From positions 1-64,000 of the forward strand of contig PTKV01000006.1 in NCBI GenBank assembly GCA_002937895.1: a stretch of 64,000 nucleotides of DNA, in the 5' to 3' direction. The stretch comes from Alphaproteobacteria bacterium MarineAlpha5_Bin9 (GTDB taxonomy: Bacteria; Pseudomonadota; Alphaproteobacteria; HIMB59; GCA-002718135). Position numbers and translations under genes: made by a program. Of this stretch, positions 1-64,000 are shown piece by piece. Each line of letters begins with the position of its first letter. Within the stretch, counting starts at the first letter, position 1. The notes beneath the pieces were generated by a model. It did not search any database. It saw only the letters and a list, made by a program, of their open reading frames with translations, and was not told the origin of the DNA.

Positions 1-1
1 A

Positions 2-77
<76 letters not shown>

Positions 78-135
78 TAATTTAATAGCCTTTACAATTT
101 TTTTAATAAATCAACAAGAATTAAGTTAATAAAAA

Positions 136-264
136 CTATATTCCAGGGATGTATGGGACACCATCACCTTTTACAGTTTCGTTTATTTCAGAAATAGTAC
201 TGCAATTCGAAAAAGTAAAAAGCGAACCTACTAAAAAAATTACTATTAAAACTTTTTTAAACAT
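136..264 (-). CDS. small putative lipoprotein (42 aa), not in ORF track
   Basis: A short ORF on the minus strand starts at ATG 264, or at the in-frame ATG at 270, and its start overlaps the last codons of fdhA. Its product has a Lys-rich n-region (MFKK), a hydrophobic core (VLIVIFLVGSLF) and then SNC at residues 19-21, followed by a 21-residue polar tail ending in VPYIPGI. This looks like a type II signal peptide with an imperfect lipobox (F-S-N-C rather than L-A-G-C). Mature size resembles entericidin-type small lipoproteins, but I recognise no family. Position suggests co-transcription as the last gene of the formate dehydrogenase operon. It could be a chance ORF; the well-formed signal-like N-terminus argues against that. 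Confidence 0.5.
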   Translation of the reverse strand: MFKKVLIVIFLVGSLFTFSNCSTISEINETVKGDGVPYIPGI

Positions 265-3031
265 TCTCATTTACTACTATTTCTATTTTTGCAGCACAAT
301 ATTTAAATTCTGGTATTTTCCCATAAGGATCTAATGCAGGATTAGTTAATAAGTTTGCCGCTGCCTCATTATAACAAAAAGGTATAAATAAAACTCCCTT
401 AGGAATACTATTGTCTTCTCTAACTCTAATATTTACTGATCCTCTTCGAGTAGAAACCTTGATCAATTGACCTTTGTTAATTTTATGATCTTTTATATCT
501 GAAGGTGATAAAGATATAGTTGCTTCAGGTTCTATAGCATTTAAATTTGATGCTCGTCTTGTCATTGCCCCTGTGTGCCAATGCTCTAGTTGTCGTCCAG
601 TTGTTAAAATCATAGGATATTTATTGTTAGGCATTTCATCTGGAGATATTACATTTGCTGGAATAAATTTCCCTTTTCCATCTTTTGTAGGAAAACTGGA
701 TTTAAAAACTATTTCATCTCCTAAAGAATTAGAATCTTTACAAGGATATGTAACAGAATTTTCTGTTTCAAGTCTTTCCCAAGTTATATTTGCAAGAGAA
801 GGCATTACATTAAGCATTTCTTCGTAAATTTCACTTGGATGAATATAATTCCAACTTAAACCAAGTCTTTTTCCAATTTCATTAGTAATCCACCAATCCT
901 CTTTTGCCTGACCTGGAGGTTCAATAGCTTTTCTTCCCATTTGAACTTGTCTATTGGTATTAGTAACTGTTCCATTTTTTTCTGGCCATGCAGAAGCAGG
1001 TAAGATTACGTCAGCATATGTTGCTGTTTCGGTTAAGAAAATATCTTGTACGATTAAATGATTTAATTTCTGTAATGCTGATCTTGCATGATTTAAATCA
1101 GGATCTGACATAGCAGGATTCTCTCCTAGAATATACATACCTTTAATTTGACCAGAATTAATTGAATTCATTATTTCAACTACTGTTAGACCTTTTTTAT
1201 CGTTTAGTTTAGTTTTCCATATTTCTTCAAAATAATCTTTATTTTTTTTCTCTTCAACTAATTGATAATCAGGATACATCATCGGTATTAATCCTGCATC
1301 TGATGCCCCTTGAACATTATTTTGTCCTCTCAAAGGGTGTAAGCCCGTTCCTTCTTTTCCAACATTCCCAGTCATTAGTGCTAATGAAATTAAACATCTA
1401 GCATTATCTGTTCCATGAATATGTTGTGAAATTCCCATACCCCAAAAAATTATTCCTTTATTAGTATTAGCAAATAATCTTGCAACTTCTCTGATAGTTT
1501 CTGGTTTAATTTCTGTATTTTTTTCCATTTTTTCAGGAGAGAAAATTTTTAAGTGGTTCCTTAACTTATCAAAACCAATAGTTTTTTCATTTATATATTC
1601 TTTATTGAATAAATTTTCTTCAATAATTACATTCATAATTGAATTTAACAATGGAACATCATTACCTGGTTTAAATTGAATCATATGAGTAGCATATTTC
1701 GATAATGAATGCCCTCTTGGATCCATTACAATTAATTTTGATCCATTTTTAACTGCATTTTTAAAGAAAGTGGCTGCGACAGGATGATTTTCAGTTGGAT
1801 TAGCTCCTATTACTATTATTACTTCAGAATTTTTTACTTCATAAAAAGGTGCTGAAACTGCTCCTGATCCAATTGTTTCTAATAAGGCTGCAACAGAAGA
1901 TGCATGACAGAGACGAGTGCAATGATCAACATTGTTAGTATTTAATCCCGTTCTAATGAGTTTTTGAAATAAATATGCCTCTTCATTTGAACATTTTGCG
2001 GATCCAAATCCTGCTAAATTACTTGAGTTTGTACTGTTTTTATTTTTTAAATTTATGAGACCTTTTGCAGCAAAATCTAGAGCTTCTTCCCATGATGCTT
2101 CTCTAAAATAATCATATATATTTGCATAATTTATATTTGGATTCAAATCTTTTTGTTTATTCTCTTTTCTAATAAGTGGTGTAGTTAATCTTTCTGGATT
2201 GTTAACATAGTCAAAGCCAAATCTTCCTTTTACACATAGTCTATTTTTGTTTGCAGGGCCATTAACTCCATTAACGTATTGTATTCTATTATCTTTTACA
2301 TTGTATTCTAATTGACATCCAACCCCGCAATAAGGACAAACACTATTAACTTTTTTATCTATATCTGTAATTCCTAAACCATCTTTGTCAACTATAGATG
2401 AAGGCATCAAAGCTCCTGTTGGGCATACCTGAACACATTCTCCACAAGCTACACAGGTACTATCCCCCATAGGATCATCAAAGTCAAAAACTACTTTTGT
2501 TTCTTTTCCTCTATAAGCCATGCCTATAACATCATTGACTTGAACTTCTCTGCATGCTCGAACACATAAATTACATTGGATGCAAGAGTCTAAATTGACT
2601 GACATAGAAGGATGAGAAATATCTGGAAGACACTTTTCCTTTGTTTCAAATCTTGAAGACTCTATGCCTATTTTATTTATCCAATTTGTAAAATTAGATT
2701 TATTGTTGTGTGATTTATCTATTGATGGTTGATCAGTTAGTAATAGTTCAAAAACTAATTTTCTAGCTGTTTTCGCTCTTGTAGAAATAGAGGTGACTTT
2801 CATCCCCTCTGAAGGATATCTTATGCACGATGCAGCAAGGCTTTTTTCTCCATCAATCTCAACCATACAAGCCCTACAATTTCCATCTGATCTATAGCCT
2901 TCTGAAGGCAAATGGCATAAATGTGGTATTTCTATATTATTCCTATTTGCAACTTGCCAAATAGTTTCATTTTTTTCTGCTAAAAACTCTTTATTATCAA
3001 TTGAAAATTTAATTTTAGAATCACTATTCAT
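257..3031 (-). CDS. fdsA: NAD-dependent formate dehydrogenase, molybdopterin catalytic subunit
   Basis: Oxidises formate to CO2 at a bis-MGD molybdenum centre and passes electrons through Fe-S clusters to the NADH-forming subunit encoded upstream; cytoplasmic. Domains in order: NuoG-like [2Fe-2S] ferredoxin domain (first 75 residues, CHLPSEGYRSDGNCRAC), two [4Fe-4S] ferredoxin motifs (CIQCNLCVRAC near 150, CVACGECVQVC near 195), a CPYCGVGC cluster at the start of the MopB core near 235, and a C-terminal molybdopterin-binding domain. The VDHCTRLCHASSV segment near 375 places Cys, not Sec, at the metal-ligand position. About 924 aa is normal for FdsA/FdhF-type enzymes. The track starts at GTG 3043, but ATG 3031 in an ATGAATAG overlap with the upstream stop is the more natural start. 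Confidence 0.93.
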   Translation of the reverse strand: MNSDSKIKFSIDNKEFLAEKNETIWQVANRNNIEIPHLCHLPSEGYRSDGNCRACMVEIDGEKSLAASCIRYPSEGMKVTSISTRAKTARKLVFELLLTDQPSIDKSHNNKSNFTNWINKIGIESSRFETKEKCLPDISHPSMSVNLDSCIQCNLCVRACREVQVNDVIGMAYRGKETKVVFDFDDPMGDSTCVACGECVQVCPTGALMPSSIVDKDGLGITDIDKKVNSVCPYCGVGCQLEYNVKDNRIQYVNGVNGPANKNRLCVKGRFGFDYVNNPERLTTPLIRKENKQKDLNPNINYANIYDYFREASWEEALDFAAKGLINLKNKNSTNSSNLAGFGSAKCSNEEAYLFQKLIRTGLNTNNVDHCTRLCHASSVAALLETIGSGAVSAPFYEVKNSEVIIVIGANPTENHPVAATFFKNAVKNGSKLIVMDPRGHSLSKYATHMIQFKPGNDVPLLNSIMNVIIEENLFNKEYINEKTIGFDKLRNHLKIFSPEKMEKNTEIKPETIREVARLFANTNKGIIFWGMGISQHIHGTDNARCLISLALMTGNVGKEGTGLHPLRGQNNVQGASDAGLIPMMYPDYQLVEEKKNKDYFEEIWKTKLNDKKGLTVVEIMNSINSGQIKGMYILGENPAMSDPDLNHARSALQKLNHLIVQDIFLTETATYADVILPASAWPEKNGTVTNTNRQVQMGRKAIEPPGQAKEDWWITNEIGKRLGLSWNYIHPSEIYEEMLNVMPSLANITWERLETENSVTYPCKDSNSLGDEIVFKSSFPTKDGKGKFIPANVISPDEMPNNKYPMILTTGRQLEHWHTGAMTRRASNLNAIEPEATISLSPSDIKDHKINKGQLIKVSTRRGSVNIRVREDNSIPKGVLFIPFCYNEAAANLLTNPALDPYGKIPEFKYCAAKIEIVVNENV

Positions 3032-4727
3032 TTTCAAGTTCACTAGAAAAATGTTTTAATATTGATTTTAGAGGGTTTGAGGCAGCTTGACCTAAGCCAC
3101 AAATTGATGCTTCTACCATAACTTTTGATAAATCATTTAGTTTTGTTTTATCCCATTTATTTTTTCTCATTTCAATAACAGTTTTTTCTGTACCTACTCT
3201 GCAAGGAGTGCATTGTCCACAACTCTCATCTTCAAAAAATTTTAATAAATTTAAACCTACATTTTTTATACTATCGTGATCTGATAAAATAATAATAGCT
3301 GCTGAACCTAAGAAACAATCATGAGTTGCTAAATCTTCAACACCATAATCAAGTGGAATATTATTTAAAGATGCTGGTAATATACCTCCAGAAGCTCCTC
3401 CTGGTAAATAAGCTTTAAATATATGGCCTTCAATCATACCATCACAATAATCATCTATTAACTCTTGAACAGTTGTTCCTGCAGGAGCAATTTTAACCCC
3501 AGGATTATTTATTCTTCCAGAAACTGAAAAACTATGAAATCCTTTTCTTCCATTTTTTCCTTTTTTAGAAAACCATCTAGGGCCTTTCTCAATAATGTCT
3601 CTTAACCAATAGACAGTTTCAACATTGTTAACAAGTGTAGGTCGTCCAAACAATCCTTTTTCTGCAACAAATGGAGGACGATGTCTTGGAAGGCCTCTTT
3701 TTCCTTCAATACTTTCAATCATAGCAGATTCTTCCCCGCAAATATATGCACCTGCTCCTCTTCTTAATATAATATAATTCTTTTCAATAATATTTTTTAT
3801 TTCAAGTTTTTGAATTTCACTTTCAAGAATTGACATAACGGCAGGATATTCATCTCTTAAATATATAAAAATTTTTTTTGCATTAACTATTTCTGAACTT
3901 ATTAAAATACCTTCCAAAAATCTATGGGGATCACTTTCCATATAATGCCTATCTTTAAAAGTTCCAACTTCTCCCTCATCAGCGTTTATAGCTAGGTATC
4001 TGGGTTCAGGATAAAAATTTACAAATTCCCATTTTTTATAAGTAGGAAATCCAGCTCCACCTTTGCCTTTAAGGTTACTTTCTTGAACTAAATTCTTAAC
4101 TTCTTTAGTTGATATTTGTTTATTAATAATTTTTTTATAAATTTTATAACCACCATTTTTTAAATAATTATTAAAATCTATATATTTAGGAATTTTTGCT
4201 TTATAATTTTTATTTTCTATTGCTTTCAAAACTTTTTCAAAATTAGCATTATCGATGTAATTCTTTCCTACACATACTGTAGGAGCATTTTGACATCTAC
4301 CCATACAAGGAGCTGGTAATACTTTTAAGTTTAAATTATCAATTGAATTAAGTTTATCAAATAAAGAATCTGACCCAAACATTGAACAAGTTAAGTTTTC
4401 ACATACTCTAATAATCACATCTGATGGTTTAGCATCGTTATCTTTTGATACGTTAAAATGCGAATAAAAAGTTGATACTTCATAAACCTCTGCAAAAGGA
4501 ATGTTGAGTAATAATGCTAGAGCCTCAAGATGCTTTGCATATAGTATTCCATAATGATCTTGGATTATATGTAAATATTCAATCAATTCATCACGATAAA
4601 AATTGTTTCTATTTAATAAACTCTTTATTTCAAGAAGAGGTTCTTTTTTTACTTGTCTACCTTTTGGCTGCCATCTTCTTTTTTTTGATAATAAAGTTTT
4701 TTTGTTTTGAGATATAAAATCTTTCAT
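3024..4727 (-). CDS. fdsB: formate dehydrogenase NADH-forming subunit, fused NuoE-NuoF type
   Basis: Diaphorase part of the soluble formate dehydrogenase: takes electrons from FdsA and reduces NAD+. The first ~165 residues are a NuoE/FdsG-like thioredoxin-fold [2Fe-2S] domain (CENLTCSMFGS and CMGRCQNAPTVC). The rest is NuoF/FdsB-like with the Gly-rich NADH/FMN region (KGGAGFPTYKKW, NADEGEVGTFKDRH) and the C-terminal [4Fe-4S] site (CGQCTPCRVGTEK plus a later CGLG). Separate FdsG and FdsB proteins are classical, so this is a fusion, explaining the 567-aa length. First gene of the fdsB-fdsA unit. No FdsD-like gene is visible. Regulation is unknown; the only upstream space is a 51-bp divergent spacer shared with the TusA-like gene. 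Confidence 0.92.
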   Translation of the reverse strand: MKDFISQNKKTLLSKKRRWQPKGRQVKKEPLLEIKSLLNRNNFYRDELIEYLHIIQDHYGILYAKHLEALALLLNIPFAEVYEVSTFYSHFNVSKDNDAKPSDVIIRVCENLTCSMFGSDSLFDKLNSIDNLNLKVLPAPCMGRCQNAPTVCVGKNYIDNANFEKVLKAIENKNYKAKIPKYIDFNNYLKNGGYKIYKKIINKQISTKEVKNLVQESNLKGKGGAGFPTYKKWEFVNFYPEPRYLAINADEGEVGTFKDRHYMESDPHRFLEGILISSEIVNAKKIFIYLRDEYPAVMSILESEIQKLEIKNIIEKNYIILRRGAGAYICGEESAMIESIEGKRGLPRHRPPFVAEKGLFGRPTLVNNVETVYWLRDIIEKGPRWFSKKGKNGRKGFHSFSVSGRINNPGVKIAPAGTTVQELIDDYCDGMIEGHIFKAYLPGGASGGILPASLNNIPLDYGVEDLATHDCFLGSAAIIILSDHDSIKNVGLNLLKFFEDESCGQCTPCRVGTEKTVIEMRKNKWDKTKLNDLSKVMVEASICGLGQAASNPLKSILKHFSSELENE

Positions 4728-4778
4728 AATAAATATTTTATTTTTTTTATTTCTATATAAATAGTAATATATTTATAA
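4728..4778. promoter_or_regulatory. divergent intergenic spacer, probable promoters for fdsBA and tusA-like gene
   Basis: This 51-bp, almost purely A/T spacer lies between the fdsB start (minus strand) and the tusA-like start (plus strand), so promoters for both should lie in or near it. It contains TATAAA/TAATAT-like stretches that could serve as -10 elements, but base composition makes such matches expected by chance. No operator or riboswitch fold is visible. Confidence 0.3.
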
Positions 4779-5024
4779 ATGAAAAGTAGCATTAAAAAAA
4801 ATGAAATAGATCTTGATGTTAGGGGATTAGAGTGTCCACTGCCAGTCCTAAAAGCTAGAAAATTATCTCAAAGTCTTAAAAAAGGGACAATTGTAAAGGT
4901 AATATGTACAGATCCTTTGGCTAAAATGGATTTTGAACATTATTGTGAAGAATCTGGTAATATATTTATAGGTTGTGAAAAAATAAAAGAAAATTATATT
5001 ATTAGATATAAATACATTAAATAA
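4779..5024 (+). CDS. TusA/SirA-family sulfur-carrier protein
   Basis: An 81-aa TusA-type protein. The diagnostic N-terminal motif LDVRGLECPLPVLKARK has the persulfide-carrying Cys in CPxP, followed by the family's usual secondary structure and KMDFEHYCEESGN. TusA proteins relay sulfane sulfur from cysteine desulfurases to acceptors such as tRNA-thiolation or molybdenum-cofactor enzymes. Wedged between formate dehydrogenase and moeA-mobB-fdhD-mobA, it probably serves sulfur delivery for formate dehydrogenase maturation (inference from context). It converges on moeA with only 3 nt between stops. A role in 2-thiouridine synthesis remains possible, so I leave the symbol empty. Confidence 0.88.
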   Translation: MKSSIKKNEIDLDVRGLECPLPVLKARKLSQSLKKGTIVKVICTDPLAKMDFEHYCEESGNIFIGCEKIKENYIIRYKYIK

Positions 5025-5027
5025 ATA

Positions 5028-6245
5028 TTAAATGTACATTTCATTAAAAGGATAAAATTTATAAACATCACCTTTTTTTACGCTCTTGATATTTTCAGGA
5101 ATTTCAATAATACCATCTGAATTAGCGATTGATGATATAATACCTGAGCCTTGTTTTAAATATTTGTTTACAATTAATTCTTTATTATTTTTTTCAATAA
5201 CAACTCTTAACCATTCCATTCTTGCAGTTTTTTTGATCATATTAAAATTTACTTTAGCGGAATATGAAAATGGAATCTCAAATTTACTACCACATAAAAA
5301 TTTTAAGAAGGGGCTAATTATCATTCCAAAAAGTAAATATACAGATACTGGATTTCCTGGCAAACAAATAAATATAGTTTTCTTAATTTTACCAATGGCT
5401 AGTGGTCTTCCTGGTTTAATCGCAATTTTCCAAAAAAAAATTTCACCAATTTCTTTAATTGCATTTATAATATGATCTTCTTCGCCAACCGAGGCACCTC
5501 CAGTTATAATTATAACATCATAAAAATTAATATTTTTATCAAGTAGTTTAAGAATTCTTTTTTTAGAATCTTTTAAGTTACCTAAAAATTTAGAAGCTAT
5601 ATATTGTTTTTTTAGTAAAGTGGATAATGTATATTTATTTGAATTATTTATTTTTGATTTATTTAGTTTTTGCCCAGGATTTACAAGTTCATTCCCACTG
5701 GTAAAAAAACCTACTTTTAACTTATTTTTTACTTTTATTGATTTTTTTCCAATTGAAGCTAGGATAGAAATATTTTTAAAATTTATTTTCTCATTTACAC
5801 CTATCACCTTTTTATTTTTTGAAATATCCTCACCTGCTGAACGACAGTTATCTCCAAATTTAGGGTATTTATTAATTCTTATTTTTTGAGAAAACTTAAT
5901 CACATTTTCTTGCATTACAACAGAATTGCTATTTTTTGGCATTTTAGCTCCAGTAAATATTCTAACTGATTCACCTTTCTTTAAAAATAAATTATTATTA
6001 TCGCCTGCAGTTATTTTAGATACGACTTTATAAGAATTTGTTTTTCCAAAATCATTATCAGGTAAAGCATATCCATCTACTGCTGAATTTTTAAATGGTG
6101 GGACATTTATTTTACTTCTAATTATTTCCGCAGAAAAACGTTCATCACTATTAATTAATTTTACATTTTCTGAACTAATTAATGGTTTTTTAATTTTTTT
6201 TAACAAATTAATTAATTGTTTTTTTTTAAGTGGTTGTTTATTCAT
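5028..6245 (-). CDS. moeA: molybdopterin molybdenumtransferase MoeA
   Basis: Inserts molybdate into adenylated molybdopterin in the last steps of Moco synthesis. Family marks: PPFKNSAVDGYAL near residue 50, IFTGAKMPKNSNSVVMQE near 100, the TGGASVGEEDHI catalytic segment near 250 and KPGRPLAIGKI...CLPGNPVSVYLLF near 280-305. At 405 aa it is full length. It is followed (minus strand order mobB then moeA) by an 8-nt overlap with mobB, suggesting translational coupling. No MoaA/MoaB/MoaC/MoaE genes are in the window, so early cofactor synthesis must be elsewhere. Confidence 0.95.
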   Translation of the reverse strand: MNKQPLKKKQLINLLKKIKKPLISSENVKLINSDERFSAEIIRSKINVPPFKNSAVDGYALPDNDFGKTNSYKVVSKITAGDNNNLFLKKGESVRIFTGAKMPKNSNSVVMQENVIKFSQKIRINKYPKFGDNCRSAGEDISKNKKVIGVNEKINFKNISILASIGKKSIKVKNKLKVGFFTSGNELVNPGQKLNKSKINNSNKYTLSTLLKKQYIASKFLGNLKDSKKRILKLLDKNINFYDVIIITGGASVGEEDHIINAIKEIGEIFFWKIAIKPGRPLAIGKIKKTIFICLPGNPVSVYLLFGMIISPFLKFLCGSKFEIPFSYSAKVNFNMIKKTARMEWLRVVIEKNNKELIVNKYLKQGSGIISSIANSDGIIEIPENIKSVKKGDVYKFYPFNEMYI

Positions 6246-6726
6246 TTGAATTTATGCCTATAATTAATTTTGAAATATTTTCTAAGTTAGAAAACTTATA
6301 AACTGGTAAATTAACCTTTAAATCAAATTCAGATACTATTCCTATAACATTTTTTAAATTTGGAAAAAGAAATTTTTTTGGATTACTAATTACTTCTATT
6401 TTAGGATAAAAAGAGTTTTTATATCCTTCAAAAAAAACAATATCTGGAGAATCAAAAGCATCAATTAAATCTTCTAATTTTTTTTCTTGATCATCTTTTA
6501 TTTCTGATATTTTAGCCCATCTTTTTGAGGAGCTAATTATAACTTGAGATGAACCAGCTTGTCTATGAAGAAAGCTATCAGTATTTGGTGTATCAATTTC
6601 AAAATTATGATGAGCATGCTTTATTGAAGCTACTTTATAGCTTAAACTTGAAAAATGTTTTATTAATTCTTGAGATAAAAAAGTTTTACCCGAATTTTTT
6701 AAACCTACTATTCCACAAATTATCAT
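6238..6726 (-). CDS. mobB: molybdopterin-guanine dinucleotide biosynthesis adapter MobB
   Basis: P-loop protein that assists MobA in attaching GMP to molybdopterin. The Walker A motif GLKNSGKT lies at residues 7-14, followed by the family segments VASIKHAHHNFEIDTPNTDSF and RQAGSSQVI, and the FFEGYKNSFYPKIEV block near 100-115. Length (162 aa) is typical. It leads a two-gene unit with moeA and is divergent from fdhD across a 65-bp spacer. Confidence 0.93.
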   Translation of the reverse strand: MIICGIVGLKNSGKTFLSQELIKHFSSLSYKVASIKHAHHNFEIDTPNTDSFLHRQAGSSQVIISSSKRWAKISEIKDDQEKKLEDLIDAFDSPDIVFFEGYKNSFYPKIEVISNPKKFLFPNLKNVIGIVSEFDLKVNLPVYKFSNLENISKLIIGINSNE

Positions 6727-6791
6727 TATATTCTATTTAACTAATAATTATATTTTACTATATATAATTTATGTATAAAATTTTATATTAA
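6727..6791. promoter_or_regulatory. divergent spacer between mobB and fdhD
   Basis: This 65-bp A/T-only-like spacer separates the mobB-moeA unit (minus) from fdhD-mobA (plus). The run ACTATATATAATTTATG contains a TATAAT-type hexamer in the right place for an fdhD promoter, but no convincing -35 can be separated from background. No binding-site palindrome stands out. Confidence 0.28.
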
Positions 6792-7604
6792 ATGAAAAAA
6801 ACTAATTTAATAATAAAACCAGATTTAAACAATAAAAATCTTACCAAAATTATTAATGGAATTGATGAAAATAACAATAAAATTAAGACAAAAGTAGTTA
6901 CTGAAAAATCAATAACAATTTTTTTAAACAATCAAGAAATAGTTACATTAATGACTATAGGAGATCACCCTAAATTTTTAGCTATTGGTTATCTCACAAA
7001 TCAAAATATGATTAAGAAATCTGAAAAAATAAAAAAAATTGAATATGATAAAGATCTTGAAACTATAGTAGTTAGAACTAATAAAAAAACTAATTATGAA
7101 CAAAAACTAAAGAAAAAAATTACTACAAGTGGATGTGCTCAAGGAACTATATTTGGAGATGTCTATGATCAAATTTTGAATAATAAATTATCAATTAAAA
7201 ATAAAATCAAAAAAAAATGGATTTACGAACTTTCAAAAAAAATTAATCTTACACCAAGTTTATATTTAGAGGCAGGAGCAATACATGGATGCGTTTTATG
7301 CTTTAAAAATGAACCAATAATCTATATGGAAGATGTGGGTAGACACAATGCAATAGATAAAATCGCTGGATTTATTTTTTATAACAATATTAAAACTGAG
7401 AATAAAATAATGTACACAACTGGCAGGCTTACAAGTGAAATGATTATCAAAACTGTAAAAATGAATATACCAATATTAATTTCAAGATCTGGATTTACCT
7501 CGTGGGGAGTAGAATTAGCAAAAAAAACAAATCTTACACTAATAGGCAGGGCTAAAGGAAAAAAATATAATATCTTATCTGGAGAAAAAAGATTAATTTT
7601 GTGA
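6792..7604 (+). CDS. fdhD: formate dehydrogenase accessory sulfurtransferase FdhD
   Basis: Transfers sulfur from a cysteine desulfurase to the bis-MGD cofactor, activating formate dehydrogenase. Recognised by the loop TTSGCAQGT (Cys115), the EAGAIHGCVLC segment, YMEDVGRHNAIDKI near 180 and TTGRLTSEMI...SRSGFTSWGVELAKK near 215-245. E. coli FdhD has a CxxC pair in the loop; here only the first Cys is kept (C-A-Q-G). Length 270 aa is normal. It overlaps mobA by 4 nt (GTGA), so the two are probably coupled. Clustering with fdsBA fits its substrate. Confidence 0.94.
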   Translation: MKKTNLIIKPDLNNKNLTKIINGIDENNNKIKTKVVTEKSITIFLNNQEIVTLMTIGDHPKFLAIGYLTNQNMIKKSEKIKKIEYDKDLETIVVRTNKKTNYEQKLKKKITTSGCAQGTIFGDVYDQILNNKLSIKNKIKKKWIYELSKKINLTPSLYLEAGAIHGCVLCFKNEPIIYMEDVGRHNAIDKIAGFIFYNNIKTENKIMYTTGRLTSEMIIKTVKMNIPILISRSGFTSWGVELAKKTNLTLIGRAKGKKYNILSGEKRLIL

Positions 7605-8233
7605 AAGATTCAGATAGATTAGTTTGTACTTTAATTTTAGCAGGTGGTCTCTCAAAACGTATGGGAGGAGTAATAAAAACATTTTTAAAATTTAACGACA
7701 AAACAATATTAGATCGGATAATTGATAAAACTAATAATCAAAATAAAAATATTTTAATTAATGCAAATAGTGATAATTTCAAAATTAGTAATAAAAATTA
7801 TCAAATAATTAAAGATGTAATTGAAGGATTTAAAGGGCCATTAGCAGGAATACATTCAGGATTTGATTGGATTCATAAAAACAAACTAGATTATAAATGG
7901 TTAGTTACTGTACCAAGTGATACTCCTTTTTTGCCAAATAATTTAATAGAAGAATTATTTGATAAAATATTATCTACTAAATGTAAGATAGTTTTAGCTT
8001 CTCATAAAAATAAAATTCACCCTGTAATTGGTATATGGGATTGTTCATTAAAAGAAGATTTAGAAAAAAATTTGAAAAAAGGAGTAAGAAAAATAATGAA
8101 TTGGGTTGTAAATCATGAGTTTGAGCATATTAACTTTGAAAATGAAAAATATGATCCTTTTTTTAATATTAATACTAAACAAGATCTATTATCAGCTAAA
8201 GAAATAGAAGATAAACTTATAAAAAAAATATAA
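7601..8233 (+). CDS. mobA: molybdenum cofactor guanylyltransferase MobA
   Basis: Couples GTP to molybdopterin to make MGD, the cofactor form used by formate dehydrogenase. The nucleotidyltransferase signature LILAGGLSKRMGG (residues 12-24) with a following Lys, the GPLAGIHSG loop near 85 and the VPSDTPFLP metal-binding motif near 105 are all present. It starts with GTG inside the fdhD stop (GTGA), which is the only sensible start because the signature follows after 11 residues. Length (210 aa) is typical. Confidence 0.94.
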   Translation: MKDSDRLVCTLILAGGLSKRMGGVIKTFLKFNDKTILDRIIDKTNNQNKNILINANSDNFKISNKNYQIIKDVIEGFKGPLAGIHSGFDWIHKNKLDYKWLVTVPSDTPFLPNNLIEELFDKILSTKCKIVLASHKNKIHPVIGIWDCSLKEDLEKNLKKGVRKIMNWVVNHEFEHINFENEKYDPFFNINTKQDLLSAKEIEDKLIKKI

Positions 8234-8294
8234 AATATCTCAAAGTTTTATAGATAAACATCACAACTAGGTTTATAGTAATTTTTATACTTTT

Positions 8295-9209
8295 ATGACA
8301 ATATACCTTCCTATAGCAGAAATGAACGTAAATGTTATTGTAATAATTCTCATAGGTATGCTAGTTGGAGGACTTTCAGGATTATTTGGAGTAGGAGGGG
8401 GTTTTTTAATGACACCCCTATTAATTTTTTTAGGTATACCACCTGCTGTAGCAGTTGGAACTGAAGCTCCTCACGTTTTAGCTGCGTCTGTTTCAGGAGT
8501 GATAGCTCATTGGAGAAAAAAAAATGTAGATTTTAAAATGGGAACTGTGCTTTTAATAGGTGGTGTTATTGGTTCAACAGTAGGAGTGAACATTTTTAAA
8601 TTAATTAGAATTTACGGACAAATAGATTTTGTAATACAATTATTGTTTGTAATTTTCTTAGGATTAATAGGTTTTTCTATGGCTTTTGAAAGTGCAAGAA
8701 CAACCATAAGAAAATATAAAACAACTTCTAATATTAGAACAAAATTACATCAACATTCGTGGATACATGGTTTGCCCTTAAAAGCTAGATTTCATAGATC
8801 TAAGTTATATATAAGTATAATTCCCCCTCTTTTTATTGGCTTTATTGTAGGTAATTTATCTGCACTAATGGGAATTGGAGGAGGTTTTATTATTATACCA
8901 GCGATGGTATACATTTTAGGCATGTCTACAAATGTAGTTGTAGGCACTTCTTTATTTCAAATAATCTTTGTAACTGCTAATTCAACTATATTCCAATCCT
9001 ACTTAAATCAAACAGTGGACATTGTTCTGGCAATTTTAATGATAATTGGTGGAGTAGTAGGTGCTCAAATTGGAGCTAGAATAGGAAATAATCTCAAAGG
9101 AGAATATTTGAGAGGCTTTTTAGCTCTTTTAGTTTTGATGGTTTGTACAAAAATTATAATTGACTTAACTTTAACGCCAAAGGATATATATTTTCTTTTT
9201 TTTAAATGA
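8295..9209 (+). CDS. TSUP (TauE/SafE) family permease, probable sulfite/anion exporter
   Basis: Integral membrane protein with about eight hydrophobic segments and the duplicated TSUP signature: GLSGLFGVGGGFLMTPLL in the first half (residues ~25-45) and SALMGIGGGFIIIPAMV in the second (~195-215). TSUP proteins export sulfite or sulfonate-derived anions. In alphaproteobacteria a TSUP gene commonly accompanies a TIGR02186 protein; here both are present but separated by the apr genes. Export of sulfite made during organosulfur breakdown is the likely role, inferred from neighbours. Substrate cannot be fixed from sequence. Confidence 0.88.
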   Translation: MTIYLPIAEMNVNVIVIILIGMLVGGLSGLFGVGGGFLMTPLLIFLGIPPAVAVGTEAPHVLAASVSGVIAHWRKKNVDFKMGTVLLIGGVIGSTVGVNIFKLIRIYGQIDFVIQLLFVIFLGLIGFSMAFESARTTIRKYKTTSNIRTKLHQHSWIHGLPLKARFHRSKLYISIIPPLFIGFIVGNLSALMGIGGGFIIIPAMVYILGMSTNVVVGTSLFQIIFVTANSTIFQSYLNQTVDIVLAILMIIGGVVGAQIGARIGNNLKGEYLRGFLALLVLMVCTKIIIDLTLTPKDIYFLFFK

Positions 9210-9228
9210 TAATAAATATTAGTTTGTT

Positions 9229-9720
9229 ATGAAAATATTAATTTGTGGTTTACCAGGATCAGGAAAAACTTGGCTAGCAGAAAGATTAGTAAAACGTCTA
9301 AAAAATTGTGCATGGTATAATGCTGATATAATAAGGAAATACTCAAACGATTGGGATTTTAGTAATGAAGGAAGAATTAGACAGGCTAAAAGAATGAAAA
9401 CATTTGCTGATTTTGAAATTATAAATGGTAGATGGGTTGTATGCGATTTTGTTGCTCCCACAAAAAAATCTAGGGATGCTTTTTCTGCTGATTATATTAT
9501 CTGGCTTGATACTATAAATCAGGGAAGAGTTGTAGATGCTAAAATTAAAGAATTACAAAATATAGAAAACTTACCTTTTAATGCTAATGAACTTTCAAAA
9601 AGTAAAGAGTTTGATGATACTAATAAGATATTTGAACCTCCAGATAAAATTGATAAACATATTAATAAATTTTTAGATGATAAAGAAATTGATCAATTAG
9701 CTAGAGAAATAGTAAGCTAA
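9229..9720 (+). CDS. adenylylsulfate kinase-like P-loop protein
   Basis: A small kinase with Walker A GLPGSGKT (residues 6-13), a YNADIIRKYSNDWDFSNEGR segment matching the APS-kinase D-G-D-N-I-R region, and CDFVAPTKKSRD matching the FISPxxxxR(D/E) motif. APS kinases phosphorylate adenylylsulfate to PAPS; 163 aa is somewhat short but complete. It lies between the TSUP gene (19 nt upstream) and the apr genes and converges with a 116-aa unknown by a 4-nt stop overlap. APS is also the product or substrate of AprBA, so this enzyme could draw on the same pool. No ATP sulfurylase is in the window. The exact substrate is inferred. Confidence 0.75.
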   Translation: MKILICGLPGSGKTWLAERLVKRLKNCAWYNADIIRKYSNDWDFSNEGRIRQAKRMKTFADFEIINGRWVVCDFVAPTKKSRDAFSADYIIWLDTINQGRVVDAKIKELQNIENLPFNANELSKSKEFDDTNKIFEPPDKIDKHINKFLDDKEIDQLAREIVS

Positions 9721-10067
9721 AATATAGTAGCTCCAAAAATTTTAATCTGATTTTCTTCATTTCCTATTACCAATCTTCCTAAAAAATCTCCTGGGATTTT
9801 ATTACTTCTTTGCCTATATAAAACAGTTACGAAGTTATTTCTTCTTAAGCAGCCAATAAAATCAGAATTTTCTGATAAATTAACAAGTAAATCACTATTA
9901 GCCCATTGTTTGCCAAGCTCTACTTCATTGGCCCCATATAACATTTGCGCAGAAAAATCTTTAGTAAAACAACTGTAATTTTTTTGATTCGAGCTTTTAA
10001 CTAAATTTGACCATAGAGGATTTGCAATTTCAGATATTTCTTTATCTGATTTTTCCAAAAGATTCAT
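9717..10067 (-). CDS. uncharacterised protein downstream of aprA (116 aa)
   Basis: I do not recognise a family. The protein is soluble, with no signal peptide or membrane segment; it has an acidic, helical first half (EKSDKEISEIANPLW) and a basic/hydrophobic second half (FIGCLRRNNFVTVLYRQRSN, GDFLGRLVIGNEENQIKIF) that looks like beta strands. Two Cys (in YSCF and IGCLRR) are not in a metal-binding pattern. It starts only 2 nt after the aprA stop, so it is very probably the last gene of the aprM-aprB-aprA operon, suggesting an accessory role in Apr assembly or sulfite oxidation (inference). Confidence 0.7.
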   Translation of the reverse strand: MNLLEKSDKEISEIANPLWSNLVKSSNQKNYSCFTKDFSAQMLYGANEVELGKQWANSDLLVNLSENSDFIGCLRRNNFVTVLYRQRSNKIPGDFLGRLVIGNEENQIKIFGATIF

Positions 10068-10069
10068 TT

Positions 10070-11923
10070 TTAAGATGCCTCTTTTTCTTCATTTATTATA
10101 TGATACACAGGCATTTTTTCCATTGTGAACTTTCCAGTTTTTGGATCTCTTCTTGAAACAGTAAGACAGTGCCAGTTTTCGTCATCAAGCTTCATATGAT
10201 CACCTCTATAATAATAGCCTGGCCAGCGTGTTTCCTTTCTAAATAAAGTGTGTTCGGTTACACATTGAGAAGTAAGAGTTCGATGCTTTAATTCCCATGC
10301 ACGCATAAGTTGATGATAATCTTCGGCTCCTACATTTTCTAAATCTTCTTGCAACCATTCTAATAATTCTAAACCTTTTTTAAGTGTATTTTCATTTGTC
10401 ATATAATTAAAGGAAATACCTCCTACATATTCATCCATAATTTTTTGAAGACGTTGTAGGCCTTGTATCGGTAATATATAACTTGGAGATACAGTTCCTG
10501 CGGTAATTTCATTTCTACCAACTTGATAATTTTCAAGAGGTTTATATATGACTTCTCTAAAGTTTTCACACTGAGAATCACTTATATTTATACTTTCAGC
10601 TTTATGATCTTTAATATACTTTACTGCAGCTTTTGCTGCTAATCTACCTTCTGTAAAAGATCCTGAAGAAAATTTATGAGCACTACCACCTACAGTATCA
10701 CCTGCTCCAAAAAGACCGTCAACAGTAGTCATTCGATTATATCCCCAAAAATATTCCTCAGGAGAAAGATCTTCAGGTCCACTTACCCATGCTCCAGAAC
10801 ATGTAGCATGAGAACCCATGACATAAGGTTCAGAAGTAGTTAATTCTGGATTTTGGTATTTTGGATCAATATTTTGTGAAGCCCAAACTACTGCTTGACC
10901 AACCGTCATTCCTAGAAAATTTTCCCATCCAACAGTTTCTAAATGAGGATCTTGAAAAGCTTCTTTAGTAACCATGTGAATAGGCCCGCCTCCAGACATA
11001 ACTTCTTGAATAAAAGCATGATTACGAAGACATGTAGGAGTAGGATGATGATCAATATATTCACCTACTAGTTTTTTTGTTTGTTCATACCACTTCTTTT
11101 CATAATTCTCACCATTTGCATTTTGAGTATAAGTTTTTAAATGTAAAAAATAAGCTCCAACAGGTCCATATCCATCTTTAAATCTACATAAAACGATGCG
11201 ATTTTCCATTTGTGTCATTTTTGCTCCAACAGCGATAGGTAAAGCATAAGCTGAACCATTACTCCAAGGCGCATACCAAGTTCTACCCATACCCTCTCCA
11301 ACTGCTCTAGGTTTAAAAATATGCGAAGCACCTCCTGCTGATACAATTACAGCTTTAGCCTTGAAAACATGGTAATTGCCTGTTCGCATATTAAAACCAA
11401 CAGCTCCTCCAACTCTATTTTCTTCATTTTCATCCATCAATAGGTGAGTTATCATTACTCTATTATAAATTTTATCTGCAGATTTTTTTGCAGCTTCTGC
11501 TACAATTGGTTTGTAACTTTCTCCATGAATCATTATTTGCCATTTTCCCTCTCGCTGATACCTACCAGTTTCTTTGTTTCTCATCATAGGCAAACCCCAC
11601 TCATCAAACATATGAACTGTTGAATCAACATGTCTAGCCATATCATAACCTAAGTCTTCACGAACAAGACCCATTAGATCATTGCGTGCATAACGGACAT
11701 GATCTTCTGGTTGGTTTTCATTCCATTGCATTCCCATATAACAATTGATAGCATAAAGACCTTGGGCCACCGCCCCACTTCTATCAATATTAGCTTTTTC
11801 AACACAAACTATTTTTAAATCTCTTCCCCAATGCCTTGCTTCAAAAACAGCACCTGTTCCAGCCATTCCTCCACCAATAATTAATATGTCACAATTTTCA
11901 TAAACAGTTTTATTTTTAGGCAT
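10070..11923 (-). CDS. aprA: adenylylsulfate reductase alpha subunit AprA
   Basis: FAD-containing catalytic subunit interconverting sulfite + AMP and adenylylsulfate. The N-terminal dinucleotide-binding motif DILIIGGGMAGTGAVFEARHW and ..VCVEKANIDRSGAVAQGL are typical of AprA within the fumarate reductase flavoprotein family; a FAD-domain GLFGAGDTVGGSAHKFSSGSFTEGRLAAKAA motif lies near 415. C-terminal helical domain complete; 617 aa matches the family. It follows aprB by 2 nt and aprM. With a membrane anchor and no dissimilatory sulfite reductase genes nearby, the oxidative direction (sulfite oxidation) is favoured, as proposed for marine SAR11-type alphaproteobacteria. Confidence 0.95.
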   Translation of the reverse strand: MPKNKTVYENCDILIIGGGMAGTGAVFEARHWGRDLKIVCVEKANIDRSGAVAQGLYAINCYMGMQWNENQPEDHVRYARNDLMGLVREDLGYDMARHVDSTVHMFDEWGLPMMRNKETGRYQREGKWQIMIHGESYKPIVAEAAKKSADKIYNRVMITHLLMDENEENRVGGAVGFNMRTGNYHVFKAKAVIVSAGGASHIFKPRAVGEGMGRTWYAPWSNGSAYALPIAVGAKMTQMENRIVLCRFKDGYGPVGAYFLHLKTYTQNANGENYEKKWYEQTKKLVGEYIDHHPTPTCLRNHAFIQEVMSGGGPIHMVTKEAFQDPHLETVGWENFLGMTVGQAVVWASQNIDPKYQNPELTTSEPYVMGSHATCSGAWVSGPEDLSPEEYFWGYNRMTTVDGLFGAGDTVGGSAHKFSSGSFTEGRLAAKAAVKYIKDHKAESINISDSQCENFREVIYKPLENYQVGRNEITAGTVSPSYILPIQGLQRLQKIMDEYVGGISFNYMTNENTLKKGLELLEWLQEDLENVGAEDYHQLMRAWELKHRTLTSQCVTEHTLFRKETRWPGYYYRGDHMKLDDENWHCLTVSRRDPKTGKFTMEKMPVYHIINEEKEAS

Positions 11924-11925
11924 TA

Positions 11926-12396
11926 TTAATAGTACACTCCTTTTTTAAAAGAATTTTTGTCAATTGTTGGAAGTTCTTTTTTAGTATTTAAACCCTCAGG
12001 TTCAGAATATAATATTTGAGAATTTATTTCTCCTTGATTTGGCTTTTCTACTTCAGATAATTTTGGAATATGCTTACCCCATGGTTTTGTAGTAATAGGA
12101 GATACAAAATTTTTAACAGTCCCATTTCTAAATTTTATCTTCCAAGAAATTGTTCCTTTTTCTTCTTCTCTCAAAACCCTTACACTATGACCCATTGGTG
12201 CAAAATCAGCATAACCTCTTACATCTATTGCATTTTGTGGGCATGCTTTTACACAAGAATAACACTCCCAACAAAAATTAGGCTCAATGTTTACTGCTCG
12301 TCTTATAGTTTCATCTATATGCATTATATCTGATGGACATATATCAACACAATGGCCACAACCATCACATCTAGTCATGTATACAAAAGTTGACAT
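11926..12396 (-). CDS. aprB: adenylylsulfate reductase beta subunit AprB
   Basis: Electron-transfer subunit of Apr. Two [4Fe-4S] ferredoxin motifs sit in the first 55 residues: CDGCGHCVDICP and CWECYSCVKACP. These are followed by the AprB-specific DVRGYADFAPMGHSVRV segment and a C-terminal tail that wraps the alpha subunit in known structures (family knowledge). Length 156 aa is normal. It lies 84 nt after aprM and 2 nt before aprA on the minus strand. Confidence 0.96.
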   Translation of the reverse strand: MSTFVYMTRCDGCGHCVDICPSDIMHIDETIRRAVNIEPNFCWECYSCVKACPQNAIDVRGYADFAPMGHSVRVLREEEKGTISWKIKFRNGTVKNFVSPITTKPWGKHIPKLSEVEKPNQGEINSQILYSEPEGLNTKKELPTIDKNSFKKGVYY

Positions 12397-12480
12397 TTTA
12401 TTTACCCTCTTTCTTCATACTTTTTGTAAATTTATTTATAAAAAAGTTAATATGTTTGTTAAAAAATTTATATTTCATAA

Positions 12481-13272
12481 TTAATAATGCTTAGGAGCCT
12501 CTCGTTTAATTCCTAATCCAAATTTCTTTGGTTTATCTGCTGGCATTGGTAAATTATCCCTCGAACCATCTGCCTCTGCTAAATTCTTTTGAATTGCAGC
12601 CCCTGGTTTGTAAAACATATGAGCAAATTTTGACCAATAAACTCCTCCGAACAATATTAGATTAGATATTGAAAACAATATAAAAAAAATAATATTAAAA
12701 AGATAAAAATTAATTGACTGAAAAAATGACCAAATTAAAGCTAATACCGAAGTTTTTACTAAAGATAAAACAAATAAGTCTGCCTTTACTATTCTATACC
12801 AGGGATACGCTTCTGCAAAAACATCAACTCTGAGAAAAAACCAAAACCAAGATCCCCCTAAAAATGTCATAAATGCACCTAAGTGCCAAAGAATTGGAAA
12901 AACTGGATTAGTTGTTATATTAGATGAAGTATAGAAAAAAATCATAATTATAGAGGTAGTCCAAAATATTAAAGTACCATACATTCCTAATAAATGCGCA
13001 ATTCTTCTTTTGCCTCCTAATTCAGAAGTGGTTAAAATATCTTTAGAAACTGTTTTAACAATTATACTAGTTTTTTCTAAGCTACCTGGATTTCTAATTG
13101 CTGATTTTTTTGCTTTTTTTGAATTTTCAAAGAAATATTTTACATTTTTCTTATGAAGCATATCTAAAATAGTACCTACAATTACAAGAAGTATCATTAA
13201 AACTACAAAAGATTTCATAAAAATAGGTGAGGCAAATGTTGAAATTTCAAAAAAAGGATTGGTAGTAATCAT
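12481..13272 (-). CDS. aprM: AprM-like membrane anchor of adenylylsulfate reductase
   Basis: A membrane protein with about five hydrophobic segments (residues ~17-37, ~100-118, ~125-145, ~160-185, ~190-212) and conserved His in HLLGMYGTLIFW, LWHLGAF and SKFAHMFYKP, plausible haem or quinone-site ligands. Gene order aprM-aprB-aprA identifies it as the anchor thought to pass electrons from AprBA to the quinone pool in sulfur-oxidising lineages. A strong AAGGA ribosome-binding site precedes ATG 13272. The cytoplasmic C-terminus ends GLGIKREAPKHY. Function rests on context and general architecture. Confidence 0.85.
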   Translation of the reverse strand: MITTNPFFEISTFASPIFMKSFVVLMILLVIVGTILDMLHKKNVKYFFENSKKAKKSAIRNPGSLEKTSIIVKTVSKDILTTSELGGKRRIAHLLGMYGTLIFWTTSIIMIFFYTSSNITTNPVFPILWHLGAFMTFLGGSWFWFFLRVDVFAEAYPWYRIVKADLFVLSLVKTSVLALIWSFFQSINFYLFNIIFFILFSISNLILFGGVYWSKFAHMFYKPGAAIQKNLAEADGSRDNLPMPADKPKKFGLGIKREAPKHY

Positions 13273-13492
13273 AAAAGTTCCTTCATCTTATTTAATTCGA
13301 TCACAAATTGTAGTAATATTTAATGAACTTTTTTAACATATCAATTATATGAAGGATACTTATATTTACTTATTTCAACTTAAAAAAAAGAAAAGATTTA
13401 TAATGAAATCTAACAATAATAAATGTAAGAATATTGATTTGGGATGGTTTTTGTTGAATCCAAGTATTTGTTTAGCATATAATGTAAAAAAG
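13273..13492. promoter_or_regulatory. divergent region between aprM and the TIGR02186 gene
   Basis: About 220 bp lies between the aprM start and the favoured start of the TIGR02186 gene, the widest such space in the window. Promoters for the apr operon (minus) and the TIGR02186-usp-pyrE unit (plus) should be here. CCTTCAT at 13280 and ATGAAGG at 13349 form a 7-bp inverted repeat, but the first is simply the aprM ribosome-binding site. An open frame in phase with the downstream gene covers 13349-13492, so part could be coding if an earlier start is used. Confidence 0.35.
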
Positions 13493-14257
13493 ATGATTTA
13501 TGAGAAAAGAAAATTTTATATATTTTTTATTTTTGCATATTTTTTGGTATTTGAGAGTTTATTAGCTGAAAAAATTTATTTTAATTTATCTGAAGAAATT
13601 ATTGAAGTCAAAACAGATTTTAGTGGTAAAGAAATAATTATTTTTGGAATAACTGAGACTGCCTATGATACCATCCTTGTTTTAAAAGGACCAAACAAAA
13701 AAGCCAATTTGTCAATAAAAGAGAGATTATTTGGCTTCTGGATTAAAACTAAAAATTTTTCTTATCAAAATATTCCAAACATTTTTTTTATAGCTTCCTC
13801 TTCCCCTATAGAAAAAATTTTAGAAGATAAAATCATTAGAGAAAAAGGTCTTACATTTAAATATTTTAATATAAATGAAATTAATAAACAAAATGAAACA
13901 AATACTAAATTATTTGAAAATAATTTATACGAATGGGATCGAAACCTTATTAGAAAGCAAAAAGAAAATGATCTTTATAAAGAATATGAATTAGAAATTA
14001 TAGATGACAAATTATTCCAAGCAAGATTTTTTTTCCCCCCAACTGTTGTTACAGGTGAATATAAAATAAAAGTTTTTCAAGTCTTAAATAAAAAAATTAT
14101 TTCTGAGGATGATAAAAAAATTATTATTAAAAAAACTGGTATAGGAAATCAAATATCTAACTTTGCTATCAACCAACCATTAATTTATGGTATAATATGT
14201 ATAGCTTTATCAGTTGGTTTAGGAATTTTTGCAGCAACTGTATTTAGGAGATTTTAA
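13493..14257 (+). CDS. TIGR02186-family (sulfite-locus associated) membrane-anchored protein
   Basis: Probably exported: the Met at 13493 begins a clean signal sequence (MIYEKRKFYIFFIFAYFLVFESLLAE). This leads into a beta-rich domain (IIIFGITETAYDTILVLKGP, FFPPTVVTGEYKIKVFQV) and one C-terminal transmembrane helix (LIYGIICIALSVGLGIFAATVF) with a short RRF tail. This architecture matches the alphaproteobacterial TIGR02186 family, usually next to TSUP exporters; molecular function is unknown. The ORF track begins 144 nt upstream at 13349, but that extension precedes the signal peptide and lacks family character. Six nucleotides separate it from the usp gene. Confidence 0.75.
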   Translation: MIYEKRKFYIFFIFAYFLVFESLLAEKIYFNLSEEIIEVKTDFSGKEIIIFGITETAYDTILVLKGPNKKANLSIKERLFGFWIKTKNFSYQNIPNIFFIASSSPIEKILEDKIIREKGLTFKYFNINEINKQNETNTKLFENNLYEWDRNLIRKQKENDLYKEYELEIIDDKLFQARFFFPPTVVTGEYKIKVFQVLNKKIISEDDKKIIIKKTGIGNQISNFAINQPLIYGIICIALSVGLGIFAATVFRRF

Positions 14258-14262
14258 TAAAA

Positions 14263-14727
14263 ATGAGTGATCGTTATATTCTTGTTGTAGCAGATGGAAG
14301 TTCAGAAATGAGAGTAGCTTTAGAATATGCTTGTGCAAGATCTAAAAAAACTGACCGAAAAATCATAATAGCAAGCTTTATAGAACCTTTTGATGTTCTT
14401 ACTACAAAAGGTGTTAAAGAAATCATGCAAAACGAAGCTAGAGAAGAAGCTGAGTTAAAACTTCAAAAAGCTTCTGCGATTGTTAAACAAGAAACAGGCC
14501 AAACTCCTGTTCTTCATTTGCGAGAAGGAAAAATTATAGATGAGTTAATTTCTTTGATAGAAGAAGAAAAAAATATCAATGTAATAGTTTTAGCAGCAAA
14601 TGTTGATGATAAAGGACCTGGGCCCATTATTAGCGATCTTACAAGCAAAAACTATTTTAGATTGAGAATTCCAGTTATGATAGTTCCAGGAAATTTCACA
14701 AAAGATCATATCTCTTTAATAACTTAA
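14263..14727 (+). CDS. universal stress protein family (UspA-like)
   Basis: A 154-aa single-domain USP: begins with the hydrophobic strand YILVVADGSSEMRVALEYACARS, and ends with the ATP-site region IVLAANVDDKGPGPIISDLTSK and the final strand RIPVMIVPG. The usual G-x2-G-x9-G(S/T) ATP-binding motif is only loosely conserved (DDKGPGPIISDLTSK), so nucleotide binding is uncertain. It is tightly spaced after the TIGR02186 gene and 1 nt before pyrE, suggesting one transcript. Confidence 0.85.
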   Translation: MSDRYILVVADGSSEMRVALEYACARSKKTDRKIIIASFIEPFDVLTTKGVKEIMQNEAREEAELKLQKASAIVKQETGQTPVLHLREGKIIDELISLIEEEKNINVIVLAANVDDKGPGPIISDLTSKNYFRLRIPVMIVPGNFTKDHISLIT

Positions 14728-14728
14728 A

Positions 14729-15376
14729 ATGAAAATTAGTTATCAAGAAGAAGTAGCTAAAATTTTATTAGATATAGAATCAATAAAATTTTCATTTAAT
14801 AATCCTTTTATCCTTACTTCTGGAGAAAAAAGTCCGGTTTATGTTGATTGTAGAAAAATTATTTCGTTTACGAAAGAAAGAAATAAAATTTTAGATATAG
14901 CTGAAGATTATATCAAAAAAAATAAACTTAGTTTTAACATTTTAGCTGGAGGAGAAACTGCTGGTATTCCATATGCATCTTTTCTTGCAGAAAGACTTCA
15001 AAAGCCTATGGTCTATATAAGAAAAAAGAGTAAAGGATTTGGCAAAAATAAACAAATAGAAGGAAGTTTTAAGAAAAAAGATAAAGCTATTTTAATTGAA
15101 GATTTATCTACAGATGGCGCAAGTAAAGAAATATTTGTTAATGCAATGAAAAATGAAGGGTTAATAGTTAAAGATATATTTGTTATATTTTATTATAATA
15201 TATTTAAATTATCAAAAACAAGCCTATCAAAATTAGATGTAAAAATTCACTATTTATGTACATGGAAAGATGTTTTAAATGTTATTAAAGATAATAATAT
15301 AATTACAAAAGCTAATCAAATTAATTTAAATGATTTTATATATGATCCAATAAATTGGAGAAAAAAAAATGGATAA
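14729..15376 (+). CDS. pyrE: orotate phosphoribosyltransferase PyrE
   Basis: Converts orotate and PRPP to OMP in pyrimidine synthesis. The substrate-binding N-terminus (FILTSGEKSPVYVDCRKI), the LAGGETAGIPYASFLAERL loop, YIRKKSKGFGKNKQIEG and the PRPP-binding AILIEDLSTDGASK motif (near 125-140) are all visible. Length 215 aa is typical. Its stop overlaps the next ORF by 8 nt, suggesting coupling with the cytidylyltransferase-like gene. Confidence 0.95.
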   Translation: MKISYQEEVAKILLDIESIKFSFNNPFILTSGEKSPVYVDCRKIISFTKERNKILDIAEDYIKKNKLSFNILAGGETAGIPYASFLAERLQKPMVYIRKKSKGFGKNKQIEGSFKKKDKAILIEDLSTDGASKEIFVNAMKNEGLIVKDIFVIFYYNIFKLSKTSLSKLDVKIHYLCTWKDVLNVIKDNNIITKANQINLNDFIYDPINWRKKNG

Positions 15377-15815
15377 TTTAGTTTTAGTTAGTGGTGGATT
15401 TGATCCTTTACATAGTGGACATATAGCATTAATTAATGAAGCTGCAAAACATGGGGAAGTAATTGTTCTGTTAAATTCTGATAATTGGCTACGCAATAAA
15501 AAAGGAAAAGAATTTCTTTCATTTAAAGAAAGAAAAATAATTATGAATTCAATTAAAAAAGTTATTGATGTAATCGGCTTTGATGACACAGATAAAACAT
15601 GTATAGATGGTATAAAAAAAACTATAAAAAAATATCCTGATAGAGTAATAAAGTTTGCAAATGGAGGCGATAGAAATAACAACACAACCCCTGAAGTAAC
15701 CTTTTGTTTAAAAAATAATGTTGAAAATTTATGGGGTATTGGTGGGGATTTTAAAATGAACTCAAGCTCATGGATTTTAGAAAACTGGACAAAAATTAAG
15801 GGAAAAGTCTCCTAG
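15369..15815 (+). CDS. cytidylyltransferase-like (RfaE/HldE domain II type) protein
   Basis: A 148-aa stand-alone nucleotidyltransferase domain. GGFDPLHSGHIALINEA holds the HxGH active-site motif (HSGH), followed by LLNSDNWLRNKKGKEFLSFKERKIIMNSI, which matches the HldE/Aut family. A late NNVENLWGIGGDFKMNSSSWIL replaces the usual ISTT/SSST region. Likely transfers a nucleotide to a phosphorylated sugar or small alcohol; substrate unknown. It overlaps pyrE by 8 nt and converges with pdxH by 20 nt. Confidence 0.82.
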   Translation: MDNLVLVSGGFDPLHSGHIALINEAAKHGEVIVLLNSDNWLRNKKGKEFLSFKERKIIMNSIKKVIDVIGFDDTDKTCIDGIKKTIKKYPDRVIKFANGGDRNNNTTPEVTFCLKNNVENLWGIGGDFKMNSSSWILENWTKIKGKVS

Positions 15816-16401
15816 ATTTCCATTTATTTTTTAAAATTCTAAATTCAACTCTGTCATGCAATCTGAACTCTATATCTTGCCAAAATTCAAATAATACTGG
15901 TTTTATTTTAAAACCAGACCAGAATGATGGTCGAGGAATTCTTTTATTTTTAAATTTTTTTTTATATTCAACAATTTTCATTTCTAAATCTTTTCTATTA
16001 TTAAGTTTTGAAGATTGGGAGGATGCCCAAGCTCCTATTTTACTAATTTCTTGTCTTGTATCAAAATATTTATCAGCTATTTCATCATCTATTAAAGAAG
16101 CTGTTCCTTCAATTCTGATTTGCTTTAAGATACTTTTCCAGTAAAAATTTAAAGCTACTTTATTATTAAATTTTATGTCCTTTCCTTTATGACTTTCAAG
16201 ATTTGTATAAAAAACAAACCCAGTTTTATCATAAGATTTCATTAATACAATCCTGGAACTTGGTTTTACACCTTTACTTATGGTAGATATATTCATCGCA
16301 TTTGGATCATTTATCTCATTAAGTTTTGCTTTTAGATACCATTTGTTAAATAAATCATAGGGATTTTCATTTAAATCAATAAAATTTTTTCTTTGCTTCA
16401 T
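15796..16401 (-). CDS. pdxH: pyridoxamine 5'-phosphate oxidase PdxH
   Basis: FMN enzyme oxidising pyridoxine/pyridoxamine phosphate to PLP. It has ENPYDLFNKWYLKAKLNEINDPNAMNISTIS at the N-terminus, SRIVLMKSYDKTGFVFYTNLESHKG (FMN site), IRIEGTASLID, and the conserved C-terminal end FEFWQDIEFRLHDRVEFR...WKSRRLFP. The track starts at 16458, but the 19 extra residues are not family-like; ATG 16401 (MKQRKNF) gives 201 aa, close to the usual size. Divergent from fabI across about 85 bp. Confidence 0.95.
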   Translation of the reverse strand: MKQRKNFIDLNENPYDLFNKWYLKAKLNEINDPNAMNISTISKGVKPSSRIVLMKSYDKTGFVFYTNLESHKGKDIKFNNKVALNFYWKSILKQIRIEGTASLIDDEIADKYFDTRQEISKIGAWASSQSSKLNNRKDLEMKIVEYKKKFKNKRIPRPSFWSGFKIKPVLFEFWQDIEFRLHDRVEFRILKNKWKSRRLFP

Positions 16402-16486
16402 ATTTTTGTTCGTTTGTTTGTTTAAGTTAGTATATAAACACATAAAAATTAAAAACAAGAATGAGATAATTTTTAGGAATATAGCA

Positions 16487-17314
16487 ATGTTAATGAATAA
16501 TAAAAAAGGATTAATAATGGGTGTTGCTAATGAAAGATCAATAGCCTGGGGAATTGCTAAATCTATTTTCGATAAGGGTGGTGAATTAGCTTTTACTTAC
16601 CAGGGAGAAGCTTTAAAAAAAAGAGTTGAACCTCTTGCCTCTAGTTTAAATTCTAACTTAGTTATTCCTTGTGATGTTACAGATTCAGAAAGCATGAAAA
16701 AAACCTTTAATATTTTAAAAGAAAAATGGGATAAAATTGATTTTCTAGTTCATGCCATAGCATATGCAGATAAAAATGAATTAAAAGGTAAATATTATAA
16801 AACTTCTAATGAAAATTTTAATAAATCTATGCATATATCTTGCTATTCATTTACTGAGGCGTGCAGATTAGCAGAGCCTCTTATGAAAGATGGTGGCTCG
16901 ATAATTTCTCTTACTTACTATGGAGCAGAACAAGTGATGCCCCACTATAATGTCATGGGAGTAGCAAAAGCAGCTTTAGAAACAAGTATTAAATATTTGG
17001 CAGTTGATCTTGGAGAAAAAAATATTAGAGTAAATGCTATTAGTGCTGGGCCAATCAAAACATTAGCGGCTTCAGGTATAGGAGATTTTAGATTTATTTT
17101 AAGATGGAATGAATTAAATTCACCTTTAAAAAGAAATATTACTTTAGATGATATTGGCAATTCAGCATTATATCTTCTAAGTGATCTTGGAAAAGCTGTT
17201 ACTGGGGAAATTCATCATGTTGATTGTGGTTATCATACAGTAGGTATGCTTGCTGTGGATGAAGCTGGTCCTGTATCTGAACTATTACAAGAGTTTGAAA
17301 ATAAAAATAAATAA
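16487..17314 (+). CDS. fabI: enoyl-[acyl-carrier-protein] reductase FabI
   Basis: Short-chain dehydrogenase that completes each cycle of type II fatty-acid elongation using NADH. The N-terminal [18 protein letters not shown] binding loop, the [25 protein letters not shown] segment with the FabI Tyr-x6-Lys pair, and [13 protein letters not shown] are diagnostic. The track begins at 16406; ATG 16487, preceded by TTTAGGAATATAGC, gives 275 aa as expected, while the upstream 27 residues are not family-like. It is followed by aroC with 2 nt spacing. Confidence 0.95.
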
Positions 17315-17316
17315 TA

Positions 17317-18387
17317 ATGACTTTTAATAGCATAGGAAAAAATTTTTCTTTCACAACTTGGGGTGAAAGTCATGGAAAAGCTATTGGTTGTGTAGTAGAT
17401 GGAGTTCCTTCAAAAATAAAATTAAGTGAAAAAGATATTCAACCTTATTTAGATAAAAGAAGGCCTGGGCAATCAAAATTCACAACTCAACGAAAAGAAA
17501 AAGATCAAATAAAAATATTATCAGGAGTTTTTCAAGGATATACAACTGGCCATCCAATATCTATGATTATTTTTAACAAAGATCAAAAAAGTAAAGATTA
17601 TTCATCAATTAAAAATAAATTTCGACCTGGTCATGCTGATTACACATATTGGCTAAAATATGGAATTCACGACTATAGGGGTGGCGGAAGATCAAGTGCT
17701 AGAGAAACCGCGATGAGAGTAGCGGCAGGCGCCATAGCAAGAAAAGTTATTCATTACAAAATTAATAAAAAATTTGAAATAAAAGGTGCTCTTATCCAAA
17801 TTGGTAATGATAAAATTAACTATAAATTATGGAATAATAAATATATTGAAAAAAATGAATTTTTTTCACCTGATAAATCGATAATTCCTAGGTGGAGAAA
17901 AGCTATCAATGATGCTCGAAAAAATGGCTCGTCTCTTGGTGCTATAATTGAAATAAGATGTAAAGGTATACCAGCTGGATTAGGTGAACCAATATATGAT
18001 AAGATTGAAGCTGATTTAGGTAAAGCGATAATGAGTATTAATGCTGTTAAAGGTTTTGAAGTTGGGGATGGCTTTAACTCTGTTTTGAATTTTGGTGAAG
18101 AAAACGTTGATGAGATGAGAGTTAAAAATGGTAAACCTATTTTTTTATCAAATCATGCTGGAGGAATAATGGGAGGCATTACTAATGGACAGGAACTTAT
18201 ACTAAGATTCTGTGTCAAACCAACTAGCTCAATTTTAAAAAAACGTAGAACAATTAATAAAAAAATGCAAAATACTTATATATCTACTAAGGGGAGACAC
18301 GATCCTTGTGTAGGAATAAGAGCCGTACCAGTTGGTGAGGCAATGGTTGCAACTACTTTAGCCGATCACTGTTTAAGATTTTTATAG
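17317..18387 (+). CDS. aroC: chorismate synthase AroC
   Basis: Last step of the shikimate pathway, converting EPSP to chorismate with reduced FMN. Signature blocks are present: [19 protein letters not shown] near residue 12, [17 protein letters not shown] near 47, [23 protein letters not shown] near 120-145 and [17 protein letters not shown] near the C-terminus. Length 356 aa is normal. It converges with dxs with a 6-nt stop overlap. Confidence 0.97.
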
Positions 18388-20295
18388 ATTATTTATTTTT
18401 TTAAAATTTGTCTCGTTAACATTTAAAATACTTAAAATCTTATTTTCAATAGAAATACTATCCATACCTATTGATTTATATTGCGCTTCAGAATTATCAT
18501 GATCTACAAATTTATCAGGGAAAAAAATGTTATATATTTTTGAATTCGTATTTTGTTTTCTAACATTATGAATATAATTTAAAACTATAGATCCAAAACC
18601 TCCCAAACTTCCTTCCTCAATTGTAATAACAGTTTCATGATTATTTAATATCTCATCAATTAAATTGGTATCTAAAGGTTTAGCAAATCTTGAATCTACA
18701 AGTGTTATTTTTATGCCTTGCTTTAATAAATTACTTGTTGCATCTTTACATGCTTGTAGACGAGCACCAAAATTTATTAAAGCTATCTTATTTCCATTTT
18801 GAATAATTCTTCCTTTACCTATTTCAAGAGGAAGCAAATCTTCTGTAGAATTTGATTCAATACACGAACCTCGGGGAAATCTAAATGAGGAAGGAGCATC
18901 ATCAATTAATAATGATGTTCTTATCATTCTTTTGAGTTCCCCTTCGTCACCTGCCGCCATTACTATAAAGTTTGGCAAACATGAAAGATAAACTATATCA
19001 AAAGAACCCGCATGCGTAGCACCATCCGCTCCTACTTGACCAGCTCTATCAATTGCAAATCTTACAGGAAGTTTTTGAATTGCAACATCATGAACTATTT
19101 GATCATAAGCTCTTTGTAAAAATGTTGAATAAATTGCAGCAAATGGTTTAAGTCCTTCAGTTGCCATACCTGCACACATTGTTACAGCATGTTGCTCAGC
19201 AATTCCTACATCAAAAAATCTTGATGCAAATTTTTTTGAAAAAGCACTTAAACCTGTACCAGAAGTCATTGCTGCAGTTACTGCAACAATCTTGTCATCT
19301 TTTTCTGCTTCTTCAATGAGGGTTTCACCAAATATCTTTGAATATGTTTTCAAATTTGATTTATTAGTTGGTTGACCAGAAATAATATCAAATTTATTAA
19401 CTCCATGAAATTTATCATTTGCATTTTCTGCTGGTGGGTAACCTTTACCTTTCTTAGTGATAACATGTAAAAAAATTGGTTTATTAAAATTAGAAGATTT
19501 AATATTTTGGAGTAGAGGAATAAGATTTTTTATTTTGTGACCATCTAATGGTCCAAGATAATAAAAGCCCATTTCTTCAAATAAAGTTCCCCCTGAAATT
19601 AAGCCTTTTGAAAATTCTTCTGCTCGATAAAGAACTTTAGAAAATTGTTTTGGAAATTTTTCAGAAACTTTTTTAACAATGGATCGAATACTTGAATAAG
19701 AATTGGAAGATAGAAGTTTAGACAAATATAAACTCATAGCTCCAACGGGTTTATCTATTGACATTTCATTGTCATTTAAAATTACTATTAATTGTTTATT
19801 TGTTGAGCCTGCATTATTCATCGCCTCATAAGCCATTCCAGCACTTAATGCTCCATCTCCAATTACACAAATAACATTGGATTTTTCTTTTTTTAAATCT
19901 TTAGCTATTTTTATTCCTAAACCAGCAGAAATAGATGTAGAACTATGAGCTGTTCCAAAAGTATCGTATTCACTTTCTGATCTTTTTACAAAGCCATATA
20001 ATCCACCTGCTTGTCTGATAGTTTCAATTTTATTTTTTCTACCTGTAATAATTTTATGAGGATATGATTGATGGCCTACATCCCATATTAATTTATCTTT
20101 GGGCGTATCAAAAACATAATGTAATGCAATAGTAAGTTCAACAACTCCTAGACCAGCTCCTAAATGACCACCAGTTTTTGATACAGCTTCTATTGTCTTT
20201 TTTCTTAATTCCGAAGCTACTTGATCTAATTCTAAAAGATTAAATTTTTTTAAATCAGAAGGAAAATTTATTTTATCTAAATAACTATACTTCAT
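18382..20295 (-). CDS. dxs: 1-deoxy-D-xylulose-5-phosphate synthase Dxs
   Basis: TPP enzyme condensing pyruvate and glyceraldehyde 3-phosphate, first step of the MEP isoprenoid pathway. Shows [21 protein letters not shown], the TPP site [18 protein letters not shown] near 145-165, [20 protein letters not shown] near 360 and the C-terminal domain [11 protein letters not shown]. Length 637 aa is standard. It follows xseB by 4 nt; ispA, which often lies between xseB and dxs in alphaproteobacteria, is absent here. Confidence 0.97.
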
Positions 20296-20299
20296 TTTA

Positions 20300-20527
20300 C
20301 TAAAAATCTTCTTTAGTAATTTTATTATTTTGAATTTTTATTTTTTTTATTTGTAATTCCACTTTTTTTAACTTTTCCTCACATAATTTTTTTAAGTCTA
20401 TACCTTTTTCATATAACTCTAACGATTTTTCTAAATCTACATCTCCAGACTCTAGTTTTTCTACTATTTTTTCTAAAGCTTCTAAATTTTCTTCAAAAGA
20501 ATTTTCGTTGTCTTTTTTACTTTTCAT
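20300..20527 (-). CDS. xseB: exodeoxyribonuclease VII small subunit XseB
   Basis: A 75-aa helical protein with the family core SFEENLEALEKIVEKLESGDVDLEKSLELYEKGIDLKKLCEEKLKKVE, which forms the coiled-coil arms binding XseA. Length and composition match. It is translated just ahead of dxs on the minus strand. The large subunit XseA is not in this window. Confidence 0.94.
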   Translation of the reverse strand: MKSKKDNENSFEENLEALEKIVEKLESGDVDLEKSLELYEKGIDLKKLCEEKLKKVELQIKKIKIQNNKITKEDF

Positions 20528-20573
20528 ACTATGAAAAAATATAGTTGAAAAATCATAACATACAAGTAAAAAA

Positions 20574-20861
20574 TTATTTAGATATTTTTTGTATTACTTT
20601 TTTTGACCTTAAGTTGTATATTACACCCTCAAGATGATTTTCTGTATCAATAATAATCAGCAAATTATTAGAATCAATCACTTCCAAAGATTCTATCTTT
20701 TGATTAGAGTTTAAATTAAGAGAAAATTCAAAAATGTTTTCTTCGTGATTAAATGAATTTAGAGATGTTTTCTTAAAAATTCCATATATTAAAGCACCTA
20801 AGGCTATTATTATTAATATACTTAGAATATATACTATATATTTAATTAATTTTTCAAACAT
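20574..20861 (-). CDS. small single-pass membrane protein of unknown function (DUF6476-like by position)
   Basis: A 95-aa protein with one N-terminal transmembrane helix (IVYILSILIIIALGALIYGIF, residues ~9-30) and a short periplasmic beta-rich domain (NQKIESLEVIDSNNLLIIIDTENHLEGVIYNL). Alphaproteobacteria often carry such a gene divergently beside rluD (DUF6476-type); the match here is by architecture and place, not by a firm motif. Its start codon overlaps the rluD start by 2 nt head to head, so promoters must lie inside the coding sequences or be shared. Confidence 0.68.
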   Translation of the reverse strand: MFEKLIKYIVYILSILIIIALGALIYGIFKKTSLNSFNHEENIFEFSLNLNSNQKIESLEVIDSNNLLIIIDTENHLEGVIYNLRSKKVIQKISK

Positions 20862-21831
20862 GCAAAATTATAAAATAATAAAAGTAATTATCGATAATTC
20901 ACAAAATAATCAACGACTTGATGTAGCTTTAGCTAACAATATATCTACATATAGCCGATCACAGATAAAACTATTACTTCTAGACAAAAAAGTTAAAATT
21001 TCAAACAAAATTATTAATAATATTTCTCATAAAGTTAAGACAGGAGAAATTTATACTTTATATTCTCCTGTTAAAAACTTTACTCATCACAAACCACAAA
21101 ATATCCCTTTAGATATCCATTATGAAGACAAGGATATTATAATAATTAATAAAAATTCAGGAATAGTTACGCACCCAGCCCCTGGTAACTACGACAATAC
21201 TCTTGTAAACGCTTTAATCTATCATACAAAAAACAAATTAAGTAATATTAACGAGACAAATAGACCTGGTATTGTTCATCGTTTAGACAAAGATACAAGT
21301 GGCCTTTTGGTTATAGCAAAAAATAATGATTCACATAAAATAATTTCTGATCAATTTAAAAAACATTCTATTACAAGAAAGTATTTAGCTATAGTTTGGG
21401 GAATTCCTAATATAAAAAGTGTTTCTGGTTATATTAATAGACATCATATTAATAGAAAAAAAATGTCTTTAAACAAAAATTTAAAAGGTAAATATTCAGA
21501 AACTATTATTAAACTTATAAAAAGCTATGGGATTTGTAGTTTAATAGAATGTGAATTAAAAACAGGAAGAACTCACCAAGTAAGAGTACATATGAACTCA
21601 GTTAACCATCCTTTAATTGGTGATAAAACTTATGGATTAAATAAAACTAGCAAATATGGAAAAGAAAAAAAATTTATAAAAAAATATTTAATTTGCAAAA
21701 ATTTTAAGAGACAAGCACTTCATGCAGCAGAATTAGGATTTGTTCATCCAAAAACTAAAAAATTCATATATTTTAAGTCCAAAGTTCCAAAAGATATGTT
21801 GGATTTGCTTGATAATTTATCTAAGTATTAA
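20860..21831 (+). CDS. rluD: 23S rRNA pseudouridine synthase RluD family
   Basis: Isomerises uridines in 23S rRNA helix 69 (family knowledge). An N-terminal S4-like RNA-binding domain (NQRLDVALANN...YSRSQIKLLLLDKKVKISN) precedes the synthase domain with the catalytic motif GIVHRLDKDTSGLLVIAKN (Asp near residue 148) and CELKTGRTHQVRVHM. Length 323 aa is usual. RluC- or RluA-type specificity cannot be excluded, but the rluD-rpoH neighbourhood is the common alphaproteobacterial arrangement. Confidence 0.92.
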   Translation: MQNYKIIKVIIDNSQNNQRLDVALANNISTYSRSQIKLLLLDKKVKISNKIINNISHKVKTGEIYTLYSPVKNFTHHKPQNIPLDIHYEDKDIIIINKNSGIVTHPAPGNYDNTLVNALIYHTKNKLSNINETNRPGIVHRLDKDTSGLLVIAKNNDSHKIISDQFKKHSITRKYLAIVWGIPNIKSVSGYINRHHINRKKMSLNKNLKGKYSETIIKLIKSYGICSLIECELKTGRTHQVRVHMNSVNHPLIGDKTYGLNKTSKYGKEKKFIKKYLICKNFKRQALHAAELGFVHPKTKKFIYFKSKVPKDMLDLLDNLSKY

Positions 21832-21862
21832 AAAATTTATATAGTTGTGATATTAGCAATTT

Positions 21863-25097
<3,235 letters not shown>

Positions 25098-25105
<8 letters not shown>

Positions 25106-26456
25106 TTAAAATATTTGATACTTCTTCCGATATAGATTTAATAACATTTTTAACTTCTGAAATATTTTCACCTTCAACCAATATTCTTATTAATGGCTCC
25201 GTGCCTGATTCCCTAATTAAAAGTCTTAGATGGGGATTATTTTTCTTAAAGGAATCCATTACATTATTAATATTTACCCTAATCTTGCTAGTTAAATTCT
25301 TATTTATTTTTATATTAGATTTTTCTTGAGGAAATGATTGATACAAATTAAATATTTCACTTACTTTTTTACTATTTTTATTAATTATTTCCAAAATCTT
25401 TAAAGCTGTTAAAATTCCATCGCCAGTTTTTGAGTATTCACTTATAATTATATGACCGGATTGTTCACCACCTAAAGAATAATTATTTTTTTGTATTTCA
25501 TTTATTACATTTATATCTCCAACAGAAGTTCTAATTAAATTAACTTTTAATTTTTTATTCAAATAATTTTCAAATCCCAAATTGGACATTATAGTAGATA
25601 CGACAGTTTTTTTATTCAATTTATCATAAGAGAGTAAATCTTTTGCTAAAAGAGATAAGATTTTATCTCCATCTATAGTTTCTCCATTTTCATCAACAAT
25701 TATTAAACGATCACCATCTCCATCAAAAGCAAAACCTATATCAGACTTTGTTTCAACTACTTTTTCTGATAATTTTTTTACATTTACTGCGCCACAGTCT
25801 TTGTTAATATTAATTCCATTTGGTTGATCTGATATTCTGATGACATTACATCCTAATTCCCAGAAAATTGTTGGTGCAACTTGATAAGTAGCTCCATTAG
25901 CACAATCAATTACTACTTTTATTTTTTTAAAATCAATATTTTTTTCTAAAGTTGATTTTAAATATTCAGAATATCTTCCTATAGTATCATCTAATCTTCT
26001 TACTGTGCCACTATTATAACCGCTTGCAGATATACTTTTATATAATTTTTCATTAAAAATAATTTTTTCAATTTCATTTTCAGTTTCTTTTTTAAATTTA
26101 TCTCCATTAAAATCAAAAAATTTTAATCCATTATACTCATAAGTATTATGTGATGCAGTGATCATAACACCTAGATCAGCTCGCAAAGATCTGATAAGCA
26201 TTGATAAGGCTGGCGTAGGAAGTGGTCCAGTTAAAATCACATCCATTCCCATTGAAACAAACCCAGAGGTCATTAATGGTTCAAATAAATATCCAGATAA
26301 CCTTGTATCCTTGGAAATTATAATTCTTTTTTTATTATTATTTTTTATCTTTAATATATGACCAATAGTTTTAGCAATTTTTAAACATGTGTCAGGAGTC
26401 ATTGGTTCTTCATTAACCTTGCATCTTACTCCGTCTGTGCCAAAAATTTTTTGCAT
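25098..26456 (-). CDS. glmM: phosphoglucosamine mutase GlmM
   Basis: Interconverts glucosamine 6- and 1-phosphate for peptidoglycan and LPS precursors. It has FGTDGVRCKVNEEPMTPDTC at the N-terminus, the phosphoserine loop MITASHNTYEYNGLKFF near 100 (the Pro normally following ASHN is Thr), the metal site AFDGDGDRLIIVDE near 245 and RESGTEPLIRILVEGE near the C-terminus. At 452 aa it is full length. It lies 48 nt after ftsH on the same strand, an order common in proteobacteria. Confidence 0.95.
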
Positions 26457-26504
26457 GGCGTCTTTTATTTAAAATTTGTGAATAAAGATAGTTATTTTAA
26501 AAAA

Positions 26505-28409
26505 TTACTGAGTTTGGGGACTGATTTTATTACCAGATTTTGGAACAGATTGTTTAGTTGGTGATTCATCAATTTGATTATTATCATCATCAATATCTCT
26601 TGTTGGGGGAATTCCTTTTATTAAATCTTTAATTTCATCGCCCGATAAAGTTTCGTATTCTAACAATCCTTTAGCTACTACGTGAAGCTCTTCAATGTTA
26701 TCATTCAAAATTTTTCTACATTTTTTTTCAGCTTCATCTATAATTCTTCGAGTTTCTTCATCAATCAATTTTGCAGTTGCATCTGAAATATTCTTTGATT
26801 GAGTTACTGAATGACCAAGAAAAACTTCTTCACTATCATTATTATATCTCAGTCGTCCTAGTTTTTCACTCATACCCCACTCTGTCACCATTTTTTTTGC
26901 AAGATTTGTAACCATTTGAATATCACTTGCAGCTCCATTAGTAATTTTTTCTTTTCCAAAAATAATTTCCTCTGCAATTCTTCCTCCCATTGCTATAACT
27001 AAATGAGCCTCCATTTGATCTTGCTTCATTGATAATTGATCTTTTTCAGGCAATCTCATTACCATACCTAAAGCTCGTCCTCTGGGAATAATTGTTGCCT
27101 TATGAATAGGATCTGACTCAGACGAATGTAATGTTGCAACTGCATGACCAGCTTCGTGATAAGCAGTAAGCTTTTTCTCATCTTCAGTCATAACCATTGA
27201 TCTTCTTTCTGCTCCCATCATAACTTTATCTTTAGCCTCTTCAAAATCTTCAAAAGTTACAAGACGTTTGTTTTTTCTTGCAGCTAATAGTGCAGCCTCA
27301 TTGACTAAATTCGCTAAATCTGCTCCTGAAAAGCCTGGTGTTCCTCTAGCAATTATTTTAGGATCAAATTTTGGTGAAACTTTTATTTTTTTTATATGAA
27401 CTTTTAAAATTTTATCTCTTCCTATAATATCTGGATTTGATATTGTAACTTGTCTATCAAATCTTCCTGGTCTTAATAAAGCTGGATCCAAAACATCAGG
27501 CCTATTTGTTGCTGCAATTATTATAACACCTTCATTTGTTTCAAAACCATCCATTTCTACTAAAAGTTGATTAAGTGTTTGTTCTCTTTCATCATTACCT
27601 CCACCCAATCCAGCGCCTCTATGTCTTCCAACTGCATCAATTTCGTCTATAAAAATAATGCATGGAGCATTTTTTTTGCCTTGCTCAAACATATCCCTAA
27701 CTCTACTTGCTCCAACTCCAACAAACATTTCAACAAAATCAGATCCAGATATAGAAAAAAACGGGACACCAGCTTCTCCAGCTATAGCTTTAGCAAGTAA
27801 AGTTTTACCAGTTCCTGGAGGTCCTACTAAAAGAGCTCCCTTGGGAATTTTACCACCAAGTTTAGAAAACTTTTGTGGATCTTTTAAAAATTCTACAACT
27901 TCTTCAAGTTCCTGTTTAGCTTCATCAATTCCAGCAACATCATTAAATGTAATCTTACCAATAGCCTCTCTAAGAAGTTTAGCCTTAGATTTTCCAAAAC
28001 CCATTGCCTTTCCTCCACCAGATTGCATTTGTCTCATAAAAAAAATCCATATTCCAATCAATAAAAGCATAGGAAACCAAGAAAGCAGAACACTCAATAA
28101 TGGATGCATTCCTCTCCCAACAGGTTCGGCATTAATTCTAACTCCATTAGAGTTTAGTTTATCAATTAAATTTGGATAATCTGGAGAATATGTATTGAAA
28201 GATCTTCCATCTTCAAAAAAGCCTTGAACATCATTTCCTTTAATATTAACTTCAGATACTACACCAGAGTCTACTGCTGCAATAAAATCAGAAAAAGAAA
28301 TACTTGGACTACTTCTATTTGAAGATGCTCCTTGAAACAAATTAAATAGGGCTATTAATAAAAATCCTAAGATTAACCAAAGAGCAATATTTTTTCCGAA
28401 ATTTTTCAT
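26505..28409 (-). CDS. ftsH: ATP-dependent membrane zinc metalloprotease FtsH
   Basis: Hexameric AAA+ protease degrading membrane proteins and regulators such as RpoH and LpxC. Two N-terminal transmembrane helices (residues ~7-25 and ~105-125) flank a periplasmic domain; Walker A GPPGTGKT near 195, Walker [16 protein letters not shown], the [24 protein letters not shown] and the zinc motif HEAGH near 420 are all present. The C-terminus is a polar, disordered tail. 634 aa is normal. Located downstream of tilS. Confidence 0.98.
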
Positions 28410-28462
28410 TAACTATTTATAAATAGGTATTAATTTAAATAATGCAATAGATTTAAACATTT

Positions 28463-29434
28463 TTAAGAATAATTCCTATTAATTGATATCTCATAGTTAT
28501 ATCTAGAAACATTAATATTTAAGGATTTAATTGGTATATTAATATTTTTATTTAGATTTTTTATAATCTTTTCAATTTTTTTTGATCTTATAAAGATAGA
28601 TTGATGTTTATTAAAAAACAACATTAAAATCGTAAGAATTTTAATTTTAATATCTATTTCTAATCTTAAGTATAATTTAGCATTAATTATTATTTGCTTA
28701 TTACTATTTTCAATAATAATTAAGTGTAAAATTTGAAATATCATTTTATTATAAAAAAAATAATTTTTTCTTACTAATAAAAAATCGGACAAAGCTTCCC
28801 TGTACATTTGTTTATTTGAACTCAAAAATTTTCTTACAATAACTCTGGTATATTTTATATTATCATTACTTGGATCACTTAAATATTTTAATTTGTTTTT
28901 AAAATTAAATTTTAAAATCTGGCTTTTTTTAAAATTTAATAGTGGTCTAATAATTTGGATTTCATTTATAGAGTTAATATAATTCATAGAATTTAAACCA
29001 GTTAAATTACTGCCTGCAATTTTTCTAATCATATATGTTTCTAAATTATCATCAAAATGATGTCCTAAAAAAAGATGAAAAATATTATTTTTTTTACAAT
29101 ATTTGGTAAGTATTTCAAATCTATTATGTCTTGCTTCTGAAATAGATTTATTTTTTACTTTTTTTAATTTTACATTTAAGATTTTATTTTTAATTTTATT
29201 CTTATCTAAATATTTTTTTGTTATTAAAGAGTCTTTTTTTGATGAAGTTCTCATCTTGTGATCAATTATCAAGGCGATAATACTTCCCTTATGTTTTGAG
29301 ATCCATTTATTAAGTAAAAAAACTAGAGCTATACTATCTGGCCCGCCTGAAACCCCTACTGCTATTTGAGGTTTATTTTCATGTAAAAATTTTTTATTTA
29401 AATCTTTGTAAAAATTTGGAAGATTAAATACCAT
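28463..29434 (-). CDS. tilS: tRNA(Ile)-lysidine synthase TilS
   Basis: Modifies C34 of tRNA-Ile(CAU) to lysidine so it reads AUA. The PP-loop AVGVSGGPDSIALVFLL is at residues ~21-37, followed by SEARHNRFEIL and HLFLGHHFDDNLETYMIRKIAGSNLTGLNSM, typical of TilS. At 323 aa only a reduced C-terminal region remains, as in other streamlined alphaproteobacteria. It lies between cpoB and ftsH, the usual order, and 8 nt after cpoB. Confidence 0.94.
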   Translation of the reverse strand: MVFNLPNFYKDLNKKFLHENKPQIAVGVSGGPDSIALVFLLNKWISKHKGSIIALIIDHKMRTSSKKDSLITKKYLDKNKIKNKILNVKLKKVKNKSISEARHNRFEILTKYCKKNNIFHLFLGHHFDDNLETYMIRKIAGSNLTGLNSMNYINSINEIQIIRPLLNFKKSQILKFNFKNKLKYLSDPSNDNIKYTRVIVRKFLSSNKQMYREALSDFLLVRKNYFFYNKMIFQILHLIIIENSNKQIIINAKLYLRLEIDIKIKILTILMLFFNKHQSIFIRSKKIEKIIKNLNKNINIPIKSLNINVSRYNYEISINRNYS

Positions 29435-29442
29435 AATGTAAA

Positions 29443-30318
29443 TTAATTACATTTAATTTCATCTTTTTTTAAATTAATTTTATTTACAAGTCTATTTTGA
29501 GGAAACTTTAAAATAAATTGATTTAACGTATCACAAGCTTCATTTATTTTTTCAATATTAATTAGTGAGTCTGCCAATTTGTATAAACTCTCAGGAGCTT
29601 TAACACTTTCAGGATATTTTTGATAACTTTCAGCAAAAATTAAAGCAGCTTCTCTAAATTCTTTTTTTAAAAGATATATCTCACCAAGCCAATAACTTGC
29701 GGATCCTGATAAATTATTATTGGGATGATCTAAAATAAAAATCTTTAGATATTCTTCAGCTTGATCAAATTTTTGAGAACGCAAAAGATCAAATGCTTCC
29801 TGATATTGCTCATCAACAGATACGTACTTCTTTTTTTCTTGTAAGTTATTTTCATTGTTTGATATATCTGACAAATCTTCAGAACCTATTGTTATCGAAC
29901 CTAAAGTATTATTTTCTTTATCTAATGGCTTATTAAGATTATTTGTTGTTTCTGTCTCTATTTGATTTTTATTAGAGGATTGAGATAGAAGAATATTATT
30001 CAAGTTTATTGAAAGCTCTTCTAAAGTTTGTTGTATTTTTTCTATATCAAAAACTAAATTTTCATAATTTAAATTAATACCTTGTAGTTCTTTTTCAATA
30101 TCTCTTATTCGCATATCAAAAACAGTTATTTCAGAAATATTTTTATTATCTACTTTGTTATTGTCGTTATCATTATTTGAATATAAATCCTTTTGTAAAT
30201 CTGAAATATTTTTTTCTATACTTCTTAACTGTTGCTTAATTTGATTAAGAGATTCATCACTATAAATAGTTTTGGAAAACATTATTAATAGCAGTATATA
30301 AAAAAATATTTTTTTCAT
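29443..30318 (-). CDS. cpoB: Tol-Pal system protein CpoB (YbgF)
   Basis: Periplasmic protein coordinating peptidoglycan synthesis with Tol-Pal at division. It has a signal peptide (MKKIFFYILLLIMFSKTIYSDE), an N-terminal coiled coil (residues ~22-115, LNQIKQQLRSIEKNISDLQKDL), a polar linker and a C-terminal TPR domain beginning DEQYQEAFDLLRSQKFDQAEEYLKIFILDHPNN. Length 291 aa is typical. A strong terminator-like hairpin sits between pal and this gene, so its expression may be reduced or separate from tolQRAB-pal. Confidence 0.93.
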   Translation of the reverse strand: MKKIFFYILLLIMFSKTIYSDESLNQIKQQLRSIEKNISDLQKDLYSNNDNDNNKVDNKNISEITVFDMRIRDIEKELQGINLNYENLVFDIEKIQQTLEELSINLNNILLSQSSNKNQIETETTNNLNKPLDKENNTLGSITIGSEDLSDISNNENNLQEKKKYVSVDEQYQEAFDLLRSQKFDQAEEYLKIFILDHPNNNLSGSASYWLGEIYLLKKEFREAALIFAESYQKYPESVKAPESLYKLADSLINIEKINEACDTLNQFILKFPQNRLVNKINLKKDEIKCN

Positions 30319-30342
30319 TTTTAAATCTTAATAAATTTTTAA

Positions 30343-30380
30343 GACAAAAATAAGGCGCTATCTTTAAATAAGATAACGCC
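30343..30380 (-). terminator. rho-independent terminator between pal and cpoB
   Basis: Read on the minus strand, GGCGTTATCTT-ATTTA-AAGATAGCGCC forms an 11-bp stem with one G-U wobble and a 5-nt loop, followed by TTATTTTT. This is by far the best intrinsic terminator I saw in the window. It falls 30 nt after the pal stop and 25 nt before the cpoB start, inside what is usually one operon. Confidence 0.85.
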
Positions 30381-30409
30381 AAATTCTATTATGTATTAAG
30401 GAAAATAAT

Positions 30410-30916
30410 TTAATTTACAGTTGTTACTGATCTTCTATTTTGACTCCATGCGCCATCATTTGAACCTATAACAGCTGGTCTTTCTTTTCCATAACTAATA
30501 GTTGAAACTCTAGATGATGAAACACCTAAACTTATCAAATAATTTTTTACAGCCTGAGCTCTTTTTTCTCCTAAGGCAAGATTGTATTCTCTTGTTCCTC
30601 TTTCATCACAATGACCTTCGATAATTACTGAAACATCACTGTGCTGTTTCATCCAAGCAGCTTGATCTTGTAATAATTCTTGTGCATCTGCATCTAAATC
30701 AAAACTATCATAACCAAAGAAAACTCTATCGCCAACATTTACTATTAAATCCTCTTGCGAACCAGAAATAATTCCTGATCCTGAAGTTTCAGTTAATGTT
30801 CCTATTGAGTCAGTTGAAGAGCCGCTACCAGAAGAGTCAGCTGAATCTTTTGGTGTTGTAGCACATGCAGATATAAAAATAATAATAAAAATTGAAAATA
30901 AAAACTTCTTTAACAT
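30410..30916 (-). CDS. pal: peptidoglycan-associated lipoprotein Pal
   Basis: Outer-membrane lipoprotein anchoring the Tol system to peptidoglycan. A type II signal peptide (MLKKFLFSIFIIIFISAC, Cys18) is followed by a Ser/Gly-rich linker and an OmpA-like domain with VFFGYDSFDLDADAQELL, VIIEGHCDERGTREYNLALGEKRAQAVKNYL and a final GAWSQNRRSVTTVN. Length 168 aa is normal. It is separated from tolB by a 116-bp spacer that may hold its own promoter. Confidence 0.97.
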   Translation of the reverse strand: MLKKFLFSIFIIIFISACATTPKDSADSSGSGSSTDSIGTLTETSGSGIISGSQEDLIVNVGDRVFFGYDSFDLDADAQELLQDQAAWMKQHSDVSVIIEGHCDERGTREYNLALGEKRAQAVKNYLISLGVSSSRVSTISYGKERPAVIGSNDGAWSQNRRSVTTVN

Positions 30917-31032
30917 TCTTGTCTCCCTAATACATTTTAGTTAAATATGTAAGAATAAAACATTTAGTATTTCTAGCATTTTTTTTGCTATTTCATATAA
31001 CTATTTAACAATAACGTTAAATTTTTATCACT

Positions 31033-32370
31033 TTAGTGCATTAATGGCGACCAAGCTGGGTCTGACCCCCCTAAAGGGGTAATTATCTTTCTTTCGTTAT
31101 ATCCAGTTAAATCAATAGAATATAGGTTAGAATCCCCTCCAGAACCATCTTCAGCTGTTCTTTCTTCCTTAAAATACATTAAATACCTACCATTAGGGGC
31201 CCAAGTTGGCCCTTCAACGTGATAGGCTTTTGCTATCATTCTTTCATTAGAGCCATCTGTATCCATAACACCTATGTAAAATTGTCCACCTTCTTGTTTT
31301 GTAAAAGCTATCATATCACCCCTTGGAGACCATACTGGAGTATAGTAACTGCCTCCTTCTCTGCTTATCCTTTTTATATTTTTCCCATTTGAGTCAGCAA
31401 CATATAAATGTCTTCGTCCTGTTCTATCTGAATTAAAGACAATCTTTTTTGCATCAGGAGAAAAACTAGCAGAAACATCTATTGCTGTACTATTTGTAAT
31501 TCTTTTTTTACTCCTTGTTTCTAAATCAAGTATGTATATTTCTGAATTTCCAATTTCGGGATCTGAATAAGACATTATAATTTTTTTTCCATCAGGAGAA
31601 AAACGCGGGGCAAATGTCATTCCAGGAAAATCACCAACAATTTCTTGTTTTCCTGTTTCTATATCAAAAATAAAAACTCTTGGAGCTTTTGTATTTACAT
31701 ATGACATATATGTAATTTTTTGTGAATTCGGTGAAAAACGAGGAGTCAAAACGAGATAGGAACCATCAGTTAAAAATTTATGATTTGCCTGATCTTGATC
31801 CATTATTGCTAATCTTTTTTGTCTATTTTCTTTTGTGCCTGTTTCAGCAACGTAAACAACTCTTGTATCAAAATAACCACCTTCACCTGTTATTCTTTCA
31901 AAAATTATATCTGATATAATATGAGAAACTCTTCTCCAATTATTTTCTGAGGTTTCAAATCTTTTTCCTAGTAATTGTTTTTGAGCAAAAACATCATATA
32001 ACCTAAACTCAACAGCAATTCTATTTTCAGACTTTGTTACATTTCCAGAAATCAAGTGTTGAGCTTTTATTATTTTCCAATCTTCAAACCGAGGCTGATT
32101 TGAAAGAGAAGATATATCCTGAATAAAAGATTTTTTATTTAAAGGAGAAAATAAACCAGATCTTTCTAAGTTATCAGAAATTACTTGTGAAATATTTTTT
32201 CCAATCTTCAAAACCTCATCTTTATTTGAATAAAAATCAGTAACTGCTACTGGGGTAGGCTTCACTGAACCTTGAGTTAAAGTGACCTCAAGAGCAAATA
32301 AATTAAGCATTGAAGAAAAATAAATAACTATTAAACTTAAAACTATATTTAAATAATTTTTAGAAATCAT
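31033..32370 (-). CDS. tolB: Tol-Pal system periplasmic protein TolB
   Basis: Beta-propeller protein bridging Pal and TolA. After a signal peptide (IVLSLIVIYFSSMLNLFALE) comes the N-terminal D1 domain (YSNKDEVLKIGKNISQVISDNLERSGLFSP) and WD40-like PD repeats (FSPNSQKITYMS, FSPDGKKIIMSY, FSPDAKKIVFNS, WSPRGDMIAFT, WAPNGRYLMYF). Length 445 aa is standard. Its ATG overlaps the tolA stop (ATGA). Confidence 0.97.
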   Translation of the reverse strand: MISKNYLNIVLSLIVIYFSSMLNLFALEVTLTQGSVKPTPVAVTDFYSNKDEVLKIGKNISQVISDNLERSGLFSPLNKKSFIQDISSLSNQPRFEDWKIIKAQHLISGNVTKSENRIAVEFRLYDVFAQKQLLGKRFETSENNWRRVSHIISDIIFERITGEGGYFDTRVVYVAETGTKENRQKRLAIMDQDQANHKFLTDGSYLVLTPRFSPNSQKITYMSYVNTKAPRVFIFDIETGKQEIVGDFPGMTFAPRFSPDGKKIIMSYSDPEIGNSEIYILDLETRSKKRITNSTAIDVSASFSPDAKKIVFNSDRTGRRHLYVADSNGKNIKRISREGGSYYTPVWSPRGDMIAFTKQEGGQFYIGVMDTDGSNERMIAKAYHVEGPTWAPNGRYLMYFKEERTAEDGSGGDSNLYSIDLTGYNERKIITPLGGSDPAWSPLMH

Positions 32371-33365
32371 TGGTATCCCTTCATTATACTATGATCGAAC
32401 TTAATTGTTAATTTTTTCCATAAATCATATTTATTATCTGGTAATTTCAGCGGATTGCATTCAGGATTAAGTAATGTTCTCATAGCACTTTCTGTAATTG
32501 GTCCATAAAAAGGATTACTCTTAGATATATTTGTGTCAAGAATACGGACAGTCTCATATAACACGCTTTTATCTGGCTTAACATTAGCTGTTATTTTAAC
32601 AACCATTCCTTTTTCTATCAAAGCTCCAGCTGGAGCGGTCCAACACGAAGATAATTGACTAATCAATAAATCTATTTCACTTATTGATAATACAGCTTTT
32701 TCTGTAATTAGATTTTCTTCATTTGTTTCTACATTTTTTTTATCTTCCTCTTCAATTTTTTCTGAGATAAGACTTTCGTCATTTCTTAAATCTTTTAGCA
32801 TTGAAGCAATATCAAAAATAGGCTTAGGTTTAGACTTAATTTTAATTTCTACATCACTTTCTTTTTCCACTATTGTCTTTGTTTCAATTTTTGGTTTCAA
32901 TTTAGGTAAGATTTTTTTAGTAGGTAGTATTTCTTCCTTAGGTTTAATTTTATCATCTTTATCTACTATTGTTGATTCTTTAACTTTTTCTTTAACAACT
33001 ATCTCTTCTAATACATCTTGATTCTCTTCAATTATTTTTTCTGTTGTAGTTTTTAAATCAGGCTGAATATCGTTATTATTTTCAACATTGTTAAATTTTT
33101 TAATTTCTGGAGTTTGTTGATTTGCAGGCTCTTCTTTTGCTTGTTTGTTATCTTTTGGTATAGAGGTTATATCGGTAACATTAATAATTTCAATAGGTAT
33201 AATATTTGGTAAAGATATTTCTTTGTTTTTAAATAAATCTGGAAATCCGATTATAAACATTAAAAAAATAAAATGCAAAAAAAAAGAAAAATATAAACCT
33301 ATTTTTTCATTATCTAAATTTCTAAACAAAAAAAAATCATTATATTTAGAAAAATTAATATTCAT
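32367..33365 (-). CDS. tolA: TolA-like protein of the Tol-Pal system
   Basis: Inner-membrane protein that spans the periplasm to Pal/TolB. It has one N-terminal transmembrane helix (LYFSFFLHFIFLMFIIGF, ~24-42), a long acidic/basic low-complexity middle (residues ~75-225, rich in E, K, I and P) and a C-terminal globular domain with CWTAPAGALIEKGMVVKITANVKPDKSV and AMRTLLNPECNPLKLP. Middle sequence is not conserved between species; order tolQ-tolR-tolA-tolB fixes the identity. 332 aa. Confidence 0.92.
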   Translation of the reverse strand: MNINFSKYNDFFLFRNLDNEKIGLYFSFFLHFIFLMFIIGFPDLFKNKEISLPNIIPIEIINVTDITSIPKDNKQAKEEPANQQTPEIKKFNNVENNNDIQPDLKTTTEKIIEENQDVLEEIVVKEKVKESTIVDKDDKIKPKEEILPTKKILPKLKPKIETKTIVEKESDVEIKIKSKPKPIFDIASMLKDLRNDESLISEKIEEEDKKNVETNEENLITEKAVLSISEIDLLISQLSSCWTAPAGALIEKGMVVKITANVKPDKSVLYETVRILDTNISKSNPFYGPITESAMRTLLNPECNPLKLPDNKYDLWKKLTIKFDHSIMKGYQ

Positions 33366-33370
33366 TAATT

Positions 33371-33796
33371 TTAATCTTTAGGATTCTGAGTTACTAGTGC
33401 CACTTTCTTATATCCAGCCGAATTGATTATAGCCATTATTTCCATTATTCTTCCATAGGCAACAACTCTATCGCCCCTAAGATAAATTCTAGCCTCAGTA
33501 TTTTGATCAGTAATAGCATTTAGTCTAGATACGATATTTTCTACTTTTACTTCTGACTCAGATAAATAAACAGTTCCATCTAACTTAACTGTTATTTCCA
33601 AAGGATCTTTTTGATCTGTCAAAGCATTCGCCTTTACATTAGGTAAATCTACAGGAATGCCTACAGTTAGAAGAGGTGCAGTTACCATAAAAACAATTAA
33701 TAAAACAAGCATTACATCAACAAAAGGAGTAACATTTATTTCACTCATTTGTGTGTATCGTTTACTAATTCTTTTTTTTTGATTTAAATTCATCAT
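33371..33796 (-). CDS. tolR: Tol-Pal system protein TolR
   Basis: ExbD/TolR family. A short cytoplasmic N-terminus with EINVTPFVDVMLVLLIVFMV contains the proton-channel Asp in the single transmembrane helix (~24-43), then a periplasmic domain (VDLPNVKANALTDQKDPLEITVKLDGTVYL). Length 141 aa is typical. Works with TolQ as the proton-motive-force motor. 11 nt after tolQ. Confidence 0.97.
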   Translation of the reverse strand: MMNLNQKKRISKRYTQMSEINVTPFVDVMLVLLIVFMVTAPLLTVGIPVDLPNVKANALTDQKDPLEITVKLDGTVYLSESEVKVENIVSRLNAITDQNTEARIYLRGDRVVAYGRIMEIMAIINSAGYKKVALVTQNPKD

Positions 33797-33807
33797 AATT
33801 AACTTTT

Positions 33808-34518
33808 TTATTTAGCCTCAAGTTGTCTAAAAAAAATTGTTGTAAATTCATCAATAAAAGATTCTAATGACATAAAATATTTTGATAAATCACTTGAAAT
33901 CTTGTTGTATGCTACTACAGCAGGTATAGCCACAAATAAACCTAATGCTGTTGCAAACAAAGCTTCAGCTATGCCAGGTGCAACTACAGACAAATTTGTA
34001 TTTTGAGCTATAGCAATAGATTGAAAGCTATTCATTATTCCCCAAACAGTTCCAAATAAACCTATAAAAGGAGCAGTAGACCCTGCAGTAGCCAGAAATG
34101 TTATATTTTTTTCAATTAATTCAGATTCTTTATTGTAAACTATTAGCATAGATCTATTCATTCTTTCTTTTAAAGAATTAATATTAATATTTGTTTTCGA
34201 TTTGCTGGACTTTTTCCATTCTTCTATAGCAGAACAAAAAATTTTCGATTTAGGATCGTTTGATTCAAGACTAAATGTTTCATACAAATCTTCAAAAGAA
34301 TTCCCAGACCAAAAAATTTCATCAAATTCTAATTCTTGTTTTTTTAATTTTCTATATTTAATTATTTTTGAGACAATTATAGCCCATGACCATATTGATG
34401 AAAATATTAGTATTAGAATCACACTTTTTACAACTAAATCAGCCCGAAAAAATAAAGACATCATAGAAAAATCTGTTGCTAACGAAGCTACTTCATTTGA
34501 TGATATAACACTTTCCAT
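33808..34518 (-). CDS. tolQ: Tol-Pal system protein TolQ
   Basis: MotA/TolQ/ExbB family channel with three transmembrane helices (residues ~33-50, ~145-165 and ~180-205) and the signature FLATAGSTAPFIGLFGTVWGIMNSFQ and APGIAEALFATALGLFVAIPAVVAYN. 236 aa is usual. Its ATG overlaps the stop of the upstream nuclease-like gene (TAATG), so translation is probably coupled to that gene. The thioesterase gene ybgC, a frequent upstream partner, is absent. Confidence 0.96.
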   Translation of the reverse strand: MESVISSNEVASLATDFSMMSLFFRADLVVKSVILILIFSSIWSWAIIVSKIIKYRKLKKQELEFDEIFWSGNSFEDLYETFSLESNDPKSKIFCSAIEEWKKSSKSKTNININSLKERMNRSMLIVYNKESELIEKNITFLATAGSTAPFIGLFGTVWGIMNSFQSIAIAQNTNLSVVAPGIAEALFATALGLFVAIPAVVAYNKISSDLSKYFMSLESFIDEFTTIFFRQLEAK

Positions 34519-34817
34519 TATTTTTCCTCAGTTATTTTATCTAAATCACTACTGTGAACCATTAACCAAAAACCTGGACGGTTTTTTTCACATAAAGCAA
34601 TTACAGGTGTCTTACCTTCTTCTTTTGCTAATTTTGCAGTTTCATCCCATAATGAAACAACAGCATGTTTTGCTCTTAGTTTACATTCTATAAAAAGTTT
34701 ATCATGTATTACATCAGCTCTTGTTACTTTACCATTCCCCCCGCTTAAAGGAGTTCTTTGCGCACTAAAATAGTTTGCAACATCTCTCTCTCTTTTTTTC
34801 CAGGCTTTATCAGGCAT
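34518..34817 (-). CDS. small PD-(D/E)XK-type nuclease-like protein (Holliday-resolvase-like fold suspected)
   Basis: A 99-aa protein with an N-terminal helix containing Glu (KKRERDVANYF), a SGGNGKVTRAD stretch and LFIECKLR: Asp35, Glu44 and Lys46 fit the D-x(n)-E-x-K pattern of the PD-(D/E)XK fold, and the later LWDETAKLAKEEGKTPVIALCEKNRPGFWLMV fits the helix-strand end of Hjc-like resolvases. The family call is by eye. It lies 17 nt after yebC and overlaps tolQ (TAATG), exactly where ruvC-ruvA-ruvB-ybgC often sit. Phage-type nucleases of similar size exist, so an acquired gene is possible. Confidence 0.7.
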   Translation of the reverse strand: MPDKAWKKRERDVANYFSAQRTPLSGGNGKVTRADVIHDKLFIECKLRAKHAVVSLWDETAKLAKEEGKTPVIALCEKNRPGFWLMVHSSDLDKITEEK

Positions 34818-34834
34818 TTTTTTTATCTCCTTTT

Positions 34835-35584
34835 TTATAAAGTAAATTTTTTCATTTGTTCATCAGATACATCATAATTAGATGAAACACTTTGTACGTC
34901 TTCATTTTCTTCAAGCGAATTAATTATTTTAAAAAGATTTTCATTATTTTCATTATTCAAATCAATACTATTTTTACTTTTCCAAACTAATTCTGTAGAG
35001 TTTGAAGTTTCAAATTTTTTATTAATTTTTAAATTAAGTGTGTGTAAATCTTTTACATCGCAGTATATACCATAATAATCATCGTTTACTTCAAAATCTA
35101 TAGATTTGTTTTCAATAACAAATTCAAACAAATCTTCTTCTTTAATATTTTCTTTTTTGACATTGATTAATCCAAGATGTTCAAAATTATAACTTACACT
35201 TCCAGTCTCTCCTAAATTACCGCCGTATTTAGTAAAGGTAGATCTAATTTCTGATGCAGTTCTATTTTTATTATTAGTCATTGTTTCTACAATTATAGCA
35301 ACACCAGAAGGTCCATACCCTTCATATCTTACTGGTTCATAGTTAGATTCAGGATCATTTGTTTCTCCTTTTTGTATAGCTCTTTCTATGTTACTTTTTG
35401 GCATATTAAGAGATTTAGCATTAAGAATAGCTGATCTTAATCTAATATTATTATCTGGATCACTTCCTCCTTCTCTAGAAGCTACTGTTATCTCTCTTCC
35501 TAATTTAGAAAAAATTTTAGATCTTTTTTTATCTTGAGCACCTTTTCGGTGCATAATATTTTTAAATTTTGAATGTCCAGCCAT
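34835..35584 (-). CDS. yebC: YebC/PmpR family protein
   Basis: Recognised by the N-terminus MAGHSKFKNIMHRKGAQDKKRSKIFSKLGREI, followed by NMPKSNIERAIQKG, YEGYGPSGVAIIVETMTNNKNRTASEIRSTFTKYGGNLGETGSVSYNFE. Family members act as transcriptional regulators or, in more recent work, ease ribosome stalling. Length 249 aa is typical. On the same strand upstream of the nuclease-like gene and tolQ; adjacency of yebC to ruvC is common elsewhere, but no ruvC follows here. Confidence 0.96.
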   Translation of the reverse strand: MAGHSKFKNIMHRKGAQDKKRSKIFSKLGREITVASREGGSDPDNNIRLRSAILNAKSLNMPKSNIERAIQKGETNDPESNYEPVRYEGYGPSGVAIIVETMTNNKNRTASEIRSTFTKYGGNLGETGSVSYNFEHLGLINVKKENIKEEDLFEFVIENKSIDFEVNDDYYGIYCDVKDLHTLNLKINKKFETSNSTELVWKSKNSIDLNNENNENLFKIINSLEENEDVQSVSSNYDVSDEQMKKFTL

Positions 35585-35670
35585 TAATACAACTATAAAA
35601 TTTCATTTCGATTTTAGTAAAGAACTTTCATACAAATATTGCAAATTTATGTCTAAGTTATGAATTTTAC

Positions 35671-36459
35671 TTAAATTTTAAAAGATTGAATATCCTTAGC
35701 TAATCCAGTTTCATCACTAATATCTATTATACAACCACAAAGTTCTCCTTTTTCCTGGGCAGGTTCAAATCTTCCGCCAATTCTATATCCTTTTATAAAA
35801 GCATGAATTGGCTCATCCTTCTTAAAACCAATAACTGAGTTATAATTTCCTGTCATACCAGCATCAGTTTGATATGCTGTTTTACCTTTAAGAATTCTAG
35901 CATCTGCAGTAGGAACATGAGTATGAGTACCAATTATAGCTGAAACTTTTCCATCGAAATAATGGCCAAAGGCATTCTTTTCTGAAGTTGTTTCTCCGTG
36001 CATATCTATTAAGATACCATTACAAGTCTTACCCAATTGTTCTTTTTTTAATCTATTAGACAAGCTAGCAAAAGGATCGTCTAGGGATATTCCCATAAAT
36101 AATCTCAACATAACTTGAATTACTAACAAACTTCGACCATCTTTTAGTTGTATTGTAAAATCACCCTTACCAGGAACTCCTTCAGGATAGTTCAATGGTC
36201 TAATAATTCTTGGGCATTCTTCAATATAAGTTAACATTTCTTTTTGATCCCAACTATGATTTCCTAGAGTAATTAAATCAACATTGTTATCAAATAATTC
36301 ATTTGCAATTTTTTTATTTAAGCCATAACCGGAAACAGCATTTTCTGCATTAGCAATTACAACATCTATATCATTTTTTTTTCTTAATTCTGGTAATTTT
36401 GAAATGACAGCTTCTCTTCCCGAGCGTCCTACAATATCACCTATAAACAGAATCTTCAT
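35671..36459 (-). CDS. YmdB/TIGR00282-family metallophosphoesterase
   Basis: Calcineurin-like phosphoesterase with all metal-binding blocks of the YmdB family: MKILFIGDIVGRSGREAV, VIANAENAVSGYGLN, ITLGNHSWDQKEM, IDMHGETTSEKNAFGHYFDGKVSAIIGTHTHVPTADARIL. Bacillus YmdB hydrolyses 2',3'-cAMP and affects development; the role in alphaproteobacteria is unclear. 262 aa. Its start overlaps the end of the cyclo-ligase gene by 4 nt. Confidence 0.9.
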   Translation of the reverse strand: MKILFIGDIVGRSGREAVISKLPELRKKNDIDVVIANAENAVSGYGLNKKIANELFDNNVDLITLGNHSWDQKEMLTYIEECPRIIRPLNYPEGVPGKGDFTIQLKDGRSLLVIQVMLRLFMGISLDDPFASLSNRLKKEQLGKTCNGILIDMHGETTSEKNAFGHYFDGKVSAIIGTHTHVPTADARILKGKTAYQTDAGMTGNYNSVIGFKKDEPIHAFIKGYRIGGRFEPAQEKGELCGCIIDISDETGLAKDIQSFKI

Positions 36460-37025
36460 TTTGATTTATATACTTTTTTTTCCGTAAGCATATAATCTAC
36501 TTTCATATCATTTGCATCAATAATCACATTGTCTACTTTTTGATCTTCAAAGGCAACTATTATAGAATTAAAATTATGATTTTCTTTATTAAATTTTTTA
36601 AAAGTTTTGTCATAAAAACCTCCTCCATAACCAAGTCTGTAACCTTTTTCATCAAAAGCTAAACATGGAGTAAAAATAAGATCAGGCACTAATTCAGGTT
36701 TATTTTCATGAGGTTCTGGAATATTAAATTTCCCTTTTTTTAAATCATTTCCTATTTCATATTGTCTAAATATTAAGCTATCGTTTTTTATTACAGGAAG
36801 ACATAATTTTTTTCCATTACTTAATAAAAAATCATTTAATTTAATCATAGAAATCTCAGAATTAATCGAAATAAAAGATGCGACTATTTCAAATTTATCT
36901 AAATAGTTAAAATTTTTTAAATTCTCAACAATTTTACTTTCTGCATTTAAATTTTTCTTTTTTATTTTACTTCTTAGTTTTAAAAAAATTTTTCTTTGAT
37001 TTGATTTTAAATTATCAATCTTCAT
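36456..37025 (-). CDS. 5-formyltetrahydrofolate cyclo-ligase
   Basis: Converts 5-formyl-THF to methenyl-THF with ATP, recycling a dead-end folate. Motifs: SNQRKIFLKLRSKIKKK N-terminus, ISINSEISMIKLNDFLLSNGKKLCLPVI, and the substrate/ATP loop TPCLAFDEKGYRLGYGGGFYDKTF near residues 118-140. Length 189 aa is normal. Overlaps zapA by 11 nt. In many proteobacteria the 6S RNA gene lies between zapA and this gene; the overlap rules that out here. Confidence 0.93.
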   Translation of the reverse strand: MKIDNLKSNQRKIFLKLRSKIKKKNLNAESKIVENLKNFNYLDKFEIVASFISINSEISMIKLNDFLLSNGKKLCLPVIKNDSLIFRQYEIGNDLKKGKFNIPEPHENKPELVPDLIFTPCLAFDEKGYRLGYGGGFYDKTFKKFNKENHNFNSIIVAFEDQKVDNVIIDANDMKVDYMLTEKKVYKSK

Positions 37026-37377
37026 ATTTTTTTGTTTTTATAATTTTGTTGATTAAAAAATTTATTTTTTCATTTGCAAGATTAATTTCATTACTTACGT
37101 GAATATTTTTTATATTTATTTCTTCAGCTTCATTAATTTTATTATCATTTGTAATTTTAGTATTTTTTAATCTTTCTTCTAAATCTAAAATATAATCTTC
37201 TGCTATAAGTGCAGTTAAAAAAATTAATTTATTATCTGTGAATTTATTTTGTATTTTCTCAAAACTCGATAATCTTTTTTTGAAATTTTCTATTGCTTTT
37301 AATAGTTTTGTTTTTTCATCTGGCATATAACTTATCTCAATAAGGGACCCCAGTACATTAGTTTTAATTTTTGGCAT
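37015..37377 (-). CDS. zapA: cell division protein ZapA-like
   Basis: A 120-aa protein beginning KIKTNVLGSLIEISYMPDEKTKLLKAIENFKKRL, the ZapA-type beta/helix N-terminal domain, followed by the family helix LIFLTALIAEDYILDLEERLKNTK and a Lys/Asn-rich coiled-coil tail. ZapA bundles FtsZ filaments at the division site. Conservation is weak, but the cyclo-ligase neighbour and the coiled-coil gene just upstream support the call. Confidence 0.8.
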   Translation of the reverse strand: MPKIKTNVLGSLIEISYMPDEKTKLLKAIENFKKRLSSFEKIQNKFTDNKLIFLTALIAEDYILDLEERLKNTKITNDNKINEAEEINIKNIHVSNEINLANEKINFLINKIIKTKKYED

Positions 37378-37543
37378 TATACTCTCTTATAATATCATCT
37401 ATTTTTCTTATATTTTTGTCTAATTCAGATTTTAAAAATTCAATTTTTTTATCTCTTATTTCTAAATTATCCGTTAATTTTTCGATTAATTTTTCTAATT
37501 TGGCTATATTTAAATGAAGTAATTTAATATTTTTTTGTTCCAT
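37364..37543 (-). CDS. small coiled-coil protein upstream of zapA (59 aa), not in ORF track
   Basis: On the minus strand ATG 37543 opens MEQKNIKLLHLNIAKLEKL followed by an almost continuous helical heptad sequence (IEKLTDNLEIRDKKIEFLKSELDKNIRKIDDIIREY) that ends 14 nt inside zapA. The heptad spacing of Leu/Ile, high Lys/Glu content and position suggest a ZapB/DUF4164-like partner of ZapA, which is often encoded immediately upstream in alphaproteobacteria. The overlap with zapA indicates coupled translation. Family assignment rests on position and coiled-coil character only. Confidence 0.65.
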   Translation of the reverse strand: MEQKNIKLLHLNIAKLEKLIEKLTDNLEIRDKKIEFLKSELDKNIRKIDDIIREYNAKN

Positions 37544-37626
37544 AATCTTTTTATTTTATTGTATAAAAAAAGTCGCTTTATTTAAATTAATAATGATATA
37601 AGCACTTTATATATTCAGGAATTAAA

Positions 37627-39603
37627 TTGAATAACGAATCTATAAATCTAAAAAAATTAGCTAATTGCATTAGATTTCTATCTATTGATGCTGTTCAAAA
37701 AGCTAATTCTGGTCACCCAGGAATGCCAATGGGAATGGCTGATATTGTAACAGTTCTATTTAAAGATCATTTAGTTTTTGATCCGAAAGATCCCAATTGG
37801 ATAAATAGAGATAGATTTATAGTTTCTAACGGACATGGTTCAATGCTGCTTTACGCAAGTCTATTTTTATCTGGTTATAGAGGAATAAAATTAAATGATA
37901 TTAAAAACTTTAGACAACTTGGTTCTCCTACAGCTGGTCATCCTGAATATAAAGCAATAGAAGGTATAGAAACAACAACAGGTCCTTTATCTCAAGGATT
38001 GTCTAATGCTGTTGGTATTGCTCTAGCAGAGCGATTGTTAAATAAAAAATTTGGAGATAAATTAATAGATCATAAAACATATGTCTTTGCCGGCGATGGT
38101 TGTTTAATGGAAGGATTAAGTCATGAGGCTTGTAGCTTTGCAGGACATATCAATTTATCAAATCTGATAGTTTTTTTTGATGACAATTCAATTTCTATTG
38201 ATGGGCCTACCAATCTAAGTGTTTCAGATAATCATATAAAAAGATTTAATGCTTATGGATGGAATACTTTTAAAATAAATGGTCATAATTTTAAAGAAAT
38301 ATCTAATGCTATAATTAAAGCAAAATTAAGCAAAAAACCATGTCTTATTTGCTGCAAAACTAAAATTGGATATGGTTCACCAAATAAAGAATCATCAGCA
38401 TCTTCCCACGGATCTCCTTTAGGTGAAGAAGAAGTATCTTTAACTAGAAAAAAATTAAATTGGAATTTTCCTCCTTTCACAATTCCTAAAAATTTAATTG
38501 AACAATGGAGAAGCTTTTCAAGAAGAAATAAAAAAAACAAAGATAGATGGAATAGAAAATTTAAAGAAAAAAACAATAATAAAAAAATTAATGATTATTT
38601 TAATAATAAAATTTCAAATGAAATAAACAAAAAAATTCATGAATTTAAATTTTTTCATTTTAGAAAAAAAACTAATTGTGCAACTAGAAAGGCAAGTGAA
38701 ATGTCACTAGAAATTTTCACTAATTATTTTAATAACTTAATTGGTGGCTCTGCTGATTTAACAGGTTCAAATAATACTAAACCTAAAAATTTGAAAACAA
38801 TTTCGAAAAATAAATTTGATGGAAATTATATTTATTATGGAGTCAGAGAGCATGCAATGGCAGGTATAATGAATGGCATATCATTACATAGTAAAATAAG
38901 ACCTTATGGAGGTACTTTTTTAGTTTTTACAGACTACTGTAGACCCTCGATTAGATTAGCTGCTTTAATGAATTTACCAGTAATATATGTGATGACTCAT
39001 GACTCAATAGGTTTAGGAGAAGACGGACCGACTCATCAACCTGTAGAACATTTAGCATCTTTAAGAAGTATTCCGAATTTAAACGTTATAAGACCATGTG
39101 ACACCATAGAAACTATAGAAGCATGGCAAAATGCTCTGGAAAATACTAAAACACCTACTGTAATTGTTTTAAGTAGACAAAACATGCCTTTGGTAAGAAA
39201 TAATCTATCTAACAAAAATCTACTAGAAAGAGGTGCATATACTATTGTGGACTATAAAAAATATCATGCGACTATTTTAGCTTCAGGTTCAGAAGTTCAT
39301 ATTGCTTTAGATAGCTCTAAAAAACTTAAAAAAATTGGGGTTAATGTTAGAGTTGTCTCTTTCCCATCATGGGAATTATTTAATAAACAAACTGCTGCTT
39401 ACCAAAGAAAAATTCTTGGAAATGCTGAAATTTTTGGCATTGAAGCTGGAATTATCAATGGATGGGAAAAATATATAAAAAAAGAAGAAAATTTCATTGG
39501 TATGAAATCTTTTGGGTTAAGTGGTCCTTATAAAGATCTTTACAAACATTTTGGTATCACTTCTGATAAAATGTCTTTACTAATAAAAAAAATTTTAAAA
39601 TAG
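37627..39603 (+). CDS. tkt: transketolase
   Basis: TPP enzyme of the non-oxidative pentose phosphate pathway. Signature DAVQKANSGHPGMPMGMADI near residue 20, TTTGPLSQGLSNAVGIALAERLL, the TPP motif GDGCLMEGLSHEACSFAGH...NLIVFFDDNSISIDG near 155-190, GVREHAMAGIMNG near 405 and THDSIGLGEDGPTHQPVEHLASLR near 465. Start is TTG 37627 after TTCAGGAATTAAA; no earlier or nearby ATG is available. 658 aa. Gap follows after 1 nt, so tkt heads a carbon-metabolism operon. Confidence 0.97.
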   Translation: MNNESINLKKLANCIRFLSIDAVQKANSGHPGMPMGMADIVTVLFKDHLVFDPKDPNWINRDRFIVSNGHGSMLLYASLFLSGYRGIKLNDIKNFRQLGSPTAGHPEYKAIEGIETTTGPLSQGLSNAVGIALAERLLNKKFGDKLIDHKTYVFAGDGCLMEGLSHEACSFAGHINLSNLIVFFDDNSISIDGPTNLSVSDNHIKRFNAYGWNTFKINGHNFKEISNAIIKAKLSKKPCLICCKTKIGYGSPNKESSASSHGSPLGEEEVSLTRKKLNWNFPPFTIPKNLIEQWRSFSRRNKKNKDRWNRKFKEKNNNKKINDYFNNKISNEINKKIHEFKFFHFRKKTNCATRKASEMSLEIFTNYFNNLIGGSADLTGSNNTKPKNLKTISKNKFDGNYIYYGVREHAMAGIMNGISLHSKIRPYGGTFLVFTDYCRPSIRLAALMNLPVIYVMTHDSIGLGEDGPTHQPVEHLASLRSIPNLNVIRPCDTIETIEAWQNALENTKTPTVIVLSRQNMPLVRNNLSNKNLLERGAYTIVDYKKYHATILASGSEVHIALDSSKKLKKIGVNVRVVSFPSWELFNKQTAAYQRKILGNAEIFGIEAGIINGWEKYIKKEENFIGMKSFGLSGPYKDLYKHFGITSDKMSLLIKKILK

Positions 39604-39604
39604 A

Positions 39605-40609
39605 ATGAAAGTAGCGATTAATGGTTTTGGAAGAATTGGTAAGCTTGTCTTAAGAGCTTTTATCGAAAGAAAAATTAAAGGAGTTGAAATTGTTGCTATT
39701 AATGAACTTGGTACTTTAGATTCAAGTTTTCATTTGTTAAAATATGACTCAACTCATGGCTTGCTGAATTCAAAAATATCAAAAACAAAAAATTCAATTA
39801 TTTTCAATAACAAAAAAATTTTATTTTACTCTGAAAAAAATCCAGAAAAATTGCCTTGGAAAAAATTAAAAGTTGATATTGTTCTAGAATGTAGTGGAGT
39901 ATTTACTTCAAAAGAAAAAGCTAGCGCTCATATAAATGCGGGAGCAAAAAAAGTTATTATTTCTGCTCCAGCAAAAAATGTTGACGCTACTATTGTGCAA
40001 GGAGTAAATAATAATATTCTAAAGAGAAATCATAACATAATTTCTAATGGCTCTTGCACAACAAATTGTTTAGCACCTATTGCAATGATTCTAGAAAATA
40101 ATTTAGGAATTAAATCAGGATTCATGACAACTATTCATAGCTTTACAGGTGATCAAAGAACATTAGATCAAAATCATAATGATTTACGAAGGGCCAGAAC
40201 TGCTTCAAGTTCAATGATTCCTACCTCAACTGGAGCAGCAAAAGCTTTGGGACTTGTTTTACCAAAGCTCTCAGGAAAACTTGATGGAACAGCTATAAGA
40301 GTCCCTACTCCAAATGTATCTTTAATAGATTTCAAATTTCTATCAAAAAAGAAAACCACAATTGATGAAATTAATCAATTAATCTCAAAACATTCAAAGA
40401 AAAAAGATCTAAGTAAAATATTATCTGTAAACAATTTACCTTTGGTTTCTAGTGACTTTAATCATTCATCTTTTAGCTCAATTTTTGATTTAACCCAAAC
40501 ACAGGTAATAAAAAATAATTTCTGCAGAATATTATCCTGGTATGATAATGAATGGGGTTTTTCCAATAGAATGATTGATACTATGCTCAATTTAAAAAAA
40601 TTTTTATAG
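39605..40609 (+). CDS. gap: glyceraldehyde-3-phosphate dehydrogenase
   Basis: NAD-binding N-terminus MKVAINGFGRIGKLVLRAF, the catalytic Cys in SNGSCTTNCLAPIAM (~150), TGDQRTLDQNHNDLRRARTASSSMIPTSTGAAKALGLVLP and the C-terminal SWYDNEWGFSNRMIDTM. 334 aa is usual. Reversible step of glycolysis/gluconeogenesis. Its stop overlaps the GTG start of the following unknown gene. Pgk, commonly the next gene, is missing here. Confidence 0.96.
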   Translation: MKVAINGFGRIGKLVLRAFIERKIKGVEIVAINELGTLDSSFHLLKYDSTHGLLNSKISKTKNSIIFNNKKILFYSEKNPEKLPWKKLKVDIVLECSGVFTSKEKASAHINAGAKKVIISAPAKNVDATIVQGVNNNILKRNHNIISNGSCTTNCLAPIAMILENNLGIKSGFMTTIHSFTGDQRTLDQNHNDLRRARTASSSMIPTSTGAAKALGLVLPKLSGKLDGTAIRVPTPNVSLIDFKFLSKKKTTIDEINQLISKHSKKKDLSKILSVNNLPLVSSDFNHSSFSSIFDLTQTQVIKNNFCRILSWYDNEWGFSNRMIDTMLNLKKFL

Positions 40610-41007
40610 TGAGATCAACTAAAAATCATATTTGTATAAATACTAATAATATAGAAGAAGCAAAAATAATTATTAATATATGCAAAAATAATAAAATTAT
40701 TCCTATTTTATTTATTAAATCATATCTTATAGATGGATTTGGTCCAGATTGGTTAATTGAATTTAGGATAATGCTTTTAGATTACTATAAAAAAAATATG
40801 TTCAAGTTTTATATAGATTGTAAAAAAAATTATGCTCTATTTATAAATTTAGTAACTCAAAAATTTGAGTATCTAAAAGTTAAAGGTGATAAAAAAACAT
40901 TAATAAGATTGGCACAAATAGCTAAAAAAAATAAAATTGGTATGAATCCAAAATTTAATGTAGTAGATTTAAAAAATATTAATAATAAAATAAAAATAAT
41001 AGAATGA
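40609..41007 (+). CDS. uncharacterised protein between gap and fba (132 aa)
   Basis: I recognise no family. The product is basic and soluble, has no signal or membrane segment, and alternates short strands and helices: NHICINTNNIEEAKIIINICK, IIPILFIKSYLIDGFGPDWLIEFRIMLLDYYK, MFKFYIDCKKNYALFINLV, and KVKGDKKTLIRLAQIAKKNKI. The pattern is a small alpha/beta protein, perhaps barrel-like. It starts with GTG inside the gap stop and its end overlaps fba by 4 nt, so it is certainly translated within the tkt-gap-fba operon and probably linked to central carbon metabolism (inference). Confidence 0.75.
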   Translation: MRSTKNHICINTNNIEEAKIIINICKNNKIIPILFIKSYLIDGFGPDWLIEFRIMLLDYYKKNMFKFYIDCKKNYALFINLVTQKFEYLKVKGDKKTLIRLAQIAKKNKIGMNPKFNVVDLKNINNKIKIIE

Positions 41008-41906
41008 ATGAAGTTGACAAAATAATTAGTAATTATGAAGATTTAAGAGAATCTTCTTCAAATAATTTAAGCAAATTATTAAATTTTGGAAAGTTGGCTG
41101 GGACTGGTAAGCTTATCATTTATCCCGTTGATCAGGGTTTTGAACATGGTCCAGATAGAAGTTTTTCCATTAATCCAGATGCATATGATCCTCATTATCA
41201 CATAAATTTTGCTATAGAATCGGGTATGTCAGCATTTGCAGCTCCGCTAGGTATGATAGAATCAGGTTATAAAACTTATGAAAACAAAATTCCTTTTATA
41301 CTTAAATGTAATAGTTCAAATTCTTTAACAAGTATAAAAGATCAAGCAATTACTGGAAGTGTTGAAGATGCCTTGAGATTAAAATGTATTGGGGTAGGCT
41401 TTACGATTTATCCAGGAAGCGATTATAATTATAAACTCATTCAACAAGCATGCGATCTATTTAGAGAGGCTAAAAATGCAGGTTTAATTACTGTTCTATG
41501 GTCTTATGCTAGAGGAAGTATGTCAAAAAAAGGTGAGACAGCAATAAATATTATTAGCTATGCTGCTCACATGGCTTGCCTGTGTGGTGCCCATATTGTT
41601 AAAGTTAAACTTCCAACGTCTTTTCTAGAAGAAGATCCAACAAAAGATGTTTTTATTAAAAATAAATTGAAAATTGATAGTCCAGTAGACAGGGTTAGAT
41701 TAATTAAAAAAAGCTGTTTTAACGGAAAAAGGATAGTAGTTTTTTCAGGAGGAGAAGCAAAAACAGATAATGATATATTAAATGAAGTTAAAGCTATAAA
41801 TGAAGGTGGAGGAAATGGTTCTATTGTTGGTAGAAATTGTTTTCAAAGAAAAAAAAATGATGCTTTATCATTAATAAATCAAATGTTTTCTATTTATAAG
41901 AGTTAA
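41004..41906 (+). CDS. class I (DhnA-type) fructose-bisphosphate aldolase
   Basis: Schiff-base aldolase of the archaeal/DhnA type: YPVDQGFEHGPDRSFSINPDAYDPHYHINFAIESGMSAFAAPLGMIESG (~40-90), LKCIGVGFTIYPGSDY, the VKVKLPT segment expected to hold the catalytic Lys (~198), and VVFSGGEAKTDNDIL (~245). 300 aa. Cleaves or forms fructose 1,6-bisphosphate. Together with gap, tkt and the GlpX phosphatase later in the window it supports a gluconeogenic flux. Starts in a 4-nt overlap with the upstream unknown gene. Confidence 0.92.
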   Translation: MNEVDKIISNYEDLRESSSNNLSKLLNFGKLAGTGKLIIYPVDQGFEHGPDRSFSINPDAYDPHYHINFAIESGMSAFAAPLGMIESGYKTYENKIPFILKCNSSNSLTSIKDQAITGSVEDALRLKCIGVGFTIYPGSDYNYKLIQQACDLFREAKNAGLITVLWSYARGSMSKKGETAINIISYAAHMACLCGAHIVKVKLPTSFLEEDPTKDVFIKNKLKIDSPVDRVRLIKKSCFNGKRIVVFSGGEAKTDNDILNEVKAINEGGGNGSIVGRNCFQRKKNDALSLINQMFSIYKS

Positions 41907-41910
41907 AAAA

Positions 41911-42480
41911 ATGAAAATTGATGGAAACCAAGTAAAAATTGGGAATATTCTAAATATTAAATCAAAACTTTGTAAAGTAACAAAAACACAACATACACAA
42001 CCTGGAAAAGGTGGCGCTTATATTCAAGTAGAATTAAAAGATATTAAAGATGGAACTAAATTTAATGAAAGACTAAGATCTTCTGAAACAGTGGAAAGGA
42101 TAATACTGGATGAAAAAAATTGTCAGTTTTTGTACGTAGATCAAGATATGTTTTATTTTATGGATGATCAAACTTACGAACAATTTACAATAGGTACAGA
42201 TATCATAACAAACAATGTTAAAATATTGCTTAATGAATCTGAGACTTACATTATTCAATTTTATGAATCAAACCCTGTTGGAATAATTCTTCCAGACACT
42301 ATTTCGTTAAATGTTATTGAAACTGAAGCTGTAGTAAAGGGGCAAACAGCAGCATCTTCCTATAAACCTGCAATATTAGAAAACAATATCAAAACAAATG
42401 TTCCACCTTTTATTGAAATAGGCAATAAAGTAGTAATTAATACTGTTGATTTTAAATATCTAGAAAAATCTAAAAATTAG
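41911..42480 (+). CDS. efp: translation elongation factor P
   Basis: Relieves ribosome stalling at polyproline. Three-domain EF-P of 189 aa: the N-terminal KOW-like domain with the loop TQHTQPGKGGAYIQVELKDIKDGTKFNERLRSSETVERI (loop Lys in PGKGG is the usual modification position), OB domain LYVDQDMFYFMDDQTYEQFTI, and a C-terminal OB domain with ETEAVVKGQTAASSYKPAILENN and VPPFIEIGNKVVINT. It follows fba by 4 nt. No modification enzymes (EpmA/EarP) are in the window. Confidence 0.97.
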   Translation: MKIDGNQVKIGNILNIKSKLCKVTKTQHTQPGKGGAYIQVELKDIKDGTKFNERLRSSETVERIILDEKNCQFLYVDQDMFYFMDDQTYEQFTIGTDIITNNVKILLNESETYIIQFYESNPVGIILPDTISLNVIETEAVVKGQTAASSYKPAILENNIKTNVPPFIEIGNKVVINTVDFKYLEKSKN

Positions 42481-42482
42481 AT

Positions 42483-43256
42483 ATGCCTAATCAAACTCCA
42501 ACGGTTAACATATTTGAAAAAGCTGTAAGAAAAGTTGGAAGAATTTTAGTTAGAGATTTTGGAGAAATAGAGCATTTACAATTCAAATCTAATAAAATTG
42601 ATGATTTTATAGATCAAAGCTATTGTAATTCTAAAGAAAGTTTAATTGAAACACTTAAATATTATTACCCCAGCACAAAACTTATTAGTGAGAAGGAAAA
42701 AGAATATACTAATGATGAAGTAATTTTAATACAACCTCTTGATGGAAAAGAAAATTTTATTCATGGAATTCCTAACTTGAGCATTATTGTATCTAAAATA
42801 AAAAATAATAAAATAACTGAAGCAGTAATTTTTAATCCAATAACAAATGATTTTTACTGGGCTAGCGAAGGCATGGGTGCTTGGTGCAATAATAACAGAC
42901 TTAGAGTCTCAAAAAGAACTAAAATAGATCATTGTATATTAGGAGTGCAGAATGAAAACATAATTAATTTAAATCAAAAAGATAAAGATAATTTAATATC
43001 TATTGAAAAAAAATTTATTAATATTAGAAAAATAGGACCTGATTCTATAGATCTTGCCTATGTAGCTTCTGGTAAGTTTGATGCTTTAGTATTATTAAAT
43101 TCAAATTTAAACAACGTTGGTGCAGGAATACTTTTAATTATTGAAGCCGGAGGAAAAATTACAGACATTAACGGTAAAGACTGGAATTTAGATTCTTTAA
43201 ATATTTTAACAGCTAATCCGATAATTCATAGAGAAATTCTTATAAAAAAAATATAA
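42483..43256 (+). CDS. SuhB/inositol-monophosphatase-like protein with degenerate metal site
   Basis: A 257-aa IMPase-fold protein in the usual place after efp. Fold motifs are clear: ILIQPLDGKENFIHGIPNLS, FNPITNDFYWASEGMGAWCNNNRLRVS, DLAYVASGKFDALV and LLIIEAGGKITDING. However, three active-site positions differ from catalytically competent family members: the first Asp of DPLDGTTN is Gln84, the TT is Lys-Glu (89-90), and the WDxAAG Asp is Asn210. Glu70 and Asp87 remain. Phosphatase activity is therefore doubtful. E. coli SuhB also acts in rRNA antitermination without needing catalysis, so a structural role is plausible. Confidence 0.85.
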   Translation: MPNQTPTVNIFEKAVRKVGRILVRDFGEIEHLQFKSNKIDDFIDQSYCNSKESLIETLKYYYPSTKLISEKEKEYTNDEVILIQPLDGKENFIHGIPNLSIIVSKIKNNKITEAVIFNPITNDFYWASEGMGAWCNNNRLRVSKRTKIDHCILGVQNENIINLNQKDKDNLISIEKKFINIRKIGPDSIDLAYVASGKFDALVLLNSNLNNVGAGILLIIEAGGKITDINGKDWNLDSLNILTANPIIHREILIKKI

Positions 43257-43298
43257 AAAGCTTCTTTACTTTAATTCCACATTAAATATAAGCCTTTT

Positions 43299-43526
43299 AT
43301 GAAAAAAAAAATACACCCTGATTATCACGAAATAGAAGTTGAAATGACTGACGGTACTAAATTTAAAACTCGCTCTACATGGGGTAAAGAGTCTGAAACA
43401 TTAAAACTTGAAATAGACCCAAAGACACATCCTGCTTGGACAGGTGGAAAAATCAATATTAATAGTGCAGAAGGTCAGGTTGCTAAATTTGAAAGAAGAT
43501 TTAAAGGTATAAAAACAAAAAAATAA
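43299..43526 (+). CDS. rpmE: 50S ribosomal protein L31
   Basis: A 75-aa L31: [50 protein letters not shown]. The zinc-binding Cys residues of the C+ type are absent, so this is the non-zinc form common in alphaproteobacteria. The Gln-Val-Ala-Lys-Phe end plus FKGIKTKK is normal. Preceded by a 42-bp spacer without a clear promoter. Confidence 0.95.
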
Positions 43527-43528
43527 TT

Positions 43529-43711
43529 TTATTTAAAAAATTTATTTGCTTCTTTTTGAGACTCTTTTTTTCTTGCTATTTCTATATTTACTCTCTCTTG
43601 CTCTGTTTTAAGCTGATTTAAATATAATTTTAAATCTTCAATACTAAAATCATCCAAATTAATAGTCTTAAGAGCCCTAGATTGCTTTTCATATTCGATA
43701 AAATCTTCCAT
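43529..43711 (-). CDS. DUF1192-like small protein
   Basis: A 60-aa acidic-to-basic helical protein: SRALKTINLDDFSIEDLKLYLNQLKTEQERVNIEIARKKESQKEANKFFK. The LDxxSIEEL..(Y/R)I..L..EI.R.E...KK..S.K.A...FF pattern matches alphaproteobacterial DUF1192 (function unknown). It converges with rpmE (2 nt between stops) and is divergent from the TrcR-like gene by 68 bp. Confidence 0.82.
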   Translation of the reverse strand: MEDFIEYEKQSRALKTINLDDFSIEDLKLYLNQLKTEQERVNIEIARKKESQKEANKFFK

Positions 43712-43779
43712 AATTAATTTATATTTATATATTTATTAATATTATATATAAGAAAGAAATTATTATTTTAAGGAAAAAA

Positions 43780-44313
43780 ATGAATAAACCTCTAATGCCC
43801 AAAGCAACAGCTGTTTGGCTGATAGAAAATACTGCTCTTACATTTAAACAAATATCACAATTTTGTCATCTACATGAGCTTGAAGTTCAAGGAATTGCAG
43901 ATGGTGATGTTGCTCCCGGTATGCAAGGATTTAATCCGATAGATAATAATCAATTAACTAAAGAAGAAATTTTGAGATGTGAAAAAGATCCTGAATCTAG
44001 TCTGAATTTAATTCAATCGAATTTTTCTCAAATTCTTCCTCCAAAAAAGAAAGATACTAAATACACTCCAATTTCATTGAGACAAGAAAAACCATATGCT
44101 ATCTTATGGTTAATTAAAAGATACCCAGAACAATTAAAAGATTCTCAAATAGCTAAATTGACTGGTTCAACTAAAAACACCGTTGATGCTATACGAAATG
44201 GTACTTATAGAGAGGCAGTTTTGGAGACAAAAAGTCCTATGGATGTAGGTTTGTGTAGCTATGAAGATCTTGAAAAAGTTTTAAACAAAAATAGAAAATC
44301 AATAAAAGAATAA
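43780..44313 (+). CDS. trcR: DUF1013/TrcR-family cell-cycle transcriptional regulator
   Basis: Begins MNKPLMPKATAVWLIENTALTFKQISQFCHLHELEVQGIADGDVAPGMQGFNPI, the alphaproteobacterial DUF1013 signature with a helix-turn-helix-like ALTFKQISQFCHLHELEVQ, and contains a second sigma-like region SQIAKLTGSTKNTVDAIRNGTY near 130. Members (TrcR) have been described as RNA-polymerase-associated cell-cycle regulators in Caulobacterales/Rhodobacterales. 177 aa. A GGAAAAAA ribosome-binding site precedes ATG. Good lineage marker. Confidence 0.88.
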   Translation: MNKPLMPKATAVWLIENTALTFKQISQFCHLHELEVQGIADGDVAPGMQGFNPIDNNQLTKEEILRCEKDPESSLNLIQSNFSQILPPKKKDTKYTPISLRQEKPYAILWLIKRYPEQLKDSQIAKLTGSTKNTVDAIRNGTYREAVLETKSPMDVGLCSYEDLEKVLNKNRKSIKE

Positions 44314-44829
44314 TTAATTATATTTTTTTAAATAAAAAGAATATAAATACATATAGAATCCCCAAAATATTATCATTATAATAAGATAAATATAAATATT
44401 TCTGCTTTCAGCAATACCTAATATAATACCTGCATAATAAGTAAATGGGACAAATATAATACCTAATAATATTGATATAAAAGTTTTATACTTTAGAAAA
44501 ATTAAAACTTTATCAAATAAAGTCGCGAAACTTAACCATAAAGTTATAAACCAAATGGGAAGTAAACCAATATTTAAATTAGAATTAATTACGTAAAGAT
44601 TTAAATAACTATTTAAACTATCAAACAAATATCCTAATGAAGCAAAATATAGACATGTTTTAAGAGTATTTTTAATATTATCACTAAAATAAATATAAAC
44701 AGACAAATAAATTATACCAGCTATAAAACCCGACAAAGGTAAATCATAAATTTCTCCAAAAACTGAAAAAAACCAAACTAATTGGAATCCTGTAAAAATA
44801 ATAAAATTTCGATAAAAAATTTTTAACAT
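44314..44829 (-). CDS. DUF2878-family membrane protein
   Basis: A 171-aa polytopic protein with about five hydrophobic segments (FIIFTGFQLVWFFSVF, LSGFIAGIIYLSVYIYF, LPIWFITLWLSFATLF, FISILLGIIFVPFTYYAGIIL, IYLIIMIIFWGFYMYLYSFYL). The pattern matches DUF2878, which is repeatedly found with CFA-synthase-like, DUF1365 and FAD genes. Function unknown. Starts in a 1-nt overlap with the stop of the methyltransferase gene: last gene of the four-gene lipid operon. Confidence 0.82.
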   Translation of the reverse strand: MLKIFYRNFIIFTGFQLVWFFSVFGEIYDLPLSGFIAGIIYLSVYIYFSDNIKNTLKTCLYFASLGYLFDSLNSYLNLYVINSNLNIGLLPIWFITLWLSFATLFDKVLIFLKYKTFISILLGIIFVPFTYYAGIILGIAESRNIYIYLIIMIIFWGFYMYLYSFYLKKYN

Positions 44830-46028
44830 TAAATATTTTTCTTAAGAATAAGCTGTGAAACATCTGTTGAATGAGTAATAAAGCCTGTCTCACAATAACA
44901 AAAATAATATTCCCACATTCTTTTAAATTTATTTGTAAAACCCATTCTTGAAATTTCTTCCCAAGATTTTTGAAAATCTTTATTCCAAATTTTCAAAGTT
45001 TTTGCATAAGATTCTCCAAAACTAGACAATTCATTAATTTTTAAATTTGAAGCTTTACATAAATCAAAAAGTTGATTCTTTGATGGAAGAATTCCTCCGG
45101 GAAAAATATATTTTTGAATAAAATCTGGATTATTTTGATAGTTTAAAGCTCTCTTTTCATCAATTGTAATTACTTGTATTGCTGCTGATCCATTATTATT
45201 TAAAGATTTTGTTATTTTTTCAAAAAAAATAGGCCAATATTTTTTACCGACAGCTTCAAACATTTCTATAGAAGTAATTTGATCATAACTATTATTTATA
45301 TCTCTATAATCTTTTAATTCTAAATTGATTTTTTCCCCAAGACCTTCTTTTTGAATTTCATTAGAAAAGTATTCATATTGTTTTTTTGATATTGTGATAG
45401 CATTAACTTTAGCTCCTATGTTTTTAGCTACAAAAGTTGAAAAACCGCCCCAACCACATCCAATTTCTAATAAAGTTGTATTTTCGTTAATTTTGGATGA
45501 ATTAATTATTTTTTTATATTTATTAATTTGGGCATTCATTAAATTTTTTTGCTTATTATCAAATATTGCTGAAGAATATGTCATAGTGTCATCTAGCCAT
45601 TTTTGATAAAAATCATTACCTAAATCATAATGATATTTTATGTTTTTCTTACTTTTTCTTTTTGTATTTTCATTAAAATGATGCTGAATTTTTCTAAAAA
45701 AATTATATATGGACTTACCTTTAATCAAAATATTGTAACTTTTTTCATTATATTTTGCAAAAAGTAATAATCTGGATAAATTTGAAGTAGAAAAATCATT
45801 TTCAATATAAGAATCTGCTAATGCTATTGATCCTTTTTTTAAAAGTTTTGGTAACAAAGAATAATTATTTAGAGTAATGTCAGCATATATTTCGTCATTA
45901 CTTCCTATAAATTTTCTTTTTCTTCCTGATGGGAAAGTAACTTCGAGAATACCTATTTTAACTTTTGAAAAAATTAAATCATAAGCTTTTTCAGAGGAAA
46001 TATTGAAAAAATTGTCTAAATATTTCAT
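44829..46028 (-). CDS. cyclopropane-fatty-acyl-phospholipid synthase-like methyltransferase
   Basis: SAM-dependent enzyme acting on unsaturated phospholipid acyl chains. Key segments: KYHYDLGNDFYQKWLDDTMTYSSAIF near 130, the SAM-binding LLEIGCGWGGFSTFVAKNIGAKVNAITISKKQYEYF near 185, and SIEMFEAVGKKYWPIFFEKI near 250, YIFPGGILPS near 290. 399 aa matches the CfaS family. It could make a cyclopropane ring or, as in Rhodobacter UfaM-type relatives, add a methyl group for furan or methyl-branched fatty acids; the neighbours favour a multi-step modification (inference). Confidence 0.88.
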   Translation of the reverse strand: MKYLDNFFNISSEKAYDLIFSKVKIGILEVTFPSGRKRKFIGSNDEIYADITLNNYSLLPKLLKKGSIALADSYIENDFSTSNLSRLLLFAKYNEKSYNILIKGKSIYNFFRKIQHHFNENTKRKSKKNIKYHYDLGNDFYQKWLDDTMTYSSAIFDNKQKNLMNAQINKYKKIINSSKINENTTLLEIGCGWGGFSTFVAKNIGAKVNAITISKKQYEYFSNEIQKEGLGEKINLELKDYRDINNSYDQITSIEMFEAVGKKYWPIFFEKITKSLNNNGSAAIQVITIDEKRALNYQNNPDFIQKYIFPGGILPSKNQLFDLCKASNLKINELSSFGESYAKTLKIWNKDFQKSWEEISRMGFTNKFKRMWEYYFCYCETGFITHSTDVSQLILKKNI

Positions 46029-46811
46029 TTATAATTTTCCTTCATATGTTGATGTATCGATAATTTTTTTGTTTCGAGAATAAAATTTTCCTCCTTTTAA
46101 ATAAATTATTAATGCCTGAAAATGTATTAAGAATATGATTTTAAAAGTTAAAAAAGGAAAAATAAAAAAATATTTAAATAAAATTGAAGAATTAATTTTA
46201 CGTTTTTTCCCAATTTGTGAAGCTATCAAAATTTTTTCATTTTTGTGATTATATTGTTCTATTAATATAGTTAATTTATTAGAAGGAATTTTGGTTATAA
46301 ATTTATAATAGCTGTTCATCTCTATAAAAGGAGAGACATAAAATAATTTTTTACATTTATGAAAATAAGTTTTTTTATTATTACTTTTTGTTGCAAAAAA
46401 ATATGAGTGTTGTTCATTGGAAGTGTTTTTAACTTCATAAAAAACAGCTCTTAATTGATCTTTATCAAAACAAAAAATTATTGATAGCGGATTAAAAACA
46501 TATCCTAATACTCGTGGAAAACATAAAATTTTAATTTTTAGATTTTTTAAATAAATTTTATTCTTTTTTAATTCCTTATTTATAAATAAATTTAGTGGCT
46601 TCCCATTTCTATATCCATGATCTTTTTCATAAAATGAAAAAAAATTAAATCTGTTATATGAAAATGGATAAATACTTTTGTTTAATATACTTAATTCATC
46701 ATAATCAATGTAAAAACTAAAAACCGAATAACTAAATTTATTTTGAAAAGGTAATAATCTATGATGCATAACAATATTTTGAAATATAGAAGTATTGAAA
46801 TCTCTTAACAT
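46029..46811 (-). CDS. DUF1365-family protein
   Basis: A 260-aa protein with the DUF1365 hallmarks: HHRLLPFQNKFSYSVFSFYIDYDEL near the start, ILCFPRVLGYVFNPLSIIFCFDKDQLRAVFYEVKNTSNEQHSYF near 95-140 and PFIEMNSYYKFITKIP. A hydrophobic stretch near the C-terminus (FIFPFLTFKIIFLIHFQALIIYLKGG) suggests membrane association. Biochemical function is unknown, though it co-occurs with CFA-type methyltransferases and flavoproteins. One nucleotide from the next gene in each direction. Confidence 0.88.
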   Translation of the reverse strand: MLRDFNTSIFQNIVMHHRLLPFQNKFSYSVFSFYIDYDELSILNKSIYPFSYNRFNFFSFYEKDHGYRNGKPLNLFINKELKKNKIYLKNLKIKILCFPRVLGYVFNPLSIIFCFDKDQLRAVFYEVKNTSNEQHSYFFATKSNNKKTYFHKCKKLFYVSPFIEMNSYYKFITKIPSNKLTILIEQYNHKNEKILIASQIGKKRKINSSILFKYFFIFPFLTFKIIFLIHFQALIIYLKGGKFYSRNKKIIDTSTYEGKL

Positions 46812-46812
46812 A

Positions 46813-48096
46813 TCAATATGGAAGCCTAGTATAAATATAACTTTTATTTCTCCAAGGCAAAGGGGTTTCTAATAAATTAGCTACATATATTGAAGACTGT
46901 ATACCATCTTCATGAAATCCATAGCCTATGTAAGCTCCACAAAAATATGTGTTTTGTTTTCCTTGAATGCTTTTTATTTTTTTTTGAGCTTTAAGCATAT
47001 TTAAATCAAAACAAATATGTTGAAAATTATGTTTATCATAAAAATTTTTTGGTTCAATAAAAGGATTTATAGTAACAAAATAATTTTTTTTTGATTTAAT
47101 TTTCTGTAATAAATTCATCCAATACGTCAAACAAAAACTATTATATTTTATTTCAGAATAAATAAAATTCCAACTTGACCACAAATTTTTATCTTTTGGC
47201 ATAAAATTTATATCAGAATGCAAATATGCTATATTTTGTGTATATTTAAATTTTGTAAAAATATTTTTCTCTAATTGAGTGGGATTATTTAAGATCTTTA
47301 AAATTTCGTTAGCATTAGTTGCAAAGATTACTTTATCAAATGAGGCAATTTTTTTATCATACTTTATAATTACATTATTTTTTTTTCGAAAAATTTTTAT
47401 TTTTTTAACTTTAATTAAAGTTTTAAATTTTTTATTTTTTAAAATTTTGTTTATATAACTGACACTGCCATTTTCGATAAATTTCCATTGAGGTCGATTT
47501 GAAAAATCAAATAAATTATGATTATTAAAAAAAGATATAAATGCTTTTAGTGGAAATTTTTTTACATCTTTAGAATTAGATGACCAAATTGAACATATTA
47601 ATGGATAAATATGGTAATTAATTAAACTTTCTGAAAATTTGTTTTTTTTTAAAAAATCATCAATTGTTAAATCTTCCAAAGAATTTAAATCTAATTTTTT
47701 ACATAACTTATAAAATCTTCTTATTTCTAAAACAAATCTCCAAAAAGAAAATGAAAATAATCTTAAAATTTTAGAAAAAATGGTTAACAAATTCCTGCCA
47801 CTATATTCAAAATCTTTATTTAAATTTGTAAAAGCAAAAGACATGTTCGAATTTTTAGATTTAATTTTTAAATGATTTAAAAATGATTTAAATTGTAGAT
47901 AATTTTTATCATTATAAACAATAAATCCTGTATCTATATTTATTCCATCAATTTTAAGAGTTCTGGTGTGGCCTCCTAAATAATCATTTTTTTCAAATAA
48001 TGTTATTGAGTATTTTTTTGATAATATATAGCTAGCACTTAAACCACTAATCCCAGAACCAATAATTGCTATTTTTTTTTTACTCACCTCTGACAC
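46813..48096 (-). CDS. FAD-dependent amine-oxidase-like oxidoreductase
   Basis: Starts the four-gene lipid operon. N-terminal Rossmann motif KKIAIIGSGISGLSASYILSKKYSITLFEKNDYLGGHTRTLKIDG, then the conserved DTGFIVYNDKNYLQF, VIFATNANEILKIL and a C-terminal FAD motif NTYFCGAYIGYGFHEDGIQSSIYVA. 427 aa is typical for the NAD(P)-binding/amine-oxidase-like family that accompanies CfaS and DUF1365. Likely oxidises or desaturates the methylated acyl chain. The spacer to rpmG is 57 bp; both are on the minus strand. Confidence 0.86.
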   Translation of the reverse strand: MSEVSKKKIAIIGSGISGLSASYILSKKYSITLFEKNDYLGGHTRTLKIDGINIDTGFIVYNDKNYLQFKSFLNHLKIKSKNSNMSFAFTNLNKDFEYSGRNLLTIFSKILRLFSFSFWRFVLEIRRFYKLCKKLDLNSLEDLTIDDFLKKNKFSESLINYHIYPLICSIWSSNSKDVKKFPLKAFISFFNNHNLFDFSNRPQWKFIENGSVSYINKILKNKKFKTLIKVKKIKIFRKKNNVIIKYDKKIASFDKVIFATNANEILKILNNPTQLEKNIFTKFKYTQNIAYLHSDINFMPKDKNLWSSWNFIYSEIKYNSFCLTYWMNLLQKIKSKKNYFVTINPFIEPKNFYDKHNFQHICFDLNMLKAQKKIKSIQGKQNTYFCGAYIGYGFHEDGIQSSIYVANLLETPLPWRNKSYIYTRLPY

Positions 48097-48153
48097 TCTT
48101 TAATTTAATGTATATAAGATATTTAGTATATATGCCTAATTTGAAAAGGATAA

Positions 48154-48348
48154 TTATTTACTATGTGGAGGCATTTTTTTTTCAACAAACCACACATGTT
48201 TTTTTAAGACTGGATCATATTTTTTCATTCTTAACTTTTCAGAAACTTTAAGACCTTTAGTAGGTTTTCTTACAATATATTTAGTCCCAGTTTTTTTATT
48301 TTCTTCTGGTACTAGTTGTTTAAGAGCATATGAAGATTTTTTTGCCAT
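48154..48348 (-). CDS. rpmG: 50S ribosomal protein L33
   Basis: The core YIVRKPTKGLKVSEKLRMKKYDPVLKKHVWFVEKKM matches L33 (TEKL.(K)KYDPVVRKHVEFKE). It carries no zinc Cys pairs. At 64 aa it is longer than the common ~55: the N-terminal half differs (MAKKSSYALKQLVPEENKKTGTKY) and a PPHSK tail is added. Identity is good; the extension is unusual. Confidence 0.9.
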   Translation of the reverse strand: MAKKSSYALKQLVPEENKKTGTKYIVRKPTKGLKVSEKLRMKKYDPVLKKHVWFVEKKMPPHSK

Positions 48349-48390
48349 ATGACTCTTTATAACTTATTCATTAGAATTTGATAGTTTTTT

Positions 48391-49326
48391 TTAAAAAAAA
48401 TTAAATATTGTTTGCTTTATGTAAGGATTATATCTCCCTCTTTTTTTAGCTAATTCTATTTGTTTATTTCTTTCCCGCAATTTTAATCTTTTAGCTTTGC
48501 TTAACAAATTATAACAATTTTTACAACTTACACCCTTTTCATATTTTTTTGATTTTTTATCATTATTCTTTATTGGCAATCTGCACCCATGACATAAATC
48601 ATAACTACCTTTTCTTAATTCATTTTTAAGAGAAACCCTATTATCAAAAACAAAACACTCCCCAATCCATTTAGATTTTTCTTTAGAAGTTACTTCTAAA
48701 TATTTCAAAATTCCTCCCTTCAATTGATAAATATCCTTATATCCTTTTTTAATCATATAAGCTGATGCTTTTTCACATCTAATGCCTCCTGTGCAAAACA
48801 TAGCAATTTTTTTATTTTTTTTTATTTCAGTATTATTTTTTATAAATGTTTTAAAATCAGAAAATTTATCTAATTGTGGATTAACTGCATTTTTAAAAGT
48901 TCCTATTTTTATTTCAAATTTATTTCTCAAATCAATCAAAATTGTGTCTTTTGATCCTATTAAAGTATTCCATTTTTTTGGGGGAATATGTGTTGCAGTA
49001 TTTTTTTCTACATCTAAATTACTTTTAGCAAATGTAATAATTTCTTTTTTTATTTTAATTTTCATTCTGTTAAATGGCATATATTTATATTTACTATATT
49101 TGGCTTCTATTCTTTTAAAACCCAAATTTTTGATTTTATCTTCAAATTCAATTACAGGTTTTTCTAAACCTGCTATAGTGCCATTTATACCTTCAGAAGC
49201 TAAAATTATTGTTCCTCGAATTTTATTAAATGAACAGTATTGAGATAGAACACGCTTTAAATCATTAATTTTGATAATTTTTCTAAATTGATAGAAAGTA
49301 AATATGGTAAAATTATTATTATTCAT
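48391..49326 (-). CDS. trhO: tRNA uridine(34) hydroxylase TrhO (rhodanese family)
   Basis: Oxygen-dependent 5-hydroxylation of wobble U34 in tRNAs (family knowledge). An N-terminal acylphosphatase-like domain (FYQFRKIIKINDLKRVLSQYCSFNKIRGTIILASEGINGTIAG) precedes a rhodanese domain with LIDLRNKFEIKIGTFKNAVNP and the active-site loop MFCTGGIRCEKASAYMIKKGY (~175). The C-terminal YDLCHGCRLPI...GVSCKNCYN has four Cys in a zinc-like arrangement. 311 aa is typical. Confidence 0.93.
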   Translation of the reverse strand: MNNNNFTIFTFYQFRKIIKINDLKRVLSQYCSFNKIRGTIILASEGINGTIAGLEKPVIEFEDKIKNLGFKRIEAKYSKYKYMPFNRMKIKIKKEIITFAKSNLDVEKNTATHIPPKKWNTLIGSKDTILIDLRNKFEIKIGTFKNAVNPQLDKFSDFKTFIKNNTEIKKNKKIAMFCTGGIRCEKASAYMIKKGYKDIYQLKGGILKYLEVTSKEKSKWIGECFVFDNRVSLKNELRKGSYDLCHGCRLPIKNNDKKSKKYEKGVSCKNCYNLLSKAKRLKLRERNKQIELAKKRGRYNPYIKQTIFNFF

Positions 49327-49362
49327 TTAGGACATTAATTAAAATTAATTCATAAATTGCAA

Positions 49363-50259
49363 ATGGATACAAATCAAAAAGAATTTAATATTAAAAAATT
49401 GATTTCTAACTATTCTATAGAAACTACCCCACAAGTATATTTGAAATATGGCGGTTTTCATGAATTTCTAACAAATCATAATGATATATATGTTACATTT
49501 TTACCTAATGAAAATAGTAAAAATGTAATACAAACATGTAAAAAAATAAACGAAGAAGGTTTAAATGCTATACCACATCTGCCTGCTAGAAATATTGAAA
49601 ATAATGAAGAATTAAATACTTTTATAGCTAGCTTATCTGAAATTGCTGGATGTAAAAAAATTTTATTAATAGCAGGAAGTGGTAAAAAAAAAGGAAGCAT
49701 CGGTTCTTCTATAGAAGTTTTAGAAACAGGATTTTTATCTAAATATAATTTTGTTCAGGTAGGAGTGGCAGGTCATCCTGATGGGAGTATAGATATTTCA
49801 AAAAAAGAATTAGATGATGCTATAATTTCAAAAAATAAAATAGCTAAAGATGTTGATTATAAAATATATATTGTTACACAATTTTTTTTTGAAATTGCTA
49901 GTTTTATAAAATGGGAAAAACATATTAATAAAATAGGAAATCAATTAGATATACATGCAGGAATACCTGGACCAGCTACATTAAAAACACTAATCAGCTA
50001 TGCTAAATCCTGTGGAATAAGTAATTCAATAAGATTTTTATCAAAACAAGCATTTAATTTATCAAAATTAGCTACTACAAACTGCCCAGATAAACTAATA
50101 ACAGAATTAAGCATTTATAAAGATGAAAATTCACTAACAAAATTAAAAAAAATTCATATGTATCCATTTGGAGGTATTAAAAAAACCTCAAACTGGATAA
50201 ATTCAATAAATAACTCCACTTTAAAATTTAATAGTAAGAATGAATTTACTATTATTTAA
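49363..50259 (+). CDS. MetF-like methylenetetrahydrofolate reductase family protein
   Basis: TIM-barrel flavoprotein family: NDIYVTFLPNENSKNVIQTCKKINEEGLNAIPHLPARNI (residues ~40-80), KKILLIAGSGKKKGS, VQVGVAGHPDGSIDISKKEL, KIYIVTQFFFE and DIHAGIPGPATLKTLISYAKSCGI. These match MetF, but the N-terminal MetF glutamate-bearing FE(F/L)FPP motif is not obvious, marking a divergent clade seen near fhs/sarcosine genes. It may interconvert methylene- and methyl-THF or serve in C1 oxidation. The track starts at TTG 49357; ATG 49363 is simpler. Fhs follows after 33 nt. Confidence 0.8.
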   Translation: MDTNQKEFNIKKLISNYSIETTPQVYLKYGGFHEFLTNHNDIYVTFLPNENSKNVIQTCKKINEEGLNAIPHLPARNIENNEELNTFIASLSEIAGCKKILLIAGSGKKKGSIGSSIEVLETGFLSKYNFVQVGVAGHPDGSIDISKKELDDAIISKNKIAKDVDYKIYIVTQFFFEIASFIKWEKHINKIGNQLDIHAGIPGPATLKTLISYAKSCGISNSIRFLSKQAFNLSKLATTNCPDKLITELSIYKDENSLTKLKKIHMYPFGGIKKTSNWINSINNSTLKFNSKNEFTII

Positions 50260-50292
50260 TATAAATAAGATATAAAAGAAATTTGAATATTT

Positions 50293-51960
50293 ATGGTGCT
50301 AACTGACATTGAAATTGCGAGAAAAAGTTCAAAAAAGAGAATTAAAGATATTGCAAAATCCCTAAACTTACCGGAAAAATATTTGCAATCATTTGGAGAT
50401 AATATCGCAAAAATTGACTCAGAAAAATTAAAAATAAAAAATAAAAAAAAATCTAAACTTATTCTAATGACAGCAATTACACCTACTCCTGCAGGTGAAG
50501 GAAAAACTACTACATCTGTCGGTTTAACAGATGGTCTTTGTAAAATAGGAAAAAAAAGTATCGTTTGTCTTAGAGAGCCTAGCTTAGGACCTAGTTTTGG
50601 AATGAAGGGAGGTGCTGCTGGAGGTGGCTACTCTCAAGTTGTTCCTATGGAGGAAATAAATCTTCATTTTACCGGAGATTTTCATGCTATTACATCAGCT
50701 AATAATTTATTGGCATCTTTAATAGACAATCATATTTATTGGGGTAATAAACTAAAAATTGATCAACGAAGAATAACTTGGAAAAGATGTATTGATTTAA
50801 ATGATCGTGCCTTAAGAGAAATTACTTCAAATTTAGGAGGTGTAGTTAATGGCTTTCCTAGAATTGATGGTTTTAATATTACTGTAGCATCTGAAGTTAT
50901 GGCTATTTTTTGTTTATCATCAAATATAAAAGATCTTGAAAGAAGGCTCTCAAATATTATAATAGGCTATACTAAAGAAAAAGAAGCAGTTTATGCAAAA
51001 GATCTAAATGCTCAAGGAGCAATGACTGTCTTATTGAAAGAAGCCTTAAAACCTAATTTGGTTCAAACTCTTGAAAATAATCCTGCGATAATTCATGGCG
51101 GTCCTTTTGCTAATATTGCACACGGATGTAACAGCCTGATAGCAACTAAGACTGCACTTAATCTAGCAGATTACGTAGTAACAGAAGCAGGTTTTGGTGC
51201 TGATTTAGGTGCAGAAAAATTTATCAATATAAAATGCAGAATTGGAAATATTCAACCTGATGTAGTTGTAATAGTAGCCACAATTAGAGCTTTAAAAATG
51301 CATGGTGGAGTTGAAAAAAATAATCTACAAAAAAAAGATACCCATTCGGTTAAGATAGGAATGTCAAATCTAAAAAGACATATAGACAATATGAAAAAAT
51401 TTGGGGTTCCTGCTATAGTAGCTATTAATCATTTTAGTAAAGATTCTGATGATGAAATAAAAATTGTCGAAGAAGAATGTAAGAAAATTGGAGTAGATGC
51501 TATTTTATGTAAACATTGGGAAAATGGTGGAAGTGGAACAATAGATTTAGCAAATAAAGTTGTAGAACTATCTGAGCAAAAAAATAATTTTAATGTTATT
51601 TATGAAAATAATATTTCACTAATTGATAAAATTAAAACAATTGTAAAAGAGATATATAGGGCTGATGATGTTGTAGCTGATCAAAAAATTAGAAACGAAT
51701 TAAAAAATTTTGAGAATAATGGATGCAAAAATTATCCTATTTGTATAGCTAAAACTCAATATAGCTTTTCTACTGATCCATCACTTAAAGGAGCACCAGT
51801 AAATCATGTAGTTCCAATAAAAGAAGTTAGATTGGCAAATGGAGCAGAATTTATCGTTGTAATTTGTGGAGAAATAAGAACTATGCCAGGTCTTCCAAGT
51901 AAGCCAGCTTCAAAATCTATCTTCTTAGATAAAGATGGAAAAATACATGGACTTTTTTAA
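50293..51960 (+). CDS. fhs: formate-tetrahydrofolate ligase Fhs
   Basis: Interconverts formate + THF + ATP and 10-formyl-THF. The P-loop-like [20 protein letters not shown] near 58, [32 protein letters not shown] near 105, [19 protein letters not shown] near 270, [14 protein letters not shown] and [12 protein letters not shown] near the end are standard. 555 aa is normal. With sarcosine oxidase and formate dehydrogenase in the window, running toward formate release to yield ATP is plausible. Confidence 0.97.
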
Positions 51961-51974
51961 AATTTTTAATTTTG

Positions 51975-53237
51975 ATGAATAAAAAACCAAAAAAATATTC
52001 AGTTTTTTCACTAATTAAAAATGCATTTACTTATCACGAAAATTGGCAACCTGCATGGAGGTCTCCTGAACCAAAAAAAGAATACGATGCTATTATTATT
52101 GGTGGGGGAGGACATGGATTAACTACTGCTTATTATCTAGCTAAGAATCATGACTTAAAAAATATTGCAGTAATTGAAAAAGGTTGGATTGGTGGAGGAA
52201 ATACAGGAAGAAATACAACAATAATCAGATCTAATTATTTATGGGATCAGAGTGCTGCTCTTTATGAACATGCACTTAAATTGTGGGAAAGTATGTCTCA
52301 AGAATTGAATTATAATGTAATGTTTTCTCAAAGAGGAGTTATGAATGTTGCACATAATCTTCATGATGTTAGAGAATTAAAACGAAGGTGGCATTCAAAT
52401 CGCTTAAATGACATTGATTGTGAATGGTTAGATACCAATCAAGTAAAGAAATTTTGCCCAATTATTAATACATCTCAAAATATTAGATATCCAGTTTTAG
52501 GAGCCACTCTTCAAAGAAGAGCTGGAACTGCTAGGCATGATGCAGTAGCTTGGGGATATGCAAGAGGGGCTGACGCTATGGGGGTAGATATTATTCAAAA
52601 CTGTGAAGTAACAAATATAATTGTTCAAAATGGACAAGTTACAGGAATAGAAACTAACAAGGGTAAAATTAAATCAAAAAAAATTGGAGTAGTAGCTGCA
52701 GGTCATTCAAGTGTTATTGCTAATATGGTAGGAATTAGATTACCATTAGAAAGTAGACCTTTGCAGGCTCTAGTGTCTGAACCTGTAAAACCTATTCTTG
52801 ATACAGTAGTTATGTCAAATACTATTCATGCTTATGTATCTCAATCAGATAAAGGAGAATTAGTTATAGGAGCTGGAACTGATAGCTATACATCATATAC
52901 ACAAAGAGGTGGTTTTAACATCGTTGAAGATACAGTAACTGCAATAGTTGAATTATTTCCTCTTTTTTCTAGAATGAAAATGTTAAGGCATTGGGGTGGA
53001 ATAGTAGATATTTGTCCTGATGCTAGTCCAATTATAAGTAAAACGCATATCAATGGTCTATTTTTTAATTGTGGTTGGGGAACCGGTGGATTCAAAGCCA
53101 CACCAGGATCAGGATGGGTATTTGCACACACAATAGCTAATAATGAACCTCATAAATTAAATGAGCCATTTAGTATTAATAGATTTTCAAGTGGGGAGTT
53201 AGTTGATGAGCATGGGGCAGCAGCAGTAGCGCATTAA
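51975..53237 (+). CDS. soxB: sarcosine oxidase beta subunit
   Basis: FAD/FMN-binding subunit where sarcosine is demethylated. Contains [52 protein letters not shown] (~35-85), [24 protein letters not shown] (~180), a substrate/flavin region [16 protein letters not shown] and [17 protein letters not shown] at the C-terminus. 420 aa. The track's TTG start at 51972 adds one Met; ATG 51975 is preferred. It begins soxBDAG 14 nt after fhs, so the C1 genes are likely one transcript. Confidence 0.96.
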
Positions 53238-53239
53238 TT

Positions 53240-53593
53240 ATGTTTTTAATTAATTGTCCTTATTGTGGAGAAAGAGATCAGATTGAATTTACTTGTGGAG
53301 GAGAAGCTCATATAATTCGACCTAAAAACCCTCCAGATTTAAGTGATGATCAATGGGCTGATTATCTTTTTATGCGAAAAAATATAAAAGGAGTTCAATT
53401 TGAAAGATGGAATCACTCAAATGGATGTCGTAGATGGTTTAATGTTGTAAGAAATACAGCTACAGATGAAATTATTAAAATTTATAATATGGGAGAAAGT
53501 TCTCCTACTATTAAAGGTAATGAGCCAAAAACTCCATCAGGAGAGCCTAAAATTGGATCTGGGAATATTTCAACTACTTTTGAAAAAAAATAA
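53240..53593 (+). CDS. soxD: sarcosine oxidase delta subunit
   Basis: A 117-aa zinc-binding subunit: CPYCGERDQIEFTCGGEAH near the start, WADYLFMRKNIKGVQFERWNHSNGCRRWFNVVRNTATDEI. The conserved Cys/His set (CPYC, H in EAH, C in NGCRRWF) matches the structural zinc site of heterotetrameric sarcosine oxidase. It carries a low-complexity Gly/Pro/Lys-rich tail. It follows soxB by 2 nt and precedes soxA by 2 nt. Confidence 0.95.
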   Translation: MFLINCPYCGERDQIEFTCGGEAHIIRPKNPPDLSDDQWADYLFMRKNIKGVQFERWNHSNGCRRWFNVVRNTATDEIIKIYNMGESSPTIKGNEPKTPSGEPKIGSGNISTTFEKK

Positions 53594-53595
53594 CC

Positions 53596-56574
53596 ATGTC
53601 TAAAAAAATTTCTTTTACTTTTGATGGAAAAAAATATTTTGGAAATGAAAAAGACACTCTAGCAAGTGCATTACTAAGAAATGGTGTTTTTTTGGTAGGA
53701 AGAAGTTTTAAATACCATAGGCCAAGAGGTATTTTGGCTTCAGGTTCTGAAGAGCCTAATGCTCTTGTTCAATTAGAATCACAAGGCTTCACAGAACCAA
53801 ATGTTAAAGCTACAGAAGTTTTATTATATGAAGGATTAAAAGCAAATTCTCAAAATAATTGGCCAAGTTTAAAATTTGATATTGGCTCAGTAAATAATTT
53901 CCTATCTCCCTTTTTTCCAGCTGGATTTTATTATAAAACATTTATGTGGCCTCCAGGACTATGGAAAAAATATGAATTTTTTATTAGACGCGCTGCTGGT
54001 TTAGGCAAATCACCTAAAGAAAATGATCCTAATGAATATGAACATGTTCATTATCATTGTGATTATTTAATTGTAGGTGGTGGAGTTAGTGGGATGTTAG
54101 CTAGCGAAATTTTAAGACAAGGTTCTAATGAAAATATTAAAATTTTATTAATAGATCAAAATAATGAACTTGGAGGAAATTTCAATTATGGAACAGAACA
54201 AAGAATTTATACAAAAGGAATAGTAAATGGTGATGAAGCTTATTCTGGATGGATACAATGGTTAAAAAATCATATAAAAAAATACTTTAATCTAAAAATT
54301 TTAAATTCAACGTCAGTTTTCGCATATATGCATAATAACTACTTACTTGCTATTCAAAATATAGATCCACAAATTAGTCCTCAAAACAAAACACTAAGAC
54401 AGAGAATTTGGAAAATCCGTGCAAAAAAAGTTATTTTAGCAACTGGTTCTTTTGAAAGACCTCTTGTTTTTGATAACAATGATAGACCAGGTATTCTATT
54501 AGCTAATAGCGCTAAACAGTATATGGAAAAATATAATTTAAAGTTAGGTAAAAAAACTGTTATCTTTACTAACAATGATAGTGCTTACCAAACAGCTAAC
54601 TTTATGTTTAGGACCGGCATTCCTATTGAATGTGTCGTTGATTTAAGAGAAAAAATAAATCCATATTTACAAAAATTAATGGACATAGCAAAAATTCCAA
54701 TTCACTTCGGTCATGCAATTACTGATACAAGTGGATGGCTAAGAATTAAATCTATAAAAATAAATAAGATTGATGGCAAAACTAATAAAATTATAGGCAA
54801 AGCAATAAATATTGATTGTGACAATTTATTAATATCTGGAGGTTGGAATCCCAATGTAAACCTGTTCAGTCAATCACGAGGGAAATTAATTTATAGAGAT
54901 TTAGATGGTTGCTTTATACCTCAAGAATCATTTCAAAATGAAATATCAATAGGAGCTTGTAATGGCACCTTTGAGCTAGAAAATATTTTTAAAGAAGCAT
55001 ATAAAAAATTAGAACATTTAATTAATCCAGAATTACTGTTTAATAAATTTTATTGTGAAGAAACTACTTATAAAGAAAACATAAAAACTATTTGGCAAAT
55101 ACCTTCATCAAAGCCATTAGGTAAAACGAAAATGTTCGTTGATTTTCAAAATGATGTAACTTCAAAAGATATAAAATTAGCATTAAGTGAAGGTTATCGA
55201 TCGATAGAACATATTAAGCGCTACACAACTACAGGTATGGCAACTGATCAAGGCAAAACAAGCAATGTAAATGCTCTTGGCATAATATCAAAAATTTCAA
55301 ATCGTCCTATTGAAGAACTTGGGACTACTACTTTTAGATTGCCTTATACTCCAATAACTTTTGGCGCAATAGCAGGAAGAAACATAAAAGATTTTTTTGA
55401 CTTAGAAAGAACAACTCCTATTCACGAATGGCATCTTAAAAGAGGAGCTAAGTTTGAAGATGTTGGCCAATGGAAAAGACCTTGGTATTATCCAATAAAA
55501 AATGAAAATATGCAAAAAGCTGTAAACAGAGAAGTAGAGGCAACAAGAAATGGAATTGGTATACTAGATGCATCAACCTTAGGTAAAATTGATATCAAAG
55601 GAAGAGATGCAAGTGAATTTTTAAACCGTGTTTATACTAATGCATGGACAAAACTTGAAATAGGAAAATGCCGATATGGTTTAATGCTAGGAGATGATGG
55701 AATGGTAATAGATGATGGTGTAACAAGCAGAATCGGAAAAAATCATTACGTTATGTCAACTACAACTGGGAATGCTGCTAGTGTTATGTCTAAATTAGAA
55801 GATTGGCTTCAAACAGAATGGCCAGATTTAAAAGTTTTTTTAACATCTGTTACTGAGCAATTTGCTACAATTAGTATAAATGGGCCGTATTCAGAAAAAT
55901 TATTAAATAAACTTTGTCCTAAAGAAGATTTTTCAAACAATAATTTTCCTCATATGAGTTTTAAAGAAATAAATGTTTTAGGTATAAGCTGTAGAATTAT
56001 GAGAATTAGTTTTACAGGAGAAAAGTGTTATGAAATAAATATTCCATCAAATTATGCAAAAAATTTATGGGAGATATGTTTTGATCTTGGAAAAGAATAT
56101 AATATTACTCCATATGGAACAGAGGCTATGCATGTTTTAAGAGCAGAAAAAGGATTCATAATTGTAGGTCAAGAAACAGATGGTTCTGTTACTCCAATAG
56201 ACTTAGATATGAGCTGGATCGTTAGTAAAAAGAAATATGACTTTATAGGAAAAAGAGCATTGTTTAGAAGTGACACAATTAAAAAAGGAAGGAAACAATT
56301 AGTAGGTATTTTAACTACTAACCCAGATATAATTTTAGAAGAAGGCTCTCAAATTGTTGAAAAAATTACAAAAAAACCAATGGATATGATTGGTCATATT
56401 ACCTCTAGTTATTATTCCCCAAACTTAAAAAGATCTTTTGCTCTAGGATTAGTTAAAGGTGGATTAGATAAAAAAGGTCTAAAAATGTTTGTTCCAATGA
56501 TAAATAAAAATATAGAAGTTGAAATTACTAATCCAGTATTTATTGATCCTTCAAATAAAAGGCTTATTGCTTAA
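53596..56574 (+). CDS. soxA: sarcosine oxidase alpha subunit
   Basis: Large 992-aa subunit that binds NAD and tetrahydrofolate. An N-terminal ferredoxin-like domain (SFTFDGKKYFGNEKDTLASALLRNGVFLVGRSFKYHRPRGI) without a Cys cluster, a dinucleotide-binding domain (YLIVGGGVSGMLASEILRQG, ~155-175; ATGSFERPLVFDNNDRPGI, ~278-296), and a C-terminal GcvT/aminomethyltransferase domain starting near 620 (EWHLKRGAKFEDVGQWKRPWYYP) that would make methylene-THF. The stop overlaps soxG (TAATG). Confidence 0.96.
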   Translation: MSKKISFTFDGKKYFGNEKDTLASALLRNGVFLVGRSFKYHRPRGILASGSEEPNALVQLESQGFTEPNVKATEVLLYEGLKANSQNNWPSLKFDIGSVNNFLSPFFPAGFYYKTFMWPPGLWKKYEFFIRRAAGLGKSPKENDPNEYEHVHYHCDYLIVGGGVSGMLASEILRQGSNENIKILLIDQNNELGGNFNYGTEQRIYTKGIVNGDEAYSGWIQWLKNHIKKYFNLKILNSTSVFAYMHNNYLLAIQNIDPQISPQNKTLRQRIWKIRAKKVILATGSFERPLVFDNNDRPGILLANSAKQYMEKYNLKLGKKTVIFTNNDSAYQTANFMFRTGIPIECVVDLREKINPYLQKLMDIAKIPIHFGHAITDTSGWLRIKSIKINKIDGKTNKIIGKAINIDCDNLLISGGWNPNVNLFSQSRGKLIYRDLDGCFIPQESFQNEISIGACNGTFELENIFKEAYKKLEHLINPELLFNKFYCEETTYKENIKTIWQIPSSKPLGKTKMFVDFQNDVTSKDIKLALSEGYRSIEHIKRYTTTGMATDQGKTSNVNALGIISKISNRPIEELGTTTFRLPYTPITFGAIAGRNIKDFFDLERTTPIHEWHLKRGAKFEDVGQWKRPWYYPIKNENMQKAVNREVEATRNGIGILDASTLGKIDIKGRDASEFLNRVYTNAWTKLEIGKCRYGLMLGDDGMVIDDGVTSRIGKNHYVMSTTTGNAASVMSKLEDWLQTEWPDLKVFLTSVTEQFATISINGPYSEKLLNKLCPKEDFSNNNFPHMSFKEINVLGISCRIMRISFTGEKCYEINIPSNYAKNLWEICFDLGKEYNITPYGTEAMHVLRAEKGFIIVGQETDGSVTPIDLDMSWIVSKKKYDFIGKRALFRSDTIKKGRKQLVGILTTNPDIILEEGSQIVEKITKKPMDMIGHITSSYYSPNLKRSFALGLVKGGLDKKGLKMFVPMINKNIEVEITNPVFIDPSNKRLIA

Positions 56575-57149
56575 TGTTAAAAAAAGAAGAAACAGTTTTA
56601 TTTAAGAAACATAATATTGAGAATTATTCCAAAATAAAAATTGAAGAAATACAAAATATTAAGAAAATTAATTTACGTTTTGATCCTAATAGTAAAGAAT
56701 TAAAGTCTATAACTAGTAAAATTTTAGATATTATAATACCTACTATACCAAATACTTATTCTGAAAAAGAAAAACAGAAAATTATTTGGCTAGGACCTAA
56801 TGAATGGTTAATAATAGATTCTGAAGAAAAATTAGATGATGATTTGTTGAACAAAAGTTTAGGTGATGAAAATGCTAGCGTAACTAATATCTCAGAAAGC
56901 AAAACTATTTTAAGAATTTCTGGTAAAAAAACTTTTAGCTTATTGTCAAAATTTTTAGTTTTAGATCTTGAAAAAAATTTGTCAAATGATCATTTGTGTG
57001 TTCAAACTATATTTTTAAAAGTACCAATTCTTTTAGTAAGAAATAAAAATTTCGATAATATTATTGAAATTGATATCTTTATAAATAGATCCCATGTAAA
57101 TTATATTTATAATATATTGATTGATGGAACAAAAAATCTTGATTTTTAA
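56574..57149 (+). CDS. soxG: sarcosine oxidase gamma subunit
   Basis: A 191-aa GcvT-fold-like subunit with the SoxG pattern NLRFDPNSKELKSI, IPTIPNTYSEKEKQKIIWLGPNEWLIIDSEEKL, NASVTNISESKTILRISGKKTFSLLSKFLVLDLEKN. Divergent in sequence as usual for this subunit, but position after soxA and length fit. ATG overlaps the soxA stop; its own 3' end overlaps the nuclease gene by about 26 nt. Confidence 0.9.
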   Translation: MLKKEETVLFKKHNIENYSKIKIEEIQNIKKINLRFDPNSKELKSITSKILDIIIPTIPNTYSEKEKQKIIWLGPNEWLIIDSEEKLDDDLLNKSLGDENASVTNISESKTILRISGKKTFSLLSKFLVLDLEKNLSNDHLCVQTIFLKVPILLVRNKNFDNIIEIDIFINRSHVNYIYNILIDGTKNLDF

Positions 57150-57609
57150 AAATTTAGTTTATTTCCTATTATACTTAATATTTTCTTTTGAGGTTAATTC
57201 TAAAGAAATATTTGGCCTTGCTAGAGTAATTGATGGCGATACAATCCATATCAATAACAATAAAATTAGATTACATGGTATAGATGCTCCAGAAATCGAT
57301 CAGACTTGCAATTTAAATAATAAAAAATGGAATTGCGGACAGAAATCAAAGCAAGAATTAATCAAATTAACATCATTTAATGATGTTAAATGTAATATAA
57401 AAGATACGGATAGATATGGAAGATTTATAGCAGTTTGTTTTTCAAAAAATATAAATATAAATAAATATATGGTAAGAAATGGCTGGGCAATAGCATATAA
57501 ATTTTACTCAAAAGACTATATAAAAGAAGAAAAATTAGCTATAAAAAATCAATTAGGTATATGGACGAGCGAATTTATAGAGCCTTATTTATATAGAAAA
57601 AATAAATAA
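57124..57609 (+). CDS. secreted thermonuclease (SNase)-family protein
   Basis: A 161-aa protein with a signal-like N-terminus (FKNLVYFLLYLIFSFEVNS) and a staphylococcal-nuclease domain: GLARVIDGDTIHINNNKIRLHGIDAPEIDQTC, NCGQKSKQELIKL, TDRYGRFIAVCF, MVRNGWAIAYKFYSKDYI. The calcium/active residues of the family (Asp in DGDT, Arg in RLHGIDAPE, Arg in RYGR) are kept, and a Cys pair (TC...NCG) may form a disulfide. ATG 57124 is preferred over TTG 57121. Its overlap with soxG is probably just compaction. Confidence 0.88.
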   Translation: MEQKILIFKNLVYFLLYLIFSFEVNSKEIFGLARVIDGDTIHINNNKIRLHGIDAPEIDQTCNLNNKKWNCGQKSKQELIKLTSFNDVKCNIKDTDRYGRFIAVCFSKNININKYMVRNGWAIAYKFYSKDYIKEEKLAIKNQLGIWTSEFIEPYLYRKNK

Positions 57610-57610
57610 A

Positions 57611-58450
57611 TTAGCTACTACTTTCAGGATCTAATTCATATGTTTTTTTTCTTAAATAAAAAGTTATTTCTTTAATATCACCAATGGATTCTATTTCATC
57701 AAATTTTATTAATTGTCCTACATGAACTCCAATTGTCTCTCCTATTTTTCTTTTTAATTCATACATCATTAGCGAGTATCTAAAAGTTTGGCCCATTTTA
57801 TTAGCTATATGAAAAAGATCGCTATTTTGCCCTTCAAAAAAAATTGGTAAAACAGGACTTTTAGTTTTTAAAGCGAGCTTAGCAGTAAACATTTTCCAAT
57901 CACTTTCTATTGCTTTGATATTTTTTTTGATCTTATTTTTAGTAGCTATTGCTCCAGAAGGAAATATCATTATTACACCTTCGTTTAACAAAACTCTTTC
58001 AGCATCTTTTCTTGATTGAATATTATTTTTTAGAGCTTCTTTGTTTTTTTCAAAATCAAAAGGAATAATTTTTTCTTTTATTGCCTCTGCTTGTCTCAAA
58101 ACTTTATGGGTAATAAGTTTATAGTCTTGCCTTACTTTAGTAAGTAAATAACCCATGATAACACCATCTGCGACTCCAAAAGCATGATTAGCCACAATTA
58201 TTAATCTCCCTGTTTTTGGAATTGGATCTTTCTCTAAAAAGTGCAGATCTATTTTTATTTTTAATTTATCAACTGCATCATGCCAAAATAATTCAGGCGG
58301 TCTATTTTCATTTAAATATTGATCATAAAGTTTTTTTAACTTTAATTTACCTGTGCTTAGTTCAGTAATTTTTATTATAGCTCTTCCCAAAGGGCTAACT
58401 TCTGTAGAAGCAAAGGTAAATGCTAAATTATTTTGAACCATAAAAATCAA
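57611..58450 (-). CDS. lysophospholipid acyltransferase (PlsC-like/hemolysin-type)
   Basis: A 279-aa acyltransferase with the motif IVANHAFGVADGVIMGYLL: His and Asp are five residues apart (HX5D), as in the putative hemolysin branch (NHPxGGxDG), not the HX4D of classic PlsC. MIFPSGAIATK (~165) and SPVLPIFFEGQNSDLFHIANK (~195) correspond to the FPEGT and P-x-x-P blocks. Likely acylates a glycerophospholipid or lipid-linked amino acid; substrate unknown. The start could also be the Met three codons in. 58 bp separate it from glpX. Confidence 0.83.
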   Translation of the reverse strand: MIFMVQNNLAFTFASTEVSPLGRAIIKITELSTGKLKLKKLYDQYLNENRPPELFWHDAVDKLKIKIDLHFLEKDPIPKTGRLIIVANHAFGVADGVIMGYLLTKVRQDYKLITHKVLRQAEAIKEKIIPFDFEKNKEALKNNIQSRKDAERVLLNEGVIMIFPSGAIATKNKIKKNIKAIESDWKMFTAKLALKTKSPVLPIFFEGQNSDLFHIANKMGQTFRYSLMMYELKRKIGETIGVHVGQLIKFDEIESIGDIKEITFYLRKKTYELDPESSS

Positions 58451-58508
58451 TAATATAAATTCAAATTTTTTTCATTAAAAAATTCAACATCAAGAAAAAA
58501 CACTTAAT

Positions 58509-59486
58509 TTATTTTAAACTTATTGGTTTTTTTTCTAAATTATGTATTGCTTCTACATATCTTAAAGTTTTCGTTTTAGAGCGCATGATAACTGAATGTG
58601 ACGTAGCAAAATTTTGCTTTATTCTTATTCCTTTTAATAAAGTTCCATCTGTTACACCAGTAGCTGCAAACATAACTTCTCCCTTAGCCATATCTTCAGT
58701 GGTATATATTCTATTGAAATCTGTAATACCCATTGAATTAGCTCTTTCTTTTTGTTCTTGATTCTCAAATAATAATTTTCCATATATTTTGCCATCTAAA
58801 GATCTAAGAGCTGCTGCAGCTAATACTCCTTCAGGAGATCCACCAGAACCAATATATAGATCAACCCCACTATCTTCTATGGTTGTGGCAATTACTGCAC
58901 TAACATCACCATCAGAAATCAATTTAATTCTTGCACCTGTTTTTCTTACTGATTTAATTAAATCTTTATGCCTAGGTCTATCCAATATACAAACAACAAG
59001 ATTTTCATTTTTTATATTAATATGTTTTGATAAAGCATTTATTATATTTTCAACTGGGGATTCTGGATCTATATTTAAATCATTAAACTTTGAACCATAA
59101 GCAATCTTATACATATAAATATCTGGTGCGTGTAAGAATCCACCACTACTAGCCATTGCTATTACAGATAAAGCATTCTCTCTACCCTGAGCTGTAATAG
59201 TTGTTCCTTCCAAAGGATCGAGTGCTATGTCAATTTTGGGACCTTTTTTATTTCCTACTTCTTCTCCAATGTATAACATTGGCGCTTCATCTCTTTCTCC
59301 CTCACCTATTACAACTTTACCATTAATATTTAAATTATTTAAAAAATTTCTCATCGCATTTACTGCAGCTTGATCTGCTGCTTTTTCATCTCCCCTTCCC
59401 ATTAAAAGGGAACTTGATAAAGCTGCAGCTTCTGTAACTCTTACTGCCTCTAAAGCTAAATTCCTATCTAAAAATAAATTTGTCAT
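58509..59486 (-). CDS. glpX: class II fructose-1,6-bisphosphatase GlpX
   Basis: Gluconeogenic phosphatase. Family blocks: RNLALEAVRVTEAAALSSSLLMGRGDEKAADQAAVNAMR, GKVVIGEGERDEAPMLYIGEEVG, DIALDPLEGTTITAQGRENALSVIA (metal site) and DLYIGSGGSPEGVLAAAALRSLDGKIYGKL. 325 aa is typical. It supports sugar synthesis with the class I aldolase gene 17 kb away. The stop of the upstream ETF-QO gene is 3 nt before its start. Confidence 0.97.
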   Translation of the reverse strand: MTNLFLDRNLALEAVRVTEAAALSSSLLMGRGDEKAADQAAVNAMRNFLNNLNINGKVVIGEGERDEAPMLYIGEEVGNKKGPKIDIALDPLEGTTITAQGRENALSVIAMASSGGFLHAPDIYMYKIAYGSKFNDLNIDPESPVENIINALSKHINIKNENLVVCILDRPRHKDLIKSVRKTGARIKLISDGDVSAVIATTIEDSGVDLYIGSGGSPEGVLAAAALRSLDGKIYGKLLFENQEQKERANSMGITDFNRIYTTEDMAKGEVMFAATGVTDGTLLKGIRIKQNFATSHSVIMRSKTKTLRYVEAIHNLEKKPISLK

Positions 59487-59489
59487 ATT

Positions 59490-61124
59490 TTACATATTTG
59501 CATAATTTGGACCTCCTCCTCCTTCAGGAGCAACCCAATTAATGTTTTGGGAAGGTTCTTTAATATCACAAGTTTTGCAATGAATACAATTTTGTGAATT
59601 GATAATAAATTCAGGTCTATTATTTGAGTTAGTTTGTATTTCATAAACCCCAGCAGGGCAATATCTTTGAGCTGGTTCGTCATATTTATCTAAATTATAT
59701 TTAATAGGTAAACTAGAATCTTTTAAAACAAGATGAACAGGCTGATTATCTACATGGTTTGTTCCAGTTAAATAAACTGAAGAAGTCTTGTCAAATGTAA
59801 CTTCTCCATCATATTTTGGATAAGTTATTTTGGGGCATTCTTTATAATTTTTTAAAGTTTGGTGATCAGCTTTATGATGCTTGAGGGTAAAAGGTAAATT
59901 ACCTCTAAATATAATTTGATCAATTCCTGTAAATATAATTGCTAATAAAAGGCCGAATCTAAAGCTTGGTTTTACATTTCTAGCTTTATGTAATTCTTCA
60001 TAAATCCAAGAATTATGGAATTTTTTTTCGTATATATCAAGCTCTTTACTATTTTCTAAATGCTCAAATATTGTCTCAGCAGCAATTATTCCACTTTTCA
60101 TTGCTGTGTGAGTTCCTTTTATTTTTGGCATATTTAATGTTCCAGCATCACATCCAATTAGAAGAGCTCCAGGCATAAACATCTTAGGCAAACTTTGAAT
60201 TCCACCTTCAATTAATGCCCTTGCTCCATATGCTATTCTTTTAGCTCCCTTAAGCATAGTTTTAATTTTTTTATGAGTTTTAAATTTTTGAAATTCATCA
60301 TATGGTGATAAATTTGAATTTTTATAATCAAGTCCAATTACATAACCTAGAAATATTTGTTTATTTTCTGCATGATAGCAAAAACTACCTCCGTAAGTAT
60401 CATTTTTTAATGGCCATCCTACTGTATGCATAACTAAGCCTTCATGATGAAATTTAGGATCTATTTCCCAAATTTCTTTAAATCCTATACCGTATTGCTG
60501 AGGAGATTTATTATAATCTAAATTATATTTTTTAATTAATTCTTTTCCTAAATGTCCTCTACATCCTTCAGCAAAAATTGTTACCTTTCCTTTGATTTCA
60601 ATTCCCGGCTCAAATCTATCTTTTTTATTTCCATCTCTATCTAAACCCATATCACCTGTCTGCACTCCAACAACTTTGTTATTTTCATCATATAAAATAT
60701 TTGTTGCAGCAAAACCTGGAAAAATTTCAACACCTAATTCTTCAGCTTGATTAGCTAACCATCTACAAAAATTTGCAAGACTAATAATATAATTACCATG
60801 ATTTTTTTGTACAGAAGGCAATAACCATGTTGGCCAACTTAAAGAAAATTTATTTGTTAAAAATAAAAATTTTTCATCTGTAACTTTTGTTTTAATAGGT
60901 GTGTTTTTTTTCTCCCAGTCAGGTATTAATTCATCCAATGCACGAGTTTCAAAAACATTTCCACTTAATATATGAGCTCCAACTTCAGCTCCTTTTTCTA
61001 AAATACAGACTGAAATATCTTTTTTTAGTTGTTTTAATTTTATTGCAGTACTTAAACCGGCTGGACCAGCACCCACAATGACTACATCATATTCCATGAC
61101 TTCACGAACTATATTTTCACTCAT
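59490..61124 (-). CDS. electron-transfer flavoprotein:ubiquinone oxidoreductase
   Basis: Monotopic membrane flavoprotein that moves electrons from ETF to quinone. FAD motif YDVVIVGAGPAGLSTAIKLKQL near residue 13, LGKELIKKYNLDYNKSPQQYGIGFKEIWEI, GGIQSLPKMFMPGALLIGCDAGTLNMPKIKGTHTAMKSGIIAAE and the C-terminal [4Fe-4S] domain NCIHCKTCDIKEPSQNINWVAPEGGGGPNYANM (family-standard ending). 544 aa. The gene follows etfBA in the same direction, giving a complete ETF relay for the dehydrogenase upstream. Confidence 0.96.
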   Translation of the reverse strand: MSENIVREVMEYDVVIVGAGPAGLSTAIKLKQLKKDISVCILEKGAEVGAHILSGNVFETRALDELIPDWEKKNTPIKTKVTDEKFLFLTNKFSLSWPTWLLPSVQKNHGNYIISLANFCRWLANQAEELGVEIFPGFAATNILYDENNKVVGVQTGDMGLDRDGNKKDRFEPGIEIKGKVTIFAEGCRGHLGKELIKKYNLDYNKSPQQYGIGFKEIWEIDPKFHHEGLVMHTVGWPLKNDTYGGSFCYHAENKQIFLGYVIGLDYKNSNLSPYDEFQKFKTHKKIKTMLKGAKRIAYGARALIEGGIQSLPKMFMPGALLIGCDAGTLNMPKIKGTHTAMKSGIIAAETIFEHLENSKELDIYEKKFHNSWIYEELHKARNVKPSFRFGLLLAIIFTGIDQIIFRGNLPFTLKHHKADHQTLKNYKECPKITYPKYDGEVTFDKTSSVYLTGTNHVDNQPVHLVLKDSSLPIKYNLDKYDEPAQRYCPAGVYEIQTNSNNRPEFIINSQNCIHCKTCDIKEPSQNINWVAPEGGGGPNYANM

Positions 61125-61148
61125 TTATTATATATTTATTAGAAAAAT

Positions 61149-62102
61149 CTATTTATTAATAGTATTTAATTTATCTAATTCCAAAGACAATTCAGGAAGA
61201 GCTTCAAATAGATCTGCTTGTAATCCATAATCTGCAACATTAAATATGGGAGCTTCCTCATCCTTATTAATCGCAACTATTATCTTACTTTCTTTCATTC
61301 CTGCTAAATGTTGAATTGCTCCAGATATTCCAATTGCTATATAAAGCTCAGGAACTACTACCTTACCAGTTTGTCCAACCTGGTAATCATTACTTACATA
61401 GCCAGCATCTACCGCAGCTCTTGATGCTCCTATTGCAGCGTTTAATTTATCTGCAATTTCATTAATCATTTTGAAATTTTCAGCGCTTTGAAGTCCTCTA
61501 CCTCCCGAAATCACTATTCTGGCAGTTCCAAGTTCAGGCCGCTCTGATTTAGATTCTTCTCTATTAATAAAGTTAACAAGTTTTGAGCTTTCTTCAAAAT
61601 TAATTTCTTCTATTTCTCCTTTACCACCTTCCTTGATTACTGGCTCAAAAGAAGTAGGGCGAATTGTAATAATCTTTTTATTTTCAATAGATTGAACTGT
61701 AGCTAAAGCATTGCCAGCATATATTGGTCTAATAAAAGTATCCTCTTTTTCAATCTTTATTACATCGCTAATTTGTGATACATCTGATTTTGCAGCAACT
61801 CTAGGCATAAAGTTTTTCCCAAAAGTATTTGCAGGTGCTAAAATATATGAGTAATTACTACTTATATTTAAAATTGCTAAAGTTATATTTTCAGCAACTG
61901 GGTTTTCATAAATTTTGTTATCTATATAAATAACTTTTCTAATATTTTCATAATTAGATATTTCTTTAGCTAAAATTTCACACTTATAACCCATAACTAA
62001 AACATCAACTTCTTTTTTAATTTGACTGGCAGCAGTAATAGTACTTAAAGTTGAAGATTTTATTTCTGTATTATTATGTTCAGCAATAACCAAAACACTC
62101 AT
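61149..62102 (-). CDS. etfA: electron transfer flavoprotein alpha subunit
   Basis: FAD-binding subunit: VLVIAEHNNTEIKSSTLSTITAASQI at the start, ARIVISGGRGLQSAENFKMINEIADKLNAAIGASRAAVDAGYVSNDYQVGQTGKVVVPELYIAIGISGAIQHLAGM near 195-270 (the diagnostic FAD-binding block) and VADYGLQADLFEALPEL at the end. 317 aa is normal. 1 nt after etfB. Confidence 0.97.
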   Translation of the reverse strand: MSVLVIAEHNNTEIKSSTLSTITAASQIKKEVDVLVMGYKCEILAKEISNYENIRKVIYIDNKIYENPVAENITLAILNISSNYSYILAPANTFGKNFMPRVAAKSDVSQISDVIKIEKEDTFIRPIYAGNALATVQSIENKKIITIRPTSFEPVIKEGGKGEIEEINFEESSKLVNFINREESKSERPELGTARIVISGGRGLQSAENFKMINEIADKLNAAIGASRAAVDAGYVSNDYQVGQTGKVVVPELYIAIGISGAIQHLAGMKESKIIVAINKDEEAPIFNVADYGLQADLFEALPELSLELDKLNTINK

Positions 62103-62103
62103 C

Positions 62104-62856
62104 TTAAATCACCTTTGCTTCGTGTTTCAATTTTTGAACTAATTCTGATACATTATTAACCATAATTCCTTTTTTTCTTTTAGAAGGTTCTTCTACCTTT
62201 ATTAGCTTAATACGTGGTGAGGTGTCAATTTCTAGATCTTCAGCAGATAAAGTCTCTATAGGTTTTTTTTTAGCTTTCATTATATTTGGTAAAGATGCAT
62301 ATCTAGGTTCATTTAATCTCAAGTCACACGTTATTACTGCTGGTAAATTTATTTCAATTTTCTCTAAACCTTCATCAATTTCTCTAGTAACAAAAAGAGT
62401 GGAATCTTTAATTTCTAATTTTGAAGCAAATGTTGCTTGTGGCCATTCAACTAGAGCCGAAAGCATTTGTCCGGTTTGATTACAATCATCATCAATTGCT
62501 TGTTTTCCCATCAAAACAATTTGTGGTTTTTCTTTTTCAATAATTTTTTTCATTATTTTAGCAATAGAAAGTGGCTCGCAATTATCATTTGCTTTAACAA
62601 ATATCCCCTTATCTGCTCCCATTGCTAGGCCTGTTCTAATAGTTTCTTGTGATTTTTCATTACCTATTGATAAAACAATTACTTCTTCAGCTTTACCAGA
62701 TTCTTTAATTCTTAATGCTTCTTCAACTGCGTTTTCATCAGGAGGGTTCATAGACATTTTCACATTTTCAGTTTCAACTCCTGATCCATCTGATTTGACC
62801 CTAATCTGAACATTATAATCAATAACTCTTTTAACAGCTACCAAAATTTTCATCAT
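62104..62856 (-). CDS. etfB: electron transfer flavoprotein beta subunit
   Basis: Begins [27 protein letters not shown], with [66 protein letters not shown] and [31 protein letters not shown]; these define EtfB and its AMP site. 250 aa. Start is ATG 62856 (or the adjacent ATG 62853) within an ATGATGA overlap with the upstream dehydrogenase stop, suggesting strict coupling. Confidence 0.97.
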
Positions 62857-64000
62857 GCTCTCAATAAATTGTTCTTTGGATCATATGGGCTATCTTCTAA
62901 AATTGTTACGTTATGCATTTTTCCAAGTATATCAATTTGTAATTTTTGTCCAACATTTGCTAGTTCTGGCTTGATCATACCTATAGCTATTGATTTATTT
63001 AATCTAAATCCATAATCTCCACCAGTAGCCCTACCTACTACTTTACCATTATCATAAATTGGATTATTGCCAAGAACATCAGCATCTATAGTATCATGAA
63101 CTTCTAACGTAATTAATTTATTTTGAAAGCCTTTTTCTCTCCATTTATTTAAAGATTCTAATCCAATAAAATCTCCCTTATTAGGATGAATAAATTTGTC
63201 TAAACCACTTTCATATGGGGAATATTCTATTGATAATTCGGTGCCAACTAATTTGTATGATTTTTCTACTCTTAAACTATTCATTGCTCTAATTCCAAAT
63301 GGCTTTAAATTTAGATCTTTGCCAGCTTTCATTAAAATATCAAATATATGATTCTGATATTCTATTGGATGATGTAATTCCCAACCCAACTCACCAACAA
63401 AATTCACCCTCATAGCATTAACATTTACTAAACCAATATCTATTTGTTTTGCACTTAACCACTTAAAATTATCATTGGTAAGGTCATCGTTTGAAACTCT
63501 TTGAAGCAATTGTCTAGATTTAGGACCTGCAATAACTAATACTCCTATACTATTTGTTAAATTTTCAAATTGAACAGATCCATCCTTAGGCATCCATTTA
63601 TGTATCCAATCATGGTCTAACCTCTGAAATGCTCCTGCAGAAACTAAATAAAAACTATTATTTGATTCTTTCATTATCGTAAATTCTGAATGGACACCTC
63701 CCTTTGTATTTAAAGAGTGACATAAATTTATTCTTCCAATTGATTGAGGTAATTTATTTGCTACAAGATAATCAAGAAATTCTTCTGCTTTAGGACCTTT
63801 GATTCTACATTTTGCAAATGCAGTCATATCAAGTAAGCCAACATTTTCTTTTACATTTTTACATTCTAACTCTACAGCTTTAAACCATTTAGATCTTCTA
63901 AAAGACCAATCATCTTTTTGCTCCATTCCATCAATTGCAAAAAAATTTGGTCTTTCCCATCCAAATTTTTGTCCAAAAACTGCGCCTAAATTTTTTAATC
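62853..64000 (-). CDS. dimethylglycine/sarcosine dehydrogenase-like protein, C-terminal part (cut by window edge)
   Basis: The track begins at an internal Met (63926), but the frame is open to the window end. The extra residues, [24 protein letters not shown], are the conserved junction between the FAD oxidoreductase domain and the GcvT-like folate domain of dimethylglycine/sarcosine dehydrogenases. The visible part is the GcvT-like domain: [83 protein letters not shown] and the final [15 protein letters not shown]. Transcribed into etfB by a 4-nt overlap. The FAD domain lies outside the window; dimethylglycine versus sarcosine specificity is open. Confidence 0.85.

What the first reader, a model, noticed from the sequence alone, without database searches (positions are those of the whole stretch)
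34518..34817. Small PD-(D/E)XK nuclease-like gene at the usual ruvC-ruvAB-ybgC position
The 99-aa protein shows a D-x8-E-x-K pattern (Asp35, Glu44, Lys46) and a general shape reminiscent of Hjc-type Holliday junction resolvases. It sits between yebC and tolQ and is translationally coupled to tolQ (TAATG). In many proteobacteria that interval holds ruvC, ruvA, ruvB and ybgC, none of which are present here. A small resolvase-like nuclease, possibly phage-derived, may have taken over the locus and perhaps the job of RuvC in this reduced genome.
Basis: partly seen in the sequence, partly recalled or inferred. Interest (0 to 1): 0.72.

Follow-up and report, generated by a model that had tools for sequence, protein, structure and literature searches.

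The report
Phage-type Holliday junction nuclease replacing RuvABC
A whole order of tiny-genome ocean bacteria has lost the standard RuvABC machinery for untangling crossed DNA and carries, in exactly the same chromosomal spot, a small nuclease resembling the archaeal enzymes that do this job, apparently taken from viruses that keep it next to their DNA-packaging genes.

Summary
A 99-codon gene (34518-34817, minus strand) lies between yebC and tolQ, with a GGAG ribosome site and a TAATG overlap with tolQ. It is a PD-(D/E)XK nuclease of archaeal-Hjc type: the top 10-11 PDB fold matches are all archaeal Hjc, and E10, D35, E44 and K46 align with the Hjc catalytic residues. It is present in 56 of 60 order-level relatives (20 of 20 good genomes, one on a single contig), at yebC-tolQ in all but one chimera-like locus. 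RuvC, RuvA, RuvB_C and RusA are found in 0 of 60; RuvC is in 361 of 387 alphaproteobacteria, and the new gene in no other order sampled. Elsewhere the same interval holds ruvC-ruvA-ruvB-ybgC. RecG and RuvX are retained. The closest outside relatives, 68-79% identical, are marine phage genes directly upstream of the large terminase; bacterial copies nest in phage diversity. Best reading: a phage debranching resolvase displaced RuvABC in situ and works with RecG. Junction cleavage and the in vivo role are inferred. The components are known kinds; order-wide loss of RuvABC with a phage Hjc in its place is, as far as I could find, unreported.

The parts
34518..34817 (-). Hjc-type PD-(D/E)XK nuclease gene, 99 aa; active-site cluster E10, D35, E44, K46; conserved loop Ser25
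34827..34830 (-). GGAG ribosome-binding site, 9 nt before the nuclease start codon
   Evidence: sequence read directly
34835..35584 (-). yebC, conserved upstream neighbour; next to ruvC in other alphaproteobacteria
33808..34518 (-). tolQ, conserved downstream neighbour; start codon overlaps the nuclease stop (TAATG)
33371..33796 (-). tolR, next gene of the tol cluster
31033..32370 (-). tolB, tol cluster

Best explanation
The gene encodes a small Hjc-like Holliday junction (branched-DNA) endonuclease of phage origin. In the ancestor of this marine alphaproteobacterial order (by inference GTDB order HIMB59, including AEGEAN-169 relatives) it took the chromosomal place of ruvC-ruvA-ruvB-ybgC between yebC and tolQ, and it now serves as the cell's junction resolvase. 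Branch migration, lost with RuvAB, is probably done by the retained RecG. Catalysis would be Mg2+-dependent strand cleavage by E10/D35/E44/K46 of a dimer. Shown: sequence, conserved active-site cluster, predicted fold, fixed locus, order-wide presence, order-wide loss of RuvA, RuvB and RuvC (and no RusA), RecG present, phage relatives beside terminase. Inferred: dimer, junction cleavage, partnership with RecG, functional replacement, direction of transfer.
For: Fold: AlphaFold models with pLDDT 81-83 and pTM 0.75-0.77; archaeal Hjc takes the first ten PDB ranks for one model and the first eleven for the other, probability up to 1.00; viral models named Holliday junction resolvase match with E down to 1e-4. 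Sequence: PHROG 2002 'Holliday junction resolvase' E 9.7e-10. Profile alignment puts E10, R21, S25, D35, E44, K46 on Pfu Hjc E9, R25, S29, D33, E46, K48. Distribution: present in 56/60 relatives and 20/20 good ones, 6/6 order members and 0/381 other alphaproteobacteria, own genome only among 399 of the phylum. RuvC 0/60, RuvA 0/60, RuvB_C 0/60, RusA 0/60; best RuvB_N hits are at most about 32 bits against 268 for a true RuvB. RuvC in 361/387 of the class. RecG intact in the own genome and in the single-contig relative. Synteny: yebC-nuclease-tolQ in 123/124 loci; yebC-ruvC-ruvA-ruvB-ybgC-tolQ elsewhere. Phage copies directly upstream of terL. The protein is better conserved between the two families of the order (67-70%) than YebC, TolQ, TolR and TolB (45-54%).
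Against: No biochemical or genetic data. Fold-match E-values to PDB Hjc are weak (2.5e-3 at best) with TM about 0.5, and hhalign probability is only 37-38% with shallow profiles. No Pfam or NCBIfam family matches. About 20 other sampled alphaproteobacteria lack RuvC without carrying this gene, so loss of RuvC does not require a replacement of this kind. RuvX is present and has been proposed as a resolvase in some bacteria (own knowledge). The tree of a 99-aa protein cannot decide between one acquisition and two.
Confidence: 0.72

Rival explanations
1. It is a Hjc-fold debranching or nicking nuclease, but in the bacterium it has another job (for example fork repair, DNA-uptake processing or interference with infecting phages that carry a homologue), and junctions are resolved by RuvX/YqgF or removed without cleavage by RecG and topoisomerases.
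For: RuvX is present in 53 of 60 relatives; RecG is present; some other RuvC-less alphaproteobacteria manage without this gene; phages of marine waters carry close homologues.
Against: RuvX is near-universal also where RuvC is present, its accepted role being rRNA maturation (own knowledge), so it is not a specific compensation. The nuclease sits exactly where ruvCAB normally sits and is fixed across the order. No defence-family match.
Confidence: 0.2
2. The order kept or gained the gene from another source and the phages captured it from these bacteria, rather than the reverse.
For: The f1 copies group with one phage clade (98/97) and the f2 copies with another (90/96), so exchange may have gone in both directions or more than once.
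Against: The more distant relatives found are all viral, including a Bacteroides phage; no other alphaproteobacterial order or other member of the phylum sampled has the gene; both bacterial groups lie inside viral diversity when rooted on the distant viral copies.
Confidence: 0.15
3. Absence of ruvABC is an artefact of incomplete assemblies or divergent genes.
For: Most genomes are single-cell or metagenome assemblies, 67-96% complete.
Against: 0 of 60 for RuvA, RuvB_C and RuvC, including the single-contig 1.41-Mb genome G036 at 99% completeness; the same search finds RuvC in 361 of 387 genomes of the class.
Confidence: 0.03

Closest known systems
Archaeal Hjc (PF01870; P. furiosus 1GEF, A. 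fulgidus 2WCW)
   Same: Predicted fold, size class, active site E-D-E-x-K and conserved loop Ser, in register in profile alignment
   Different: No detectable single-sequence similarity and no Pfam match; shorter Asp-to-Glu spacing (9 against 13) and a conserved loop (LSGGNGKVTRADVIH) not seen in Hjc; bacterial and phage, not archaeal
Hjc_15-6 of Thermus phage Tth15-6 (PMC8805305)
   Same: Phage-encoded archaeal-type junction-resolving enzyme with an E-(S)D-ExK motif and shown junction cleavage
   Different: Different spacing (Glu10-Asp40-Glu53-Lys55); that paper does not describe a chromosomal replacement of RuvABC in the passages read
PHROG 2002 and the marine phage genes found here
   Same: Same family; the phage genes are 68-79% identical over the whole length, directly upstream of the large terminase
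   Different: In the bacteria the gene is chromosomal, in the yebC-tol cluster, without other phage genes beside it
RuvC of RuvABC
   Same: Inferred job and same chromosomal position
   Different: Unrelated fold (RNase H-like, own knowledge); RuvA and RuvB partners are absent here
RecU (Firmicutes) and RusA (lambdoid phages)
   Same: Other non-RuvC resolvases; RusA is phage-borne
   Different: RecU works with RuvAB, which is missing here; RusA was not found in these genomes

Membership tests
[quoted passage not shown]
   helix, two short strands, strand, helix, strand; archaeal Hjc first in PDB
Hjc-type Holliday junction resolvase | Catalytic Glu (helix 1), Asp and Glu-x-Lys conserved | tested here: met
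   E10, D35, E44, K46 in all 90 close homologues where present; in register with Pfu Hjc. Five of nine distant viral relatives have Ser at position 44
Hjc-type Holliday junction resolvase | Significant match to the family's own sequence model (PF01870) | tested here: not met
   no Pfam match up to E 1; filed therefore as Hjc-like by fold and motif, not as a PF01870 member
Hjc-type Holliday junction resolvase | Dimer; cleaves four-way junctions with paired nicks | not testable with these tools
   needs purified protein
PHROG 2002 (phage Holliday junction resolvase) | Match to the profile over nearly the whole protein | tested here: met
   E 9.7e-10, residues 3-98; relatives
RuvC | RuvC domain PF02075 | tested here: not met
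RusA | RusA domain PF05866 | tested here: not met
   only a weaker hit to PHROG 244 'RusA-like', which archaeal Hjc also hits
RecU | RecU domain PF03838 | tested here: not met
   no Pfam match for this protein; the genomes were not searched for RecU
Anti-phage defence nuclease | Match to a known defence protein model | tested here: not met

The most novel reading that the evidence does not exclude
An entire bacterial order has replaced the RuvABC resolvasome in situ with a single phage packaging-module Hjc-type resolvase working with RecG, and has kept exchanging or re-acquiring the gene with the phages of each family (f1 and f2 copies group with different phage clades).
Probability: 0.45. Interest if true: 0.82.

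Novelty: new variant of a known kind. Interest (0 to 1): 0.72.

Why it matters
RuvABC is among the most conserved recombination machines of bacteria, and known departures usually keep RuvAB and change only the nuclease (RecU; own knowledge). Here RuvA, RuvB and RuvC are all gone from an abundant order of ocean bacteria, and a 99-aa nuclease of archaeal/phage type sits in their place. This offers a natural minimal resolvase-plus-RecG system, a clear case of a viral enzyme apparently taking over a core cellular function, and a direct test of whether RuvAB branch migration is dispensable.

Tried and rejected
Pfam, NCBIfam and PADLOC gave no family. Direct sequence search of the PDB with the protein or its profile gave nothing useful. 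Plasmids: no match. The named phage closest by terminase, pelagiphage Baldr (79% TerL), has an unrelated gene upstream of TerL, so the host of the carrier phages stays unknown. RuvB_N (PF05496) hits in all genomes were rejected as other AAA proteins: at most about 32 bits against 268 for a true RuvB, and RuvB_C is absent. Two separate acquisitions by the two families: one bacterial clade is not rejected (AU p 0.465), so this stays open. Recent transfer rejected: synonymous sites are saturated between phage and bacterial copies. Literature searches for a report of RuvC loss in HIMB59 or AEGEAN-169 found none in the held library; subscription papers are not held.

Full report
Observation. The 300-bp ORF at 34518-34817 on the minus strand is present as described: 99 aa, a GGAG site upstream, stop overlapping the tolQ start as TAATG, and yebC 17 bp upstream. 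The window lies in a 1.23-Mb, 22-contig genome that is 93% complete.

It is a real, constrained gene. Homologues occur in 56 of 60 relatives from the same family and order, in 20 of 20 genomes of good quality, and in a single-contig 1.41-Mb genome, G036. Within the family dN is 0.07-0.13 while dS is 0.9 or more. Between the two families of the order the protein is 67-70% identical, whereas its neighbours YebC, TolQ, TolR and TolB are 45-54% identical. Named homologues come from marine alphaproteobacterial single-cell and metagenome assemblies.

What the protein is. Pfam and NCBIfam are silent, but PHROG 2002, 'Holliday junction resolvase', matches residues 3-98 at E 9.7e-10. Two AlphaFold models (pLDDT 81 and 83, pTM 0.75 and 0.77) show the PD-(D/E)XK core. 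Against the PDB the first ten and the first eleven matches respectively are archaeal Hjc, with probability up to 1.00 but E no better than 2.5e-3 and TM about 0.5; against viral models E reaches 2.8e-6, with several entries named Holliday junction resolvase. Profile comparison with archaeal Hjc is weak by probability (37-38%) yet aligns every catalytic residue: E10, R21, S25, D35, E44, K46 with Pfu E9, R25, S29, D33, E46, K48. Across 90 distinct close homologues E10 (where the residue is present), D35, E44 and K46 do not vary; five of nine distant viral relatives have Ser at position 44. A phage Hjc of Thermus phage Tth15-6 with the same type of motif has been shown to cut X-shaped DNA (PMC8805305), so the mechanism has a tested precedent.

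What is missing. RuvC, RuvA_N, RuvB_C and RusA give 0 of 60 relatives each. RuvB_N gives only weak hits of at most about 32 bits, read as other AAA proteins, against 268 bits for a genuine RuvB. In an even sample of the class RuvC is found in 361 of 387 genomes, and none of the six order members has it. The nuclease shows the reverse pattern: six of six order members and none of 381 others; in a sample of the phylum only the own genome has it. About 20 other alphaproteobacteria lack both, so RuvC loss by itself does not entail this gene. RuvX/YqgF is present in 53 of 60. RecG, with intact helicase motifs, is present in the own genome and in G036 and is the natural candidate for branch migration.

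The locus. In 123 of 124 bacterial loci the order is yebC, nuclease, tolQ, tolR (loci partly redundant); the exception, L031, looks like a chimeric single-cell contig. Of 16 ruvC regions taken from other alphaproteobacteria, 15 have yebC and 11 have tolQ close by, and in the one read in full (L281) the interval is ruvC-ruvA-ruvB-ybgC. The nuclease therefore occupies the place of ruvCAB-ybgC.

Origin. More than 170 IMG/VR contigs carry relatives; the 80 best are 68-79% identical to the window protein. In 108 viral loci (partly the same contigs fetched twice) the gene lies upstream of the large terminase, with terS before it where the contig extends; in L153 its stop overlaps the terL start, and terS, terL and connector are confirmed by PHROGs. 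Such a position fits a debranching nuclease acting before packaging, as T7 endonuclease I and T4 endonuclease VII do (own knowledge). The tree of 103 columns places family f1 with one phage clade (98/97) and f2 with another (90/96), both inside viral diversity when read from the distant viral copies. A single bacterial clade is not rejected (p 0.465). Synonymous sites are saturated between phage and bacterium, so any exchange is old. The simplest account is an ancient phage-to-bacterium transfer before the two families split, perhaps with later exchange.

Mechanism and limits. I propose that the enzyme acts as a dimeric Mg2+-dependent junction nuclease and resolves recombination and reversed-fork intermediates after RecG-driven branch migration. 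Fold prediction, active site, locus, distribution and absence of RuvABC are shown; dimerisation, substrate, RecG partnership and the in vivo role are inferred. The main alternative is that the nuclease has another task while RecG, RuvX or topoisomerases deal with junctions. Literature searches in the held open-access library found no report of this replacement; subscription papers could not be checked.

Noticed in passing
L031 2118-3002 (AG-457-I08 NODE_14): The nuclease ORF runs in frame into a pyrE that lacks its own start, in place of tolQ. One single-cell genome only; probably an amplification chimera.
   Followed up: partly
L127 5311-6315 (Bacteroides phage BS162P1): A relative of the nuclease is the C-terminal part of a 334-aa ORF whose N-terminal part looks like an I-HmuI-type HNH homing endonuclease; the record names only the latter.
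   Followed up: partly
L168-L173: Distant viral relatives carry Ser instead of the catalytic Glu of the E-x-K motif while keeping E10, D35 and K46; either a migrated active site or altered activity.
   Followed up: partly
G141, G232, G307 (single contig, about 1.2 Mb, one family) and G097, G202, G282: Other nearly complete alphaproteobacterial genomes without RuvC and without this nuclease: how they resolve junctions is open.
   Followed up: no
L264 2844-3170 (pelagiphage Baldr): The named phage with the nearest terminase (79%) has an unrelated small gene with an N-terminal membrane-like segment directly upstream of TerL, where the carrier phages have the nuclease.
   Followed up: partly
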